From Neoalteromonas facilis (lineage in GTDB: Bacteria; Pseudomonadota; Gammaproteobacteria; Enterobacterales; Alteromonadaceae): DNA of 64,000 nucleotides. The notes beneath the pieces were generated by a model. That model was not told where the DNA came from. It did not search any database and saw only the letters and a program-made list of their open reading frames with translations. Both the position numbers and the translations under genes were made by a program. Shown one piece after another: positions 1 through 64,000 of the stretch (position 1 is its first letter; every line of letters starts with the position of its first letter). The stretch lies in the NCBI RefSeq assembly GCF_002807665.1, contig NZ_PEAY01000003.1, positions 458,103 through 522,102 of the forward strand, written 5' to 3'.

Positions 1-635
1 CAGTCTTGCTCTACAAGCTTAGCAACAACCTCTGCAGCAGTGATATACATTACGTTGCTGTATGCATACTGGGCACGAAAGCTATATTGAGGCGTTAAGA
101 AACGCAGGTTGTTGACTATTTCTGTGCGACTAAAAGACGCTGGTTCTGGCCACAGCATTGCGTCACCTGCAAATGCACCCAATCCGCTGCGATGCGTAAG
201 TAAATCTCGAACCGTCATTTCACGGGTTACGTAAGGATCATACATGCGAAATTCGGGCAAGTGATCGATAACGCGGTCATCCCAATTGAGCTTGCCTTGA
301 GCGACTTGCATTGCGACTGACGTAGCGGTAAAGGCTTTACTGGTTGAAGCTAAACGGAAATAAGTGCTAGCTGTTACGGGTGACAAAGAATTGAGATCGC
401 GGAACCCAAACCCTTTTTGATAGAGCACTTTTTCGCTGTTGACTATAGCTATTGATAGTCCTGGAGTGTTGAACGCTATAAGCGCTCTTGGTATGACGTT
501 TTCTAATGTTGTTTCTAGATTTCTTTTTGCTGTGGTTGGTTTTGCCAGTGCAATTGAAGCGTTAAAAAGTGGCAATGCTACACAGCCTAGAACCAAGCTG
601 AATAATACGTTCTGAATTCTTGTTGAAACGTTCAT
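1..635 (-). CDS. Serine hydrolase, beta-lactamase/PBP4-like family (3' end beyond window)
   Basis: Only the N-terminal 211 or so residues are inside the window; the gene runs off the left edge. Translation from the ATG at 635 gives a hydrophobic N-terminus (residues about 7-26), so the protein is exported; it contains both an ALA-type cleavage site and a VLGC stretch, so lipoprotein or free periplasmic form is open. The class C beta-lactamase-like signature is present: S97-T-S-K100 (nucleophile and general base) and the Y192-S-N194 motif. Family members hydrolyse or transesterify small esters and amides; the substrate cannot be told. The gene stands alone on its own promoter side and is not linked to the minus operon that ends at 970. 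Confidence 0.85.
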   Translation of the reverse strand, partial: MNVSTRIQNVLFSLVLGCVALPLFNASIALAKPTTAKRNLETTLENVIPRALIAFNTPGLSIAIVNSEKVLYQKGFGFRDLNSLSPVTASTYFRLASTSKAFTATSVAMQVAQGKLNWDDRVIDHLPEFRMYDPYVTREMTVRDLLTHRSGLGAFAGDAMLWPEPASFSRTEIVNNLRFLTPQYSFRAQYAYSNVMYITAAEVVAKLVEQD

Positions 636-969
636 GATACGGCCCTTAACTGCTTGCAAAGGGAACATGGATTGGGCTGGATACAACGAACGCCCTTGAA
701 TGTGATCTAGACATGTACTGCATAAATATCGCTCCAATTAGCAATAGTATGGTTGCACTTAGATTGTCTGTCTATTCTCTAAAGCTAAATGTTTTGTCGG
801 TAAAGTCAGTCCGTTAAAAGCAGCATGTGGATCAAAAAAGCACAGCATTGTGCTGTGCTTTGTCAGGAGAATCGATTGCTGCCTCAAATCCAATCAATTT
901 AACATTGGTTAAATGATGATGAGTAATAGATAGATAAACACATAATCGACCGCAGTGTAGTGTGAAATG
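636..969. other. Intergenic stretch: hydrolase promoter side and operon terminator
   Basis: This gap of about 330 bases has no convincing open reading frame. The left half is the upstream region of the serine hydrolase. The right half holds the strong stem-loop at 834-861 that ends the SDR operon. No further repeat or site was recognised. Confidence 0.5.
834..861 (-). terminator. Rho-independent terminator of the 970-4005 operon
   Basis: An 11-bp perfect stem (837-847 with 851-861) closes on a 3-nt loop; on the minus strand it is followed by a run of six T. It lies about 110 bases beyond the SDR stop codon, in the right orientation to end the three-gene minus operon. Confidence 0.8.
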
Positions 970-1719
970 TCAGCTCATTTTAGCCAGCATAGATAGTGGT
1001 GCTATTTTCATTAATCGATAAAAAAGTGCCCATGGCCATGCAGGCACATAGCTGTTTGCCGATTCTTTCTCAATTGCTTTTACGATAGCTTTGCAGCCGG
1101 TCTCTGTATCAACCATAAAAGGCGTGGCTTTCACCTTTTCATTAATTTCGCTTCGAATGAAACCGGGGTGAATGGTGGACACACTTATGGGTGTGTTCAT
1201 CAGGTCAATTCTAATCCCTTCAGTCAGAGACGTTAATGCCGCTTTGGTGGCGGCATAAACTGTCAAAGCTCGACGGAATCCTCGAGCCGCACTTATCGAC
1301 GATATGGTAACCAGGTGGCCTTCATTTTGTTCTCTAAAAATACCGACGGCGGACTCACACTGTGCAAGCGCTGAGACAAAGTTTGTGATGGCCGTTTGTT
1401 TATTGGCGTAAAAATAACCTGTACCAACAGAGGCACCTTTTCCCATACCCGCATTGACGATCACGCGGTCTAATTGTCCAAATTCGTCCCGAAATTCATT
1501 AAAACAGGAAAAAACAGCGTCGTGATCGTCTACATCGAGAGGTTTTACAATCACTGTTATGTTGGGGTTAATCGCCAGCAGTTCCTGTTTCAATTCGTTT
1601 AAACGTTCAATCCGTCGTGCGCAAAGTCCAAGATTGCGCCCCATTTTGGCAAATTCTATTGCCATTCCTCGCCCAAGGCCTGAGCTTGCACCTGTAATAA
1701 TAATATTTTGTCGCTGCAT
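970..1719 (-). CDS. Short-chain dehydrogenase/reductase (SDR)
   Basis: A classical SDR of 249 residues: NAD(P)-binding TGASSGLG at residues 9-16, NAG at 89-91, catalytic serines around 140-143, and Y155-x3-K159. It should oxidise or reduce a hydroxyl/carbonyl group with NAD(P); the substrate is not readable. The frame is open further upstream, but the ATG at 1719 gives the normal SDR N-terminus and lies just after the stop of the preceding gene (1725), so that start was chosen. It is the last gene of a minus operon with an APH-type phosphotransferase and an acyl-CoA dehydrogenase, a trio common in proteobacteria and thought to act on unusual acyl or hydroxyacyl compounds; that role is inference. 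Confidence 0.88.
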   Translation of the reverse strand: MQRQNIIITGASSGLGRGMAIEFAKMGRNLGLCARRIERLNELKQELLAINPNITVIVKPLDVDDHDAVFSCFNEFRDEFGQLDRVIVNAGMGKGASVGTGYFYANKQTAITNFVSALAQCESAVGIFREQNEGHLVTISSISAARGFRRALTVYAATKAALTSLTEGIRIDLMNTPISVSTIHPGFIRSEINEKVKATPFMVDTETGCKAIVKAIEKESANSYVPAWPWALFYRLMKIAPLSMLAKMS

Positions 1720-1724
1720 ATAAA

Positions 1725-2792
1725 TTATCCTGCTGATTTTATAATTTTGTTGCACCGGCGGATCAGGTAATGAACGAAAAACCAATAGTGTTTGTATGCC
1801 GGATTGCGTGTTTGTTTATGATGGTATCGGAAGTAAATTTGCTGCGCGATAGCGGCAAGACGAAATAGTCCATACACTTCGTAGAATGCAAAGTCGCTCG
1901 CCTTGTGTCCTGTTGCGCCACAATAGTAGTCAATTACCTCTTGACGAGACATCATCCCAGGCAAATTAGTGGGTTGCTTACGCGTCGTCTGCATTAGCTT
2001 ATCATCACCCGCTTCAACCCAATACGCCAGCGTATTGCCCAGATCCATAAGGGGGTCACCAATAGTGGCGAGCTCCCAGTCTAAGATTCCAATTATAGTT
2101 GTTGGCTGTTGCGTATCCAAAACAAGGTTATCAAAGCGAAAGTCATTGTGGGTAATACACAAGGCTTCACTGGTCGGCGTGTTTGATTCTAGCCAACTCA
2201 TAACACGTTTTGCTCGAGGGACATTCCACGTGCGAGCTTGTTGGTATCGTTTGCTCCAGCCTTCAATCTGTCTTTGAGTGTAGCCAGCGCCTTTGCCCAG
2301 ATGAGAAAGGCCGGCTTTTTCGTAGTCGACTTTATGTAATGCGACTAAGGTATCGATAGCGTTTTGACATAAGCGTGATACCTCATTTTCCGATAAGTGC
2401 AGGCTTTTTGGTAAGTTACGTCTCGGTATGATGCCGTTAAGCTTCTCCATGACGTAAAAATCACTGCCAATAACTGTAGGGTCTTCACAATAACCATACA
2501 TACTGGGCACCTGTGAGAATACAGGCTTTAAGTCGCGCTGAAGGTCGTGCTCACGTTTCATATCGTGAGCACCTTTAGCTTTTGTGCCGTCTGGGGCTCG
2601 ACGTAAGATCAGTTCTCTATCATCAAACGTCAGACAATAAGTCCAATTCGATACGCCGCCACTGTATTGAGTGACCTTTGGCGTGCCGGTCAGTCCATCA
2701 ACGTGTTGACTTAACCATGGCACCAGTAGCGTTAAATCCAGTTCCTCTCCCTGTCGGACAGTACCTGCCGTATCTATCAGAGGACTAGGCAT
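1725..2792 (-). CDS. APH-family phosphotransferase (ACAD10/11 kinase-domain-like)
   Basis: A 355-residue protein with the aminoglycoside phosphotransferase/choline kinase fold. Visible motifs are the catalytic loop H215-N216-D217 followed by N222, and the metal-binding D238-W with DPLMDLG just after. This subgroup resembles the kinase domain of eukaryotic ACAD10/ACAD11, which in animals phosphorylates 4-hydroxyacyl-CoA as a step in its breakdown. The coupling here supports that reading: the gene overlaps the stop of an acyl-CoA dehydrogenase by 8 bases and is followed by an SDR, so kinase and dehydrogenase domains are separate proteins in one operon. Assignment to the family is firm; the hydroxyacyl-CoA substrate is inference. 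Confidence 0.85.
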   Translation of the reverse strand: MPSPLIDTAGTVRQGEELDLTLLVPWLSQHVDGLTGTPKVTQYSGGVSNWTYCLTFDDRELILRRAPDGTKAKGAHDMKREHDLQRDLKPVFSQVPSMYGYCEDPTVIGSDFYVMEKLNGIIPRRNLPKSLHLSENEVSRLCQNAIDTLVALHKVDYEKAGLSHLGKGAGYTQRQIEGWSKRYQQARTWNVPRAKRVMSWLESNTPTSEALCITHNDFRFDNLVLDTQQPTTIIGILDWELATIGDPLMDLGNTLAYWVEAGDDKLMQTTRKQPTNLPGMMSRQEVIDYYCGATGHKASDFAFYEVYGLFRLAAIAQQIYFRYHHKQTRNPAYKHYWFFVHYLIRRCNKIIKSAG

Positions 2793-4005
2793 AGCGCTTC
2801 AATTCTAGTCGCGTGACCATACCTTTGTGTACTTCATCTGGGCCATCAGCTAGTCGCAATGCGCGAGCCCCGGCAGCAAATCTCGCCAATGGGAAGTCAT
2901 TGCACATTCCAGCTCCACCGTGGATCTGAATCGCCATATCGACCACTTGCTGCAACATATTGGGTACAACAACCTTAATTGCCGATATGTCGACCATGGC
3001 ATGTTTAACGCCGAAATTATCTATTTTCCAAGCTGCATTTAACGTCATTAAACGCGCCTGTTCTATGAGCATTCTCGCGTCAGCAATGCGTTCGCCATTC
3101 CCACCAAGCTTAAGTAATGGTTTACCAAATGCGACCCGCGACAAGCCACGCTTAATGGCAAGTTCTAACGCTTTTTCTGCCATGCCAATGGCGCGCATGC
3201 AATGGTGGATCCTGCCAGGTCCCAATCGACCTTGGGCGATGGCAAAGCCTTTGCCAGGGCCTACTAACAAATTACTGCGGGGGACGCGCACATTTTCAAA
3301 TACCATTTCACCATGACCATAAGGGGCATCGTAGTCACCATAAGCCGTCAGCATACGGTCAATAGTAATCCCAGGTGTGTCGAGTGGTACGATAACCATA
3401 CTATGTTGATTGTGACGGTCATTCTCAGGGTTAGACAGACCCATAAAAATAGTGACTTTAGCATTTGGGTGTCCCAGTCCTGTCGACCACCATTTACGAC
3501 CATTAATGACGATTTCGTCATCGCCGATGGCAATATCAGCTTGCATATTCGTTGCGTCTGATGATGCTACTTGCGGCTCAGTCATACCAAACACTGAGCG
3601 GATCTCGCCATTTAATAACGGTGTCAGCCATTGCGCTTTTTGGGCCTCATCACCAAAGTGATAAAGCACTTCCATATTGCCAGTATCCGGCGCGTTACAG
3701 TTGAATATTTCAGGCGCAAATAAACAGCGTCCCATTTGTTCAGCTAATGGTGCATACTCTAAACAACTTAGTCCTTGGGCTAGTTCATCATCGGGCAAAA
3801 ATAAGTTCCACAATCCTTCAGCTTTTGCTTTTTCTTTTAGCGCTTCTACTTTCGGGTGCAGTTGCCACGTTCGCCAGTCACCATGATTATTGTGCTCATG
3901 CAGGAAGTCATACACTTCATTTTCAATTGGCTCTACATGCGATTGCATAAAGGTTTTGACGCGAGCTAGATAGTCTTCACATCGGGCGCTGTAACTAAAG
4001 TCCAT
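2785..4005 (-). CDS. Acyl-CoA dehydrogenase, ACAD10/11-like
   Basis: A full-length acyl-CoA dehydrogenase of 406 residues: helical N-terminal domain, the middle beta-domain with FGMTEP and RKWWSTG stretches, and the FAD-binding C-terminal domain with QIHGGAG near residue 360. It would be a cytosolic flavoprotein introducing a 2,3 double bond into an acyl-CoA, passing electrons to ETF. It is the first gene of the minus operon; a GAGG ribosome-binding site lies 5-8 bases before the ATG at 4005. Together with the downstream kinase it recalls ACAD10/ACAD11, where both activities are fused. Chain-length preference cannot be read. Confidence 0.9.
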   Translation of the reverse strand: MDFSYSARCEDYLARVKTFMQSHVEPIENEVYDFLHEHNNHGDWRTWQLHPKVEALKEKAKAEGLWNLFLPDDELAQGLSCLEYAPLAEQMGRCLFAPEIFNCNAPDTGNMEVLYHFGDEAQKAQWLTPLLNGEIRSVFGMTEPQVASSDATNMQADIAIGDDEIVINGRKWWSTGLGHPNAKVTIFMGLSNPENDRHNQHSMVIVPLDTPGITIDRMLTAYGDYDAPYGHGEMVFENVRVPRSNLLVGPGKGFAIAQGRLGPGRIHHCMRAIGMAEKALELAIKRGLSRVAFGKPLLKLGGNGERIADARMLIEQARLMTLNAAWKIDNFGVKHAMVDISAIKVVVPNMLQQVVDMAIQIHGGAGMCNDFPLARFAAGARALRLADGPDEVHKGMVTRLELKRYA

Positions 4006-4555
4006 AATAACCTCACGGGTATGCTGAATAGTGTTATAAGGATATTCTATGGATACGGGTTAGTTAAATTACTTGTAATGATAAATGTTCAACGCGAATG
4101 GATTATGAACGCCATAGGATGAGCTTGTTAATTTTTATTTAACTGATTGATAGTTAATGTCATTTAATTTGTGTTGCCGAATATTTTGAGAAGGGTATTT
4201 TTTGAAGTGTCGCATTTGCGACAATTCTCTAGTGGCAGTCCTTAGTATGAACATTGATAAGAACATCAATACTGGGTTCGTTTTAATGCTTCATTTAATT
4301 TCGCTCTGCGTTGGCTTATCTTTTACACGAAAGCTGTTGACCGGATTTCTGAAATTAAAGATAAGGCAGGGCAAATTTGAATGGGTGGTAAAAGTGGAAG
4401 CGTTCATTCATTATCATTCTGACCAATCCTAATAATTGAATTGTTTGATGTTTTCATAAAGAAGTCCTCTTTATGTCAACGTATTTCAGGACGGGACATT
4501 CAAAGACAAAAAAGCCGGCAATGATGCCGGCCTTTTTTTCTTAAAGCATATTCGA
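4006..4555. other. Intergenic stretch, A+T-rich, with terminator at its left-facing end
   Basis: About 550 bases between two minus genes. It contains the acyl-CoA dehydrogenase promoter region and the terminator at 4508-4539. A plus-strand TTG-initiated frame at 4202-4432 (76 codons, one hydrophobic stretch, AAGG about 8 bases before the TTG) is the only candidate gene; it shows no recognisable family and is left uncalled. Confidence 0.45.
4508..4539 (-). terminator. Strong terminator after the PEP-CTERM gene
   Basis: A 7-bp perfect G+C-rich stem (4514-4520 with 4525-4531), 4-nt loop, flanked by a run of six A on one side and seven T on the other, so it can work in both directions. It lies 16 bases beyond the stop of the minus-strand PEP-CTERM gene. 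Confidence 0.88.
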
Positions 4556-5161
4556 TTAAAGCTTTCTGCGAGACATACCTAAGCCAAATAGCACTAGGCC
4601 AAAAAGCGCTAATGTTGAAGGCGTTGGTACTGCAGTGTAAAGGTTTGAAGTAGACAAAACTAAACGATCGCCGCCGTCTACTGAGAATTCAAAGCTGTTA
4701 CCGCCGCTGTTTGAGCCTTCTGCCCAATAAACAACGATTTCGTTTGAACCGACTAGGAAGTTTAAGCCTTCAATTGACATAACATCACCATTTGACCAGC
4801 TGCGTCCCCACCATAGGTCTTCTTCACGTTCAGTCAACAATGAACCGTTCACAAATACTTCTGCACCAAAACCCGCGTCTAAGCCAGCAAAAAGGTTGAA
4901 CAGAATGTCACGCGTGTTAGGCACGGTGATTGTCATTTTGAAAATCGTTTGGTTGTTCGCACTGCCGTTATATAACAGAGTTGCTGTATCGATGCTGTCA
5001 GATGTGATATCACCAGCAGACAAACCCGCCCAGATGGCAGCTAAATCAGCATTAAAAGTACCAACGTTAACATCTGCATGTTCAACGGTAATTAGTGAAG
5101 CCTGCGCACTGAATGAGGTCGCTACAATTAGGCTGAATACTGCAAAAAACTTCTTAAACAC
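4556..5161 (-). CDS. PEP-CTERM sorting domain protein (PTPS variant)
   Basis: A 201-residue exported protein with a signal peptide (residues 1-22) and a C-terminal sorting tail: VPTPSTLALFG, a hydrophobic helix, then RRK at the very end. That three-part tail is the exosortase A recognition signal; here the usual PEP box reads PTP. The middle is a beta-rich domain with no family I recognise. XrtA, encoded 39 kb away at 44308, should cleave it and release or anchor it at the surface with the exopolysaccharide. Start is GTG at 5161, with GGAG seven bases upstream. A sigma-54-type element lies just upstream (5207-5222). The gene is monocistronic with its own terminator. Confidence 0.85.
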   Translation of the reverse strand: MFKKFFAVFSLIVATSFSAQASLITVEHADVNVGTFNADLAAIWAGLSAGDITSDSIDTATLLYNGSANNQTIFKMTITVPNTRDILFNLFAGLDAGFGAEVFVNGSLLTEREEDLWWGRSWSNGDVMSIEGLNFLVGSNEIVVYWAEGSNSGGNSFEFSVDGGDRLVLSTSNLYTAVPTPSTLALFGLVLFGLGMSRRKL

Positions 5162-5206
5162 TCTTTTACTCCAAAATCTTAGAATGTAATTGACTTAACA
5201 GTCCCA

Positions 5207-5222
5207 AGCATTTTTCATGCCT
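5207..5222 (-). promoter_or_regulatory. Candidate sigma-54 (-24/-12) promoter of PEP-CTERM gene
   Basis: On the minus strand the sequence reads AGGCATGAAAAATGCT. Compared with the consensus TGGCACG-N4-TTGCW it keeps the invariant GG and GC with exact spacing and most other bases. It places the transcript start about 35 bases before the GTG start at 5161. Confidence 0.65.
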
Positions 5223-5342
5223 AAAATAATTCTCATATATTACAGTTAATTACAGATGTAGGTTTTTAGAGTGTAAAAATAGCTGACAGAGTGAAAATGC
5301 ACGTTTGCTGTTATGAATTGGTCTTCTTCTCGTTAAGATAAA

Positions 5343-5357
5343 CAGGAGAAACTCCTG
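5343..5357 (-). terminator. Possible weak terminator after tdk
   Basis: A 6-bp stem CAGGAG/CTCCTG with a 3-nt loop starts one base beyond the tdk stop codon. On the minus strand only three T follow directly, so it may be a weak terminator or simply an mRNA-end hairpin. Confidence 0.4.
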
Positions 5358-5358
5358 C

Positions 5359-5937
5359 TTAATCCCAAATTAATGCTTTAAAGTGTTTTCTACACATGGA
5401 TTCGTATCGATCATTTCCACCTATCTGCACTTGCTCGCCTGCGCGCACAGCGTTGCCATGTTCATCCAAGCGAACGACAAAGTTAGCTTTGCGGCCGCAA
5501 TGGCAGACAGTTTTTAATTCAAATAACTTATCGGCCCAAGCAAGCAAGTAGTGGCTACCTTGGAAAGTTTCACCGGCAAAGTCTGTGCGAAGCCCATAGG
5601 CCAACACAGGAATATCCAGCTCATCGACCACATCAATTAAATCTTTCACTTGTTGGCGTGAGAGAAACTGTGCCTCGTCAATGAAAATACAGTCGATGCG
5701 GCCATCTTGCAGTTGTTGTTGAACATCCGCAAATAAATTAGTTTCAGCGTTGAACAATCTTGCTTCTGCTTGCAATCCTATACGCGAGCTGACTTTACCA
5801 ATGCCATAACGATCATCAAAAGCGGCTGTATAAATGAGCGTACGCATGCCGCGTTCTTGGTAGTTATAGGCTGATTGCAGTAACGATGTGGATTTTCCCG
5901 CATTCATCGCGGAATAGTAGAAATAGAGTTGGGCCAT
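5359..5937 (-). CDS. tdk: Thymidine kinase (type II)
   Basis: Phosphorylates thymidine (and deoxyuridine) with ATP in the pyrimidine salvage pathway, in the cytosol. The 192-residue length is typical for the type II enzyme. Visible features are the P-loop around residues 9-17 (SAMNAGKST), the Walker B/catalytic region CIFIDEAQF, and the structural zinc site made of the C-x-C pair in VCHCGRK and the C-x2-H type residues in MCRKHF near the C-terminus. It starts at an ATG immediately followed by the N-terminal AQLYFYYS, standard for the family. It sits alone between the PEP-CTERM gene and fadE; no operon partner. Confidence 0.96.
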
Positions 5938-6094
5938 GGTCTTTGGTCTTTTTTTTGCAGGGATTATACGGGAAAAGTTTCAACGATCCAGCGAGAGGAG
6001 TTATGCGCCGTAGAATTTGGCTAGCTGGTTTGGCTGTGAACGACACCTCTTCATCGTTTTGCAGTGTTCTCGAGGTTTCGCCAGTGACTTTCGA

Positions 6095-6126
6095 TAAAAA
6101 AACGGCTCTAAATAGAGCCGTTTTTG
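6095..6126 (-). terminator. Terminator of fadE
   Basis: A 9-bp perfect stem (6102-6110 with 6113-6121) with a short AA loop, flanked by A- and T-runs; on the minus strand the T-run follows the stem. It lies about 30 bases after the fadE stop codon. Confidence 0.85.
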
Positions 6127-6148
6127 TTTTTACTTTAACGTGAACTTG

Positions 6149-8392
6149 TTATGCAGCGTTTGCCGCGCTATCCACTTTCGTTTCACCTGGCTGGAGCAGG
6201 TTTAAGTCAAAGTCGAATTCATCAACGCGCACTGCAAGCTTGCGTTTCGCATCATAGCTTAACAAAGCAGCATGCTCGTCTTGCGTCAGCTCACCTTTTT
6301 CTAGCAATGTATTAACCGCATTCTCGAAAGAGATAAACGGTACCACTGGTGCTTTACGCAATGCTTTTTGCACTTTACCCAATAATGGCATAACAGCGTG
6401 CTTCGCTTTAAACGCTTGCTCGTTGATATCGTTACCATCACCAGGTTGAGTAACCACCAAGTGCGTAAGTTGCGCTTTAATACTGCTATCCTGCAATGAA
6501 GCTGCCGCCAACTCTCTCACCAGATCATCAGAAATCTGACTTACTGCTGTTGAGTAGGTGTTGGTTAACATGCGCATCAAGTAACGAGTTGCTGTATTCG
6601 GGAAGTTTCCAATGAAATCAACCAAGGCTTTCTCAGCTTGTTGCAATGACCACTGCACGGCATATTCAAAATAAGGCTGCGCTTGCTTGCGATCTTCTAC
6701 ACGCTGCTCATAGAAGCGGATGGCTGCCATTGAGGCATACAGATAGCTCATGATATCGCCTAAACGGGCAGACAATAGCTCAGCTTTCTTAAGGTCACCG
6801 CCTAATACGAGTAATGATAAGTCAGCAAGAGGAGCAAGTTTCGCTGACAATGCATTTAAACGTTTTTCATACTGACGTACTTCAGGTAAAGCAGATTCAG
6901 TGCTACGAAGGAATGGTAAATACGCGTTAACTTTACTGCGCAGTGCATTCTTAACACTAAACTTAACTGTTTTAGCCAGAACTTTGTTGAATTCGCCATC
7001 GGCTGACTTGTCGTCGCTGTGGATCAAATCAACCATTTCTTTCAAGTGTGGGTGACAACGCATTGCGCCTTGACCGAAGATCATCAGGCTGCGCGTTAGA
7101 ATGTTTGCACCTTCTACTGTGATAGCGATTGGCAATGCTGAGTAACCGCTTGCCAAGGTGTTCTGAGGACCGCGCTGAATGGCTTTACCTGCCTGAACGT
7201 CCATGGCCGAGTTCAATACGTCGCGACCTAATTCAGTCATGTGGTACTTGGCCATCGCTGTGATAACAGAAGGCTTCAAACCTAAACCTAATGCTTCGGT
7301 GGTTAGTACACGCATAGACTCGAGTAGGAACGTTTTACCAGCAATGTCTGCAAGCTTGTCTTGGATACCTTCAAAACGACCGATTGGTACACCGAATTGT
7401 TCGCGTACAAATGAGTATTCAGCGGTAGACTTAAATGCTGATTGTGCTGACGCAACGCCCATCGCTGGTAATGAAATACCTCGACCTGCGCCAAGACAGC
7501 TTACCAACATCTGCCAACCACGACCGATGTTCTTTTGGCCACCAATGATGAAATCCATTGGGATGAATACGTTCTCACCACGGGTAGTGCCGTTGTAAAA
7601 ACGCACGCCCATTGGATCATGGCGGTTGCCCAATTCAACACCAGGGTGATCTTTTGGCAGAAGCGCACAGGTGATACCAAGTTCAACTTTGTCACCCAGT
7701 AATCCATTTGGATCAAATACTTTAAAGGCAAGGCCTAATACTGTCGCAATTGGCGCAAGGGTGATGTAACGCTTGTCCCAGGTTACCGACAAACCAATAA
7801 CTTCTTCGCCGTTATATTCACCTTTTGTAACTATCGCCGCATCAGGAATAGAACCTGCGTCTGAGCCCGCTTCTGGACTGGTTAGGGCAAAACAAGGAAT
7901 GTCTTGACCTACCGCCAGACGCGGTAACCAGTAGTTCTGTTGCTCTTCTGTGCCATAGTGCATTAATAACTCACCAGGACCCAGAGAGTTAGGGACCATA
8001 ACGGTTACCGCAATGGCGCCGCTTTTCGCTGCTATAGTCGCTACGATAGTAGAGTTTGCATATGGACTGAATTCAAGACCACCAAATTTCTTTGGAATGA
8101 TCATTGAGAAGAATTTGTTCTCACCAAGGAACGTAAGAATTTCTTGTGGAATATGGTCGCTGTTTTGCAATTCAAAATCATCAACCATCGCCATTAACGT
8201 TTTAACAGGGCCATCAAGGAAAGCCTGTTCGTCGGCGCTAAGCGTCGCTTTTGGAATGTTACGTAGTACCTGCATGTCAGGTTTACCACGATAAATCGAT
8301 GATTCAATCCAAACATCACCCGCGTCAAGCGCTTCTTGCTCGGTTATTGAAATTGGAGGTAATACTTTTTTTAAGCTTGTTCTGATGCTCAT
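6149..8392 (-). CDS. fadE: Acyl-CoA dehydrogenase FadE (soluble-start form)
   Basis: First step of fatty-acid beta-oxidation: FAD-dependent oxidation of acyl-CoA to trans-2-enoyl-CoA. The 747-residue protein aligns by eye along almost all of E. coli FadE: PNSLGPGELL, CFALTSPEAGSDAG, WDKRYITLAPIATVLGLAF, and AITVEGANILTRS with the catalytic glutamate, followed by the FadE-specific C-terminal helical domain. It lacks the roughly 70-residue membrane-spanning N-terminus of the E. coli enzyme and begins at the equivalent of the first soluble segment. A GTG two codons upstream is also possible; the ATG at 8392 was chosen because of GAG five bases before it. A FadR-like operator lies at 8404-8420. 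Single gene with its own terminator. Confidence 0.92.
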   Translation of the reverse strand: MSIRTSLKKVLPPISITEQEALDAGDVWIESSIYRGKPDMQVLRNIPKATLSADEQAFLDGPVKTLMAMVDDFELQNSDHIPQEILTFLGENKFFSMIIPKKFGGLEFSPYANSTIVATIAAKSGAIAVTVMVPNSLGPGELLMHYGTEEQQNYWLPRLAVGQDIPCFALTSPEAGSDAGSIPDAAIVTKGEYNGEEVIGLSVTWDKRYITLAPIATVLGLAFKVFDPNGLLGDKVELGITCALLPKDHPGVELGNRHDPMGVRFYNGTTRGENVFIPMDFIIGGQKNIGRGWQMLVSCLGAGRGISLPAMGVASAQSAFKSTAEYSFVREQFGVPIGRFEGIQDKLADIAGKTFLLESMRVLTTEALGLGLKPSVITAMAKYHMTELGRDVLNSAMDVQAGKAIQRGPQNTLASGYSALPIAITVEGANILTRSLMIFGQGAMRCHPHLKEMVDLIHSDDKSADGEFNKVLAKTVKFSVKNALRSKVNAYLPFLRSTESALPEVRQYEKRLNALSAKLAPLADLSLLVLGGDLKKAELLSARLGDIMSYLYASMAAIRFYEQRVEDRKQAQPYFEYAVQWSLQQAEKALVDFIGNFPNTATRYLMRMLTNTYSTAVSQISDDLVRELAAASLQDSSIKAQLTHLVVTQPGDGNDINEQAFKAKHAVMPLLGKVQKALRKAPVVPFISFENAVNTLLEKGELTQDEHAALLSYDAKRKLAVRVDEFDFDLNLLQPGETKVDSAANAA

Positions 8393-8403
8393 TTTCACTC
8401 ATC

Positions 8404-8420
8404 CGCTCATCTGACCAGTT
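8404..8420 (-). promoter_or_regulatory. Candidate FadR operator upstream of fadE
   Basis: On the minus strand: AACTGGTCAGATGAGCG, 12 bases before the fadE ATG. It matches the left half of the FadR consensus (AACTGGTCNGACNTGTT) fully and resembles the E. coli fadD operator (AGCTGGTATGATGAGTT) at 12 of 17 positions. Binding here would block fadE when long-chain acyl-CoA is low. The right half is degenerate, so it is a candidate only. Confidence 0.45.
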
Positions 8421-8757
8421 GTGATTACATACTACTCCAATTTTCTAGAAGATCAAAACTTGCTAATGAATTGATCACCATTTGTTATCAAAAAATGAAC
8501 GAAATTAAATATAAGTTGTTGATTTTTAATAAATGTGTCCGTATGAAATAAAATACGCAAGTATTGCTGCTGATACCTATTTGTGAAGTTTTGTTTACGC
8601 ATTAGAGGGCTTAAGTAACAAAAAGGTCTAAATCCTTACACCCTTGCTGCATGCTAAATACCAAATAAGCAGTAAAAGCTCAGCATAATTGGACTTATGC
8701 CGTTATTATTAATAGATAAATTTAATGCGTGGTTTGCACTTTCTGAAGGAGATCAGA
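8421..8757. other. Divergent intergenic stretch between fadE and envelope trio
   Basis: About 340 A+T-rich bases carrying the promoters of two divergent transcription units. No reading frame is convincing. AAGGAG at 8746-8751 is the ribosome-binding site of the next gene. No further operator was recognised beyond the FadR-like site next to fadE. Confidence 0.5.
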
Positions 8758-9567
8758 ATGATCAAAATCATGAGCTCAAATAAGTACAGAGCAGCAGTAG
8801 CTTTGCTGGGTGGCGTACTTTTGCTTGGAACCAGTGCTATTTCTTTTGCGGATGAAGCAAGAGGCTTAGAAATCTCAAAACAACGTAAAGCCGCCGATAC
8901 GGGGTGGGGAGACTCTGAAGCGGCTATGCGTATGATTTTACGTAATGCGCAAGGGCAGGAGTCTGTTCGCGAAATAAGGGTTAAGTCTTTGGAAGTACCC
9001 AATGACGGCGATAAAGCGCTAACCATATTTGATGTACCGAGAGATGTTAGCGGCACGGCTTTTTTGAGTTTCAGTAAAGCGTTAGAGCCTGATTTACAGT
9101 GGATATACTTGCCTGCCTTAAAGCGTGTAAAGCGTATTAACTCTAAGAACAAGTCAGGTCCTTTTATGGGCAGTGAGTTTGCCTTTGAAGATATGACATC
9201 GTTTGAATTGGCAAAATACACCTTTAATTATGTTGGCGATGACACCTTAGATGGGCGAAAGACATTTATTGTTGAACAGATCCCTCAGGATGAAAATTCA
9301 GGTTATACGCGCCAGAAAGTGTGGATTGACCAAGAGCACTATTACGTTCATCAAATAGAGTTTTATGATCGAAAAGATGCTCTGCTCAAAATCCTCACCT
9401 TAGAAGATTACCGTTTGTATAAAGACAAATACTGGCGAGCGATGAAATCTGAAATGTTTAATGAGCAAACTTATAAGAGTACCGTTCTGCTGGTTGATGA
9501 TTTGAAATTCGATGTCGGCTTGCAAGACGATGATTTCGATAGCAACAAACTCAGAAATGTGCGTTAG
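8758..9567 (+). CDS. LolA-like outer-membrane lipoprotein-sorting family protein
   Basis: A 269-residue exported protein; hydrophobic signal segment around residues 9-28 ending in ISFA. The mature part resembles the LolA/LppX-like fold proteins annotated as outer membrane lipoprotein-sorting protein, recognisable by the stretch WIYLPALKRVKRI followed by FMGSEFAFEDM and the later DGRKTFIVEQIP. Such proteins usually accompany an MMPL/RND transporter and help move lipids across the periplasm; no transporter is next to it here. A longer frame begins at 8725, but the ATG at 8758 has AAGGAG at ideal spacing and gives the signal peptide. It heads a three-gene plus operon with two outer-membrane proteins. 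Confidence 0.82.
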   Translation: MIKIMSSNKYRAAVALLGGVLLLGTSAISFADEARGLEISKQRKAADTGWGDSEAAMRMILRNAQGQESVREIRVKSLEVPNDGDKALTIFDVPRDVSGTAFLSFSKALEPDLQWIYLPALKRVKRINSKNKSGPFMGSEFAFEDMTSFELAKYTFNYVGDDTLDGRKTFIVEQIPQDENSGYTRQKVWIDQEHYYVHQIEFYDRKDALLKILTLEDYRLYKDKYWRAMKSEMFNEQTYKSTVLLVDDLKFDVGLQDDDFDSNKLRNVR

Positions 9568-9582
9568 TGAGGTCAACTATTA

Positions 9583-10824
9583 ATGACTGCTAGGATGCTA
9601 AAAACCACCTTTATGATGCTTGCAATCACTTCAGCGCCGCTGTTGGCTAGTGAGTTTGAAATAAGCGGTGAGGCAGGCATAGAAGAACGCTATTTTTTAG
9701 AAGATTCATTGCTTGATGCACAGGAGCGCACGCAAGGATCTATTTATGTACAACCAGAGTTCTTTTACAGTTGGAATGAAGGTGATGACCGTTTAGTCAT
9801 AAAACCGTTTGCACGAATTGACCAGCATGATAGCGAACGCACGCATGCGGATATGCGCGAATTCCACTGGCTGCATATGACGCAAGATTGGGAGTTTCTG
9901 GCGGGCGTAAGTAAAGTCTTCTGGGGGCAAACGGAATCGCTACATTTAGTTGATGTGATCAATCAAACCGATTTTGTTGAGTCAGTCGATGGCGAAGATA
10001 AGCTGGGTCAACCGATGCTAAGCTTCTCGTATTTTACTGAGCAAGGTCGCTTTTCTGCCTTTGTTTTACCGTATTTCAGAGAGCGCACGTTTGCTGGTCT
10101 TGATGGCCGTGTGACCCCACCGTTTCTGATTGATACCGATAACCCTCTTTATGCTTCAGAAGATGAACAATCTCATCTGGACTACGCGCTACGTTGGCAA
10201 CAAACTTTCGGTAGCGTTGATTTAGGTGTTTCATATTTTGCCGGCACAAACCGGGATCCTTATCTTGCACCATCGATAGACGTTGATACAGGCCGAGTGA
10301 AATTCCAACCGTATTACTCACAGATCCAGCAAGTGGGGATCGATGCCTTAGCAGTGGTTGATGCGTGGTTATTCAAATTCGAGGGTATATACCGTAAAGA
10401 TGACCAAGATAATGTGCCGGTTGGGCTAGAACCTCAGGTTAAAGATGACTTCTTTGCTGCTGTGGCAGGATTTGAGTATACCCAAGTAGGTGTGTTTGGG
10501 ACTCAATACGACTTAGGTTGGTTGATGGAATATCAATACGATGAGCGTGAAGAAACGGCCTTTGTGTTTGGTCAAAATGATCTAATGGTTGGATTCCGTA
10601 TTATTGTGAATGACGTGGATGGAACCGAGTTTCTCATCGGTATCGTGCAGGACTTAGAGAATGCCAACAGTTATACTGGATTCATTGAAGCGTCTAGCCG
10701 GATCACTGATCAATGGCGTTGGAAGCTTGATGGATACTTTTTTGCCAGCGATGTGATGAATGATCCGCTATTCTATATTCGCAGAGAAGACTTTATTCAA
10801 TTAACGCTGGAATATTATTTTTAA
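9583..10824 (+). CDS. Predicted outer-membrane beta-barrel protein, 413 aa
   Basis: Signal peptide at residues 1-22 (cleavage after LLA), then alternating aromatic/polar strands typical of a porin-like barrel, ending in the C-terminal LTLEYYF, whose terminal phenylalanine is the usual BAM recognition feature. I do not recognise a named family with certainty; in similar operons this place is taken by DUF1302-type or alginate-export-like barrels next to an LolA-like protein and an RND transporter. It follows the LolA-like gene by 15 bases with GAGG before the ATG, and is followed by another small barrel gene, so the three probably act together at the outer membrane, perhaps in lipid or hydrophobic-compound export. 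Confidence 0.75.
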   Translation: MTARMLKTTFMMLAITSAPLLASEFEISGEAGIEERYFLEDSLLDAQERTQGSIYVQPEFFYSWNEGDDRLVIKPFARIDQHDSERTHADMREFHWLHMTQDWEFLAGVSKVFWGQTESLHLVDVINQTDFVESVDGEDKLGQPMLSFSYFTEQGRFSAFVLPYFRERTFAGLDGRVTPPFLIDTDNPLYASEDEQSHLDYALRWQQTFGSVDLGVSYFAGTNRDPYLAPSIDVDTGRVKFQPYYSQIQQVGIDALAVVDAWLFKFEGIYRKDDQDNVPVGLEPQVKDDFFAAVAGFEYTQVGVFGTQYDLGWLMEYQYDEREETAFVFGQNDLMVGFRIIVNDVDGTEFLIGIVQDLENANSYTGFIEASSRITDQWRWKLDGYFFASDVMNDPLFYIRREDFIQLTLEYYF

Positions 10825-10835
10825 AGGAATTGATT

Positions 10836-11375
10836 ATGTTGCGTAAATTAGCGTGCTGCAAAATAGCCGCATTAGCACTATTAACCTCATTCAACAGCGT
10901 TGCGACAGAGCGCATGTATGGCGTGATCAGCGCTGGTTATGCGGATTCTGAATTCGCCCAATATTCAGACGGCGGTGTTGCCTATAAACTAGCCTTGGGG
11001 CATCAGTTTCATCCGCAATGGTATGTTGAAGGTGGATTCCAGCGCATAGCTGATGATGCCGCAAATGCTACTGATCCGATGAACGGCCTTGAAGGTGATG
11101 CGCTCTTTGTTTCAGTGCTCGGTAAAGCTGGCTCGAAAGATGGAGAGTTATTTTATCGTGTGGGTGTTATGCGGGCTGACTTAACTGGCAATCGCGTATT
11201 GGACGATATTATAGAGCCGTATGATGACGGCGTAATGGCTGGTATTGTGGGTGTAGGCTTTGACTGGTTTGTGGGCTTAAATACCATGGTTAGATTTGAA
11301 GTTGAATATATTGGCGGTGAAGATGACTTTCAATCGAGTGCTGCTTATGTAGGGTTACGCTACAATTTTAACTAA
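10836..11375 (+). CDS. Small outer-membrane beta-barrel protein (OmpA-like/porin fold), 179 aa
   Basis: A signal peptide (residues 1-22) precedes a compact set of amphipathic strands with YGVISAGYADSEF, WYVEGGFQRI and the C-terminal YVGLRYNFN, the pattern of eight-stranded OmpW/OmpX-like barrels. The ATG at 10836 is preferred over a TTG six bases earlier because AAAGGA lies seven bases before it. It is the last gene of the 8758-11375 operon, only 11 bases after the larger barrel, and is followed by a terminator. Its role is unknown; it may be a structural or accessory part of the same envelope function. Confidence 0.75.
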   Translation: MLRKLACCKIAALALLTSFNSVATERMYGVISAGYADSEFAQYSDGGVAYKLALGHQFHPQWYVEGGFQRIADDAANATDPMNGLEGDALFVSVLGKAGSKDGELFYRVGVMRADLTGNRVLDDIIEPYDDGVMAGIVGVGFDWFVGLNTMVRFEVEYIGGEDDFQSSAAYVGLRYNFN

Positions 11376-11388
11376 GCACAGCTAAGTT

Positions 11389-11430
11389 GCCTTCATATTG
11401 CGTGTGAAGTGATATGAAGGCTTTATTCTT
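11389..11430 (+). terminator. Terminator of the envelope operon
   Basis: A 10-bp stem (GCCTTCATAT at 11389-11398 with its complement at 11412-11421), 13-nt loop, followed by a T-rich tail. It lies 14 bases after the last barrel gene. Confidence 0.75.
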
Positions 11431-11472
11431 TTCTACTTCTACTTCTACTTCTACTTCTACTTCTACTTCTAC
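11431..11472. repeat. Hexanucleotide tandem repeat, (TTCTAC) x7
   Basis: Seven perfect consecutive copies of TTCTAC, directly after the terminator tail. A second array of seven perfect hexamers of a different unit occurs at 62915-62956. Simple arrays of this kind change copy number by replication slippage; this one is intergenic. Confidence 0.97.
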
Positions 11473-11608
11473 TCCCCAAATTGTTGCAGAATATTGTTAA
11501 CGCAATAGCAGACAAGATTAGCGCTACATTTTTATTTGAGAATGCAGGTAAATTCACCAAGGCGTGTGCTTTGTCATATACTGTGTAATGATTCGATGTT
11601 TGCATGTA

Positions 11609-11760
11609 GTGAACTACTTGTGAATGAATTCACGAGCTTCTAACTAAGCCGCAAAGCTCAGTTGTCTTTTTTGACGTTTCTTAGCACGCACAATCGCTGG
11701 TTTTGATTGTGTCTTGTTGCCAAATTCGCGTCCGATATCAGATGATGGCTTTAATAAGCC
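11609..11760 (-). ncRNA. Probable omega-RNA (reRNA) overlapping the tnpB 3' end
   Basis: TnpB nucleases use an RNA made from the 3' end of their own gene and the right end of the element. Here, just past the stop codon, the minus strand shows a stem and then AGTAGTTCAC, a sequence I recall as the typical scaffold end in this family; the flanking DNA at about 11589-11608 would be the guide. The 5' limit is a guess. Inference from position and pattern. Confidence 0.45.
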
Positions 11761-13002
11761 TTTGTCCGACAACTCTGTTCCAGAGTCCAAAATAAGATTA
11801 ATTGCTCGCTTTTTAATAACCGCGCTCGCGTTATTATCAGCATTGTCAGTATATTCGCACAGAGTACATTTAAATAGAGATTGACTCTTTCTGTTGTCTG
11901 CGTGAGTGTGGCCGCAATTAGCACACTCCTGACTGGTTTTATAGGGGGAGATATAGAAAACAGCCTTACCCGCTTTCTCTGCTTTATATTCGGTAAATGA
12001 TTGGATAATGTGCCAGCCTACCTCTAAGATGCCTCTGTTAAGCCCTGATTTCTGCTTTACATTTTTACCGTGTTGCTCAGCTGAGCCTTTTGCACTTCGA
12101 CTCATATTTTTTGTTTTTAAGTTTTCGAACACAAGCACCGACTTATTGCTGCTCACCATTTGATGACTGGCTTTATGGGCAAAGTCATGGCGAATATTAG
12201 ATTGCTGTGATTTCTTACGAGCAATCCTCGCACTTGTTTTTGAATATCGCTTCGAACCTTTTTGTTGCCTAGCCAGATTTCTTTGCAACTGTTTGATGTG
12301 GCGCTCATGGCCGCACATTTTCTTAATTTGCTCTGGCGTATAATTAATCTCTTTTTCACCAAATTGAACAGGTCTTTTGATGCCGCGATCTATGCCAATT
12401 ACTTTACTTTCTAGCTGCTCTCTCGTTTCGCCTTTTAAGTGCTTAAAATGATCTTCGCGAAGATAATCATTTAGAACACCATCCTCGTAACAAAAAGACA
12501 CCGACCAGCGGTCATGATTACGTTTGATGTATATGGATTTTGGGATTTCAAACGAACGATGGAACTTAACGTTTAATATGCCTAGCGGTTTTGACTTAGT
12601 GCCTATCTCTAACACCCAGCGGTTATCTTCTTTAAAAAGCTTAAAAAGTTCCTTTGTTAAATGAACGCTACCTTGATTTGATGCTCGCTTATGTTTTGGT
12701 CTACCGCAGACTCCCTTAATAAATTTTCGGTACGTATTGTACCAATTTGTAGTCCCGTTCCTTAGTATTTGACTTGGACAGTCATACAACCAAGGGGAAA
12801 GCGCTTTATCTTTATATTGGGAGTAGGATTGATTAGGCTCTGCGTAAGTGCCAACAGGTAGGTATTTTTTAGCAAAAGTTCTTAGATAAAGGTCTTCATC
12901 GCATTTCGCATTCCAAATAAATCTCTGGCAGCCTTGCCATTGGCGCAATGTTTTTACTTGCTCCAAAGTAGGCTTTGCCTGAAATTTAATCCCCGTTATC
13001 AT
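11644..13002 (-). CDS. tnpB: RNA-guided endonuclease TnpB (IS200/IS605 OrfB)
   Basis: A 452-residue TnpB: N-terminal helix-turn-helix-type region (ITGIKFQAKPTLEQ), RuvC-I with D205 in VIGIDRGIK, RuvC-II with E293 in VFENLKTKN, zinc ribbon made of C-x2-C in CANCGH and C-x2-C in CTLCEY, and RuvC-III D389 in ADNNAS. All catalytic residues are present, so the nuclease may be active. TnpB cuts DNA next to a TAM under guidance of an RNA from the element's end, which preserves the element. The frame is open for 20 more codons upstream, but the conserved N-terminus begins at the ATG at 13002. A LexA-type box lies 15 bases before this start. No tnpA partner is present. Confidence 0.92.
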   Translation of the reverse strand: MITGIKFQAKPTLEQVKTLRQWQGCQRFIWNAKCDEDLYLRTFAKKYLPVGTYAEPNQSYSQYKDKALSPWLYDCPSQILRNGTTNWYNTYRKFIKGVCGRPKHKRASNQGSVHLTKELFKLFKEDNRWVLEIGTKSKPLGILNVKFHRSFEIPKSIYIKRNHDRWSVSFCYEDGVLNDYLREDHFKHLKGETREQLESKVIGIDRGIKRPVQFGEKEINYTPEQIKKMCGHERHIKQLQRNLARQQKGSKRYSKTSARIARKKSQQSNIRHDFAHKASHQMVSSNKSVLVFENLKTKNMSRSAKGSAEQHGKNVKQKSGLNRGILEVGWHIIQSFTEYKAEKAGKAVFYISPYKTSQECANCGHTHADNRKSQSLFKCTLCEYTDNADNNASAVIKKRAINLILDSGTELSDKGLLKPSSDIGREFGNKTQSKPAIVRAKKRQKRQLSFAA

Positions 13003-13016
13003 AAACTTAAATGTGC

Positions 13017-13034
13017 ACTGTATATATAAACAGT
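13017..13034 (-). promoter_or_regulatory. LexA (SOS) box directly upstream of tnpB
   Basis: The plus strand reads ACTGTATATATAAACAGT, an almost perfect palindrome with the LexA core CTGT-N8-ACAG; with one base on each side it matches the 20-bp E. coli consensus at 18 positions. It lies 15-32 bases before the tnpB start, where LexA would cover the promoter. Confidence 0.75.
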
Positions 13035-13074
13035 AATATAGCGTGACGAGCCACAAGGTCAAGTAAAAGCATGA

Positions 13075-13112
13075 ACGTCTTGCATTTGGTTTTCGTTACA
13101 AAATGCAGACGT
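13075..13112. repeat. Imperfect inverted repeat, likely element-end hairpin
   Basis: ACGTCTTGCATTTGGT at 13075-13090 pairs with ACAAAATGCAGACGT at 13098-13112 apart from one bulge and one mismatch; 7-nt loop. Its place some 70 bases upstream of tnpB suits a left-end hairpin of an IS200/IS605-type element. It lacks a T-run in either direction, so a terminator is less likely. Confidence 0.6.
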
Positions 13113-13217
13113 CCAGTTTTTAACTCGGAAGCGTTAGCTTTTTGCGAAGACTTGATGCGGGATGTTTGCTTTTCTAACAAGGTGGTTTTACACGAACTTA
13201 ATTGCGAGCCTGACCAT

Positions 13218-13242
13218 GTGTAATTTATGGTACAAATTACAC
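13218..13242. repeat. Perfect 9-bp inverted repeat with 7-nt spacer
   Basis: GTGTAATTT and its complement AAATTACAC are separated by seven bases. It could be an operator for a dimeric regulator or part of the mobile-element end. No nearby homologous copy was seen. Confidence 0.6.
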
Positions 13243-13502
13243 CTACTATTGCTGTTTATTCCGTTATCAAAGAAGCTAAAGGGGTTTTTAGCCGCAGGTT
13301 AAGAGAGCGTCACTGTGGTAGAATTAAATAGTTTCGATCGGGTAAGCATTTTTGGTCTCTATCATATTGCTGTATTAGTAGCGGATGAGCCACAATAGAA
13401 AAAAATCAGAAAGTACATCAAATCACAAGACTGCCCGTCTTGACTTGGTAAAAAATCACCTAGATTGCTACGGTCAGTATTGAATACACATATGGAGAGG
13501 AT

Positions 13503-13763
13503 ATGAAGAACGAAATTGACAGTCGTTTTGTATTATCGGTGTTTGAGAAAATTAAACAGCATGGTGAGCAAGCTGATGATGCCTATCTACTTGATGGTGT
13601 TAAAGCCTATACAGATTTCGACGGTTATACGGTTTTCATTGAAGACGCATTGGTGAAGTTGCGCTTTGGGTTTCACAATCAATATCATTTTGATTATGAA
13701 AAATCGGAACACATGGAAGATTTCGAGCGCAAATTGAAACATATCGAGGCGTCATACGAATAG
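13503..13763 (+). CDS. Small conserved protein resembling DUF3081
   Basis: An 86-residue soluble acidic protein with a strong ribosome-binding site (GGAGAGG six bases before the ATG). Its sequence, with RFVLSVFEKIKQHG at the start and a TDFDGYTV stretch followed by FHNQYHFDYEK, resembles the DUF3081 family of short gammaproteobacterial proteins as I recall it. No function is known for the family. It is alone on the plus strand, converging with the hybrid kinase whose stop codon is only 36 bases away, and upstream lies the tnpB element, so operon context gives no hint. Gene call is firm; family name moderately so. Confidence 0.75.
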   Translation: MKNEIDSRFVLSVFEKIKQHGEQADDAYLLDGVKAYTDFDGYTVFIEDALVKLRFGFHNQYHFDYEKSEHMEDFERKLKHIEASYE

Positions 13764-13799
13764 CAGTATAAAGGTTGTGCCGGGCATTCTAAATAGACG

Positions 13800-16700
13800 C
13801 TAAATATCGTAGTGATTGACTGGTTGCATAGCTTGTTCGAGTGCGCGTTTCAGCTCCTCGAACAATATAGGCTTAGCCAAGTGGGCGTTCATTCCACAGG
13901 CTAAACATGCCTGGATGTCCTCTTGTCGTGCATTTGCAGTAAGCGCAATAATGGGGATCGTGAGTGCTTTCTCGACATCCATTTGTCTTATACGAGAAGT
14001 TGCTTCAAACCCATCCATTTCCGGCATCTGACAATCCATCAAGATGGCGTCAAAGGTGTCTATATCAGTAATCAGTTGCTCTAGCGCCTGACGACCGTTT
14101 ACAGCAAGCGCATGTTGTACACCCAGTTGGGTAAGCATCTCTGTCGCAACCACTTGATTGATAGGGTTATCCTCAACCAGTAATACACGCATGTGAGACA
14201 GAGCACTATGTGCAGCGTCGTCCAGCGAATGGGGTTGTTCAGACGAATCTAATGTGCGGAGAATGTCCACTAAAGGCGTACCGGAGTTAAAACAGTGTCG
14301 TATCCCTAACTCATTGCAAATAGCGTTATTGGAAACCATGTCGTCATCGTCAATAAAAATACAAGACTCTGTTTGCAATAACCCTTTATGCGAGAGTGTT
14401 TTGATAAGTTCAACTCCAGCCATGCCTTCTAAGGTTTGATATATCACCATACTGAAATGATTGTTGTCAGCAATTTGAACTTTTATCCATTGTATTGCTT
14501 GGGGTGCAGAATTAAGCACAGTTAAGTTGAGAGGGTGACTTAACGCCAACTCTTGCCATTGCGCGATCACAGTGGGTTCGTTACACAGTAACAACAGATT
14601 AATCGTGTGCTGATGCACTGAATTGCCTAGTCCTGCCTTTAACGGGATATGCAGGGTGAAGGTTGAACCTTTACCCAATTGGCTCTCGACCGTTATATTC
14701 CCTCCGAGTAAAACGGCGAGCTCTTTACAGATAGACAAACCCAAGCCAGTACCTCCCCGAGAACGAGTCGAGCTGCCATCGACTTGAGTAAACTTATCAA
14801 ATAGCGTTGAGATAGCGTCCTCTGGTATACCGATACCAGTATCCGACACGGAAAATAATATGTCGTTGTCATTGTGTTCAACATTCAGACTAATAACGCC
14901 CATATCGGTGCATTTGAGCGCATTACTTATCAGGTTCATTATGATTTGACGGATCCTGACAGGGTCGGTTCTTATCGCCGCAGGTAACTCGTCATCGATA
15001 TGATATTCAACCCTAACCGGTTGTTGCCGCTCTTTTATTTGAGCGCGAGTGTTGTCCACGATATTCATGATCAAAGGCTGGAGCTCAAGTGTTTGTTCCG
15101 TGATCGTGAGCTTTCCGGCTTCAATTTTGGATACGTCCAAAATGTCATCAATGATAGACAGCAAATTAGTGCCACTGGCGGCTATAAGGTTTGTATATTC
15201 CTGTTGTTTAGATGAAAGCTCCGTTTTTGACAATAACTGGTTGATGCCCAAAACACCGTTCAGAGGGGTACGTATTTCGTGGCTCATATTGGCAAGGAAC
15301 TGGCTTTTGGCTGCACTAGCAGCTAATGCTTTTTGTTCAGCTTCTTTTAATTCGGTAATGTCTTGAAATGCGCCGTGAAGTCGAACCGGCTGAGCATTTT
15401 TATATTCCGCATAACCCACAGCCCTGACCCAGATCCGGTTGCCTTTTGCAGTGATAAGGGGCAATTGTTCATCCCATGAACGCCCTTGTTTAACCGCTTT
15501 ATCTACCGCATTGGCGATAGTATCTCGTGCTTCAGGTGCATAAAAGTGAATCGCTTTATCGACGGAAATTTCGCTATTTATCGGTAATTCGTGAATGCGA
15601 TAGACTTCATCAGACCACCACAATCTATTATTTACAATGTCTAATTCCCATGCGCCAAGTCGCGCTATCTCCCCGGTTGTCTCCAACAAACGGTTAATTC
15701 TAAATACTTCCCGCTCAGCAGCCCGTTGTTCGGATATATTGCGCCCTAACCAGACCAGGCCTACATCATCTTGGTTACTACCCGCAATGGATGTCACTGT
15801 TAATTGAACTTCAATACTATGGTTGTTTGAGCCATTGAATGATGTGTCGAGAGTCATTGGTTCTAAAACAACGGCTCGCTTTAAAGCAAACAGAAGGTCA
15901 GGGGTATCAGCACTGGGGCTTAGGTTTAAGTGTTCCTTTAAAGCGAGCAGGGCGTCTTTACTGAGTAATTCAAACGGCGTCGTTTGACCGACGAGGTCAA
16001 CTGCATGACATTGCAGCGATTGAGTCGCGAACTGATTAACTAAGGTTATAATGCCTGCAGAATTGGTTGAGACCAGAAATATAGGTGCACTATTTAGCAT
16101 TGCCCGCTGCAAATTACTGGTTTCAACCAGATTTCGTTCTAGTTGCTTGTGCTCGGTAATATCCGTTAATGAGCCAATAAACCCACACTCATTTTGATTA
16201 CTCTGATAAGGCTGGAAATCGGCTATGGCCCAAAATTCTCGTCCAGACTGTGCATAGAGTAAAAGCTCTCCTGAATAATGACTCTTAATATTCATGGCTT
16301 GTTGAATTCGGCCTAATTCAGTTAGCCCAGTATTCCTTCCGGCTAAATCTAATATGGTTGGATAGTTGGCATCAGATAATTCGATTAGGCGCGAAAATGC
16401 TTCGTTTGCCCATGTAATCTTCAGTGTGTCATCAGTAATAAACAGAGCGCTATTGGATTGTTGCGAGAGTAACTGCAATCGTTCTTTGTCAGCTGAGAGT
16501 TGATTTTTTTCACTGGTAAGTCCTTCTTCTCGCTGGTGGTGTTTAGTTGTTTCCGTCACCGTAACAATAACGTTCTGGCCATTGTGTGAAGGGGTCAAGT
16601 TCACACTGATATAGAAAATATGTTGATCTGCGTGTAATGCGGGAAAACTATTGCCTTTCCCCATTTCTCTCGCGCGCCCTTTGGCAAAAAACGATGTGAT

Positions 16701-16892
16701 GTGTTGAAGATGGCTTTTACGAAACTCTACGGGGAGCAACTGTTCAATGTTCGCTTTTACCAGTGAATCAGGCTCGTATCCGAACATGGTATGCGCGTAG
16801 CTATTGGCAAATAGCACGATACCTTGCGGATCGACGACTAAAATGCCACAAGCAGTTTTTTCTACGATTTCGTTAAGTAGCTTTGTATCCAA
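13800..16892 (-). CDS. Multi-PAS hybrid sensor histidine kinase
   Basis: A 1030-residue protein with no membrane segments, so probably a cytosolic sensor. Order of domains: four PAS-type sensor modules over roughly residues 1-520 (each opened by phrases such as GILVVDPQGIVLFANS and ALFITDDTLKITWAN), the HisKA dimerisation helix with phospho-acceptor H538 in NMSHEIRTPLNG, the HATPase domain with DTGIGIP and GGTGLGLSI, a degenerate receiver-like segment (about 765-885) lacking the acidic pocket and phospho-aspartate, and a canonical C-terminal receiver with D953 in LMDCQMPEMDG. No response regulator or HPt gene is adjacent, so it is an orphan; its stimulus and output are unknown. Confidence 0.9.
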   Translation of the reverse strand: MDTKLLNEIVEKTACGILVVDPQGIVLFANSYAHTMFGYEPDSLVKANIEQLLPVEFRKSHLQHITSFFAKGRAREMGKGNSFPALHADQHIFYISVNLTPSHNGQNVIVTVTETTKHHQREEGLTSEKNQLSADKERLQLLSQQSNSALFITDDTLKITWANEAFSRLIELSDANYPTILDLAGRNTGLTELGRIQQAMNIKSHYSGELLLYAQSGREFWAIADFQPYQSNQNECGFIGSLTDITEHKQLERNLVETSNLQRAMLNSAPIFLVSTNSAGIITLVNQFATQSLQCHAVDLVGQTTPFELLSKDALLALKEHLNLSPSADTPDLLFALKRAVVLEPMTLDTSFNGSNNHSIEVQLTVTSIAGSNQDDVGLVWLGRNISEQRAAEREVFRINRLLETTGEIARLGAWELDIVNNRLWWSDEVYRIHELPINSEISVDKAIHFYAPEARDTIANAVDKAVKQGRSWDEQLPLITAKGNRIWVRAVGYAEYKNAQPVRLHGAFQDITELKEAEQKALAASAAKSQFLANMSHEIRTPLNGVLGINQLLSKTELSSKQQEYTNLIAASGTNLLSIIDDILDVSKIEAGKLTITEQTLELQPLIMNIVDNTRAQIKERQQPVRVEYHIDDELPAAIRTDPVRIRQIIMNLISNALKCTDMGVISLNVEHNDNDILFSVSDTGIGIPEDAISTLFDKFTQVDGSSTRSRGGTGLGLSICKELAVLLGGNITVESQLGKGSTFTLHIPLKAGLGNSVHQHTINLLLLCNEPTVIAQWQELALSHPLNLTVLNSAPQAIQWIKVQIADNNHFSMVIYQTLEGMAGVELIKTLSHKGLLQTESCIFIDDDDMVSNNAICNELGIRHCFNSGTPLVDILRTLDSSEQPHSLDDAAHSALSHMRVLLVEDNPINQVVATEMLTQLGVQHALAVNGRQALEQLITDIDTFDAILMDCQMPEMDGFEATSRIRQMDVEKALTIPIIALTANARQEDIQACLACGMNAHLAKPILFEELKRALEQAMQPVNHYDI

Positions 16893-17225
16893 AGCAAATG
16901 ATTCCTTTCCAGTACATCATGGGCCAGACAGTGATAAATAGTCCTCACCGCCTTATTTGAATGAAGTATAGACTAAATTGCAAGGTGCAGAATGAGTTGT
17001 TAAAGGCGCATCGGAATTAACTGCCTTTGCGTCGGCGGCTTTGGTTTTCGTGGTTTGATTGCGGGAACCATTTCAGCATAATTGAGACATTGCTTTTACT
17101 TCACGCTTTGTGCAACGAGCCTGATGTTAGTCGCGCTTTCAGTGAACTCAAGGACCTATTTCTTGTGAACCTTTTGAACACAAGACATCACATGATATTC
17201 TTTGCACTAAATTCATCAGTTAGTT
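16893..17225. other. Intergenic stretch between divergent kinase and acyltransferase genes
   Basis: About 330 bases carrying two divergent promoters. A TTG-started plus frame (17027-17239) overlaps the acyltransferase start and has no ribosome-binding site or family resemblance, so no gene is called. Nothing else was recognised. Confidence 0.5.
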
Positions 17226-18158
17226 GTGTTTGTGTCTAAAGTTAAAGCTCCTTCATTTCAATGGCGTTTTTTGCTCCCGCAATTTTGGTTGGTGTGGATA
17301 GGTATCATTTTGCTTTACCTTATCAGCTGGCTACCGTTACCCGTGTTGCGTCAGCTGGCTAAGTTCAATGCATGGTTACTAAGCAAATTGGTTCGCAAGC
17401 GCGTTGATGTTGCGCGTCAAAATCTTGCGTTAACTTTCCCGGATATGAATGAAACAGAAAGAGAAGTTTTACTTAGACAGCATTTGCAATGTGCGGGGAT
17501 GGCGATTTTCGAAACTGCATTGGGCTGGTGGGCACCTGCGTGGCGGATCAAACGTATGGGTAGCGTAGAAGGTTATGAACACGTTGAAGCTATCCTGAAA
17601 CAAGGGAAAGGTGTATTTGGCTTGGCGATCCACAATATGAATTTGGAAGTGGGCTGCAGAGTATTGGGTTATCAGCATCCAAGCGTAGGATTTTACAGAA
17701 AGCACAACAATCCATTAATTGATTACATGCAATATCATGGGCGCAATCGTTCGAACAAATACATGATCCACAAGCGCAATGCCAAAGCTTTAATACAGGC
17801 GCTTGAAGAAGGGGAACTTTGCTTGTATTTACCTGACCAAGATTATGGGAGAGGGCAAAGTATTTTTGTACCCTTTGGTGGAGTAAAGGATGCAGCTACC
17901 ACCACAGCGACATTAATGTTCGCGCGACGGGCAAATTGTGTTCCGCTATTGATAGCACCACAATACACATCAAAAGGCTATACAGTAAAATTTTATCCAC
18001 CAATGCCCGATTTTGCCGATAAAGAAGATGTAGAGGCTTTGACGGATTTGAATAAGCAGATAGAGAATATCGTTAGAGAACAACCGGAAAGTTATTTGTG
18101 GATGCATAAACGATTTAAAACACGCCCCCACGAAGATGATCCTAGTTTGTATAAATAG
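17226..18158 (+). CDS. lpxL: Lipid A biosynthesis acyltransferase (LpxL/LpxP type)
   Basis: Transfers a secondary acyl chain from acyl-ACP to Kdo2-lipid IVA at the inner membrane, late in lipid A synthesis. The 310-residue protein follows E. coli LpxL along its length: an N-terminal membrane anchor (about residues 20-40), the H-x4-E catalytic motif HNMNLE, then FYRKHNNPLIDYMQ, the YLPDQDYG stretch, and the C-terminal WMHKRFKTRP. Start is uncertain: GTG at 17226 or GTG at 17232, both without a clear ribosome-binding site; no ATG lies in the right place. It stands alone upstream of a TcpQ-domain gene. LpxL and LpxP types cannot be separated here. Confidence 0.85.
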   Translation: MFVSKVKAPSFQWRFLLPQFWLVWIGIILLYLISWLPLPVLRQLAKFNAWLLSKLVRKRVDVARQNLALTFPDMNETEREVLLRQHLQCAGMAIFETALGWWAPAWRIKRMGSVEGYEHVEAILKQGKGVFGLAIHNMNLEVGCRVLGYQHPSVGFYRKHNNPLIDYMQYHGRNRSNKYMIHKRNAKALIQALEEGELCLYLPDQDYGRGQSIFVPFGGVKDAATTTATLMFARRANCVPLLIAPQYTSKGYTVKFYPPMPDFADKEDVEALTDLNKQIENIVREQPESYLWMHKRFKTRPHEDDPSLYK

Positions 18159-18211
18159 ACTTTTGCTGTTGGTAAGTACTTGCTATATGTTCAGCGGAAT
18201 TGGTAGGTTTA

Positions 18212-18820
18212 ATGAAGACAACATCAAACACATTGTTTTGGGTAAAGCACTTGGGGTTGGCAATCGCATTGATTGTTATCGCTGTGTTTGTGGTTACTCT
18301 GCAAGATGAAGTTGTCCAAGCCCCCGAGCCTGAAGGCGCGCCAGCTAAGCGCTCCGTAGCCGCTGGATTAAGTAAGTTTTATCAAGATTTCCGCATGAGC
18401 TCTAATGATCCTATCAAGGAAGATGTCGGAGACTTCGTTATGGAAGTAGCCCAAGATGAACAGCCCTTGGATGCTCGTTTAGAATACATGACCAGTGAAG
18501 CCCGACCGGTCAGTGGTCGTTGGGTGGGTGAAAAAAAGTACCGGACGTTTAAGGCGGGTAGTACATTGCGGGAAGCCATTTCCAGTTTTGCCCAGCAAGA
18601 GGGTATGCAGGTTATTTGGGACCTTGATCAGGACTTTGTGGTGAAGCATCAGTTCCAAATGGATACCACTATCGCCAGTGCCGTCAAACAAATATCTAAT
18701 GCGATTGATAGTAATTTTATCGGTGATGTACGCGGATATGTATGCCCTAAGCAGCGCACCCTTGTTATAACTGCAACAGAGTCAGAATACGTTAAAGCCA
18801 ATTGTGTGGTTGCTAACTAG
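18212..18820 (+). CDS. TcpQ C-terminal domain membrane protein
   Basis: A 202-residue protein with one N-terminal membrane segment (about residues 10-31), a low-complexity linker and a C-terminal domain with KYRTFKAGSTLREAISSFAQQEGMQ-like layout, read here as the TcpQ/PilL-N secretin-accessory fold. In Vibrio, TcpQ helps the toxin-coregulated pilus secretin. No pilus or secretion gene is adjacent, so the domain is probably used for another envelope function. The ATG at 18212 was chosen over a TTG four codons earlier. Its stop codon abuts the stop of the oppositely oriented glnE with no base between. Confidence 0.7.
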   Translation: MKTTSNTLFWVKHLGLAIALIVIAVFVVTLQDEVVQAPEPEGAPAKRSVAAGLSKFYQDFRMSSNDPIKEDVGDFVMEVAQDEQPLDARLEYMTSEARPVSGRWVGEKKYRTFKAGSTLREAISSFAQQEGMQVIWDLDQDFVVKHQFQMDTTIASAVKQISNAIDSNFIGDVRGYVCPKQRTLVITATESEYVKANCVVAN

Positions 18821-21706
18821 TTAACACAATTCGGCAAACTGTGTCTGAATGTATTCTCTGTGAGCACTTAACGCCTGAGTATCAGGTGTGAATGACTGAC
18901 TTTGCAGGTTGGTTTGATGTATTGCTTGGCGCATTTCAAGATAAGCACTCTTTAACTTCTCTCCCATTTCCTCTGGAATAACATGAGCTTGCACGGCAGA
19001 GTCGATTATGCGTAAGTTATCTGGCCAATCGGTTAAGACAGGGTGTAAGTGTGCCTGACTAAGCACCCAATATTGCGTCATAAACTCGATATCGGTAATG
19101 CCGCCGTGGGCCTGTTTAAGATCAACCCCAGAATCTGAACTTTTCAGTAAGTGTTCGCGCATTTTTTCACGCATTTCTTTGACATCGTTAAGGACTGTGT
19201 TGGGGTCACGAGGAGCGCAAAGAATGGTTTTTCGAATGCGTAAAAACGCGTGCTGTAGGGCTGCAGGTCCCCACACCGGACGCGCCCGCACTAACGCTTG
19301 ATGCTCCCACGTCCACGCATTTTCTTGTTGATATTCGGTAAAACTATCAATGTGACTGCAGAGTAAACCCGAATTGCCATTTGGTCGAAGGCGTAAGTCA
19401 ACTTCGTAAATGTTGCCAAGTACCGTGGTCGTACTCATAACATGCATGATGCGTTGAACCAGCTTAACGTAGAATTGAGTGGCGCTGACCGGTTTTGCGC
19501 CATTAGTTTGGGTACTGGGCGCAGCATCATGTAAAAAGACTAAATCGAGGTCAGAACCATAGCCCAACTCTAATCCGCCAAACTTGCCATAGGCGATAAC
19601 GCATAAGCCAGAATTCTCAACGCTTTTCCCTTCAGGCTCTCCATAGCGTAAGCTGATGTCGCGCCAAGCACTGCGGATCACGCTATCTAACAGTATTTCG
19701 GCTAACGCGGTTAGGTGATCGCTGACCGCATTAGTGGGTAACGTATGGCATACGTCAGATGCCGCTATGATCAACTGCTGGCACAATTTAAATTGCCGCC
19801 AGCTGTTCATTAATGCTTCAAGATCGTCAGGGTCAACGCGTAATAAGGACTGCTGCAATTGACTGCTAAAATCAGCCCGTATTTCATCGATACTATTTGG
19901 GCGTTTTGCTAAATAGGTGGGATCTAGCAGTTCATCTAGCAGTAATGGAAAGCGAGAAATCTGAGCACTGATCCACTCACTTTCAGCACTGAGCACAAAC
20001 AACTGATGACGCGCAGCATGGTTTTCCAGCAGTAAATCGAGGTATGCGGTACGCCCTGCAATACTGCAAATGATGGTACTGATATTGGTTAAGGAGAATC
20101 GATGCGTCTGGTCTCGTAAAATATCGAACAAAATGGCAGGCATTAAGCGATTAAGTACATCTACGCCGCGCTGTCCCATCGGAATTTTGCTTAAGCGTTG
20201 TTTTAAGTTTTCAGTATCATTAAACAGTTGTAGGACCCGTGAACTATCGGCATATGGGCTTAATAGTCGCTGCCAATCGTGTTCATTGAGTTCTAGCGCC
20301 CACAAATCTTCACTTAACGCATAAATAGGATCTGTCTGATCGATAGACTCTTCCGGTGTTTCCATCAGTTGGTGAAAACATTGATTGATGCGCAACTGCG
20401 CTTGTTCAATAGCTTGATAACAATCTGTCCATTGTCGAAACGACAACATATTAATAAGTCGCTGTTGATTAATTACTTCATCGGGTAGCTGCTGGGTCTG
20501 CTCATCATTTATTTGTTGTAGACAGTGTTCAACCTTGCGTAAAAAGTAGTAATCAGAGAGTAGTTCTTTGGCTTCAATTTCATCGAGTAAATTGCAGGTT
20601 ACTAAGCCTCTACTCGCTTCCTCCAAAGCAGGCGTTTGCAAAAGAGGGTGTTTACCGGCGTGAACAATTTGCATGCTTTGAATAAAGAATTCGACTTCGC
20701 GTATGCCGCCAGAGCCCAGCTTGATATTATTGACTAAGCGCTTCCGTCGCACTTCTTTCTCAATCATCTGCTTCATACTGCGCAAAGATTCAAGCGCAGT
20801 GAAGTCTACATAACGTCGATAGACAAAAGGGCGTAACAGCTCCATGAGTTGCTGAGAATATTCTGATGCAGGGTTAACAACGCGCGCTTTTAACATTGCG
20901 TAGCGTTCCCAATCGCGACCCTGTTGTTGATAGTAGTCTTCGAGGGCAGAAAAGTTGGCAACCAATGGGCCACTATCGCCAAAAGGCCTTAAACGCATAT
21001 CGACGCGATAGACGAAGCCATCAGCAGTGACCGTATCGAGTGAATAGATAATGCGTTGTGCCAATTTGGTGAAAAACTGCTGATTTTCAATGGATTTCCG
21101 CCCGCCCGATGTATGGCCCTTTTCAGGGTAAGCGAAAATCAAATCAATATCAGAGGAAAAGTTGAGCTCTTGCCCGCCTAATTTTCCCATGGCAAGTATG
21201 CATAATGGCTGTTTGTGGCCTTGTGAAGTAACAGGCTCACCATACCGAGCGCTAAGTTGTGCGTATTGCCAGTTATAGGCTGCCATTATCAATACATCAG
21301 CCAGCAACGAAACTTGGCGTAAGGAGACCTGAATGGGTTGGTTCTGCACAAGGTCACGCGCCGTTATGGTGGCAAGCATGCAACTGCGAAATACACGCAG
21401 CAGTTTTAATAAGTCTGATTCGTTGCTCGGATTACCAACCGTGTCGCTCAGCAATTGCTCGAGTTCAGCAGAAATTGTGGCGTTATCACCTGCCAGCTTT
21501 TCGTTGTGTTGATGTCGTGAAATAAAATCTACGGCACTCGGAAATTGATAGCAAACACGTCGGACAAAGTTACTTAAACTGAACAGCCGTGCCATTGCTT
21601 GTATGTCGTGAGAGACGTATTCGCCTGATAAGGATTGCTCTAACCACTTTACATCTTCATGATATTGTTGCGCTAAACTTGTGTCATTTGGAAAATTGGT
21701 TGGCAT
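18821..21706 (-). CDS. glnE: Glutamine synthetase adenylyltransferase/adenylyl-removing enzyme
   Basis: Adds AMP to, or removes it from, glutamine synthetase under control of PII and glutamine, so tuning ammonia assimilation. The 961-residue length fits the family. Two nucleotidyltransferase domains are visible: the N-terminal one (deadenylylase) with GGQELNFSSDIDLIFAYPE, and the C-terminal one (adenylylase) with GGLELGYGSDLDLVFLHD, each followed by its helical regulatory part with RLRP motifs (VDMRLRPFGDSGP and VDLRLRPNGNSGL). The gene is monocistronic and convergent with the TcpQ-domain gene. No unusual residue was noticed. Confidence 0.97.
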   Translation of the reverse strand: MPTNFPNDTSLAQQYHEDVKWLEQSLSGEYVSHDIQAMARLFSLSNFVRRVCYQFPSAVDFISRHQHNEKLAGDNATISAELEQLLSDTVGNPSNESDLLKLLRVFRSCMLATITARDLVQNQPIQVSLRQVSLLADVLIMAAYNWQYAQLSARYGEPVTSQGHKQPLCILAMGKLGGQELNFSSDIDLIFAYPEKGHTSGGRKSIENQQFFTKLAQRIIYSLDTVTADGFVYRVDMRLRPFGDSGPLVANFSALEDYYQQQGRDWERYAMLKARVVNPASEYSQQLMELLRPFVYRRYVDFTALESLRSMKQMIEKEVRRKRLVNNIKLGSGGIREVEFFIQSMQIVHAGKHPLLQTPALEEASRGLVTCNLLDEIEAKELLSDYYFLRKVEHCLQQINDEQTQQLPDEVINQQRLINMLSFRQWTDCYQAIEQAQLRINQCFHQLMETPEESIDQTDPIYALSEDLWALELNEHDWQRLLSPYADSSRVLQLFNDTENLKQRLSKIPMGQRGVDVLNRLMPAILFDILRDQTHRFSLTNISTIICSIAGRTAYLDLLLENHAARHQLFVLSAESEWISAQISRFPLLLDELLDPTYLAKRPNSIDEIRADFSSQLQQSLLRVDPDDLEALMNSWRQFKLCQQLIIAASDVCHTLPTNAVSDHLTALAEILLDSVIRSAWRDISLRYGEPEGKSVENSGLCVIAYGKFGGLELGYGSDLDLVFLHDAAPSTQTNGAKPVSATQFYVKLVQRIMHVMSTTTVLGNIYEVDLRLRPNGNSGLLCSHIDSFTEYQQENAWTWEHQALVRARPVWGPAALQHAFLRIRKTILCAPRDPNTVLNDVKEMREKMREHLLKSSDSGVDLKQAHGGITDIEFMTQYWVLSQAHLHPVLTDWPDNLRIIDSAVQAHVIPEEMGEKLKSAYLEMRQAIHQTNLQSQSFTPDTQALSAHREYIQTQFAELC

Positions 21707-21816
21707 AATTAAAAAACAAAGCCCACGATGCGATTGGATGCCAGTGTGTCATATTCAATCAGTGGGAAACAGTAATAAAACCCACAATTTCGCAGTTGCG
21801 ATAAGCAAAGGTCATC

Positions 21817-22725
21817 ATGGAAACATTGGTAAAGTTAAACCCATTACCCGCAGATTTATGGATTTACTTGTCGATTGATTTAAGTATCGCTTTGATACTG
21901 CTATTCCTCGTTCGCTGGTTGTCTGGCCGCGTCACCGGAATAAGCGTGACGCACGAATTAGGCAACAAGGACAATTTTGCCTTTGGGATCAGCATGGCTG
22001 GGCGCATGTTGTCATTGTGTATAGTTTTAGGCTCCGTGGTAGGGCGCCATGTAGGGCAAGGTTATGAGAGTGCCGCAGTGGGCATGTTATTATTCGGTTT
22101 GATTGGTATTGCATTGGTGAGATTTGGACGCTTTTCTCATGACAAACTGGTTCTGAACCGATTAGACAAAGATAAAATGATCGATGAAAAAAATGTCAGC
22201 GTAGCGCTAGTTGACGCTTCCAGTGCGATTGCCAGCGCGATCATGCTCAAAAGCATGTTGCAGTGGGTACAAGGGACTGACATGAATGCCATTATCGCTA
22301 TAACCTCAGGTTTTATCGTAGTGTTGGTGGTGCTGCTATTAATGACTCGTTTTTATGAAATGCGCTTTGCCAGCAACAACCAGAATGATTCATTCCAAAA
22401 AGTATTATGCAAAGGTCATATGGCGGCGGCGATTGAGCACTCAGGTAATTTGATCGGGACTGCGTTAGTGGTTTCTACCGCGTCGATCCTCTTGCAATAC
22501 GATGCACAAACTTATGTCAGCAATGTCACCGGATGGTTAATCGCGAGTTTAGGATTAGCCATTAGTTTGTTGATATTGGTAACCGTTGCTAAACGCGTTG
22601 TGTTAGCCGGTTTGAATTGGTCTCAAGAAGTGGATCAGCAACACAACATTGGTGTTGCCGCGATACAGTGTGTATTGAGTGTGGGTATAGCGTTTATCGT
22701 AGTCGGTGTGTTTACCTACTCATAA
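21817..22725 (+). CDS. DUF350 family membrane protein
   Basis: A 302-residue integral membrane protein with about eight hydrophobic helices arranged as two similar four-helix halves (roughly residues 15-140 and 150-300), as in DUF350 proteins. Each half has a small-residue-rich helix that starts FGISMAGRMLSL in the first and MAAAIEHSGNLIG in the second. No biochemical role is established for the family. The ATG is preceded by AAAGG. It stands between glnE (divergent) and the convergent GIY-YIG gene, whose stop codon is five bases away, and shows no operon partner. Confidence 0.8.
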   Translation: METLVKLNPLPADLWIYLSIDLSIALILLFLVRWLSGRVTGISVTHELGNKDNFAFGISMAGRMLSLCIVLGSVVGRHVGQGYESAAVGMLLFGLIGIALVRFGRFSHDKLVLNRLDKDKMIDEKNVSVALVDASSAIASAIMLKSMLQWVQGTDMNAIIAITSGFIVVLVVLLLMTRFYEMRFASNNQNDSFQKVLCKGHMAAAIEHSGNLIGTALVVSTASILLQYDAQTYVSNVTGWLIASLGLAISLLILVTVAKRVVLAGLNWSQEVDQQHNIGVAAIQCVLSVGIAFIVVGVFTYS

Positions 22726-22730
22726 CGCAT

Positions 22731-23054
22731 CTATAACGACGGAATCGATCCTTGCCCGCGAATAATCGCCAATTTGGTTGTGCGGGTTTGTTTTTTTATC
22801 CATATCTCTACTTTTGAGGCCTGCGAGCGATTGCCAATCATTTGGCTAAATTTAAGCGTGAGGGGGTCTTTACCACGCAATGCTTTCGCAGACTTCGCGC
22901 TGTTACTGCAATGCTCCTTAAAGCGCCTTTCAACGTCGGTTGTTATGCCGGTATATAAGTGTCCTCGATTATTCTCAATCATATACACCCACCAGTGATG
23001 TGGTTCGGGCTTCGAGGCTGATTTTTCTTTATTCACTGGTATACTCTGCGGCAA
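22731..23054 (-). CDS. GIY-YIG nuclease-domain protein (YhbQ-like)
   Basis: A 107-residue single-domain protein with the GIY-YIG fold: VYMIENN at the start of the first strand, HLYTGIT for the second half of the signature, the catalytic arginine in DVERRFKEH, and KVEIWIKK with the following lysines. Stand-alone members such as E. coli YhbQ are of poorly known function and may bind or nick DNA. The frame begins at TTG 23054, with a GTG at residue 7 as an alternative; neither has a clear ribosome-binding site. It is divergent from hldE by about 13-25 bases and convergent with the DUF350 gene. Confidence 0.85.
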
Positions 23055-23079
23055 CTATTGTTTTCAAATGTGTAAGCCC

Positions 23080-24501
23080 ATGAATTTACCAGATTTTAGT
23101 CAAGCGCGGATCCTCATTGTGGGAGATTTAATGTTGGACCGTTATTGGAAAGGTGCAACAGCAAGGATTTCGCCTGAAGCGCCCGTGCCAGTGGTTAAAG
23201 TCGGGGATACCGAAGACAGGCCTGGTGGGGCGGCCAACGTCGCATTAAATGCCGCGTCATTAGGAGCAAAAGTCACGCTGTTGGGGATGACGGGTGACGA
23301 TGCCGCTGCATCGGTTTTGTCCGATAAGCTCAGTGCGGCCGATGTAAAATGTGAGTTCACCCGTGTAAAGGGATTTGACACCATCACCAAGCTTAGAATC
23401 ATTAGCCGCAATCAACAATTACTGCGCTTGGATTTTGAGAAAACCTTTGCAGAAGTAGAAAAGAGTGATTTGGTCGCAGCCTACCAAGCAACACTTTCCG
23501 ACGTTGATGTGGTCATTTTGTCTGATTATGCTAAGGGCTGTTTAAGTGAGGCACAAGTGCTTATTTCGCTTGCTCAAGAAAAGAATATTCCGGTCGTGGT
23601 CGATCCCAAAGGCAATGATTTTAGCCAATATGCAGGTGCTACCGTGGTAACCCCTAATTTAAGTGAGTTTGAGCATGTGGTGGGTGAAGTAAGCGATGAA
23701 GAGAGCATCGAGCGTAAAGCGCAGGCCTTGCGCCAGCAATTGTCTTTAGACGCTTTACTATTAACCCGCTCCGAGCATGGGATGTCGCTATTTTCGCAAG
23801 AGAGTACACCTTTGCATTTACCGGCTAAAGCGCGCGAGGTTTATGACGTAACGGGCGCTGGCGATACGGTCATTTCAACACTAGCAGTAAGCCTTGGAGC
23901 CGGCGCAACGATAGCAAACGCGTGTGTACTGGCCAATATAGCCGCTAGCATTGTTGTCGGTAAATTGGGGACTTCTACTGTGTCCACCACAGAACTTGCC
24001 GTTGCGCTGCGTGATGAAGCTCATCCTGATGGCGGCGTGATGACAGAGTCACAGTTAAAGCAGAGTGTGATGGCAGCTAAAAAGCGTGGGGAACGCGTTG
24101 TTATGACCAACGGGTGTTTTGATATTTTACACTCAGGCCATGTCGCATATCTGACCGAAGCTGCAAAGTTAGGTGATCGTTTGATTGTGGCGGTCAATAC
24201 AGATGATTCCGTGCGTAAATTGAAAGGCGAAGGTAGACCTATCAATACCGTTGACCGTCGCATGGCTGTATTAGCAGGGTTATCCGCCGTGGATTGGGTT
24301 GTGCCATTCAGTGAAGATACACCGCAACGCTTAATCAGTGAGATTTTACCTGACATTTTAGTGAAAGGTGGCGATTACAAAATTGAAGACATTGCCGGTG
24401 GTAAAGAGGTATTGGCCAACGGTGGGGAAGTAAAAGTGCTATTATTTGAAGAGGGCGTTTCAACAACAGGCATTATTCGACAAATTGTAGATAGGGCCTG
24501 A
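23080..24501 (+). CDS. hldE: Bifunctional heptose-7-phosphate kinase/heptose-1-phosphate adenylyltransferase
   Basis: Makes ADP-heptose for the LPS inner core: the N-terminal ribokinase-like domain phosphorylates D-glycero-beta-D-manno-heptose 7-phosphate, and the C-terminal cytidylyltransferase-like domain adenylates the product. Kinase motifs are PGGAANVA near residue 50 and DVTGAGDTV near 265; the adenylyltransferase has the [12 protein letters not shown] nucleotide-binding signature and VKGGDYK. It follows E. coli HldE throughout. The ATG at 23080 gives the usual MNLPDF start; another ATG lies four codons upstream. The PEP-CTERM/exopolysaccharide region begins just downstream, with its own sigma-54-type promoter. 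Confidence 0.96.
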
Positions 24502-24581
24502 GTTGTCGGATTTTTTTACATAAATAATCGAATTTATTTTGGTAAATTTATAAGTCCATGAAACTAATGGGAATTAATTGT

Positions 24582-24597
24582 TGGCCCGATTTGTGCA
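24582..24597 (+). promoter_or_regulatory. Sigma-54 (-24/-12) promoter of PEP-CTERM gene
   Basis: TGGCCCGATTTGTGCA matches the RpoN consensus TGGCACG-N4-TTGCA at all but two defined positions, with invariant GG and GC at exact spacing. The transcript would start near 24608, giving a leader of about 100 bases that contains a small perfect hairpin at 24650-24665. Confidence 0.75.
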
Positions 24598-24649
24598 TTT
24601 ATCTACGTATAGTGAAGGTGGTTACCAAAAAATAAAAACAATTATCACC

Positions 24650-24665
24650 TGCGATTAAAATCGCA
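24650..24665 (+). repeat. Perfect hairpin in the 5' leader of the PEP-CTERM mRNA
   Basis: TGCGATT and AATCGCA face each other across two bases, making a 7-bp palindrome about 46 bases before the start codon and downstream of the predicted transcript start. It could be an operator or an mRNA stabilising stem. Confidence 0.5.
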
Positions 24666-24711
24666 CAAAAATTTTGAAAAGCAGTAACGGACTATAAACG
24701 CGAGACACTTT

Positions 24712-25689
24712 ATGAAAAAAATTATTGGATTAGCACTAGGCACAACAGCATTGTTCGCAGGCAACGTGTATGCTGGTCAGATTAGTACACCAACATCGGT
24801 GAACTGTAACGTTGAAAACGTTACATTGACTGCCGTGGCGGAGTCACCAGACGTCGTAGACATGTCAACTGTTAACATCGCTGACCTAGACAATTTACTT
24901 CAGCACCAACCTGACGATGTGACTCCGAACGATCCTAACGACGATGCAGTAGGCTATTACGCGTCTGCATGCGCGGGTTTCTTGGGTAATGATGACCAGG
25001 GCGGTTTGAGTTCACCTGATCCAAACTTGGGTGAAGAAGGTGATGGATTATTGAATGGTGAACAAAACAAGTTTTTTGATTCTCCATTTTTTGCGGGTGG
25101 TGCTTTTATCACACCAGACGATTACCTAGATCTTGATAACGACGGTAACGCTACAGACCCAGGCTGGATCCACTTAGCGTCTTCTGCATCTGATTCAAAC
25201 CCATTAGGTATGAGTTATAGTTCTGTAACTAACAAAGGCCAAACGTTAAATATTGCAGATGTATTGAATATTAAATTTAGCTGTATCGCTGGTGCAAATG
25301 ATTCATGCACACAAGGCTCTTGGCAGTTGACAACTTCTACTTCGATTGTTGAAGAGGTGCAAGCTGTATTAGGTCGCTCTACCTTTGACCACTTAGCTAT
25401 TTCATTAAAGTCAGCTACGCAATTCATCGTATATGATTTTAACTTTAAAGAAATCTTCACTAACGAAGCGTTAGGTGGTAACACAGCTTTTAACTTCCTG
25501 ACTCCATACACTCTTGGCGGAACATTCAACATGGGTGATTTCGACAATGGTAACGGTAGCATGCAAGGTATCTCTCACATTAACGTGTGGGCGCGTGACC
25601 CAATGGCGACTGTAGTTTCAGAGCCTGGATTGCTAGCATTGTTTGGTACTGCATTTGGTCTAATCGCATTGCGTAGACGCAAAAAGTAA
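24712..25689 (+). CDS. PEP-CTERM sorting domain protein, 325 aa
   Basis: An exported protein with signal peptide (1-21, ending VYA) and a C-terminal exosortase signal: SEPGLLALFG, hydrophobic helix, RRRKK. The long middle part is acidic, rich in Asp/Asn and has two cysteine pairs; I do not recognise a domain. It is the PEP-CTERM protein encoded inside the XrtA locus, and in related bacteria such a gene in this place is the main, abundant substrate. XrtA (44308) should process it at the inner membrane. It has a sigma-54-type promoter, a structured leader and its own terminator, so it can be expressed apart from the export genes downstream. Confidence 0.88.
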   Translation: MKKIIGLALGTTALFAGNVYAGQISTPTSVNCNVENVTLTAVAESPDVVDMSTVNIADLDNLLQHQPDDVTPNDPNDDAVGYYASACAGFLGNDDQGGLSSPDPNLGEEGDGLLNGEQNKFFDSPFFAGGAFITPDDYLDLDNDGNATDPGWIHLASSASDSNPLGMSYSSVTNKGQTLNIADVLNIKFSCIAGANDSCTQGSWQLTTSTSIVEEVQAVLGRSTFDHLAISLKSATQFIVYDFNFKEIFTNEALGGNTAFNFLTPYTLGGTFNMGDFDNGNGSMQGISHINVWARDPMATVVSEPGLLALFGTAFGLIALRRRKK

Positions 25690-25721
25690 GCAAAAGCTTC
25701 TTTCCAACTTGATTGATCATG

Positions 25722-25755
25722 AAGCGCTAGCCTTGTAAGCTAGCGCTTCTTTTTT
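25722..25755 (+). terminator. Strong terminator after the PEP-CTERM gene
   Basis: A 10-bp perfect stem (25722-25731 with 25739-25748), 7-nt loop, followed by a T-run. It lies about 30 bases past the stop codon and just before the ATPase gene, so it would separate high substrate expression from the downstream gene. Confidence 0.9.
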
Positions 25756-25780
25756 GTGCTAAATAAAATAACGAGTTTGC

Positions 25781-26818
25781 ATGTACGAGTCTCATTACGG
25801 CCTGACATCGAAGCCTTTCCAGCTGACCCCTGACCCTGCTTTTTTCTTCGCCAGTAAGTGGCACAAACGGGCTATGTCATATTTGCAGTATGGCCTTTCT
25901 CAAGCCGAAGGCTTTATCGTTATTACTGGTGGCATTGGTACCGGTAAAACGACAATCGCGAATAGCTTATTAGCTGATATAGAAGACGACATTGTTGCTG
26001 CACAAATCGTTACGCCCAAACTAAATCCTGATGAGTTGGTTAAAATGGTGGCGTCTAAATTTGAGATTGATGTCGCTAACAAAACCAAAACTGACCTGTT
26101 GGAAGCGCTTGAAGACTTTTTAGAAGGGCTAAGCAAGCAAGGCAAACGCGCATTACTTTTGGTCGATGAAGCACAAAACCTGCCGTTAGAAACCATTGAA
26201 GAGCTACGTATGCTCTCTAATTTTCAAAAAGCCGGTAAGCCACTGCTGCAAAGTTTCCTGCTCGGGCAGGAAGAGCTACAGCCAATACTGCGTGCACCGA
26301 ATATGGAGCAGTTTAGGCAGCGCATTGTGGCATCCTGTCATTTAGCGCCGCTTTCCGTTGAAGAATGTCGCGAGTATATCGAATACCGTATGCATAATGC
26401 GGGTTGGAATGGTTCCGCATTGTTTTCAGATGAAGCCTTTAGCCGTATTCATGCTTTCACAACTGGAGTTCCGCGTAAGATCAATACCCTAATGGACAGA
26501 ATATTGTTGTACGGATTCTTAGAAGAGTTAGACAAGCTTGATGAAAACGCCGTAGACGCCGTTGTGAACGAAGTCAAAGAAGAAATGTTTAACCCTGAGC
26601 CACCAGTTGCTAAATCATTAAAAGACGAAGTGAGTGGCCCTCAGAGCATGACAGACACTGGAACTGAGATAAGAGACGTCGAATACTATAAAACCATGCT
26701 CAATGAGCTTGTGGACGCCTTAGACAGTGCCATCAGCCATAAGGTTAAGCTGACTCAGTATATCGATAAACTTCTGAAGAAGAAGTATAAGACGTATATT
26801 CGGATGAAGGATGAGTAA
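25781..26818 (+). CDS. XrtA/PEP-CTERM system-associated ATPase (ExeA-like)
   Basis: A 345-residue AAA-type ATPase of the GspA/ExeA-like group tied to exosortase loci. It begins with the typical MYESHYGLTSKPFQLTPDP, has the P-loop GGIGTGKTT near residue 52, Walker B ALLLVDEAQNLP near 125, and a C-terminal charged helical region. Unlike true ExeA it has no membrane segment. Its role in the exopolysaccharide machine is unproven; it may drive assembly or regulation of the export complex. Only a weak ribosome-binding site precedes the ATG. It converges with the export operon on the other strand, about 200 bases away. Confidence 0.88.
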   Translation: MYESHYGLTSKPFQLTPDPAFFFASKWHKRAMSYLQYGLSQAEGFIVITGGIGTGKTTIANSLLADIEDDIVAAQIVTPKLNPDELVKMVASKFEIDVANKTKTDLLEALEDFLEGLSKQGKRALLLVDEAQNLPLETIEELRMLSNFQKAGKPLLQSFLLGQEELQPILRAPNMEQFRQRIVASCHLAPLSVEECREYIEYRMHNAGWNGSALFSDEAFSRIHAFTTGVPRKINTLMDRILLYGFLEELDKLDENAVDAVVNEVKEEMFNPEPPVAKSLKDEVSGPQSMTDTGTEIRDVEYYKTMLNELVDALDSAISHKVKLTQYIDKLLKKKYKTYIRMKDE

Positions 26819-27017
26819 ACCGAGAGTAAGAGTCAGAACTCTCTGAGTCCTAGTTTTATGAAAACTATAGTGGGTTTAAATGTAGTGGGATAGTTAGTAG
26901 CGAGGATTAGTTTGATTAGGTTTTTTTGATGGGCATTACAAACCAATCCTATTTGACCGTTATTTTACAAATAATGTTAGAAAACGCTCTGAAATTACTT
27001 GTCTGGTTATGAGTGAA

Positions 27018-28634
27018 TTATTTGAAGCGATATTCTAGATTGAAAGTGATACGTCTATCACTGACAACTCTATCGGGTGTATTGGAATCTCTATCCATAA
27101 ATCTCAGTTCGGTTTCGGCAGTCCAATTACGGGCTAATTGATAACGAACAGTGCCGGTTGCTCTATAAATCGTATCATCAAAGTTCTGACCAATGCCGTC
27201 AGTGCCTCTTTTATTATTACTCTCAATATAGGTGAATTGAGCCTGCAACTGTGTTTTGCTACCCAACTGGTAACCTAAATTAAGGTTGGTCGTATAGGTG
27301 ACTTGCTCTCTGCCACTGTCTTCATAAAATGGATTTGAATACCTAAACTCAAGAGCCCCGGAAAAGCGTGTTTTTGAATAACCAATCACGGCGTTGGTTG
27401 ATTTGATTAATATCGGCTCGTCAGATACTTCAATAACATTGTCAGAAAATTCAACAAGTTGCTCACCCGGCTCTAAAGTAGGATTAAGAGAGCTGGGCTG
27501 ATAACAGGTACTTATATCAATACTATTGGGGGGGCAAACAAAGGACCCAAGTGCTTCACTGTTAGCAATTAAGCGGGAGAAGTTTGTTGCTTGTTCGCTA
27601 TATCTAACAGAGGCTCTTAAGGTCTTAGTATTGTAATCAAAACTAAAACTGCCAGAGTCACCGTAATAACGCCTACCTATATTGGCGGTGAGTCGGGTTC
27701 TACCTGAAAAAGCCCAACGAATATTCGCACCTAAATAGGTTTCGTCTTCATCGTCACGATTACCTTGGTTTACTGTTAGTGCAATGTAGCGATTATTGCT
27801 TGGGGAGTAGGAAAGCCCCGCTCCGTAACTATTAAAGTTGCGGCGTGTATCGATATTGATTGCACCGTCAAATTTTAGCCCCTCATCGCTGCCTCTTAAA
27901 ACCAGCCCGATATCTCCATATAATCGATGGTTGAATATGCCATCTATGTTGCGGCTAGTTTGGTCGCTTTTGCGGCTGCTACTAATCAACGAATTACCAT
28001 CGTTTTCGGTTTGACTATACTCAGTTTTGATGGTGAAAAATGCGCTATCAAATGCGTCGCCTTGTGAAAGGACTGAAGTTGCTGAATATGTCGTGCCAGC
28101 CAGATTACTGGTTGAAAGTGCTTGTTCTTCAGAGTCCACGTCCGAGTATGACAGACTGCCTTCTACTACAATATAGTCCAATTGGTCAGCATTGAGATCT
28201 AAGCTAACATTATTAGTACGGGTTTTTGATAAGGCTTCAGGATTAAAAAAACGGTCCGTAATCAGGTAGTCACCAGGCGTCAGGTTACGTAAGTCCAACG
28301 CTCCGCGTGCATTAACTGCCAAAAGTCCGTCGATTAACTTAAACGATGCTTGGTAGTCATACGTACTAAAGTCGTCCTTAAAACTATCGCCATCCGCATC
28401 GCGTATCAGATGCATATGGGACATTGTCCAACTGCCGCTAAAGTCAGCAGTCTGATAATTTATTGTTAAGCTGGGGTCGATTGTAATAGATTCGACTGAG
28501 CGCGCATCTTGCTCTTGCGGTTTAGCATTTTGAACTACGATACCTGTAGTCAATGTTGGAAACACCTCCAAGTCTGCTTGGGATTGCCCAGACACAACAG
28601 CAAGTGATACCAAAGACACATATACTCTGCGCAC
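27018..28634 (-). CDS. XrtA/PEP-CTERM system-associated outer-membrane beta-barrel protein
   Basis: A 538-residue outer-membrane barrel of the type always found in exosortase A export loci: long amphipathic beta strands throughout, ending in RRITFNLEYRFK with an aromatic penultimate pattern. It may serve as the outer-membrane port or scaffold for the polysaccharide. The frame is open to 28691, which would overlap the kinase gene, but GTG at 28634 has AAGGA eight bases upstream, follows the kinase stop codon and directly gives a signal peptide (MRRVYVSLVSLAVV, cut after QSQA). Last gene of the Wza-Wzz-kinase-barrel minus operon. Confidence 0.85.
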   Translation of the reverse strand: MRRVYVSLVSLAVVSGQSQADLEVFPTLTTGIVVQNAKPQEQDARSVESITIDPSLTINYQTADFSGSWTMSHMHLIRDADGDSFKDDFSTYDYQASFKLIDGLLAVNARGALDLRNLTPGDYLITDRFFNPEALSKTRTNNVSLDLNADQLDYIVVEGSLSYSDVDSEEQALSTSNLAGTTYSATSVLSQGDAFDSAFFTIKTEYSQTENDGNSLISSSRKSDQTSRNIDGIFNHRLYGDIGLVLRGSDEGLKFDGAINIDTRRNFNSYGAGLSYSPSNNRYIALTVNQGNRDDEDETYLGANIRWAFSGRTRLTANIGRRYYGDSGSFSFDYNTKTLRASVRYSEQATNFSRLIANSEALGSFVCPPNSIDISTCYQPSSLNPTLEPGEQLVEFSDNVIEVSDEPILIKSTNAVIGYSKTRFSGALEFRYSNPFYEDSGREQVTYTTNLNLGYQLGSKTQLQAQFTYIESNNKRGTDGIGQNFDDTIYRATGTVRYQLARNWTAETELRFMDRDSNTPDRVVSDRRITFNLEYRFK

Positions 28635-28650
28635 AATCGTCGTCCTTTTC

Positions 28651-29640
28651 TTATTTGGCGTAGTAATAACCGTAATATCCAGCGTCTTCATCGACTGAAA
28701 CGATCGCTTTATTTACAACAAAGCCAATCGCCATATCAGGGTTTAACAATGATGTTGCCTTATCGATGTCAGTTAATCTCGATTTACCCTCTACACATAC
28801 AACTACGGCTTGTCCTGCAAAATTTGTGAGGATTGCGGTTTCATTAATCCCAATCAAGGGAGGGGTATCGATAATTACAATTCTATCTGGGTAGCGAGAA
28901 GCGATTTCATCTACGGTTTCTTGCATTTTTTGGCTGGCGAGCAATTCAGTCGATAAATGATGACTTCTACCTGCAGGAACGATACGCAACTTTTCAACAT
29001 TGGTCGTATACATGACGTCAGCAATATCTTGTTTCTCATCCAGCAGATACTCCATTAAACCATCACCAACTTCTACACCCAATGTTTTAGTCACATTTGG
29101 GCGAAGTACATCGGCATCTACAAGCAGAACTGTCTTATCTTTTTCTGCTGCAATACTAAGAGCCAAATTAACAGCAGTGAATGTTTTTCCTTCGCCTGGT
29201 CTTGCACTACTGACCATAATGATATTGGAGTTATTCAGTGACTTAGACAGAGGTCCAAAGGCATTCTTAAGGAGTTTACGCTTTATCGCTCTGTATTCTT
29301 CATTAATGAGTCTGCGAGTAGAGTCTACGGATACGAATCCCTGAGCCTCTAATGCCGGTAAATCAATATTGATATCAGCGGCATTGTTCTCTAGAACATC
29401 CCCGTATAATTTCTTTTTAGGTACTTTCTCACTTTTTACAGGTACCTGTTCTTTAGCCTCTTTTCCTGTAGTGAGCTCTTTATTAAGAGTAGGCTTTTCA
29501 GATCTCTTCGCTACTGACGCGGCTCTCTCCAAAGAAGTCTTTTCTTCAGGCTTTGATTCTTCAACAGACGCACCCTCAGCTTCTAGTTGCTTCTTTTTAG
29601 CTTCAAGTTTTTTTTGTAAGGCTTTTTCGATTGTGCTCAT
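28651..29640 (-). CDS. XrtA-associated tyrosine autokinase (BY-kinase, CpsD-like)
   Basis: A 329-residue cytoplasmic BY-kinase that pairs with the Wzz-type protein to control polymer length and export. An N-terminal charged, coiled segment (1-75) precedes the ATPase domain: Walker A SARPGEGKT near 145, Walker A' VLLVDADVLRP near 172, and Walker B VIIDTPP near 250. The C-terminus carries the tyrosine cluster GYYGYYY that is autophosphorylated in this family. Its start overlaps the stop of the Wzz gene by 4 bases, so translation is coupled. A low-molecular-weight phosphatase that could reverse its phosphorylation lies at 58677. Confidence 0.92.
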   Translation of the reverse strand: MSTIEKALQKKLEAKKKQLEAEGASVEESKPEEKTSLERAASVAKRSEKPTLNKELTTGKEAKEQVPVKSEKVPKKKLYGDVLENNAADINIDLPALEAQGFVSVDSTRRLINEEYRAIKRKLLKNAFGPLSKSLNNSNIIMVSSARPGEGKTFTAVNLALSIAAEKDKTVLLVDADVLRPNVTKTLGVEVGDGLMEYLLDEKQDIADVMYTTNVEKLRIVPAGRSHHLSTELLASQKMQETVDEIASRYPDRIVIIDTPPLIGINETAILTNFAGQAVVVCVEGKSRLTDIDKATSLLNPDMAIGFVVNKAIVSVDEDAGYYGYYYAK

Positions 29641-31226
29641 GACATCACCTTCCCAATTAAGTCTATTTGAAGAACCTCAGCGGTCATTAGTATGCCATAG
29701 AGAACAAGTAGTGTTCCTGAAGACAATAAGAACACGAGTAATCGCATTCGAGCGGCCTTGGCTATCGAAGACCTATCTAAATGACTAACACACCCCAAAA
29801 CAGGATACTCAGAGACTCTAGTAATTTGAGAAGCTCTAAATAGTAAAGGGGCAAACTGACTAATGAGGAATGCAATGGCTATACCAGTACCAAATCCAAC
29901 CAACACAACAGCAGTATAGAATATAAGACGTTGGGGACCGCTGGGTTTAACCGGGACCATCGGCGGCTCAATAATTCTAAACTTGAAATCTTCAGCGCTG
30001 ACATCGGCTTTTTGCGATAATTCTGCGGATTCTCTTCGGGATAATAGCTCTAAATAATTCTGTTTTAGAATTTCATAGTCACGATTTAATGCGACTTGCT
30101 CAGCTTCAATTTGCGGGACTAAATCAATTTTCGCGCGGAGGTCGCTAATCTTAGCAATCAAATTTTCTTCTTTTACCTGTAGTGATGCTATTTCACCATC
30201 CAATCGGTTAATTTCGCCTTTTATATCGAGGCTTAACGGGTTTGACTGAATGGCTTCAGTAGATGTTGATTGTTGAGATAGATAGTCACTGATTTCCTGA
30301 TTACGTGTCTGTATAAGACTGTCTAGTAGCCGCTGAGTTTCAGTGACCTCTGGGTGCAAGCTGGTAAAGCGTATTTTGAGTTGATCAAGTTTCGCTTCAA
30401 GCTCTGCAATTCTAGCATCGTAACGTGTTTGGATTGCTGGCGCACCGCTGGCTAAGTTTGCTCCTGAACTTGCGATGTTGGCTCGCTCAGCTTCTAATTG
30501 TGCAATAAATGTTTCTTTCTGTTTTGTTAACTGATTTATCTGCAGACGAGTATCGTCTAATTGCTCTCTGAATAAACTCAATCGAGAGTAAAAAGTACCG
30601 GATGACGGTAAAAGATCTGAGTTTTTCCGCTGAAAATCGGCCATTTGTTGTTCAGATTGAGACAAGCGTGCTTCATACTCGAGGATTTGCTCATCCAAAA
30701 AACGATTCGCTGTCGTATTGCTTGCTCTAGACTCACCTAAAGCTCCCTCAACAAAGAGGTCCAACGTTTCCTGAACAACATTTTTTGCTACGCTTGCATT
30801 CGGGTGCCTATAAGCAATTGTGAGAATGTTTTCTCTTGCTCTGGGGTCGGGGGCTATCAGCGCGATATCTTCCGAAAGCTCAGTGATTAGGTTGTTATAT
30901 TCCTGCTGATTTGCTGTGGTTATATCTAAGTCGGCGCCCCTAGCTATTTTTTCAATATTCTCTCGGCTCTTGAGCGTTTGCACCATCATCAATAACTTTT
31001 GATTTAAATTATTTTCAAAGGTTAACCCTTGTAGAGCGGTATCTAGTTCAGAGCCTGTATCGATGAAAATTTTTGCTTCTGATCGATACACGTCAGGCAT
31101 AAGAGCCACGTAGACTAACCCAAATGGAATGATTAACCAGCTTGTTAACATCACGTAGCGTTTTTTAATCCAAATGCCGCGTACGTAATCTAGCAAATCA
31201 TCTAGGGTACCTTTTAAATCCTGCAT
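29637..31226 (-). CDS. XrtA-system polysaccharide chain-length determinant (Wzz/PCP family)
   Basis: A 529-residue inner-membrane protein with two membrane helices, near residues 18-38 and about 495-520, and a long periplasmic coiled-coil part between (residues 150-400, rich in Glu, Gln and Lys), as in polysaccharide co-polymerases. A PxxP-type motif, VPVKPSGPQ, stands before a further hydrophobic segment near 425-450. It sets chain length together with the kinase encoded just downstream and the outer-membrane exporter encoded just upstream. Four-base overlap with the kinase gene; 27 bases after the Wza-like gene. Confidence 0.92.
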   Translation of the reverse strand: MQDLKGTLDDLLDYVRGIWIKKRYVMLTSWLIIPFGLVYVALMPDVYRSEAKIFIDTGSELDTALQGLTFENNLNQKLLMMVQTLKSRENIEKIARGADLDITTANQQEYNNLITELSEDIALIAPDPRARENILTIAYRHPNASVAKNVVQETLDLFVEGALGESRASNTTANRFLDEQILEYEARLSQSEQQMADFQRKNSDLLPSSGTFYSRLSLFREQLDDTRLQINQLTKQKETFIAQLEAERANIASSGANLASGAPAIQTRYDARIAELEAKLDQLKIRFTSLHPEVTETQRLLDSLIQTRNQEISDYLSQQSTSTEAIQSNPLSLDIKGEINRLDGEIASLQVKEENLIAKISDLRAKIDLVPQIEAEQVALNRDYEILKQNYLELLSRRESAELSQKADVSAEDFKFRIIEPPMVPVKPSGPQRLIFYTAVVLVGFGTGIAIAFLISQFAPLLFRASQITRVSEYPVLGCVSHLDRSSIAKAARMRLLVFLLSSGTLLVLYGILMTAEVLQIDLIGKVMS

Positions 31227-31253
31227 AAAGCGCTTCCGTTACTGCTTTTAAGT

Positions 31254-31883
31254 TTAGAACCAAGCTTCTGGGATGATAACAATGTCACCCGGAAGGATAT
31301 CAACGTTCTTTTCTATATCACCTTTTCGAATAAGGTCATCGATATCAATGTCGAATGATTTTTGTTGGCCATTAACTACGCGCACGAGTTTAGCGCGATT
31401 TCCATTAGCAAACTCTGTTAAACCACCAACCTGTATCATGAGGTCCAGCAGCGTCATGTGTTGCGTGTAATTGATTGCTTGCGGATTAGTAGCTTCACCA
31501 ATGACTCTTACTTGCTCACTGAAAGGCCCTTGGAAATTATTGACGCTTACGGTCACGCGTGGAGAGTTGATATAAGTAGACAACTGCTCTTCTAATTCTC
31601 TTGCGAGCATTGTGGGTGTTTTTCCCGCTACCACAATATCTTCCACAAGTGATGTTGTGACTTTACCATCTGGACGAACGATAAATGAACCAGAGATTTC
31701 TGGGTTGCGCCATACAAAGATGGTTAAATTATCACCCGGTCCGATTAGGTACTGGTAATTGTTAACATCGGTAGTTAAGGAGGCTCGAGGCGTAGCTTCA
31801 GGTAAAATAGGCGTGCTGCAAGCCGCTAATAAAGTAGTTAATGCAACGGCCAATAGAGCATTTAAGCGAGTGATATTCTTCAT
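31254..31883 (-). CDS. XrtA-system polysaccharide export lipoprotein (Wza-like)
   Basis: A 209-residue lipoprotein: signal peptide ending in the lipobox LLAAC (cysteine near residue 22), then the polysaccharide export domain beginning YLIGPGDNLTIFVWRNPEIS and a SLBB-type domain from about residue 125 (RVIGEATNPQAI). It is much shorter than Wza, as usual for exosortase loci, where the separate barrel protein may form the outer pore. It is the first gene of the minus operon 31883-27018. The upstream gap shared with the divergent sugar transferase contains only a poor sigma-54-like sequence. Confidence 0.92.
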   Translation of the reverse strand: MKNITRLNALLAVALTTLLAACSTPILPEATPRASLTTDVNNYQYLIGPGDNLTIFVWRNPEISGSFIVRPDGKVTTSLVEDIVVAGKTPTMLARELEEQLSTYINSPRVTVSVNNFQGPFSEQVRVIGEATNPQAINYTQHMTLLDLMIQVGGLTEFANGNRAKLVRVVNGQQKSFDIDIDDLIRKGDIEKNVDILPGDIVIIPEAWF

Positions 31884-32032
31884 AATTTCTTCCAGGAAAT
31901 GATAATCACAAAGTCTATAAGGTAACGAATTTACAATCGTTTTGCCTAATTTTTATTTCATTGATTCGTAGTCTATATCAATTAGTTTGTTTATCATATG
32001 CTAAATCCTTTAGTTTTACTGGGAATCTTTAG

Positions 32033-33445
32033 ATGCCGGCTCCTAAAAATAGGCAAAATAAACGTTCGAACGCATTAGTGATAACGGAAGCTTTGTTAAT
32101 AGCGTACACCAGCTATATAGCTAGCTTCTTTTTGACCTACTTAGAAATTATTGAGGCCCCTAAGCTAGAAACCCTTCTAGTCAATGTCATGTTGATTACA
32201 GGCTGTGCATTACTGTGTTCCTTGTCTGTAGGGTTATATGAAGCCAAGCTTCGAGAGACTTTCAGAGGGATCATTCGACGGATTTTCGTTAGTTTCGCAT
32301 TAACCTATTTGGTTGTAGAAGTCGCCACAGGGGCGGTGTTTAGCTCGTTGAATATGCACCCTTATTACCTCCCTAGTGCAATGTCTTTAAGCATTATTAC
32401 ACTGGTTTTCTTTCGCTACTTTACAAATCGTTTAGGTTTGCTTGGTTTAGGGCGTACACGAATTATTGTGTTGGGAGCTGGCGAACGAGCATCCATTATC
32501 GAAAAGCGCATGCGTCGCGATGTTGACCGTTTGGGCTTTGAGTTAGTAGGGTTTATTCCTATCCCAGGAGACAACAGAGAAGAAGGTATCGTTAACGAGA
32601 AAATTATTCACGTTAAGATAGATGAGCGTTTTAAAGCCTTTATTTTGGATAACGACATTGAAGAAATTGTGATTGCGTGTGATCAACGCCGCGGTACATT
32701 ACCAATTGATGTTTTATTTGATTGTCGTCTAAGAGGTATAGAAGTCACCGATCTTCTGGATTTCATGGAACGTGAAACAGGGCAGATTGTGGTAAATTTG
32801 ATGTACCCAAGCTGGGTTATATACTCCAACGGTTTCCATTCGCAAAACTATCTGAGAGATGCATTAGATTATAGTATCAATGCGTTTATGGCATTTTGTG
32901 TGTTATTTTTTGTGTGGCCTTTCATGCTTCTGACCGCGGTTATTATCTACTTAGACGACGGTCGACGCACAAAAACACCAGTCCTTTATAAGCAAGAGCG
33001 CGTCGGCTTAAATGGCAAGTTATTCTCTATCATGAAGTTTCGCAGTATGCGTCCAGATGCTGAAAAAGATGGTGCAAAATGGGCGACCAAAAATGACAAT
33101 CGCGTAACGCGAATTGGTGCTTTCATACGTAAATACCGCATCGATGAGTTACCACAATTATTTAATGTGTTTAAAGGCGAAATGTCTTTTATTGGGCCAA
33201 GACCAGAAAGGCCTGAGTTTGTCGAACAATTAGTTAAGGAAGTGCCTTACTATAATCAGCGTCACAACGTGAAACCGGGCCTTGCGGGTTGGGCTCAGTT
33301 AAATTACCCCTATGGTGCAAGCGTTGAAGACTCTTTAGAGAAATTGAAGTTCGATTTGTACTATGTGAAGCATCAAAGCTTGCTACTAGATTTGTTGATA
33401 TTGATACGAACGGTTGAAGTCGTTCTATTCGGGAAAGGGCGCTAG
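32033..33445 (+). CDS. Undecaprenyl-phosphate sugar transferase, PEP-CTERM/XrtA type
   Basis: Starts repeat-unit synthesis by moving a sugar-1-phosphate from its UDP-sugar to undecaprenyl phosphate. The 470-residue protein has four N-terminal membrane helices (about 15-130), a CoA-binding-like Rossmann domain (RIIVLGAGERASIIEKR, near 145), a further membrane helix near 285-305, and the C-terminal catalytic domain with KFRSMRPDAEKDGAKWA and DELPQLFNVFKGEMSFIGPRP. This long form is the one tied to exosortase A loci. It is divergent from the export operon and convergent with prsT, with a hairpin over its stop codon. Confidence 0.93.
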   Translation: MPAPKNRQNKRSNALVITEALLIAYTSYIASFFLTYLEIIEAPKLETLLVNVMLITGCALLCSLSVGLYEAKLRETFRGIIRRIFVSFALTYLVVEVATGAVFSSLNMHPYYLPSAMSLSIITLVFFRYFTNRLGLLGLGRTRIIVLGAGERASIIEKRMRRDVDRLGFELVGFIPIPGDNREEGIVNEKIIHVKIDERFKAFILDNDIEEIVIACDQRRGTLPIDVLFDCRLRGIEVTDLLDFMERETGQIVVNLMYPSWVIYSNGFHSQNYLRDALDYSINAFMAFCVLFFVWPFMLLTAVIIYLDDGRRTKTPVLYKQERVGLNGKLFSIMKFRSMRPDAEKDGAKWATKNDNRVTRIGAFIRKYRIDELPQLFNVFKGEMSFIGPRPERPEFVEQLVKEVPYYNQRHNVKPGLAGWAQLNYPYGASVEDSLEKLKFDLYYVKHQSLLLDLLILIRTVEVVLFGKGR

Positions 33446-33454
33446 CCCTTTCCC
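33431..33454. terminator. Hairpin between convergent sugar transferase and prsT genes
   Basis: A 9-bp perfect stem (GGGAAAGGG at 33431-33439 with CCCTTTCCC at 33446-33454). The loop contains the stop codon of the sugar transferase. It lacks a T-run, so it may act as a shared mRNA-end hairpin rather than a strict terminator. Confidence 0.5.
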
Positions 33455-33467
33455 CGTCCAAATAGAT

Positions 33468-36224
33468 TTATAAACCGTCCAAAAGTTTTTGTTTTTGCTG
33501 TTTGATCTGAGCATTGGTATTTTCAGGGATCAAATTTAATAGCTCTCGTGCCTGTTCTTTGTCTCCAGAATCAATGAGTGCACTGGCATAGTGAAGTGCA
33601 ATCCCAGCCGTAGGGGAAATGCGATAGGCTTTAGCAAACAAATCAAGCGCTTCTTGCTGATTACCCTTGGCCTTTTCAATCACGGCCGCAGTATCCAGAA
33701 TAAACGGCACATCATTGCGAATGGATAATCCGCTATTGATCATTTCACTGGCTTCTTCTAGTAAGTTCTGTTCGTACAGAAGCCAAGATAAGTTGTTAAT
33801 GACCAATAGGTCGTTAGGGTTCACTTTGTTAAGTAGTGTGTAATGTTCTATCGCAGTTTCAGGCTGTGTTGTAAATAGCGCATCTGCGAGCATTTTGCGG
33901 CTAAAGTAATCTCGCGGATAGTCGGTTATACGCTGCTGCAAAAAGTCTAGCATGCTTGGTTTATCACGACGTTGCTGATAGTTAGCAACAATCCCTTTTA
34001 CCGCGAATTTAGTGGGGTGTTTTTCATAAAATTTCAGCAGGCGGCTGAGAGTGCTGTCATCCGCTTTGTTCCCGATCAACTCAAAAAAAGCTTCAATGCC
34101 TTCGTAGGCGGTAGCGGTTGATTCGGTTTTCTCGACTTCCTTTAGTTTTGAACGCGCAATGGCTATGTTGCCAGATTCGATTTCAAATTGAACCTCCAAC
34201 AGTTTCAGAGTGTTTGAACGAGGCAAAGCTGCTAATGCTTCACTCAATGCAACTCGAACCTCATCATCTTTTGCATATAACTGTAGAAAAGCCACTCTGT
34301 AAATTTGTGCGTATTCATTAAACGGAGTCGTATCAACCCAATTTTTCAGCACTTCTTCGGCGTTGTCCCATTGGTCCATCTTTAAATAGGTTTCAACCAG
34401 CAGCAGCCAATAGTTGTTGGGTAGAGATTTATTAATGTCTATCTTCAGTAGAGTCTGTTGTGCCTCAGACAGCATGCCTCTTGAATAGTAAATGCTCGCA
34501 AGCAGAAACTTATGCTCTTCAGAATCAGTGACAATTGTGTTCGCTCTTTCTACTGCTCTGAGTGCTTTGTCGTTTTCACCAGCATCAACGAGATATTGAT
34601 AATAAACGGCTAAGCCATGAAAGTAACTTGGACGTTGTATGACTAGCGGCTCAATGGTGTTGGCTGCAGATGCATAGTCTTGCTGTTCAGCATATATGCC
34701 CGCTTTATGGATGAGCGATGGGGGATTGATAGGATCGATTTGAAGCGCTCTGTCGTAGGCTTTACTGGCTTCTTCAACGTTTTTCATACCCAAGTGGCCG
34801 CTTGCCAACATGTTATAGCCGACAACAGAGTTAGGCTCTTTATTGAGCAAATCAGTTGCAAATTCAATCAGAGATGTAAAGTCTTGTGTGCGAAGATAAG
34901 CATCGAATAATGCTACTTGAGCACTTTCCAATTCCGGCGCTTTAACTAACGCGGCTTTCAGATCTTCTATTCCACTAAGGTCATTGAGTTGAAGCCTTAG
35001 CATGCCTTTACGAGTTAAGTTCTCCTCGGAAAGATTGTCGAATGTATTTAGTATGTTGAGCGCTTCTTCTGCCCCCTGTGTTTCACCTGATTGTGCGAAT
35101 GATAAGCCGGTCATAGACACGATATTGGCATCTGAGGTGTCAAATTGAGTCCCGCTAAACACCTCCGCTGCTTCATTGCTGAAACCTAGTTGGGTTTGTG
35201 TTACGAACAATAACTTGCGCGCAGGGTGCTCTGCGGAGAGATAGGGCTCTGCACTTTTAAGCGAACGATAGGCTTGCTCGTACAGTCCTAACTCATGCGC
35301 GCTAATACCATTAATACTCAGTGATATAGGGGTTCTGAGTCCACTTTGTATGGCATCGTCTGTATGGCGCTTTGCGGTTTCGTAATCTTCCTTTACATAC
35401 GCCAGAACACCTTTAAGTTGACTTATGATCGGATGTTTTCCAAAACTTTGCGCCAACTCATTCACCAGTGGTGTCGCTTCATCAAATTGATTATTTTGAA
35501 TGAGACTATTCACGTAAATCAGTTTGGCTTCTTGAGATTGCGGTTTAAGCTCATAGTAGGTTTTATATGCGACTAAAGACTCTTCTGATCTACCCAAATG
35601 GCTGAGTACTTGCCCTTTCATTAAGTACGCTTCTGCAAAATCAGGGTTTATGCCGATTGATTCTTCAATTGCAGTTAAAGCACTTTCCCAATCATCTTCA
35701 CTCGATGCGATGTAAGCTCTCCCAAGGTAAGCAAATTGAGAGTCTGAGGCAGAATCGATAGCATCGTTGAGGTAAGAACGCGCTTCTTCTATCTTTTCAG
35801 ATTGCAACGCAGCAATGCCCTTAAGTACATATACTTCAGCTAGCGCCGCAGGCGACAAAGCAATTTCACGTGGGTTAAACGCTAAAATATCGTCATACTC
35901 ATTTGCCCGCAGTTTTGCTTGTAGCAAATCGATGTGAACATCAGAAGTATCAACCCCTAGTGCAATGGCTCGCTCAAGCTCTTTTATAGCTGCTGAGAAG
36001 TTACCTTGCTCAAGTAGCACTGAGCCCAGCATACGGCGCACTTCCGCATCGTTTGCATTGTCACTCAAAAGTGATTTTAGTTTAATTTCGGCTTCATTAA
36101 ATTGTTTGGCGCTTAACGCTTGCTGGACCTGAGCAAGTGTTTGGGTTCTGTCTAGCGTGGGTTGACACGCATAAAGCGCTGGCAATAAACAGCATGCGAG
36201 GGCAAGAGTCTTAACGTTGTGCAT
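33468..36224 (-). CDS. prsT: PEP-CTERM system TPR-repeat lipoprotein PrsT
   Basis: A 918-residue lipoprotein (signal peptide with cysteine near residue 20 in ALYACQP) made almost entirely of tetratricopeptide repeats. Its size and place in the exosortase locus fit the PrsT family; such proteins are believed to be periplasmic or outer-membrane scaffolds for polymer assembly, comparable to TPR proteins of alginate and cellulose export, but direct evidence is thin. The gene is on its own, convergent with the sugar transferase and divergent from the deacetylase at 36261, with a gap of only 36 bases that must hold both starts. Confidence 0.9.
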   Translation of the reverse strand: MHNVKTLALACCLLPALYACQPTLDRTQTLAQVQQALSAKQFNEAEIKLKSLLSDNANDAEVRRMLGSVLLEQGNFSAAIKELERAIALGVDTSDVHIDLLQAKLRANEYDDILAFNPREIALSPAALAEVYVLKGIAALQSEKIEEARSYLNDAIDSASDSQFAYLGRAYIASSEDDWESALTAIEESIGINPDFAEAYLMKGQVLSHLGRSEESLVAYKTYYELKPQSQEAKLIYVNSLIQNNQFDEATPLVNELAQSFGKHPIISQLKGVLAYVKEDYETAKRHTDDAIQSGLRTPISLSINGISAHELGLYEQAYRSLKSAEPYLSAEHPARKLLFVTQTQLGFSNEAAEVFSGTQFDTSDANIVSMTGLSFAQSGETQGAEEALNILNTFDNLSEENLTRKGMLRLQLNDLSGIEDLKAALVKAPELESAQVALFDAYLRTQDFTSLIEFATDLLNKEPNSVVGYNMLASGHLGMKNVEEASKAYDRALQIDPINPPSLIHKAGIYAEQQDYASAANTIEPLVIQRPSYFHGLAVYYQYLVDAGENDKALRAVERANTIVTDSEEHKFLLASIYYSRGMLSEAQQTLLKIDINKSLPNNYWLLLVETYLKMDQWDNAEEVLKNWVDTTPFNEYAQIYRVAFLQLYAKDDEVRVALSEALAALPRSNTLKLLEVQFEIESGNIAIARSKLKEVEKTESTATAYEGIEAFFELIGNKADDSTLSRLLKFYEKHPTKFAVKGIVANYQQRRDKPSMLDFLQQRITDYPRDYFSRKMLADALFTTQPETAIEHYTLLNKVNPNDLLVINNLSWLLYEQNLLEEASEMINSGLSIRNDVPFILDTAAVIEKAKGNQQEALDLFAKAYRISPTAGIALHYASALIDSGDKEQARELLNLIPENTNAQIKQQKQKLLDGL

Positions 36225-36260
36225 ATCGTTTTCCTTTAGTTAGCCTGCACTACTCGGCGC

Positions 36261-37214
36261 TTGGCTAAAATTCCTATTGATGTAATACTACAGCAAAATA
36301 AACCTATTCTTGAACGGATTTTTTCAGCTTTGAAATCTTTATGTGCAATGACCGTGGATGTGGAAGAGTATTTCCAGGTCGAAGCCTTCGCTGATACTGT
36401 ATCTATATCTTCATGGAAAGATCAAACATCACGTATTGAGCATCAAATGGATGTTTTGTTGGGTGTATTTGACCAATTTAATGTTAAGGCTACATTTTTC
36501 ACATTAGGATGGGTTGCAAAAGTGTGTCCTCAAATTATCAAACGAATTGTTGAACAGGGGCATGAGTTAGCGAGTCACGGCTTTATGCATCAGCATATTA
36601 CTCGCCAATCGCGGCAAGAATTTGCAGACGATATTCGTAGAGCGAAGGACATCCTGGAGCAAGTGAGCGGAAAAGAAATAGTAGGTTTTAGAGCTCCCTG
36701 TTTTTCTATTCGTCATGATAACGAGTGGGCGCATGATGAAATCGCTGCCGCTGGCTACACATATAGCTCAAGTTCGTATCCGATTAATCACGATTTGTAT
36801 GGTGTGCCTAATGCACCTGCAACACCCTATAAATTAGCAAACGGTTTACTAGAAATACCCGTTACGACCTGTAATTGGATGGGAAAAACATTACCGGCTG
36901 GCGGAGGTGGTTACTTTCGCTTGTTACCTTATGGTTTATTCCATTATTTGTTCAACAAGGGTCTTCGCGAACATGGAACAGCGAATTTCTATACTCATCC
37001 TTGGGAGTTTGATCCTGAGCAGCCTAGGCTTCCTGGTGGTTTTAAATCTCAATTCAGGCACCATGTAAATCAGAAATATGCGGCCAATAAGCTGAGTAAA
37101 CTTTGTCGAGATTTTAATTGGCAAACGATGCGAGATTGTTACCTTGGCTCTGACGTTGAATACCCTGTGTACAGTGATTGGTTATTAGCAGCCAACGTTA
37201 ATTCTTCTTCATAG
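36261..37214 (+). CDS. XrtA-system polysaccharide deacetylase (NodB domain)
   Basis: A NodB-fold carbohydrate esterase: MTVDVEEYFQVEAF carries the catalytic/metal aspartate, ASHGFMHQHIT the metal histidines, VGFRAPCFS and YSSSSYPINHD later motifs, and FYTHPWEFD the C-terminal histidine region, the typical exosortase-locus form. It should remove acetyl groups from N-acetylated sugars of the polymer in the periplasm or during assembly; no signal peptide is visible. The start is uncertain: the listed frame starts at TTG, but family proteins begin near the ATG at 36348, and neither has a clear ribosome-binding site. Four bases separate it from the next gene. Confidence 0.87.
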   Translation: MAKIPIDVILQQNKPILERIFSALKSLCAMTVDVEEYFQVEAFADTVSISSWKDQTSRIEHQMDVLLGVFDQFNVKATFFTLGWVAKVCPQIIKRIVEQGHELASHGFMHQHITRQSRQEFADDIRRAKDILEQVSGKEIVGFRAPCFSIRHDNEWAHDEIAAAGYTYSSSSYPINHDLYGVPNAPATPYKLANGLLEIPVTTCNWMGKTLPAGGGGYFRLLPYGLFHYLFNKGLREHGTANFYTHPWEFDPEQPRLPGGFKSQFRHHVNQKYAANKLSKLCRDFNWQTMRDCYLGSDVEYPVYSDWLLAANVNSSS

Positions 37215-37218
37215 TAAG

Positions 37219-39474
37219 ATGAAGATCGCAGTCATAGAAAGCATCACTGCGTTAGCTGGTTGGAACAGTGAATGGGATCGAATTTTCTTAAGTTGTAGTA
37301 ATAGTGTTTTCATTTCTTATGAATGGGTAGCTTTTCATTTAAATAGAGAGCAAACCGGTTTTATCTTAGTTATTCATGATGGCGAGCGTTTGCAGGCGGC
37401 AGTTCCCTTGCGGAAAAGACTGCTGAGTCATAAACAAGGTCTTCGTTTCCCGACGTTAGAGCACTTATGTCAAGCACATACTGATTTTCACGAGATTTTA
37501 ATTGATAAGGATGTCAAACTGCAGAGTATTGCTTCAAAGCTTGCCGAGTTTTTGCAGCAAAATTTTAAGCATCATTTAATTAAGTTAGATCTCCCTCCTC
37601 AAAAATCATCAACCGAGTTGTTATTGAACTTGCTTTCGGTTGATTATGATGTGGCCAATTCAGGCGTTCAATATGTATTTGAGCATCACCGTAAAGAGCC
37701 TAATTTTGACAAAAAGTTGCTGAGTGATATTCGCAGGAGAGATAAAAAACTAGCGCAGGAACATACTGTTAATTTTAGTATGCAAGAAACCATGTCGGAT
37801 GACGTAATCAATGAAATTTTAGACTTGCATAAAAAGTATCACGGTGAATCTAGCCTTAACAGTTGTGCCTCTCGTCCGATTATTTTAGCTATGTTTAATT
37901 CCCTTTCGGATAAGGTCGTGTGCTCTACATTAAGAGTTGATGGTACCCTCGCGGCGTGTGCCATAAGCTTTATTCAAGGGCAACAACTACAATATTTTGC
38001 CCCCGCGATTAACACAGATTTTCGCTCAAAGGGGGTTGGCTTAATTTTATTGAGTAAAGTCCAGAGCGGGTTACAACAACTAAATTTAAATACGTTAAGT
38101 TTTTTGCGCGGAGAGGAGGGGTATAAAATTAGGGTAGCTAGTTGTGCCAGTGCAATTAGTCCTGTTTTGGCAATCCCTCACAGTTATGGACGTTTTAGCC
38201 GCACTTTAATTCGTAAGTGGCTTGCGCGAAAAAATAATGACCTTCAAGCAAAACGCTTGCGTCTCAGTCAAAGTGTTAGAAGAGACTTAAGTGGTGGTAA
38301 AGCAATTGTTCTAGCAAATGGATTAAACGGCCTTGGCGTAGTTCGAGCGCTTACAGCAGCTGGAATCGACGTTGTGGCTATATGTCCTTCACAAAATGAT
38401 TTAAGCGCGCATAGCAATCAGCCTGTTGAAATTCATACGGTAATGGATTCAGATAGTTGGGAATCTGAAGTGTTGGCTATAATTCATCAAGTATCTCGTT
38501 CGTGCACTTTTACGATCCCCATTTTTACTTGTTCAGATAAAGCTGCAAATTTCGTTGAACATCGTTACAACGATTTCCCCACCAATGTTCGTGCAATTTT
38601 CCCTGAGGGTAATTTGACGCACATTCTAAATGACAAACAGATGGAATTATCTTTAGTCTACCAAGCGAAGGTCCCCATACCGAATTCAGTGTGGGAAATA
38701 AACGGCAGCAGGCCATTTGATGCTCTTAAACTGCCGATAATCATTAAGCCAAAGGACTTTAATGGCTACAAAGTGTTAAAGGCAAAAAACCTAATTGTAA
38801 TTAAAATTAATGAGTTAGATACATTTTACAAAAAATATGCGAACGAATTAGACCAGTTTGTAGCGCAAGAACTGATTGAAGGAGAGGATGAAAACCTCTG
38901 GGTGTGCAATGCTACTTTTGATGAGAATCATAATATGATATGCGCATTTACATTCAGGCGGATGGGAACGAGTCCTTCTCATTTTGGCGTGACATCATTG
39001 GCCTTAAGTGAACACAATCAGGAACTTAAAGATCTAGTAAAGCTGTTAGGTAAAGAAATGCAGTATCGAGGGCCAGGGATGTGGGAGTTTAAGTATTGTA
39101 AGAAACATCAACAATATCTGTATATAGAAACGAATCCTAGGTTAGGAATGTGTAATTGGTTTGACTCTCGGTGCAATGTCAATAACGTACTTGCCACATA
39201 TGAGCTTGCATTGGGCAAAAAGGTTAATCCTCTGGTTTGGCAACAATCTACGGGTATTTACTTTGTCAATGCAATGGGGGATTTTATGGCTCGTTTGGAA
39301 GACAAGGAACCTTCATATTCAATATTTGCGCGAATGGGTAGGATACTGCCTGGACCAATAGTGTGGTCTACATGGCATGCGAAGGATAAAGGGCCAACAT
39401 TTTTTATAATTAAACTGCAGTTAAAAATGTTTTTGTTCCGCGTAATCAAGAAGCTAAATTTATTTAAAAGGTAA
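37219..39474 (+). CDS. Fusion of GNAT/FemAB-like acyltransferase and ATP-grasp ligase
   Basis: A 751-residue two-part protein. Residues about 1-330 are a GNAT fold of the FemAB-like type (NSVFISYEWVAFH near the start, RSKGVGLILLSKVQ near 270, LSFLRGEEGYKIR near 295), known in cellulose and exopolysaccharide loci. From about residue 355 (KAIVLANGLNGLGVVRAL) a pre-ATP-grasp Rossmann domain starts, followed by the ATP-grasp proper with LPIIIKPKDFNGYKV, VAQELIEGEDENLW, and the metal-binding YIETNPRLGMCNW. The pair suggests an ATP-driven carboxylate-amine ligation joined to an acyl or aminoacyl transfer onto the polymer. It directly follows the deacetylase and so may act on amines it exposes. Domain calls firm; chemistry inferred. 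Confidence 0.8.
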   Translation: MKIAVIESITALAGWNSEWDRIFLSCSNSVFISYEWVAFHLNREQTGFILVIHDGERLQAAVPLRKRLLSHKQGLRFPTLEHLCQAHTDFHEILIDKDVKLQSIASKLAEFLQQNFKHHLIKLDLPPQKSSTELLLNLLSVDYDVANSGVQYVFEHHRKEPNFDKKLLSDIRRRDKKLAQEHTVNFSMQETMSDDVINEILDLHKKYHGESSLNSCASRPIILAMFNSLSDKVVCSTLRVDGTLAACAISFIQGQQLQYFAPAINTDFRSKGVGLILLSKVQSGLQQLNLNTLSFLRGEEGYKIRVASCASAISPVLAIPHSYGRFSRTLIRKWLARKNNDLQAKRLRLSQSVRRDLSGGKAIVLANGLNGLGVVRALTAAGIDVVAICPSQNDLSAHSNQPVEIHTVMDSDSWESEVLAIIHQVSRSCTFTIPIFTCSDKAANFVEHRYNDFPTNVRAIFPEGNLTHILNDKQMELSLVYQAKVPIPNSVWEINGSRPFDALKLPIIIKPKDFNGYKVLKAKNLIVIKINELDTFYKKYANELDQFVAQELIEGEDENLWVCNATFDENHNMICAFTFRRMGTSPSHFGVTSLALSEHNQELKDLVKLLGKEMQYRGPGMWEFKYCKKHQQYLYIETNPRLGMCNWFDSRCNVNNVLATYELALGKKVNPLVWQQSTGIYFVNAMGDFMARLEDKEPSYSIFARMGRILPGPIVWSTWHAKDKGPTFFIIKLQLKMFLFRVIKKLNLFKR

Positions 39475-39489
39475 GACTTACTTTCTTGC

Positions 39490-40485
39490 TTACTTTAGTT
39501 TTTCTTTAATGGCTTCTATCGCACCTATATACTGCAAGAAGTCTTCAAAATGGGTAGGAAATGAGAACCGTGGAATGCTGTATTGATTACAGTTAGGTGA
39601 CCAATACCCAGGAACAGTTGATACTGCTGCAGACAAACCGAGTTCAGCACACATTTGTTCGTCCCGTTCAGTAAAATCACCTTGTCTCCCTGTCGGATAA
39701 GCAAACACGGGAGATACAGAAGTCACTTTTTCTTTCAGTAATGAATAACTATCGTTAATCTCACGTCTCGCTTCTTCCATTGTTAGCATGGATAAAATCC
39801 GATGACTTTGAGTGTGAGGAGCAACAAAATGGCCAGCGCTGATAAATTGATTGATGTCATTCCATGAAGCAGGCAAAAAGGAGCTTGGGGGGCCAACAGG
39901 CACATCAACTTCTAGAGATGGGTAAAGAGTATCTTTTATCCAATTATATATAGTCGATTGAGGTTGCCTTTTAAGTTTGTCTCTGAGAAATGTTTTTAGA
40001 TACAGAAATGAACTATTTTGTTGTTCTAACATCAGCTCAGAGGTATCAGGAAGGAAAAGAGTACATTTTTGTAGGTGGCTACTTGAGAGCGCAAATTTAA
40101 CCTGATCATCCCAAGGCCATAAGCCCTTATCGATAAAGTCAGTGATAACAAAACAGGTAAGTGGAATATCAAATTCGCCAAATACACTAGCCGTATCAAC
40201 GATATTGTCTTTGAAACCATCATCGATTGTGAAGACTATACTCCTGGGAGGGATGTCAAGGTTGTTATTAGCCATGTTTATCAATGATTCAAGACTAATC
40301 GGATTGTAATGTTCTTTTCTTAAATGAGCCAAACATTGACGCAAAAAGTTAAGGTCGTGGCCGTCTGGGGATAACGCGCTTCTAGTTCTATGCAACATCA
40401 GCACAGGTACAAAATCCCCAAGGAATGTCCTATATATCGAATAGGGTACCTTATTGAGCAATTGTGCAACTGTAGCTTTGATCAC
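39490..40485 (-). CDS. Polysaccharide deacetylase family protein
   Basis: A 331-residue NodB-type carbohydrate esterase: VPVLMLHRTR near the start, IVFTIDDGFKDN with the catalytic and metal aspartates, and PHTQSHRILSML with the metal histidines. It has no signal peptide. The frame extends upstream to 40548, but GTG at 40485 overlaps the stop of the preceding gene (GTGA) and has AAGGA five bases before it, so that start was chosen. Last gene of the minus operon GT2, DegT, FemAB, deacetylase. It is the second of three deacetylases in the locus and converges with the GNAT-ATP-grasp fusion gene. Confidence 0.85.
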   Translation of the reverse strand: MIKATVAQLLNKVPYSIYRTFLGDFVPVLMLHRTRSALSPDGHDLNFLRQCLAHLRKEHYNPISLESLINMANNNLDIPPRSIVFTIDDGFKDNIVDTASVFGEFDIPLTCFVITDFIDKGLWPWDDQVKFALSSSHLQKCTLFLPDTSELMLEQQNSSFLYLKTFLRDKLKRQPQSTIYNWIKDTLYPSLEVDVPVGPPSSFLPASWNDINQFISAGHFVAPHTQSHRILSMLTMEEARREINDSYSLLKEKVTSVSPVFAYPTGRQGDFTERDEQMCAELGLSAAVSTVPGYWSPNCNQYSIPRFSFPTHFEDFLQYIGAIEAIKEKLK

Positions 40486-41804
40486 ACTAAATCCTTCGCA
40501 ACCATGGGGCCTATAAGGTTCGTCACAAACAATGGCAAGCGCTGCCATATCGTTATTGCTAGTTTGAACTTGGGGTTATCTGGATTAAGACCTTCCGATA
40601 TCTTAAAACCATTTTTGTCAGTATCGTACCAATAGTGTTGGACTGGTTTTGCCCCCCACTGTTTTTTGAATTTAAACGTACCGGCATCCGCGGTTGAACG
40701 TCCAAAATCAAACCAACGACACTTTTTCTCTATGCAGCGTAACAAAATCTGCCGATACGTCCACATATTCATATCGTAAGCGTTGGCTTTTCTTAGCGTT
40801 GAGGCCCAAGGAATTTCTGCCATATCTTTATGGTAAATAAGAAAACCACAGGAAACAGGAGCACCATTGACATAACCTACACATAATTCTGAGTTTTCAG
40901 GAAATTGCCGTAGGTAATCGTTGAACCATTGTTTCGCGTAAACTGGCGTACCGAGATCACGCATATTTTGGCTAAACACTCGATAGAAATCGTTGAGAAG
41001 TTCACTAGACCCAAATTTTATCGTTGGCTTCATAACTTCAGCTTTCTTGGCTTGAGCCCTGACTTTTGCGCCTATTGAACGATTAAAACTTTCGATGTCA
41101 GTTTGCAAAACCCGTAGCATCGACACCTTCTTTTCTGATGCCGGCCAGTCTCCCAATTTTTGAGTGCTGCGAACTTGTATATTTTTGAGTTCTAACTCGT
41201 TGCACAGCACGGGCAATTGCTGCATTAAGCCCACACAGACATCTTTATAATGTGAAATCGAGCCACCATAATTTACATGAGGGATTGAAGTGGCAAATCG
41301 CCCAAAAATCGCGCTGTCGGTGATAAATAATGGGAGTCCACCCACAATCTCATTATTCTCATCAAATGCAAGCATTACCAACGGCTCTAGGGGCAAACTT
41401 TTCTGTAGTAGCGACATAAATGCTTTTGAATGATAAAAGCTTGCCGAATGGCGTTTAATGAAGGTCCACCAAGCGTCTGGTATGCTGTTCATTTCGTAAG
41501 ATTCAAAAAACAGCGGACAGTTTAGGGTTTGGGCGGCAGCGTTAAATTGTTCTGGCAATGGTGGATGAGCAGATGTAGAAGACTCTGACTTTGTCGGCTT
41601 ATCCTGATTTTTTAAATTTTTGAGTTTTGACTCCGCGTCTTTTAATGCTTCACTGATAGCCTGCATTTCACGTTTTAAGGATAGGAACTGTTCTGAATCA
41701 CGCGGAACGTTTTTGAATTGGCCAGCAATCTCACCTTTGTGGTTTTTAAGCTGTTTTATTTTTTTAGTCAGAATTTCGTTATCAGTTAGTTTGTTGTCGT
41801 TCAC
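40482..41804 (-). CDS. FemAB family XrtA/PEP-CTERM system-associated protein
   Basis: A 440-residue protein: a charged coiled-coil N-terminus (residues 1-75, many Lys/Glu), then a double GNAT fold of the FemAB type found in exosortase loci, with SIPHVNYGGSI, VRAQAKKAEVM, and WFDFGRSTADAGTFKFKKQWGAKP near the C-terminus. FemAB enzymes transfer amino acids from aminoacyl-tRNA to amino groups; the exosortase-linked group is presumed to acylate a sugar, but this is not proven. It is translationally coupled with the deacetylase downstream by a 4-base overlap and follows the aminotransferase by one base. Confidence 0.88.
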   Translation of the reverse strand: MNDNKLTDNEILTKKIKQLKNHKGEIAGQFKNVPRDSEQFLSLKREMQAISEALKDAESKLKNLKNQDKPTKSESSTSAHPPLPEQFNAAAQTLNCPLFFESYEMNSIPDAWWTFIKRHSASFYHSKAFMSLLQKSLPLEPLVMLAFDENNEIVGGLPLFITDSAIFGRFATSIPHVNYGGSISHYKDVCVGLMQQLPVLCNELELKNIQVRSTQKLGDWPASEKKVSMLRVLQTDIESFNRSIGAKVRAQAKKAEVMKPTIKFGSSELLNDFYRVFSQNMRDLGTPVYAKQWFNDYLRQFPENSELCVGYVNGAPVSCGFLIYHKDMAEIPWASTLRKANAYDMNMWTYRQILLRCIEKKCRWFDFGRSTADAGTFKFKKQWGAKPVQHYWYDTDKNGFKISEGLNPDNPKFKLAITIWQRLPLFVTNLIGPMVAKDLV

Positions 41805-41805
41805 T

Positions 41806-43008
41806 TCAATTCACACTCATGCTGGTGGGCAATACGTTGTCCAAATTCGAAATCATGACGTCTACGTGGTTAGTGCTTATCCCTGGGTGGACAGGTAGTG
41901 TTAGCATTTTGTCAGCAAGCACTTTTGCATGTTTAATTTCCGCATATCGTTTAACTTTACTATCTACGTCGTCTATCTCGGGGAGCAATGCATTATAAAA
42001 CGGTGAAGCTCCAATTCCTGCCAGACTTAACTTTCGTATCAATGCATCCCGCTCTGTTTTTGAGAAGCACAATAACGGGTAACGCAATAGTCGATTGTGT
42101 GTTTGCTCTGCCATTTTATTGTCGGGCTTTAACTTTCTCAATTTAACTTCAGCTTTCGGCTCATGGGCTAAGTACGCCTTGATAGCACTGACTAGTAATT
42201 GCTTTTGGTCATTTCCGAGAGCCTCTATAGACATTAACGGATGAAATTTTGTTTCACCTATAGATAAAAACGGTAATCTGGCCACTGCACCGTATATTAA
42301 TGGACTACAGAGGAAGTTGAACAGCGAAGCTTTTAGTCGATACTTTAGACTGATATTGTCCGTAGAAGCTTTTTTCGCAATTTGGACATGACCTAAAGCA
42401 TCCGTCAGCGATTCGAATACAGTAGTTAAAGAACTATTGTGTAAAAACAGAGCACCACCACCGAGAAGGTTTACCGGTTTACCTCTGCCAAACGACACGA
42501 TCGACATGTCGATGGGCTCAAAACTGTCATCAAAAAAGCGGGTTTGGCCGCTATTTTCAATAACCGGTTTCGCCGTTGAGCTTGGCAGCCATTGCGCATT
42601 GTCTTCAATAATGATGAGCTCATTGCCAACAGTATTTCTCAGCGCATTAATCGGCATTCTAATACCCAACAGGGTAGGGCATACAATGGCCAATGTGTTT
42701 TCATTTAAACTGCTGTTAAGCGCTTCTTCGCAGTAGCTATAAGGACAGGCGAAGACATCTACGACGACCGCAACCAATCCCGCATATTCTATTGCGGCAA
42801 CCAAGTCAGGGCACCCATAGGCAGGAATAATAACCTCATTCTTATCGGCTTTGTGACGCTTTGCTACCAACAGCGCCAGCGCAAGTGCAGCAGTGCCAGA
42901 TTGCACTAAAGTATATTGAGTACCGCCGACAAGGCAATCAAATGACTCATGAGTTGTGCGCTTAAGCGTTGCAGGCGTGCCAACCGGCGGTGTTAAAGAT
43001 AGACTCAT
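41806..43008 (-). CDS. DegT/DnrJ/EryC1-type sugar aminotransferase
   Basis: A 400-residue PLP-dependent aminotransferase: PPVGTPATLKR near the start, QSGTAALALALLV for the phosphate-binding loop, VIIPAYGCPDLVAAIEYAG, the IEDNAQ aspartate region, and VSFGRGKPVNLLGGGAL, whose lysine should bind PLP. It would place an amino group on a nucleotide-activated keto sugar, giving the amino sugar that deacetylases and acyltransferases of this locus could act on. The frame opens a few codons earlier, but ATG at 43008 overlaps the previous stop as ATGA, so this start was taken. Second gene in the minus operon. Confidence 0.87.
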   Translation of the reverse strand: MSLSLTPPVGTPATLKRTTHESFDCLVGGTQYTLVQSGTAALALALLVAKRHKADKNEVIIPAYGCPDLVAAIEYAGLVAVVVDVFACPYSYCEEALNSSLNENTLAIVCPTLLGIRMPINALRNTVGNELIIIEDNAQWLPSSTAKPVIENSGQTRFFDDSFEPIDMSIVSFGRGKPVNLLGGGALFLHNSSLTTVFESLTDALGHVQIAKKASTDNISLKYRLKASLFNFLCSPLIYGAVARLPFLSIGETKFHPLMSIEALGNDQKQLLVSAIKAYLAHEPKAEVKLRKLKPDNKMAEQTHNRLLRYPLLCFSKTERDALIRKLSLAGIGASPFYNALLPEIDDVDSKVKRYAEIKHAKVLADKMLTLPVHPGISTNHVDVMISNLDNVLPTSMSVN

Positions 43009-44153
43009 CGTGCTGATGGCTGCCACACCGTCATACGAGTGCCGGTCAGAAACTTAATACTGGCATCAAATAATGCGATATTTACCTGAGTAAAGAAGTA
43101 AATTATTTTGACAATCGAGTTGTTGCGCAAAGACTCAACAAAGTGAGCCGCTATGGCAATGCCATAAAACGCTAATTGCCCAAGCATGGCGAGCGAATAA
43201 ATACCCAAGGACTCTTGAATACAAAAGGGTGTGACGATGAAAAGCCCTAGCAGAGTCCAGGGTACAGTCCAGCGCAGCAGTTTGTGGCAGATTACTTGAA
43301 AACTAAAAAATCCAAATTTAAAGGGGTTTAAAACGTCTGGGTGTCTTTCAAGTGCTGTCATGCCACGTATAACGGTACGGATCTTTCTAGCATATTCTTT
43401 TGTTGGGTCGGCCAAATCTTTGTAGAACCCCAGTACGTCGGGAGCGGTTACGGCTTTTAGGCCTAAACGAGCACAATTTAGCGCAGTATTAAAATCACTC
43501 GGAGAGTGGATATCCCACTCTTGACATACTTCACGACGGGCAGCGAAAAATGAACCGCTTAATCCTACTAAGCCTGCAATCTGTGATTCACGCTGCCGAA
43601 GCCACATTTCATATTTTACATAAGCGCCCTCACCAGCCACGCTTCCATCTTTGCTGATAAAGCGATCTTCGCTAGAAATTGCGCCTACAATGGGGTCATC
43701 GAAATAAGCCGCTAGTTTCAGCAAACCATCGGGTTCAATTTTTGTAGCGGTATCAGAAAAAACGATTATCCCGCCTTCAACGGTCTGAATTGCCGTCCAT
43801 TGTGCATTTTCTTTGCCTAACCGCTCTGTTGCTCTAACCAGTTTTACATTTCGATCACTGTATTCATTTACGATGTCGTCTGTGAAATCGCTTGAACAGT
43901 CAGAGGCGACAATTAGCGTTAATTTATCTGCTGGGTAATCTAACGATAACGTATTTTCTATCTTCTCTCGTATACGCTTTTCTTCATTGTAAGCAGTAAC
44001 AATAAGTGTCAATGGGGGAAGTTCCTTCGATGTGCCAATGGAATCGCTGTGTGATGGATGACTTTTCACAACAGCAGCCAACTTTAATACCATTGGGTAA
44101 ATAAAATAACTAAAAATCGATAGAACCAAAAAGATCCAAAATAGGCTTTCCAT
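43005..44153 (-). CDS. Family 2 glycosyltransferase, membrane-bound
   Basis: A 382-residue GT2 with N-terminal membrane anchor (about 3-24), the GT-A domain (LTLIVTAYNEEKRIREKI, the VASDCSSDFTDD nucleotide-binding stretch, FSDTATKIEPDGL with a metal-binding aspartate, and GLSGSFFAARREVCQEWD), and two to three C-terminal membrane helices near 285-345. It adds a sugar to the lipid-linked repeat unit on the cytoplasmic face of the inner membrane; donor and linkage are unknown. First gene of the minus operon that continues with the aminotransferase; divergent from xrtA across about 115-150 bases. Confidence 0.9.
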   Translation of the reverse strand: MESLFWIFLVLSIFSYFIYPMVLKLAAVVKSHPSHSDSIGTSKELPPLTLIVTAYNEEKRIREKIENTLSLDYPADKLTLIVASDCSSDFTDDIVNEYSDRNVKLVRATERLGKENAQWTAIQTVEGGIIVFSDTATKIEPDGLLKLAAYFDDPIVGAISSEDRFISKDGSVAGEGAYVKYEMWLRQRESQIAGLVGLSGSFFAARREVCQEWDIHSPSDFNTALNCARLGLKAVTAPDVLGFYKDLADPTKEYARKIRTVIRGMTALERHPDVLNPFKFGFFSFQVICHKLLRWTVPWTLLGLFIVTPFCIQESLGIYSLAMLGQLAFYGIAIAAHFVESLRNNSIVKIIYFFTQVNIALFDASIKFLTGTRMTVWQPSAR

Positions 44154-44307
44154 GCAAGTCCCTAAAACACTGAGAATTAGCCTTTACTCTATCCTTTTGG
44201 CATTAAAAAAGAAATCCTTTCGCCTCCTTTAAACGATCTGTTATCGTTAGAGGGTATAGGCTTAGTGCATGTCTTTTACCTTTTGCAAAGGGAGTAATGG
44301 AAAAGGA

Positions 44308-45777
44308 ATGTCGGATCTTAATAAAAATAAGCAGCCTTTTTCCCCAGTCTTATTGGCAGCGATCGTTTTGTCGTTGTTGCTTGTTGGGTGGGCTTTTCAA
44401 TCTACGCTGCTGTCGTTACACAGTATTTGGGTTAAGAATAATCAAGCTTATTCGCACGGATACGTCCTAGTACTGTTCGTGATTTACGCGCTCTACACTG
44501 AACGGGGCTGGGCGAGAATAGCACCGTCCTATTTAGCAATTCCTCTGGGTTTATTGGTAGGAGCAGTTTGGATCGCAGCGAGTGCAGTACAGGTGTTACT
44601 GCTCCAACAAATGGTAATCCCCGTTATCGTACTAACCCTCTTATTAGCGTGTGTTGGGGTTAAGAATATTATCAAGATTTGGGTGCCGTTATTGGGGCTT
44701 TATCTTGCAATTCCTATCATGGATGTGTTCTTGAGCCCTCTGCAAGATATGACAACATGGGCCGTGACATTGGGTGTGCGCACGGCAGGGATAACAGCCT
44801 TCATACAAGATTATGATATTCAAATACCGTATGGGATTTTGCGAATTGCCGATGGTTGCGCAGGCCTCAATTACATGCTCGCAGGACTAAGTATTGGGTT
44901 ATTTTACTCGTATCTGAATTTAACGCGTGCGCGAGATAAAATCTTAGCCGTCAGCCTAATTATCTTGTTGTCATTGGTGGGCAACTGGATCCGCGTCTTC
45001 GCCTTGGTCATGATTGGGTATCACTCAAAGATGCAGAGTAGCTTAGTCAATGAGCACGGATTTTTCGGCTGGGTTATTTTCGCAGTCCTCATGATTGGCT
45101 ATTTCATATTTATGGAATGGTATACAAAGCGTATTAATGGCTCTTCTGATCATGTTGAAGTAAAAAAGGCTGTAGCGCCACAGCAATTTAGAAAGGCCGC
45201 CGCTATTCTCATGGCGAGCAGCATAGCATTGATCGTATTTCCTACAATGATGCAACTCAAATTAAATAACTCGCCCAACACTACAGATGCTGAGGTTTAT
45301 TTGCCGCCTGCATATGAGCGCTTCGAAGCATCGAATGTAAGTTTTGAACGTTGGGGCGGACAATTCCTTGGTCATGATCTTCTGCGTGGGTTTGAAAATC
45401 AGTCCACAGATAAAAATGAATACCTTATAGTCGCGTCTTATTTGAGCCAGGCCCAAGGAAAAGAATTGATTTATTACGCCAACAGGCCAGCAATCGGAAT
45501 ATTTAACGAGCGTGTGATAGAAACTGTAAATGGCGCTGTAAATACCGCTGAGATTCTTGAAGGGCGAGGTAGAGTGTTTTGGTTTTATAGTGTCGGTGGG
45601 GAAACTGCTAACACTGGCGTTGCAACTAAAGTTTTGCAGCTAAAGCAGGCATTAACACCAAAACCCGCCCATGCAGTCGTACTAATAGTGGAGTGTGGAA
45701 AAGAGTGCGACACTGTAGATGATTGGACTAAAAGCCCTGTAATTCAACAGCTTACATCGATTACCTTTGAGCCATGA
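44308..45777 (+). CDS. xrtA: Exosortase A fused to EpsI domain
   Basis: The inner-membrane protease/transpeptidase that processes PEP-CTERM proteins. In this 489-residue form, residues 1 to about 285 are the multi-pass exosortase with the catalytic residues C184 (ADGCAGLNYM), R229 (GNWIRVFALV) and H250 (NEHGFFGW); the rest is the periplasmic EpsI (DUF3485) domain with YLPPAYERFE and the later WFYSVGGE. Fusion of EpsI to XrtA is common. The frame opens at 44269, but ATG at 44308 follows GGAAAAGGA and gives the typical N-terminus. It overlaps the next gene by 4 bases (ATGA). Its upstream region has no sigma-54 element, unlike the two substrate genes. Confidence 0.95.
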   Translation: MSDLNKNKQPFSPVLLAAIVLSLLLVGWAFQSTLLSLHSIWVKNNQAYSHGYVLVLFVIYALYTERGWARIAPSYLAIPLGLLVGAVWIAASAVQVLLLQQMVIPVIVLTLLLACVGVKNIIKIWVPLLGLYLAIPIMDVFLSPLQDMTTWAVTLGVRTAGITAFIQDYDIQIPYGILRIADGCAGLNYMLAGLSIGLFYSYLNLTRARDKILAVSLIILLSLVGNWIRVFALVMIGYHSKMQSSLVNEHGFFGWVIFAVLMIGYFIFMEWYTKRINGSSDHVEVKKAVAPQQFRKAAAILMASSIALIVFPTMMQLKLNNSPNTTDAEVYLPPAYERFEASNVSFERWGGQFLGHDLLRGFENQSTDKNEYLIVASYLSQAQGKELIYYANRPAIGIFNERVIETVNGAVNTAEILEGRGRVFWFYSVGGETANTGVATKVLQLKQALTPKPAHAVVLIVECGKECDTVDDWTKSPVIQQLTSITFEP

Positions 45778-46868
45778 AAATACTGCACATTGCGTCGGGA
45801 GATTTGTGGGCAGGAGCCGAAGTACAGATGTCCACTCTGCTAAAGGAATTAGTAAAAGAGCATCAAGTGTATGCCATTTTGCTCAACCACGGTCGACTAG
45901 AATCGGATCTGAAATCTGCCGGTGTAGAGGTGGCAGTATTAGACGAGTCAACCTTAAGCTTTTTCACAATATTGAATGGCGTAAGGGGGTTAATTACCCG
46001 TATTAAACCAGACGTTGTGCATACCCACAGGCAAAAGGAAAACATTTTAGGCGGTATTGCAAATGCGCTTAGTGCTAAGGCGGCTTGTGTTCGTACCGTA
46101 CATGGTAGCTCTGAATTTTCATTAAATTGGAAGCAGAAGATACAGCGTGGAATCGATCATTTTGTTGGACGATTTCTTCAGCAAGGCATCATTTCTGTAT
46201 CAGATACACTTACTGAAGAGCTCTGCCATTCGTTTTCAAAAGGCAAAATCCACACCTTAATGAATGGCATTGATGTAGCTAGCGTTATTAAGGATAGTCA
46301 GCTAACTGTAACACCCATTGCATCAGGTAAAATTCACGTATGTCTTGCAGGACGAATGGTCTCGGTAAAACGCGTTGATTTATTTCTTGAAATGGCGAAA
46401 TGTCTTCTTGAATTAGGATCTGTTGAACCAGCGTTTGCTTTTCATGTATTTGGTGATGGGCCATTACTTGAACAGCATAAGCGTCTTGCAAAGTCGTTAG
46501 GTATACTTGAAAGCGTAACATTTCATGGGCACTGTGATGATATTCGCGCTCGGCTGAGTCAAATGGATGTGGTTGTAATGACATCTGACCATGAGGGCTT
46601 ACCGATGACTGCGCTTGAGGCTCTGGCACTAAATAAACCGTTAGTTGCTCATGCGGTTGGGGGTTTAATACCCCTGCTACAAAAGGCATGGCCTGAGGGG
46701 CTGGTATCTGAGCACACCACAAGAGGTTATACAGAGGCTGTGTTGTCAACTATTCGCAGTATCAGAGATACAAAACCACCTGAATTACCGCAAGAATTCA
46801 CGGCTCATCAAAACGCTAGAAGTGTATGTGAAGTGTATGAATCTCTCGTAACTAATCTGGCTGAATAA
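45774..46868 (+). CDS. Family 4 glycosyltransferase, PEP-CTERM/XrtA-associated
   Basis: A 364-residue GT4 (GT-B fold): ILHIASGDLWAGAEVQM at the N-terminus, VVHTHRQKENILG in the acceptor half, KIHVCLAGRMVSVKRVDLFLEM at the start of the donor half, VFGDGPLLEQHKRLAKSLG, and the E-x7-E signature in HEGLPMTALEALALNKP. It is coupled to xrtA by an ATGA overlap, and glycosyltransferases in this place are typical of the exosortase core. Its 3' end overlaps the oppositely oriented sulfotransferase gene by 17 bases. It builds the lipid-linked repeat unit; sugar unknown. Confidence 0.9.
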   Translation: MKILHIASGDLWAGAEVQMSTLLKELVKEHQVYAILLNHGRLESDLKSAGVEVAVLDESTLSFFTILNGVRGLITRIKPDVVHTHRQKENILGGIANALSAKAACVRTVHGSSEFSLNWKQKIQRGIDHFVGRFLQQGIISVSDTLTEELCHSFSKGKIHTLMNGIDVASVIKDSQLTVTPIASGKIHVCLAGRMVSVKRVDLFLEMAKCLLELGSVEPAFAFHVFGDGPLLEQHKRLAKSLGILESVTFHGHCDDIRARLSQMDVVVMTSDHEGLPMTALEALALNKPLVAHAVGGLIPLLQKAWPEGLVSEHTTRGYTEAVLSTIRSIRDTKPPELPQEFTAHQNARSVCEVYESLVTNLAE

Positions 46869-47691
46869 CGTCATAATTCAGGCGAGATAGAATATTGGCC
46901 GCTTTGTCGTTTATTTTTCTTATCTCTTCCTTAGACAGTTTGGCAATGCTGCTTGCGTTCATATCTTTAACGCCTTCCTTCCTCTCGTGAATGGAAAACG
47001 TCTGCTGAGATAGGTCAGGAAAGGGCTCTAATCCAAGAAATGCAGCAATTTTGTCGAGCGATTCTTGCGGTGCCGTGGCAAGATCTTCATACTTTAATAA
47101 ATGGAAGTGCTTTAGATGCTCTGCATCATCCAGCATGATCTGGTTACTTCTAGCCCATTGCCATGCTGACTTCTCAATCGGCCATCCCTCTTTAATGGAT
47201 GTGGGATCTCCCTTTCTTGATATTCCTTCAGCTACCGCATATCCATTTCTGACAATGCCAATAAAGTGAGCGTTCTCGAAATACTTTTGAAACCAACGTG
47301 TTCTCGCTGCATTGGGAGGCGACTTTTCAACCAATACAGGTTTTGAGAGATCAAGCCGCATCCCCCATTCTTTCTTTATTCTCGCGACATCCGGACCTTC
47401 GTCACTCTCATCCAATCTAAAAATATCTTCGCGGTCAACCCACATTCGTGGAATGCCCAGATCATAGTCTTTTTGAAATTGGTCAGTTATAAAGTGACCT
47501 TCTGTGGGCAGTGCTGATATTTTAGGGTGCCTTCCCATTAATTCAGAGAGTAAAGTTGTACCAGAATTGTAACAACCGACAATAAATACCCATTTTTCAG
47601 GTTTAGGCATTGGCTTAAGGGCAATTTTTACTTCTCTAAAAATGTTCCCTAATGCCTCTCTTGTAACTGCTCTGAATCGTGTGCCTGCCAT
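46852..47691 (-). CDS. Sulfotransferase family protein
   Basis: A 279-residue sulfotransferase: the 5'-phosphosulfate loop VFIVGCYNSGTTLLSEL near residue 33, the 3'-phosphate binding stretch FIGIVRNGYAVAEGISR near 150, and FHLLKYEDLATAP near 198. It would transfer sulfate from PAPS to a hydroxyl group, most simply on the locus polysaccharide. No signal peptide is visible, so it acts in the cytosol on nucleotide or lipid-linked sugars. AGGA lies five bases before the ATG. Its end overlaps the convergent GT4 gene. It is one of two unrelated-looking sulfotransferases in the window. Confidence 0.85.
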   Translation of the reverse strand: MAGTRFRAVTREALGNIFREVKIALKPMPKPEKWVFIVGCYNSGTTLLSELMGRHPKISALPTEGHFITDQFQKDYDLGIPRMWVDREDIFRLDESDEGPDVARIKKEWGMRLDLSKPVLVEKSPPNAARTRWFQKYFENAHFIGIVRNGYAVAEGISRKGDPTSIKEGWPIEKSAWQWARSNQIMLDDAEHLKHFHLLKYEDLATAPQESLDKIAAFLGLEPFPDLSQQTFSIHERKEGVKDMNASSIAKLSKEEIRKINDKAANILSRLNYDVIQPD

Positions 47692-47774
47692 GTTTATCCT
47701 AAAACTCTATCTACAGAATAATTAAATTTATCAATTATAAATTGCTCGCCACGTGCGATAATATTTGCCGCTTC

Positions 47775-48014
47775 TTAATCATTAAGCACAATACCTGCGA
47801 TGTTGATGGCGTTCAAGAAGTCTTCTGGGTAAATAAATTGGTCGATAAAACCATATTCTCTTCCCGCTTTGTCGAGAGATTGATCATTAAGTCGATGGTC
47901 CAACTCACTCAATAGCGTAAAAAAGAAAAAACACGACAAACCAAGTTGCTGACTTACTGGCGAAAAGCCACAGTCCTCGCTAATGCCCATTTCCCTTTTT
48001 TGCCCGAACATCAT
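47775..48014 (-). CDS. Hypothetical 79-aa protein, possibly a gene remnant
   Basis: A short minus-strand frame just upstream of the sulfotransferase, 83 bases away and in the same direction. It contains a hydrophobic patch (LGLSCFFFFTLL) and an acidic, aromatic C-terminal half (REYGFIDQFIYPEDFLNA). I recognise no family. It has no clear ribosome-binding site, and the composition reads more like part of a larger enzyme than a complete small protein, so it may be the remains of a longer gene damaged by rearrangement. It is also near the REP-like sequence at 48167. Low certainty. Confidence 0.3.
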   Translation of the reverse strand: MMFGQKREMGISEDCGFSPVSQQLGLSCFFFFTLLSELDHRLNDQSLDKAGREYGFIDQFIYPEDFLNAINIAGIVLND

Positions 48015-48432
48015 TGTGATCTAGCTTATAGCATTTTTCACATACCCCGCATTGGAGCACACAGATTGCCATTTATGAATAGGTTTGATGTGCGATGTTA
48101 CCATGATTTAAAAGGATTTAAGGAATTATACTCGAAGTGTGGTTGGCTTATTTTTTAAAAGTACATAGAGTCAGACCCAATTGAGCTTCTCTGTATGGTT
48201 TGCATATACAAATAACCCAGCCTTTGAATACCTTGTCCCCTTCAGGGCATACTAGTGTCGGGAGGATTGTTTATCTAATAAATACTACCGCGCACCGCTA
48301 CTATATTTAGCTATGGATAAGAGATGTTGAGGCACTAACATGATGGCATAATGAATTCCTTTTGTTTTCCATAGCATAACCAAAATCGCTGAGGTAACAT
48401 ACTCGATAATGGAATTTTTTTGAAGTAAGTTT
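48015..48432. other. A+T-rich intergenic stretch with REP-like sequence
   Basis: More than 400 bases without a convincing gene. It contains AGAGTCAGACCCAATT at 48167-48182, which resembles the conserved ends of REP-like elements and REP-associated transposase genes in marine gammaproteobacteria, as far as I recall. The right end is the promoter side of the sulfotransferase at 48433. Confidence 0.4.
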
Positions 48433-49191
48433 GTGATAGCAAAGTTATACCAGAAGTGTTTTCCCAAAGAGTGGCGTCTGTGGTTTTATAAATTACGTCA
48501 TCAAGCCGAAATTGCAGAATTGCGCACAAAAGTAACTCCCTCTCCTAAAGGTGATTTTTCGCTTGCCCCTTTTGACCAGAATCAATGTGTGTTTGTTCAC
48601 ATTACTAAAACGGCTGGTACTTCGGTCGCATTAACGTTATTTGATGCGTTGCCATACCACTACCAGGCCTGGCAGTATCGCGTTTTTTATGGTCGGAAGA
48701 CATACAATGATTTTTTTAAATTCGCGTTTGTCAGAAACCCGTGGGATAGATTGTATTCGGCTTTTTCTTATTTAAAGGGAGGAGGCTGGAATGAGGATGA
48801 CAAAGGTTGGGCAGAAGAGAACTTAAATGGAATTGATGATTTTAACGTATTTGTCCTAGAGTGGTTAAATACAGACAGGTTGCAATCGCATATTCATTTT
48901 TGGCCTCAGAGCGACTTTATCTGTGATGCCAAAGGCAAACCTATCATAGACTATATGGCGTACTTTGAAACCATTGCAGATGATTTTGACGTAATTGCAA
49001 AGCGTATTGGCTGCGATAGGAAACTAGTGCATAAGAACGCATCAAAGAGAGCAGGTTATAAAGATGTGTATAATCAAGCTGCGATAGATAAAGTTTCGAA
49101 ACTGTATGCAACTGATATTAGTAACTTCGGATATCAATTTGATACCTACGACCGCAAGCAAGTGTTAAATGGACAATTTGTCAGTGACTAG
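48433..49191 (+). CDS. Sulfotransferase, family 2 (heparan/chondroitin sulfotransferase-like)
   Basis: A 252-residue carbohydrate sulfotransferase: FVHITKTAGTSVALTLF near residue 56 is the PAPS 5'-phosphosulfate loop, and KFAFVRNPWDRLYSAFSYL near 97 is the 3'-phosphate binding motif with conserved arginine and serine. It is of the Sulfotransfer_2 type that acts on glycans, so it likely sulfates the exopolysaccharide or its lipid-linked precursor. GTG start with only a poor ribosome-binding site. It is the first gene of a plus-strand group with two glycosyltransferases, and overlaps the next gene by 23 bases. Confidence 0.87.
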   Translation: MIAKLYQKCFPKEWRLWFYKLRHQAEIAELRTKVTPSPKGDFSLAPFDQNQCVFVHITKTAGTSVALTLFDALPYHYQAWQYRVFYGRKTYNDFFKFAFVRNPWDRLYSAFSYLKGGGWNEDDKGWAEENLNGIDDFNVFVLEWLNTDRLQSHIHFWPQSDFICDAKGKPIIDYMAYFETIADDFDVIAKRIGCDRKLVHKNASKRAGYKDVYNQAAIDKVSKLYATDISNFGYQFDTYDRKQVLNGQFVSD

Positions 49192-50335
49192 GAAAAGTAA
49201 AAAAGACGGTATTCTATTAGTCGCCAATTGGCCCTCTGATGTAGGGTATGCTTGGTGGTTGATGGAAAGCTATTGGGCTGCCATTGCTTCGAGTTTTGAA
49301 TCCACTCATGATAGCTACTTAGTATTCCCTGAACTTAATAAGCTTCCTAGGGTTATCGAACAAAGTCCCATCACACCAATTGAATATAAGTTTGAAGTAT
49401 CAAGTTGGTCTGACATTAAGCGCAATTGTGACTTTATTAAACAACACAATATTCGTGTTATTTACCTTTCTGATTATGGCGTAAGTAGCTTTGCCTACCT
49501 CTGTTACCGAATCGCGGGGGTGAAGTATATTATTACGCATGATCATACGCCTGGATTAAGGACCGAAGCCAAAGGTATACGTAAGCTGCTTAAATATATT
49601 CGTGCGAACTTTCCCGGTATATCGGTCGACGCAGCATTTGGGGCGACATCTTTTGTCACGCGGCGATTACAAAAAACCAACTGCTTAAATGCCAATAAGT
49701 GTTTTACGGTGCAAAATGGGATCCAAATGCATGAAAAACCTGAGGATTGGCAACTACCCGATTGGTTTCCGCAAGATGGTAAATTTACCATCATTACGGC
49801 AGCAAGAGCGAATAAATACAAAGGGATATTGTTTGCTCTCGATGTTGTTTCGGAGCTAATACAGAATGGTCACCAAAATATTAGATATATTTTTTGTGGC
49901 GACGGGCCTCATTTGGAAGAGTTTATAGCGCGTGCGAAAGAACTTGATATAGATGATAATTGCTTATTTCCTGGCAGAGTAAACGAGGTTTGGAATTTGT
50001 TTCCTTATTGCAGCATTGGGTTTCAACCAAGCCAAGGGGAGGTGGGATATTCTTTGTCTGTTATCGAATATATGGCCGCAGGATTGCCCGTAATTGTTCC
50101 TGATAACCCTTCTGTATGTGATGCCACAGAGCACAGTAAAACAGGACGTATATATAAAGATTTGGATATTCAAGACGCAGTTCAACAGATATCCTTTTAT
50201 ATTCAGAGTAATAGCGAGCTTGCATCTAATGCCGAGAGTGCAAGGGAAGTTGTAGCGGATAAATTCACATTAACGAATTCTCACAGCTCTTTGATTAATG
50301 GGTTCATGAAGGTGATTAAAAATAATGACAATTAG
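49169..50335 (+). CDS. Family 4 glycosyltransferase
   Basis: A 388-residue GT4. The N-terminal half has the acceptor-side Rossmann fold (VIYLSDYGVSSFAYLC, IITHDHTPGLRTEAKG); the donor half starts at FTIITAARANKYKGILFAL near residue 210, with FCGDGPHLEEFIARAKEL and the catalytic E-x7-E equivalent in SQGEVGYSLSVIEYMAAGLP. It should add one sugar of the repeat unit; donor unknown. Its start lies inside the end of the sulfotransferase gene (23-base overlap) and its end overlaps the next GT by 11 bases, so the three genes are tightly coupled. Confidence 0.87.
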   Translation: MDNLSVTRKSKKDGILLVANWPSDVGYAWWLMESYWAAIASSFESTHDSYLVFPELNKLPRVIEQSPITPIEYKFEVSSWSDIKRNCDFIKQHNIRVIYLSDYGVSSFAYLCYRIAGVKYIITHDHTPGLRTEAKGIRKLLKYIRANFPGISVDAAFGATSFVTRRLQKTNCLNANKCFTVQNGIQMHEKPEDWQLPDWFPQDGKFTIITAARANKYKGILFALDVVSELIQNGHQNIRYIFCGDGPHLEEFIARAKELDIDDNCLFPGRVNEVWNLFPYCSIGFQPSQGEVGYSLSVIEYMAAGLPVIVPDNPSVCDATEHSKTGRIYKDLDIQDAVQQISFYIQSNSELASNAESAREVVADKFTLTNSHSSLINGFMKVIKNNDN

Positions 50336-51578
50336 TGCGTTCTACAATCCATTGCAGAAAAGTACAAAAGCTGACGCAGTAAATATTCTTACTGTTACTA
50401 GAGCTTTTCCCATCGCTACACAGCCTTGGTTAATAAATCATTTAAGACAAATTGCAAAGTTCGGAGGGGAGAATAGAATCATCGCTACTCAAGCAGAAGG
50501 TCGCTTAATTCCTTCTGAGATTATTAGCCAAGGCTTGTTAGAGATTACTCAAATTGTACCTAACGACAAATGGGCCTTACTGAATACTTACTTTTCTGCT
50601 TTTAAGAGCATTAGGCGAAATGATGTTTGGAAGCATTATAAGAGAGAAGAGGCTACTACTAAGCAGTTGATTTTCGATTTCTTGGCATCTCCCTCGTTCA
50701 ATGTAAATGTTGATGTTATCCATTCACACAGTGAACCTGTAGGCTCAAAATTTGTTAGGCTAATAAAAGCCACGGGTAAGCCCTTCGTTCATACATTTCA
50801 TGGCCTTACTCCTTCTGGAGTTCCTACTATAACTTCAGAAGAAAGAGCAAAGTATACTTCCGCAGCGAGAGCCATTTTCGTGAATACCGAGTTCGCTCGT
50901 AAGCAATATGAAGATATCGGAGCTCAATGTAGTAACTTTATAATTATTCCGCAAGGCACAGATTTGTCCCTTTGGCACTTCTCCAAAAGAAGCCAGCTTG
51001 AAGGTAGGTCTCTAAAATTATTAACGGTAGCAAGACTAGATAAAGAAAAAGGACACAAATTTGCTTTTGATGCTGTTCGCCAACTTTTGAGAAAAGGTGT
51101 TCAAGTACAGTATCACTTGGTGGGGGCTGGCAGTTACGAGATGAAGTTAAAAGACTATGCTAAGGAAATCGGGATAGAAAAACAGGTGACTTTTCATGGG
51201 ATTTTAGTTAATCAGGATATAAAAAAAATTTATGCCGAATCTGACGTTTTTATATTACCAAGTTTGAGTTCAACAGAGGGTGGTTGGGAAGAAACTCAAG
51301 GAGTTGTAATTCAAGAAGCACAGGCTTCAGGGCTACTCGTGATAGCAACTAATACCGGTGGGATTCCAGAATGTATTATTGATCGTCAAACAGGAATCCT
51401 TGTTCCTGATAGGGATGCAAGCTCGCTCGCTCTTGCGGTTACTGAAGTGGCAGAGAATTACGATTTATTTACAAAAATGGTTGAGCGAGCAAGGCTGCAT
51501 GTTGAACAAAATTACGACATAAATATCATTGGAAAGAAATTCAACGAACATTATCAAGAAATAAGAATGAGAGATTAA
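50325..51578 (+). CDS. Family 4 glycosyltransferase
   Basis: A 417-residue GT-B enzyme. ILTVTRAFPIATQPWLINHL opens the first half, DVIHSHSEPVG and FVHTFHGLTPSG lie in the acceptor side, LKLLTVARLDKEKGHKFAFD begins the donor half near residue 228, and STEGGWEETQGVVIQEAQASG is the E-x7-E region. The EGGWEETQG form is seen in colanic-acid WcaL-like transferases. Last of the three coupled plus-strand genes; downstream is a gap of about 250 bases and an IS3 transposase remnant on the other strand. Confidence 0.87.
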   Translation: MTISAFYNPLQKSTKADAVNILTVTRAFPIATQPWLINHLRQIAKFGGENRIIATQAEGRLIPSEIISQGLLEITQIVPNDKWALLNTYFSAFKSIRRNDVWKHYKREEATTKQLIFDFLASPSFNVNVDVIHSHSEPVGSKFVRLIKATGKPFVHTFHGLTPSGVPTITSEERAKYTSAARAIFVNTEFARKQYEDIGAQCSNFIIIPQGTDLSLWHFSKRSQLEGRSLKLLTVARLDKEKGHKFAFDAVRQLLRKGVQVQYHLVGAGSYEMKLKDYAKEIGIEKQVTFHGILVNQDIKKIYAESDVFILPSLSSTEGGWEETQGVVIQEAQASGLLVIATNTGGIPECIIDRQTGILVPDRDASSLALAVTEVAENYDLFTKMVERARLHVEQNYDINIIGKKFNEHYQEIRMRD

Positions 51579-51831
51579 AAATCATATGCGGTCTTAAGAT
51601 ATATATAGCATTTTATCAAGTTCAAGAGTTAATTGTCGCGTACGTTTTTTAAGTTTGGTTAACTGTTTTGTGTTACTAACTAAAAGATGAACGCTTCTTA
51701 ATTATGTAGACTTTTAAAGCTATGTTTTGGGCTCTAATCTACTCTATATTTACAAAATTCCGAACAGTGAATAACGTCGATTGCTATGAATATATCCCCC
51801 AATTGTAAACCTCTGGACTTCCCAGCTTTCA

Positions 51832-52080
51832 CTAGACAGTTTGTTGTTCTAAAAAATACGTTTCTTCGAATTTAGCAGGTGATTCACCGCCTGTATGCGA
51901 ATGGCGTTTTTGGGGGTCGTAAAACATTTCTATAAAGTTAAATATCTCTGTCTTCGCTTCGTCTCTTGTCGAATATATCTTCTTTCTGAACACCCGTTTT
52001 TTAAACGTAGCGAAAAATCTCTCAGCAACACCATTGTCATGGCAGTTTCCTCTACGACTCATGGAAGGAGTTAAAAGTGC
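51832..52080 (-). pseudogene. IS3-family transposase OrfB remnant (C-terminal part)
   Basis: The frame encodes only the last 75-80 residues of an IS3-type integrase: TPSMSRRGNCHDNGVAERFF, KKRVFRKKIYSTRDEAK and FYDPQKRHSHTGGESPAKFEE, covering the final catalytic glutamate region. Homology continues a few codons (LLTPS) before the first ATG, then meets a stop codon, so the gene is truncated and not simply short. OrfA and the other catalytic aspartates are absent. It sits between two glycosyltransferase genes of opposite orientation, marking a past insertion or recombination point in the exopolysaccharide locus. Confidence 0.88.
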
Positions 52081-52113
52081 CTAAAAAAGTATGAAAGCCA
52101 TTTAAATCTACGT

Positions 52114-53373
52114 TTATCTTTCTTTAAAAGATAGCTTTTCATAAAGTTGCGAAAGTCTTTTTCCTATAGATAGATAAGAGTACTGTTCTTTAACGAGACT
52201 TATCGCGTTATTACTCATCTCCTTGAACTTATCGGGGGTTTCAATCAAATGTTGAACACATTCAACGTAATCTTTGGGCTTATCAGCAAACAGCACGTTT
52301 TTACCATTGCTAACATTGATTCCTTCACAGGCTATTGGATTTGATATGATTGGTTTTCCCATCGCCAACGCATCCAAAATTTTTAATTTAGTTCCACCAC
52401 CATCACTGATTGGACAGAGATAAATATCTGCTTTTTCAATGTAATGTCGAACGTCATCGACAAAACCATGAACAACGATTCCACTATCTTTTTCCATTGA
52501 TTTCCGAACTATGTCTTCCGGGGGGTGTGCACCAACGATATCCAATTCAGCATTAGGATATTTTGTATGAATTAGTGGCCAGATCTCATGAACTAGGCAT
52601 CTAACCGCCGCTCTGTTTGTATAAGCGTTCAGACGGCCTACAAAGATGAACCGAGGTGAATCTAAGTTTGAAAAACCATTTGATTCACATTCAGGCTTAA
52701 AGTACGAAATATCGACCCCATTCTCAACCTCTGTAACTTCCGCAGATGGAATAAATGTTCGAAGCCTATCGCTGTCCAGTCTTGAACAAGTAATATTTAG
52801 CGAAAACTCAGGACACCAAGTTGATTCAAACTTACCGAGTCTCTTTCCCTCTTGCCACATATAAAATTTAACAAAAATATTTGAGCTTTTTTCTGCTCGT
52901 CTTAACAGCATATGAGATTCGATGTTATGGTGGTCCAAAACGGCCAGTGTATCTTTAAATAGACGAAGGTAAGGGGCGAGGCTGATCGTGTCGTAGTGGA
53001 CCAATTCGATATTGTGAGCACCTTTGAATGCTGTTAGCTCAAGTCTGAAGGTGTCGCTATTAAGCCAATTTATTGTATATGGGTTCGAGCTGAAAATGCT
53101 TTTAATAGCAAGTAATTGTTTTCCGTACTTGTAGCGTTCACACGGTATATCGAAAAAGGATACAGTTTCACAAAATTTTAGCAGCTCATTTTTCGCTGTT
53201 TCTAAACCGGAATCATAGTTATCGAAATGTGTGTTGATTAGATCCCTCTGAATGAAGGCGAACAAATGTACTTCGTGATACTTTGATGCTTCTTTCAATA
53301 AATTATAACTTCTTTGAAGAACCCCACCTTTAGGGGGGTACGGAACTAAATGAGACAACCATAAAATTTTCAT
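52114..53373 (-). CDS. Family 4 glycosyltransferase, PEP-CTERM/XrtA-associated (stp1-like)
   Basis: A 419-residue GT4 beginning ILWLSHLVPYPPKGGVLQRSY, the N-terminus typical of the exosortase-associated sugar transferase family. Other signposts are VLDHHNIESHMLLRRAE, VTEVENGVDISYFKPE, FIFVGRLNAYTNRAAVRCL at the donor half near residue 240, and PISDGGGTKLKILDALAMGKPI with the catalytic glutamate-type loop replaced by the GGGTK form of this family. It adds a sugar to the repeat unit. It is alone on the minus strand, between the IS3 remnant and a 400-base gap. Confidence 0.88.
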   Translation of the reverse strand: MKILWLSHLVPYPPKGGVLQRSYNLLKEASKYHEVHLFAFIQRDLINTHFDNYDSGLETAKNELLKFCETVSFFDIPCERYKYGKQLLAIKSIFSSNPYTINWLNSDTFRLELTAFKGAHNIELVHYDTISLAPYLRLFKDTLAVLDHHNIESHMLLRRAEKSSNIFVKFYMWQEGKRLGKFESTWCPEFSLNITCSRLDSDRLRTFIPSAEVTEVENGVDISYFKPECESNGFSNLDSPRFIFVGRLNAYTNRAAVRCLVHEIWPLIHTKYPNAELDIVGAHPPEDIVRKSMEKDSGIVVHGFVDDVRHYIEKADIYLCPISDGGGTKLKILDALAMGKPIISNPIACEGINVSNGKNVLFADKPKDYVECVQHLIETPDKFKEMSNNAISLVKEQYSYLSIGKRLSQLYEKLSFKER

Positions 53374-53773
53374 AGATGAGTTTGTTAATACCGATAGGAT
53401 ATTACAGCCAGCTAATGGCTAGGCTTAATATTTTTTACCAAATTTCGTACGTTCTATTGTTAGTATACATTTAACTGATACAGCCGTAGAACTCTACACC
53501 AGAGTCTAAGAGAGTAATACAGCATGTTGCTCTATGCAATAATCGTAACCTAACCGCGCTGTGAAATAGTTCGGATTATTTGGAGTAACAATAGATGAAT
53601 TTGCGTCTAAGCAGTTGTGCGTAATAGTCAGGTAAACATTACATTCAGAGGGTAAGCGTCTTTAAATATTTGGACTCATCATAAGATGTTTTAGTCTTTC
53701 AGCACTTAACAGCGAACATTTCCATTTGTATGCTAATGCCCCCATTGCTGTACTCCAAATTTGGTATAAATAA
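53374..53773. other. A+T-rich intergenic stretch, nothing recognised
   Basis: About 400 bases between two minus-strand genes with stop codons in all frames at short intervals. It must hold the promoter of the glycosyltransferase at 53373. No hairpin, repeat or mobile-element end was recognised. Confidence 0.5.
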
Positions 53774-55234
53774 CTAATTTCCCCCTAATTTAACAAATTG
53801 CGTGAGATCCTTCCGGTGAGGGCTAAATAACCAAAAGTAACCTAAAAGGGCACTACAAAACAGAGCTGAAGCAAGAGTGAGATAAGCTATTTGCATCAGT
53901 ATGTTGCTTCCCGCCAACTCGACTGAATAAAGAGTAGCCATTACAAAACCAACGGTAATTGTTGGGGTTGAGATTGAAAGCACGATTGGTAGCCCCATGT
54001 CGTAGGCCTTACGACCCACCGCGTATGTAACGAAAAACTCTAATATTTGTGCCATAACAAGGGCACATATAGCACCAATAAGACCAAAATATAATGTTCC
54101 CAATGAACATGAAATAGTTATATTGATTGCGGTCATAAATGTTATTTTGGGTATTAGTTTCGTCAACCCAGATTTAAGCAATGAAAACCGAACAAATATT
54201 TTTAGGCTGTTAAATACAGCAGACAGGCATAGAAGCGGAATAAGCTGTTTTGATTGTGCAAAGCTCTCACTCGCCATAATATCTATCACCGTACCAGAAA
54301 ATAGACTAACACCCATTAAAGCACAGCAAAGAACTGATAAAATAACTATAAATGCAGCAGAGAATATTTTTTGTGGGTTTTCTTTTTGGCTGGCTACTTC
54401 AAATCTCTGAACCTGCCACCATTGGTTAAAAGGTTCCCAAAACAATAGACTAATCAACATGGCAAATTTCATCGCAAAATGATACAAGCCTACTTCTGTT
54501 AAAGACGTGAAATATTTCAGGACAAAGTTGGTGATAAACGTAATGTAGAGAGTAGCGAATCCACTTAGCCACAGTGGCCATGAAAACTCCCAAAGACGTT
54601 TGGCTATTTGCTGATTAAAGGAAATTCCTGCATAAGAAAAGGTGTGAAAGCCCAGTATGCCAGCCAAAATCAGAGAGGCTATCAAGCCGCTGTAAATCAC
54701 ACCGACTACGCCCATTTCAAGTTCAATTAAGAAGTATATGTTTAGGGAAAGCTGCAAGGCTAGTTTCAGTACGGACAGAATAAAGAAATAAAACGGCTTT
54801 TTTCTAAGTCGCAAGTATATCAGGCCGTACGATTCAATCGAACTGGTAATTAGCATTACACCGTAAACAGCGAAAACATTGGATAAATCAGAACGCTCAA
54901 AAAATGAAATGGCCAAGTGCTCAGCAGTTAATGCAAATATCAACGCACCAAGACAACTGGCCGAAATAGTAAATGTTAACGCCGTTGAAATTAATGTTCT
55001 TCTATAGCAGGTGTCGTTCTGATCATAAAAAAACTTAGGGATGGCTACGCCAAACCTAGCGCCAAGAAATAGTTCATAAATACTCAGGAATAATGCTAGG
55101 AGTCCGACGATCCCATACTCGGCCGGCGTAAGGTAATTGGTATAAACCGGCAACATAATGAATGCCGATATTTGTCGTAATATTGTGCCTGATGTGTACC
55201 AGAAAACAGGTTTCTGATTAAGCTTGTTTAGCAT
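53774..55234 (-). CDS. Oligosaccharide flippase (Wzx-like, MOP superfamily)
   Basis: A 486-residue integral membrane protein with about 12-14 predicted helices in the MOP flippase pattern: IMLPVYTNYLTPAEYGIVGLLAL at the N-terminus is the classical start of Wzx/RfbX proteins. It should flip the undecaprenyl-linked repeat unit to the periplasmic side, where the polymerase and Wzz act. No separate Wzy-like polymerase was recognised in the window. Third gene of a minus operon behind the ATP-grasp and deacetylase genes, 39 bases after the latter. Confidence 0.9.
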   Translation of the reverse strand: MLNKLNQKPVFWYTSGTILRQISAFIMLPVYTNYLTPAEYGIVGLLALFLSIYELFLGARFGVAIPKFFYDQNDTCYRRTLISTALTFTISASCLGALIFALTAEHLAISFFERSDLSNVFAVYGVMLITSSIESYGLIYLRLRKKPFYFFILSVLKLALQLSLNIYFLIELEMGVVGVIYSGLIASLILAGILGFHTFSYAGISFNQQIAKRLWEFSWPLWLSGFATLYITFITNFVLKYFTSLTEVGLYHFAMKFAMLISLLFWEPFNQWWQVQRFEVASQKENPQKIFSAAFIVILSVLCCALMGVSLFSGTVIDIMASESFAQSKQLIPLLCLSAVFNSLKIFVRFSLLKSGLTKLIPKITFMTAINITISCSLGTLYFGLIGAICALVMAQILEFFVTYAVGRKAYDMGLPIVLSISTPTITVGFVMATLYSVELAGSNILMQIAYLTLASALFCSALLGYFWLFSPHRKDLTQFVKLGGN

Positions 55235-55273
55235 TTTAATATTTGCTTACTTTTTGAACAGTTAAAGTGGGTA

Positions 55274-56260
55274 TTAAAACCAATTTGCAAGTCGAGCTTT
55301 GAACTTTGTCGGCGTATTACTGACATCTTCATGCAATCCAATTCTTACAAGTTCGTAGGGCGACATTTCTGCGTTATTGTTATGCCCCCGGTTTGTTGTT
55401 ACTGCATAAGAATACGTTGTCTTAACGAGAGCAAGTGCCTCTTCTGAATAATCGCCATTAGGAAAACAGAAGCCATTAATATTGTCTTGAATACAGGCTT
55501 CTAATTCTTTTTTAGATTCAGAGATTTCTTCTTTTAGGGTGGCGGTTGGTAAATAGTCTTTTAATCTCAAATGATTGCAAGTATGGCTTCCGATATCGAC
55601 ATTAAGGTTTTGTTTAGCATCAGTAAGTTGCTTAAGATCCATCATTTCAATCGCCAATTCTTCATCTGAGAACACGCTTAATACATCATGGATTTGAGTG
55701 TCTGGGTATTGCTTGAGATATTGAATAATTGACGCTGCACTCTCTCTATTCATTGAGCCTCCGCTAAAGTTAGGCATTAATTTTTGCATAGAGGCTATTT
55801 GTTCTGACGTCCATTTGGAATTAGATAGAAGAATTCTAAGAAGTTTATTGGGCCAGAATGGGGCGGGTTGGCCCAAGAACCGGCTTACTGCAAATAGGGT
55901 TGACGGCAAATCGTATTCTCTGAGTATTGGGAATGCAAACTCGTAATTGTCCAGCCACCCATCATCAAATGTAATCGCTACAGCAAATTGAGGCCTTTTT
56001 GATGCATCTTTCTCAAGCCAACTTCTAAGACTGACTACAGGAACCTTAGAATCGACTAGCGTCTCAACGTGCATTCTGAATGTCTTTGGTGTGACAACCA
56101 TACCCGGCTCTTCAAATTGATAACGTTGGTCATCTTTGGGTAGCACGCGATGGTACATTAAGATAACAAGCGTTTTATCTCCCGCTAATAGAGTACGCCA
56201 CCCAACGGTAGCCGCGAGCCACGTGGGGATTATTTTTAAAAGGTCTTTAAGCAGGCGCAT
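55274..56260 (-). CDS. Polysaccharide deacetylase family protein
   Basis: A 328-residue NodB-type esterase: LVILMYHRVLP near residue 30, AVAITFDDGWLDNYEFA with the two catalytic/metal aspartates near 95, DIGSHTCNHLRLKD with metal histidines near 230, and FCFPNGDYS near 265. A hydrophobic stretch near the N-terminus may anchor it. It would remove N- or O-acetyl groups from the polymer. It follows the ATP-grasp gene by 12 bases and precedes the flippase, so ligase, deacetylase and flippase form one unit. Third deacetylase of the locus. Confidence 0.87.
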   Translation of the reverse strand: MRLLKDLLKIIPTWLAATVGWRTLLAGDKTLVILMYHRVLPKDDQRYQFEEPGMVVTPKTFRMHVETLVDSKVPVVSLRSWLEKDASKRPQFAVAITFDDGWLDNYEFAFPILREYDLPSTLFAVSRFLGQPAPFWPNKLLRILLSNSKWTSEQIASMQKLMPNFSGGSMNRESAASIIQYLKQYPDTQIHDVLSVFSDEELAIEMMDLKQLTDAKQNLNVDIGSHTCNHLRLKDYLPTATLKEEISESKKELEACIQDNINGFCFPNGDYSEEALALVKTTYSYAVTTNRGHNNNAEMSPYELVRIGLHEDVSNTPTKFKARLANWF

Positions 56261-56272
56261 GATAACTCTTAA

Positions 56273-57433
56273 TTAATGGAAGTAATGTTTAAGTTCAAAC
56301 CAAAATGGCTTCATATCATCAAAGCGATTGACTTCGTGCTTTCTGTGTATGAACTTGGGAAGCATAAATTTTAGTGTATGGATAAGCTTTTTAACAAAGG
56401 AATAGTCTTTACTCTTCCATGTTAAATATAAGTTATCCAAATCACCTAATAACCACCTAAGTTGCTGTCCTTGCTTAAAATGCTCAATATCATGAACCTC
56501 TACTCCCAGTTCTCCATCTAGCAAAAGGCTGGGGAAATCAACGCCAGAGTCAATTGCTAACTGCAAAGAGCCCCATAATCGGGTATTAATTTCCATTAAA
56601 AATGGCGTTCCATTTGCGCTGACTCGGTACTCGATCATTGCTGCACCATGCCATGATACATGATTTAACAATTTTTCTGCATACTGTTTCATCTGAGGAT
56701 CCACGCTCACACTTTCACTGAGTACGCTTACTCCGCCTTGTGGCGGTTTCTCGCGGAGCCTTTTGTGAGCAAAAAACGCCTTGCTTTTGCCCTTTTGGTA
56801 ATACGTGAAGATTCCTGCTCCATGACCCTCAATAAAGTCTTGAAGCATAAAGGGAGAATGTTCTATGTATTTATGCTTAGCCAAGATCTTGGCTAATGCC
56901 TCTTTGTTTTTGGCAACGCTTACCTGAGTTTCAACCCATTGTTTATCTTTTAACACTCTTGATAAGCTTGGCTTTATGACACAAGGGTACGTAATGTCAT
57001 CAAAATTTAGTTCACTACTGTTGTTGTAGTATTGAGTCTGCGGGATTGGAACGCCAATAGAATCAGCCAATTTCATCAAGCTGATTTTGTCGCTCAACTG
57101 TAAAACCGTTTCGAGAGATGCAAACGGCAACAAACAATGAAACTCTGCTCGGTGCGCAAGTAGGGTACGGCTACTGATTTCAGTAACAGGGAATAAACAG
57201 GTGATCTTGTATTGCGCTATCGCATTCTTGACCCATTCAACAAATGCTTCAGGGGCGCTTTTGGGGCTAGGGCATTGGATATAATGAGAGCTGTATTTGG
57301 ATTCCCCTGCGAGAGCCGCGGGTTCGCTATCACATGTTATGACCTTAACGTTTTCTTTTTTTCCTAACGATCTTGTCGAAGCCAATGCACTCCTTTGTGA
57401 GGCATCAAATACAAGAACAACAATACTGTCCAT
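56273..57433 (-). CDS. ATP-grasp domain ligase (carboxylate-amine ligase type)
   Basis: A 386-residue protein with a pre-ATP-grasp Rossmann part (VVLVFDASQRSALASTRSLG, residues 5-25), the ATP-binding TYPCVIKPSLSRVLKD near 150, MLQDFIEGHGAGIF near 200, and the metal-binding end of the fold, AAMIEYRVSANGTPFLMEINTRLWGS, near 265-290. Such enzymes join a carboxylate to an amine through an acyl phosphate. With a deacetylase directly downstream, a likely task is amide formation on an amino sugar, but the substrates are unknown. First gene of the minus operon; the upstream gap to the divergent GT gene is about 100 bases. Confidence 0.82.
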   Translation of the reverse strand: MDSIVVLVFDASQRSALASTRSLGKKENVKVITCDSEPAALAGESKYSSHYIQCPSPKSAPEAFVEWVKNAIAQYKITCLFPVTEISSRTLLAHRAEFHCLLPFASLETVLQLSDKISLMKLADSIGVPIPQTQYYNNSSELNFDDITYPCVIKPSLSRVLKDKQWVETQVSVAKNKEALAKILAKHKYIEHSPFMLQDFIEGHGAGIFTYYQKGKSKAFFAHKRLREKPPQGGVSVLSESVSVDPQMKQYAEKLLNHVSWHGAAMIEYRVSANGTPFLMEINTRLWGSLQLAIDSGVDFPSLLLDGELGVEVHDIEHFKQGQQLRWLLGDLDNLYLTWKSKDYSFVKKLIHTLKFMLPKFIHRKHEVNRFDDMKPFWFELKHYFH

Positions 57434-57537
57434 TTTTAAATCTAAAGTTCTTAGTATGCAGCAAGGTTATTGCTTGTTATGCTTGACTACAAGCTGAATT
57501 TAGCAAATTTTTTAAAAACTCATGGAATGGTGTTCAA

Positions 57538-58680
57538 TTGTCTAAGTTTACAATCCTCCATTTAATCGATACCACAGGGCCTGGTGGCGCAGAAGACGTA
57601 TTCATCTCGCTTGCTACTCGCTTGAACAACGAAAGCTTTAGGAGCATTGCTGTTATAAGAGGGGAGGGATATGTTGCCAATACGCTGCGTGATAAAGGGG
57701 TAGAGCCTATTATTATTGATGCCAAAGGAAGCTTCAATGTTGGGCTACTGAAGGGGCTCATTAAGCTCGTTAGAGGTGAAAAAGTAGATTTGCTCCAAAG
57801 CCATTTATTAGGTTCTAATGTGTACGCCGCTATTGTAGGGTGGTTAACTGGAACGCCTGTTGTAGCAACCTATCATGGTATGGTCGACATTTCACCCAAT
57901 GAACGCTTTAGAACTGCCAAGCTATGGTTTATGCGTAAAGGCATTTCTCATTTTGTGTCGGTCAGTAATGCGTTAAAAAAAGCAATCGATAAAAACCAGC
58001 TACTTGTTTCCGATAGAACCAGTATTGTTTACAACGGAATTGACACAACGCTATATGACCTTCCTAAAAGTTCTAAATTAAAAGCGCAGTTAGGTGTAGA
58101 AAATTCAGTTCCGTTGATAGGGGCACTTGGTAATATTCGGTCTGCTAAGCGTTACGATCTCTTGGTTGAAGCTGCTGCTTTGTTGCAAGATCGGGGTATT
58201 GATGTTGCTTTTTGTATTGCAGGTGACCCAAAAGCCAGTTTGAGAGCTAAGCTAGATCAAATGATTGATGAAAAAGGGTTACACAATATACACTTTGTGG
58301 GGTTTGTAAAAAACACGCCGGAATACTTACACAATATCGATGCTTTTATTCTTACGTCAGATGCTGAGGGGTTTTCAATCAGTACAATAGAAGCAATGGC
58401 GTCTGGATTACCGGTGATTGCCACTAAATGCGGTGGTCCCGAAGAGATAATTGAAAATCAGTCGCAAGGCCTACTTGTTGATATCTCGGCAGAGGGAATT
58501 GCAGGCGCGGTTGCATCTTTTGTTAACTCCTTCTCGCTATCAAGTGATTTGGTTAATCAAGAAGCTCAGAGACGTGTAAATGATTCCTTTTCAATTGAGG
58601 TAATGTTGAATAAATATCTGATGATTTACAAAAAGTTAAGTGAACGATTTCCAGAAAATAAAACGGAGTCTACTCTATGA
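57538..58680 (+). CDS. Family 4 glycosyltransferase
   Basis: A 380-residue GT4: ILHLIDTTGPGGAEDVFISL at the N-terminus (the GGAE donor-loop motif), LLQSHLLGSNVYAAIVG, VVATYHGMVDISPNE, then SVPLIGALGNIRSAKRYDLLVE opening the donor half near residue 190, and TSDAEGFSISTIEAMASGLPVIA with the E-x7-E signature. Start appears to be TTG at 57538, since ATG codons just upstream are out of frame; GGAATGG lies ten bases before. It overlaps the following phosphatase gene by 4 bases. Sugar donor unknown. Confidence 0.86.
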   Translation: MSKFTILHLIDTTGPGGAEDVFISLATRLNNESFRSIAVIRGEGYVANTLRDKGVEPIIIDAKGSFNVGLLKGLIKLVRGEKVDLLQSHLLGSNVYAAIVGWLTGTPVVATYHGMVDISPNERFRTAKLWFMRKGISHFVSVSNALKKAIDKNQLLVSDRTSIVYNGIDTTLYDLPKSSKLKAQLGVENSVPLIGALGNIRSAKRYDLLVEAAALLQDRGIDVAFCIAGDPKASLRAKLDQMIDEKGLHNIHFVGFVKNTPEYLHNIDAFILTSDAEGFSISTIEAMASGLPVIATKCGGPEEIIENQSQGLLVDISAEGIAGAVASFVNSFSLSSDLVNQEAQRRVNDSFSIEVMLNKYLMIYKKLSERFPENKTESTL

Positions 58681-59261
58681 TGGAGAAAGCCTCTCTATTT
58701 ATAGCCAATAGGTACGGATCAAAAAAGGGATTGCTGCGCTACTATTGGTACGGATTACTGCAGCGTTTGGGAATTTACTCTAAATACCGCCTCAATACCC
58801 ACAATGAGATAAATCGACTGGTTTACATATGCAGCGGAAATATTTGCCGCAGCCCGCTTGGAGATGTTTATGCGCGCTCATTAGGCTTTGAGAGCGTTTC
58901 TTTTGGTTTGCATTGTCGTGGTGGGGATGAGGCTTTCGAAAAAACACTTCAATATGGGTTGCAGCAGAGCTTACCCATAGAAGAGCATCGGTCGCAAAAT
59001 ATCAGTCATTATGAGCCTCGAAAGGGGGATTTATTGATTGTGATGGAGCCAAACCATTTAGAAGATTTGGAAACGCAATTTCCCGAAACACCCAAGCTGT
59101 TGTTGGGGTTTTTGACCGATTGGGAGAATGTTTATATTCATGATCCATTCAACACTAATGTGGTTTTTTTCGACCGATGTATGAAGGAAATTGAAAAGGC
59201 AACGCTGCGCTTGATAAGGTTCAAATTTGAAAAAGCAAAAAGAGCAAGGTGTTCAAATTAG
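58677..59261 (+). CDS. Low-molecular-weight protein-tyrosine-phosphatase family protein
   Basis: A 194-residue protein with an N-terminal extension of about 45 residues, then the LMW-PTP fold: LVYICSGNICRSPLGDVYAR holds the C-x5-R-S catalytic loop (nucleophile the first cysteine), and YIHDPFN near residue 158 supplies the general-acid aspartate of the DP motif. Such phosphatases (Wzb-type) dephosphorylate BY-kinases and regulate polymer export; the partner would be the autokinase encoded at 28651, although the two genes are far apart. Translation is coupled to the preceding GT4 gene (4-base overlap). The extension is unusual and of unknown use. Confidence 0.83.
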   Translation: MMEKASLFIANRYGSKKGLLRYYWYGLLQRLGIYSKYRLNTHNEINRLVYICSGNICRSPLGDVYARSLGFESVSFGLHCRGGDEAFEKTLQYGLQQSLPIEEHRSQNISHYEPRKGDLLIVMEPNHLEDLETQFPETPKLLLGFLTDWENVYIHDPFNTNVVFFDRCMKEIEKATLRLIRFKFEKAKRARCSN

Positions 59262-59290
59262 CCATAGGGTAGTTTTCACGAATGGATATT

Positions 59291-60517
59291 TTAGTTTGCA
59301 TTTTTTTTCAATAGGGATATATAGATATTATACATCTCTTCTCCGAGAGATTCCGCAGAGTATAATTTACTGTCTGCTATGGCATTTTGCGATAGCCTGG
59401 AATGTAATGACTTGTTATCTATCAGTTCCCTGATTATTGAGCATAGTCCTTTTTTATCGTTGGCCTCGTATAAGAATCCGTTTCGCCCATGCATTATTAT
59501 TTCTTTTGGGCCTCCTATGTTCGTAGAAATGGCTGGAATTCCATGAGCAAATCCTTCGATAATTGTTCGTCCAAAACCCTCAGGCCCAAGACTACAGTTC
59601 GCTACGAGGAACGCCTTGGTATAAAAAGAGCTTACATTTTGTTGATAGCCAAAAAAAACAACTTGATCCTTAAGGTTTAGCTTTTGAACTAATTGCTGGA
59701 GTTTAAACAAATAGTAATTACCTCCGTCAGCGCTGTCACCTACTAGCCATACTTTAATTCTCTTATCTTCTTTCAGTAATGATGCAATCGATTCTATAAA
59801 CTCGAGCTGTCCTTTAAAGGGGACGATTCGTGCTGGAATCAAAATAGGGTAATTGCTTTCTTTCTTTTCATGCCTTGTGTTTCCGACTCTTATAACTGGA
59901 TCGGGTAGTACTTTAAATTGGTCACGCGGCACACCAATGTTTTCTGAAAATTTATCGGCGAGATGTTTGGATACCGATAGATAACATTCAGCATTCTGCT
60001 TTACTGATCTGGGGAGATTAGAGAAGTCATCAGGTCCCCTAAAATGATAAACTAGCGGGACTTTTAGTAAACGAGACACTTTGTAACAGAAAGAGCTGAT
60101 ATTATTGTTGCAATGAACGATTTGGGCCCCTTTCCATTTTCCGATTGCGTAAACTAGGCTGATGTTTATAAGGTCGTTTACTACTTCCAGTAATGAGATT
60201 ATTTTTATTCCCGGAATCTTCGAAAGCCTAAAGCGATTCTCAGCCCATTCATTGAAAACTGCTTTCGTTTTATAGTTAAAGAGAGAGAGTAAACTGAAAT
60301 GATTATTTTCAAACAACGGCTTAGTTATAGAGCGTTTCGCGAAAGATACGACCACAGGAGTAATCGGAACGTTACTACCCTTGAGTAATTCAGACAGACT
60401 AACCATCGCGCCGCCAAAGCTCATCCCGTTTTCTATAAATAAAACAGTTACCTTTTCAGTTTTGTTTTGACTGGCTTTTAATGTTTCCGTCATACCGAGC
60501 GTTCCGTTGGTTTCCAT
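59291..60517 (-). CDS. Family 4 glycosyltransferase
   Basis: A 408-residue GT4. LFIENGMSFGGAMVSLSELL near residue 25 is the N-terminal donor loop, IVHCNNNISSFCYKVSRLL and LVYHFRGPDDFSNL lie in the acceptor half, YPILIPARIVPFKGQLEFIES starts the donor half near 220, and LGPEGFGRTIIEGFAHGIPAI gives the E-x7-E signature. A second ATG at residue 9 is another possible start. Alone on the minus strand, convergent with the phosphatase gene 30 bases away. Donor sugar unknown. Confidence 0.86.
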   Translation of the reverse strand: METNGTLGMTETLKASQNKTEKVTVLFIENGMSFGGAMVSLSELLKGSNVPITPVVVSFAKRSITKPLFENNHFSLLSLFNYKTKAVFNEWAENRFRLSKIPGIKIISLLEVVNDLINISLVYAIGKWKGAQIVHCNNNISSFCYKVSRLLKVPLVYHFRGPDDFSNLPRSVKQNAECYLSVSKHLADKFSENIGVPRDQFKVLPDPVIRVGNTRHEKKESNYPILIPARIVPFKGQLEFIESIASLLKEDKRIKVWLVGDSADGGNYYLFKLQQLVQKLNLKDQVVFFGYQQNVSSFYTKAFLVANCSLGPEGFGRTIIEGFAHGIPAISTNIGGPKEIIMHGRNGFLYEANDKKGLCSIIRELIDNKSLHSRLSQNAIADSKLYSAESLGEEMYNIYISLLKKNAN

Positions 60518-60840
60518 GAGACTTGATGTTTAGTCAACGCTTCTATGTTATGACCGAATCCAGAGAATCAGTTACAAAAAGAAAGCGCTAATGTCAAGCC
60601 GTTACTAATTTACAATATGTTTGCAATTTTATCGTAGGGGAAAAAAACCATCGCGTATAGGAAAATTTAGCGCTAGGATTTTCTCTATAAATTGTCGCGG
60701 AGAGTTAACGGGCATTCGGCACAAAAAATCCATAAAGTAACCGTTCGTTTTATTACCATTCACTCTCACTTTTAATAAATTACAAATATGTTGAGGTTTG
60801 TATATTGCTCGGACTAATATGATTTCTTAATTCTTTCCAT
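60518..60840. other. A+T-rich intergenic stretch, nothing recognised
   Basis: About 320 bases between two minus genes, with no credible frame. It must carry the promoter of the glycosyltransferase at 60517. No terminator-like stem with T-run was found. Confidence 0.45.
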
Positions 60841-62466
60841 TTACTTAACGTTAACAATCTCGGCTCCAAGTTTCCCATAAAAAATCTCTCTTTTCTCGCC
60901 TTTTAAGTTCCCTAAACTATCAGTAATTTCGTCAATTTCTGTACCTGTAAGGTTGTAATAACGAGAATCTTCTTTGTATGGAGTATAAGGCCAGCGATCT
61001 AGCTTATCACTGACGACAACATTTGCCTGAATATCAGTAGTACTAGCGTCTAAGAATCGCAATAAAGCAGAACCATTGATGAAACTATTTCGATACACAA
61101 AAGAGTTAAAAGTTAAACCTTCATAACTTCTTTCAGTTGCAAATAGCAAAGTTGTTCTGGTAGGTTTGCCTCTCTGGAAAACAATTCGGTTAAATGCCAC
61201 TTCATGGTTGTTTGGAACTTCGGGAGACTCCTTACCATAACCGATACAAATTCCTCCATTTTTTATGTTATGAGAAGCAATGTTTGCTCGGATCGTAACA
61301 AAACTCGTCGTTCCTTTTGCCCAAAAACCGCACTTATTATCGCTGTCTCGTGCTATATTCTGCTCGATTAGTACATAGCTTGAATAGTATATATCAACAT
61401 ATGAGCCATTTCGAATACCATTAAAGAACTTCTCATGAACGTTATTTTTATACAAGATATATTTTTTATGGTGCGAGGTGTTGGAAACGAATACGCCCGC
61501 GGGATTATCAGTTCCTTTGATGCCAGGGCCATGATTTGAAAAGGTATTATTCCACCACGTAGCTCTGCTTACTTCACCTATTGCCCAAATAAAATGGGCA
61601 TTGTTAACGTCCTGTCTAGATGAAATCCAACGTAAATTTCCGACGAAAACGTCGTTTAGTCTATTTGTATCAGTGAATATTTTTGCGCGTGATGCGTTCA
61701 ATACTGCATTTTCATCGGGGTACCCAATCAATGAAGGGGTTTTTGTTTTGGCATCTAGTCGAACGTTATTGTTGGCGTTAGCATCTCCAAGCAAATCATA
61801 GTGCCCTTCTCTGAAAACAACTATTTTGTTGTGGAAATCGCTATTGTTTCGGTCTCCTTTATACCAATCTGAGAATTCTGCCAACGGTTCAGATATAGTT
61901 CCAATGCGTTCTCCACGCCATCCATCCTGTATAAATACAAATTGATTCGGGTCTACTGAAACTTGCCAAACCAACTCAACGGTGTCTAAAAATTGATCAA
62001 TCACTCTCACTTTAAATGTGTACTCTTGGTGCGAGTTAGTTAAAGGGGTCCAAGTCACTATTCCGTAATTATGTTCACCTAACGTTTGACCAACTTGAGC
62101 TCCTATCGGGGCTTGTAACAGCTCATATTTGAAAGGCCAAGCGCCACCTTGCACACCAATAGGAATTTCATAGCGCATTTGCGGGTGAGCCCAGCGATGT
62201 CGAGCATGTGTTTGAGTCTCGGTATCAGGTCGGGGGAATACAACATGCATCGGCATTTTGGCAGGAATAGGGTTTTCAATTTTGAAATCGAGCACTGGCT
62301 CGCTATATTCCTGTTGGATTTCAAAATAATCTGACGAGTTTGGTGTAATAGCAGTTTGTTCGTCATTGCAACCAAGTAGTGGGGAGAAGGTAACGATGAC
62401 AATCAGCCAAAACAGTAATTTACGCAACGCATTGATTTTCAATAGATTAAAGTATTGTAGCATCAT
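60841..62466 (-). CDS. Lipoprotein with Ig-like and right-handed beta-helix domains
   Basis: A 541-residue lipoprotein: signal segment near residues 14-33 ending in SPLLGC, an Ig/cadherin-like segment around residues 60-170 (GIVTWTPLTNSHQEYTFKV), and a right-handed parallel beta-helix from about 190 to 480 (repeated short strands such as NNAHFIWAIGEVSRATWWNN and YVLIEQNIARDSDNKCG). Beta-helix proteins of exopolysaccharide loci are often polysaccharide lyases, epimerases or binding proteins; I see no motif to choose between them. Anchored in the outer membrane it could trim or hold the polymer. Monocistronic, on the minus strand. Confidence 0.72.
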   Translation of the reverse strand: MMLQYFNLLKINALRKLLFWLIVIVTFSPLLGCNDEQTAITPNSSDYFEIQQEYSEPVLDFKIENPIPAKMPMHVVFPRPDTETQTHARHRWAHPQMRYEIPIGVQGGAWPFKYELLQAPIGAQVGQTLGEHNYGIVTWTPLTNSHQEYTFKVRVIDQFLDTVELVWQVSVDPNQFVFIQDGWRGERIGTISEPLAEFSDWYKGDRNNSDFHNKIVVFREGHYDLLGDANANNNVRLDAKTKTPSLIGYPDENAVLNASRAKIFTDTNRLNDVFVGNLRWISSRQDVNNAHFIWAIGEVSRATWWNNTFSNHGPGIKGTDNPAGVFVSNTSHHKKYILYKNNVHEKFFNGIRNGSYVDIYYSSYVLIEQNIARDSDNKCGFWAKGTTSFVTIRANIASHNIKNGGICIGYGKESPEVPNNHEVAFNRIVFQRGKPTRTTLLFATERSYEGLTFNSFVYRNSFINGSALLRFLDASTTDIQANVVVSDKLDRWPYTPYKEDSRYYNLTGTEIDEITDSLGNLKGEKREIFYGKLGAEIVNVK

Positions 62467-63104
62467 ATTTCCTTTCGGCGAGAGTCATACGCGGCTTTGG
62501 GGGGAGTGAAAAATATGAAGCTGAACATGACCTTTAATTGCAAGGGTAATATGTTACCTAATTTAGGACGTTTTGAGAAACACTAAAGTTGAACAAGTAA
62601 TCTAACTAAAAAAAGACAGAATTTTTTCCATGCGTCGACGAAGCAATCAAAACCTCTTTAGTAAAAACCTACAAATTTCTCAAACTTGAAGTGGTAGTAC
62701 CTGTGGATTAGCGGTTCCTTTATTGCGGAGCATTTACAGAGAAGCAAAAGTGCACCTGCAGACTTGTTTCAAAAGTTCTGCACGGCGGACCTGTTTATCC
62801 GACCATTTGGAATCACAATTAAAAATTACTTTTCCTAGCCGATGCTGCCCTTACATATGATTTACGGAAATATGAGATTTCGGTTTTCCACAACGTCACT
62901 TTTATATGAACAATACAGAAACAGAAACAGAAACAGAAACAGAAACAGAAACAGAAACAGGAAGCAGGATTAGACCGAAAGAAGTGATCGGACTGAAACG
63001 AAACCATGAATCAGATCTCTTTTCGTGTTACAAAATAGCTCAAATGAATATACTTTCTGCATTAGCATTAATTTTACGGTGAAAGAAGCGAAAGGGTTGG
63101 GGTT
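62467..63104. other. Longest gap of the window: A+T-rich, with hexamer repeat
   Basis: Some 640 bases between the divergent beta-helix and pyruvyltransferase genes. It contains both promoters and the (ACAGAA)7 array at 62915-62956. The only longer frame (minus strand, 62819-63007) is an artefact of the repeat. Nothing else was recognised. Confidence 0.5.
62915..62960. repeat. Hexanucleotide tandem repeat, (ACAGAA) x7
   Basis: Seven perfect copies of ACAGAA (62915-62956) followed by a partial copy ACAG. It lies about 150 bases upstream of the pyruvyltransferase start, possibly near its promoter. It matches the (TTCTAC)7 array at 11431 in unit length and copy number but not in sequence. Confidence 0.97.
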
Positions 63105-63923
63105 ATGTTTGAACAGTTGGGTTCGATTTGTAATTTAGGTTTACGGCATGTGCGGAAGGAGAATCCTCGATTTATGTTTTGGTCAGTTTATTATCCTTTT
63201 AACTTCGGCGATTGGATAGGGCCATACTTGTATATAAAGAAAACAAAATCAGAGCCTTGGTTTAAATCACCCTCATCTTTTGACCGTGGAACTGTTTACA
63301 TGACCGCTGGAAGCATAATGGGGTTTACGCGAGAAAACTCTATTGTTTGGGGGTCGGGAATTATGAGCCGCAAAACGCTTTTCCCGCGGCCCCATAGTAT
63401 TCGAGCTGTCCGAGGTCCTTATACAAAAGAGCTATGCGATAGTCTGGGGTACGATTGTCCTGAAGTATTCGGTGATCCCGGACTAACATTACCTAGTTTC
63501 TACAATCCTGACCGAATGAATAAATACAAGCTTGGCATAATTCCGCATTATACTGATATGGACCGAGTCGCTAAGATCTTTAGTGCTGAAGAAATAGTGA
63601 TAATAGATGTCAGATATCCAATTGACCATATCATTGATTTGATGAATCAGTGCGAGTGCATTGTTAGTAGTTCATTACATGGGATAATCTTATCACACGC
63701 ATATAGTATTCCAGTCGGTTGGGTTTCATTTGATTCCCAGCTAACAGGAGATGGCGTAAAGTTCTTAGATCATTTCGGTTCACTCGGTGAATTCTCCCCG
63801 CAGAAACTTGATGGAGCAATCAATATACCAATAGATGAGTTAATTAGTTTTGCTCAAGACATGAAGCATTATGATACCACAGAAACGGTGGCACAACGCT
63901 TACTTCAAGCTTGTCCGTTTTAG
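63105..63923 (+). CDS. Polysaccharide pyruvyl transferase family protein
   Basis: A 272-residue protein of the CsaB/WcaK-like family: YYPFNFGDWIGPYLYIK at the start, IVWGSGIMSR, SIRAVRGPYTKELCDSLG, the FGDPGLTLP strand, and SSSLHGIILSHAYSIPVGW at the C-terminal half. Members transfer a pyruvyl ketal from phosphoenolpyruvate to a sugar, giving an acidic group on the polymer. It probably modifies the lipid-linked repeat unit in the cytosol. It is the last gene of the window, and the locus may go on to the right. A hexamer repeat lies 150 bases upstream. Confidence 0.85.
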   Translation: MFEQLGSICNLGLRHVRKENPRFMFWSVYYPFNFGDWIGPYLYIKKTKSEPWFKSPSSFDRGTVYMTAGSIMGFTRENSIVWGSGIMSRKTLFPRPHSIRAVRGPYTKELCDSLGYDCPEVFGDPGLTLPSFYNPDRMNKYKLGIIPHYTDMDRVAKIFSAEEIVIIDVRYPIDHIIDLMNQCECIVSSSLHGIILSHAYSIPVGWVSFDSQLTGDGVKFLDHFGSLGEFSPQKLDGAINIPIDELISFAQDMKHYDTTETVAQRLLQACPF

Positions 63924-64000
63924 TAATTGAGTAACAGAAATGCATTGCATATTGGTAAGATTTTTGAAATTCCAGACTTTGCTAGACGCTTTTGAACATG

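What the first reader, a model, noticed from the sequence alone, without database searches (positions are those of the whole stretch)
13002..13034. Near-consensus LexA (SOS) box immediately upstream of an intact tnpB
ACTGTATATATAAACAGT at 13017-13034 is an 18-bp near-perfect palindrome with the LexA core CTGT-N8-ACAG, 15 bases before the tnpB ATG. If LexA represses tnpB, the RNA-guided nuclease would be produced after DNA damage, when single-stranded DNA and repair are at hand. That would link element maintenance by TnpB to the SOS response; I know of no well-described case.
Basis: partly seen in the sequence, partly recalled or inferred. Interest (0 to 1): 0.65.

Follow-up and report, generated by a model that had tools for sequence, protein, structure and literature searches.

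The report
SOS-controlled solitary tnpB nuclease genes
A gene for a small RNA-guided DNA-cutting enzyme, left over from a jumping gene, sits behind what looks like a switch of the bacterial DNA-damage response; the same pairing turns up repeatedly in related bacteria, in our sample only where no working transposase was found beside the gene, so these cutters are probably made when DNA is broken.

Summary
The box (13018-13033) is 18/20 to the E. coli LexA consensus, scores 24.8 with a matrix trained on SOS boxes of this bacterial family, and lies at the predicted start of tnpB transcription. A survey reverses that: 21 of 142 TnpB 5' regions carry a LexA box (score >=14; about 0.1 expected; 20 of 141 without L058, found by its box). 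In this genome 3 of 4 tnpB genes have one. In copies compared, the box lies inside the element and travels with it; boxed genes occur in six families of the order (11-12 label changes on the tree). It marks tnpB genes without a working tnpA: intact tnpA beside 0 of 24 boxed and 41 of 118 other genes. A hold-out agreed (8 of 11 solitary, 0 of 4 with tnpA), yet many solitary tnpB genes have no box. The window's tnpA is a fossil. Best reading: LexA represses tnpB, and DNA damage releases the nuclease when recombination can repair its cuts. Binding and induction are untested. LexA control of transposases is known (ISCR); I found no paper on LexA-controlled tnpB.

The parts
13018..13033 (-). LexA (SOS) box, CTGTTTATATATACAG on the coding strand; with flanks 13016-13035
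   Evidence: matrix score 24.8
13035..13062 (-). predicted sigma-70 promoter of tnpB: -35 TTGACC (13062-13057), 16-bp spacer, -10 TATATT (13040-13035); the box begins directly after the -10, where transcription would start
   Evidence: 10 of 12 matches; 2 promoter-like sites found in the region, 0.3 expected
11644..13002 (-). tnpB, 452 aa, RNA-guided endonuclease family, D/E/D catalytic residues present
13016..13403 (+). fossil of a divergent Y1 (HUH) tnpA: profile match over positions 10-137 of 149; 4 stops in the matched stretch, of which one lies near its start and three inside; one stop follows the first His of the HUH motif
   Evidence: E 7e-28; coordinates
13426..13442 (.). short inverted repeat CAAGAC-tgccc-GTCTTG just beyond the tnpA fossil, candidate left-end hairpin
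   Evidence: seen by eye in the sequence; not tested
11375..13503 (.). stretch that holds the element, between a beta-barrel-like gene (ends 11375; just under the Pfam cut-off) and a DUF3081 gene (starts 13503); the three congeners have about 84-168 bp here

Best explanation
The palindrome is a functional LexA operator of tnpB. LexA bound over the promoter start keeps this RNA-guided nuclease off; RecA-triggered LexA self-cleavage after DNA damage turns it on. The same operator has appeared repeatedly on tnpB genes whose element has no working tnpA. Shown by comparison: the box is there, is of the host's own LexA type, is strongly non-random on tnpB 5' ends, travels with the element in the copies compared, and goes with absence of an intact tnpA. 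Inferred: LexA binds it and damage induces tnpB. Further inferred (about 0.4): timing to SOS is adaptive because damage makes single-stranded DNA, at which IS200/IS605 excision in trans can occur, and because RecA-dependent recombination can then turn each TnpB cut at an empty site into a new copy of the element; a TnpB cut would itself signal SOS and so sustain its own synthesis.
For: Site quality and position. Host LexA and its boxes: lexA with two boxes, recA, uvrD-like, FAN1-like genes in the own genome and dinB in relatives. Own genome: of 4 PF07282 genes, the three without intact tnpA have boxes (24.8, 22.4, 21.3) and the one with intact tnpA has none (-5.2). Survey: 21 of 142 at >=14 (20 of 141 without L058, which was found through its box); 200 decoy palindromic matrices gave mean 0.06, maximum 2; control regions 0 of 142 and 0 of 141; 2 hits in 365,568 background positions against 21 in 18,602 5' positions. 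Box inside the element and carried by copies at different places (three groups of copies), with spacer letters changing while half-sites are mostly kept in two other groups. 12 label changes, 11 forced by well-supported branches. Association with absent tnpA: any trace 1 of 24 against 58 of 118 (Fisher p 1.8e-5), intact (at least 100 profile positions, at most one stop in the match) 0 of 24 against 41 of 118 (p 1.4e-4), p-values not corrected for kinship; in tree-independent pairs intact tnpA, where it differs, always goes opposite to the box (median p 0.016). Hold-out: 8 of 11 solitary, 0 of 4 with tnpA. Low dN/dS, 0.05-0.16, in 9 usable of 11 pairs, 8 of them of two boxed genes. LexA boxes of this type at the -10 of ISCR promoters bind LexA and give SOS control of ISCR1 and ISCR8 in E. 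coli; ISCR2 bound LexA but stayed very weak (PMC13393415, abstract and passages).
Against: No binding or expression data. The nearest homologues examined have no box, so this box's own history cannot be traced by alignment. Many solitary tnpB genes lack a box: 60 of the 83 without a tnpA trace, 3 of 11 in the hold-out, and 6 of 8 hand-picked plasmid genes without a tnpA trace (L283, L284, L286, L287, L288, L332). Outside the order, 0 of 38 TnpBs from the class survey have it; two of those eight plasmid genes do (Shewanella L279 15.3; Neptuniibacter L281 15.7, with ACAT in place of ACAG). Six of 24 boxed proteins lack the canonical RuvC glutamate. Absence of tnpA was mostly judged from about 500 bp of upstream flank; 12 boxed loci were checked in stretches of 2.5-10 kb. 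The stop count of the profile match includes bases before the start codon (L328 is annotated intact but shows 2), so the 'intact' measure is rough.
Confidence: 0.82

Rival explanations
1. Repressor swap. The box is a true LexA site, but its value is only to silence a costly nuclease: when tnpA is lost, whatever kept tnpB low in the intact element (TnpA binding at the left end, or divergent transcription) is lost too, and the host's LexA is the handiest replacement. Damage induction is then a by-product.
For: Boxes were seen only without a working tnpA; most boxes lie within about 20 bp of the start codon.
Against: Does not by itself explain why so many different lineages settled on LexA; other repressor sites were not searched for here.
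Confidence: 0.35
2. Domestication. The window tnpB, single-copy with a dead tnpA, has become a host gene of the SOS regulon, for instance a damage-induced defence nuclease or an RNA-guided regulator.
For: Only one full-length copy in the genome, fossil tnpA, intact ORF and triad.
Against: No homologue at E<=1e-60 in the other 294 family genomes searched, so no sign of vertical inheritance; several boxed relatives are multi-copy with intact left ends.
Confidence: 0.12
3. The palindrome is a structural end of the transposon (a TnpA hairpin) or the site of another regulator, and resembles a LexA box by accident.
For: IS200/IS605 ends carry hairpins (recalled); in the boxed copies compared the box is about 100 bp from the left end.
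Against: A separate GC-rich hairpin lies at the left end of those boxed copies; genes with intact tnpA lack the palindrome; decoy palindromic matrices find almost nothing; the match is to this host group's LexA sequence.
Confidence: 0.04
4. Chance match in an AT-rich intergenic stretch.
For: CTGT-N8-ACAG alone is expected 0.64 times per window.
Confidence: 0.01

Closest known systems
LexA-controlled ISCR transposase (rcr) promoters of ISCR1, ISCR2, ISCR8 (PMC13393415, 2026; abstract and passages seen)
   Same: A CTGT-N8-ACAG box overlapping the -10 region of the gene of a mobile element; LexA binding shown there by EMSA for all three, SOS control by lacZ fusions for ISCR1 and ISCR8.
   Different: ISCR controls the transposase, which moves the element. 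Here the controlled gene is the RNA-guided nuclease tnpB, and the transposase is missing or dead. TnpB does not occur in that paper's text.
LexA repression of the Tn5 transposase (Kuan and Tessman 1991) and LexA-controlled integron integrase
   Same: Host SOS repressor used by a mobile element.
   Different: Transposase or integrase, not a nuclease. The Tn5 result is seen here only as cited in passages of PMC8533742 and PMC13393415 (the latter says controversy persists); for the integron integrase only a passing mention of SOS-controlled gene cassettes in PMC13393415 was seen, the rest is recalled.
ISDra2 of Deinococcus radiodurans (PMC2806898, passages)
   Same: IS200/IS605 element whose transposition rises after irradiation.
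   Different: There the rise was reported not to come from induction of TnpA expression; it is tied to single-stranded DNA. No LexA box on tnpB is described in the passages seen.
DdrO regulon transposases in D. radiodurans (PMC8533742, passages)
   Same: Damage-response repressor over mobile-element genes.
   Different: Tn3- and IS5-family transposases, other repressor and motif.
TnpB as a gene drive in plasmids (PMC11870625, preprint, passages)
   Same: Cutting of element-free sites followed by recombination spreads the element.
   Different: No SOS control is described there ('SOS' occurs 0 times).

Membership tests
IS605-type TnpB (RNA-guided endonuclease) | OrfB/TNB (Cas12f1-like) domains over family cut-offs | tested here: met
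IS605-type TnpB (RNA-guided endonuclease) | RuvC D/E/D catalytic residues | tested here: met
   window protein D, E, D
IS605-type TnpB (RNA-guided endonuclease) | omega RNA and guide at the right end | tested here: inconclusive
   the 3' region folds somewhat better than shuffles (z -1.87) and Rfam gives one chance-level hit on the other strand inside tnpB; right end and guide not mapped
IS605 element with divergent Y1 tnpA | functional tnpA | tested here: not met
   fossil with in-frame stops
LexA (SOS) regulon gene | operator matching the host's own LexA boxes | tested here: met
LexA (SOS) regulon gene | operator overlapping the promoter or start | tested here: met
   against a predicted promoter
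LexA (SOS) regulon gene | host encodes LexA with autoregulatory boxes | tested here: met
LexA (SOS) regulon gene | LexA binding and damage induction | not testable with these tools
   needs EMSA, lacZ fusion or RNA-seq
TldR (nuclease-dead TnpB repressor; family recalled, not looked up) | loss of RuvC catalytic residues | tested here: not met
   window triad intact; six boxed relatives have G at the canonical E; those read have an E shortly before the zinc finger, which resembles the alternative-E TnpBs described in PMC10711439 (passages)

The most novel reading that the evidence does not exclude
Solitary tnpB elements have repeatedly put themselves under the host SOS repressor, becoming damage-licensed homing elements: TnpB is made only when RecA recombination is active, its own cuts at empty sites keep SOS on until the site has been refilled by copying the element, and loss of tnpA goes together with gain of a LexA operator.
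Probability: 0.35. Interest if true: 0.87.

Novelty: new variant of a known kind. Interest (0 to 1): 0.76.

Why it matters
How the TnpB nucleases, the likely ancestors of Cas12, are switched on in nature, and why tnpB genes persist without tnpA, are open questions. A recurring host DNA-damage switch on tnpA-less tnpB genes gives a testable answer: the nuclease is timed to the moment when recombination can convert its cuts into copies of itself. It would join RNA-guided nucleases to the list of SOS-controlled mobile-element functions and make DNA-damaging antibiotics or UV a predicted trigger of TnpB activity in these bacteria.

Tried and rejected
Tried without result: Rfam on the element (one chance-level hit); the fold of the 3' region gives no firm omega RNA; the family of G398 as a second hold-out held 11 genomes, and all four with hits had been seen before. 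E. coli, Klebsiella and Vibrio plasmid relatives were checked in the hope of a ready laboratory case; the five read (L284-L288) have no box. Viral contigs and structure prediction were not used.

Considered and rejected: chance; transposon hairpin; capture of a host SOS promoter by insertion (in the window the fossil tnpA lies on the far side of the box, and boxed copies share sequence beyond the box); a nuclease-dead TldR.

Rows dropped: of the frames matched, 33 were left out (21 entries without the N-terminus in profile, 12 identical copies). L058 entered through a search for the box itself and must be left out of rates; it is still among the 24 in the tree and tnpA counts. In one search, 19 new loci were given, 15 scored, 3 lacked the N-terminus and 1 had no frame. 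Not every hit listed was fetched: fragments and many near-identical copies were skipped, and the list was cut by the tool. Two of 11 pairs gave no usable dN/dS (one misframed, one saturated), and dS is high (over 1) in three of the nine used. In one search the window tnpB start was mis-set to an upstream TTG, so its box was missed there; one search used another anchor. Of the 48 own-genome sites, those in the 35 loci fetched (L021-L055), and the tnpB ones, were looked at.

Full report
What is there. The core pattern alone would be unremarkable in a 64-kb window (0.64 expected); the full site is not (2 mismatches to the 20-bp E. coli consensus, none in 100 shuffles). A predicted promoter (-35 TTGACC, 16 bp, -10 TATATT) ends where the box begins, so LexA would sit where transcription starts.

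The host's own LexA sites. The genome has 48 CTGT-N8-ACAG places against 30 for the reversed control pattern. They include two before lexA, one before recA, and sites before uvrD-like, FAN1-like and other genes; two dinB genes of relatives have one too (Pfam names; two imuA/sulA-like genes used for training had no Pfam match, and their label is recalled). From 15 such non-tnpB boxes, own and of relatives, I made a matrix (leave-one-out scores 15.0-24.6). The window site scores 24.8.

The element. Beside tnpB, in divergent orientation, lies a fossil Y1 transposase gene (profile E 7e-28, positions 10-137 of 149; 4 stops in the matched stretch, three of them clearly internal). The element lies between a beta-barrel-like gene and a DUF3081 gene, where three congeners have about 84-168 bp. 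There is one full-length copy of this tnpB in its genome, and no other of 295 family genomes has a homologue at E<=1e-60.

Seven distinct chromosomal homologues, 48-50% identical, in Acinetobacter, Pantoea and Marinobacter have no box; an eighth (L013) could not be scored. Of the 19 plasmid homologues at about 50% listed, I read five: no box in any; four have tnpA, one (Enterobacter, L332) has not. Taken alone this would have refuted the idea.

The wider survey. I took TnpB (PF07282) genes from 246 family, 345 order and 323 class genomes (the samples overlap) and the 17 named loci, fetched loci for part of the hits, and scored 142 distinct 5' regions (33 frames dropped). Scores are bimodal. 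21 of 142 reach 14 and 24 reach 12; leaving out L058, found through its box, 20 and 23 of 141. Two hundred matrices with the same columns in shuffled palindromic order reached 14 on average 0.06 times (maximum 2); regions inside the genes and further upstream gave 0 of 142 and 0 of 141; background density, 2 hits in 365,568 positions, predicts 0.1. By source (>=12): family 8 of 29 (L058 included), order 15 of 62, class 0 of 38, named loci 1 of 13. By the family codes the boxed genes come from six families of the order (f1, f2, f6, f12, f20, f25). In the window's own genome three of four TnpB genes have a box; the fourth, the only one with an intact tnpA, has none.

Box and transposase. A Y1 profile finds a tnpA trace beside 1 of 24 boxed genes (the fossil of the window) and 58 of 118 others; one with at least 100 profile positions and at most one stop beside 0 of 24 and 41 of 118 (Fisher p 1.8e-5 and 1.4e-4, not corrected for kinship). 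The tree needs 12 changes of the box label, 11 forced by well-supported branches. In about 11 tree-independent pairs that differ in the box, intact tnpA differs in about 7, always opposite to the box (median p 0.016). Examples are L168 (box, no tnpA) against L171 (no box, tnpA), proteins 96% identical, and Neiella L018 against L198. In longer stretches of 2.5-10 kb around 12 boxed genes no tnpA was found. Still, 60 of the 83 genes without a tnpA trace have no box.

The box belongs to the element. In three groups of copies at different places (L122 group, L178/L180/L181, L091/L110) the sequence is shared from a GC-rich left-end hairpin through the box to tnpB, and diverges outside. In the groups L177/L186/L147/L137 and L058/L090 the spacer and flanks vary while the half-sites are mostly kept, as expected of a binding site. 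dN/dS is 0.05-0.16 in 9 usable of 11 pairs (8 of two boxed genes, 1 boxed with unboxed), so these tnpB genes look to be under purifying selection.

Hold-out. Before looking I wrote the criterion in the notebook, then searched the family of G370 (75 genomes). Of 15 scorable new genes, 8 of 11 without a tnpA trace had a box and 0 of 4 with tnpA (one-sided p 0.026). Six of the eight resemble a clade already known to be boxed in this family. L313, by its N-terminus, resembles L310, L322, L176 and L255, which have tnpA and no box (their relative L224, also unboxed, has no tnpA trace), so it looks like a new gain. L319 is one of 22 TnpB matches in its genome, of which another copy (L306) scored only 2.5. 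On 15 plasmid regions picked by hand, 2 of 8 without a tnpA trace score as boxed (Shewanella L279 15.3, Neptuniibacter L281 15.7) and 0 of 7 with tnpA. The box is therefore frequent in this order but not universal on solitary tnpB genes.

Mechanism. Shown: site, position, recurrence, mobility with the element, and association with lack of tnpA. Inferred from established SOS biology and from the ISCR precedent (PMC13393415, abstract and passages): LexA represses, and RecA-stimulated cleavage derepresses. Further inferred: the advantage. TnpB cuts element-free sites and recombination copies the element in (PMC11870625, passages). RecA is most active in SOS, and damage-made single-stranded DNA stimulates IS200/IS605 movement (ISDra2, PMC2806898, passages). 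A plainer alternative is that LexA merely replaces lost control by tnpA; the present data do not separate the two.

Known or new. LexA control of transposases is known (ISCR; Tn5 with some controversy). Searches of the held library for TnpB with LexA, SOS box or SOS response, IS605 with LexA, and related terms listed no paper whose title or abstract opening describes LexA-controlled tnpB; some lists were capped, and subscription journals and most preprints are not held. I rate this a new variant of a known kind.

Noticed in passing
G000 contig C17, 469.7-584.3 kb (window tnpB, L002, L003, L046): All four TnpB genes found in this 3.9-Mb genome lie within about 115 kb of one contig.
   Followed up: no
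L043 (G000 C17:226945-226960): The best-scoring LexA box among the fetched own-genome sites (26.6, with the same 16-bp core as the window box) precedes a 128-aa GTG-started ORF that I did not identify; candidate SOS gene.
   Followed up: partly
L032, L034 (own genome), L072 (relative): Strong LexA boxes before an HAD-family hydrolase gene (L032) and a DUF3224 gene (L034, with a similar gene in L072): unexpected SOS candidates.
   Followed up: no
L003, L046, L087, L091, L110, L168: A boxed TnpB clade lacks the canonical RuvC-II glutamate (Gly instead); those read have a Glu shortly before the zinc finger, resembling the alternative-E TnpBs of PMC10711439. 19 unboxed genes also have D/G/D.
   Followed up: partly
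G945 (L306, L319): A single genome with 22 TnpB matches, most with a 444-aa frame; one examined copy has the LexA box, another scored 2.5.
   Followed up: no
L179 and L103-L106, L154-L159, 5' regions: L179 (with tnpA) has CTGTATAGTAAAGTACAG, the two half-sites two bases too far apart; several genes of another clade keep only an ACAGT half just before the ATG. Decayed or nascent boxes, or chance.
   Followed up: no
window 11431-11473: Short tandem repeat (TTCTAC units) downstream of tnpB, between the tnpB 3' end and the neighbouring beta-barrel-like gene.
   Followed up: no
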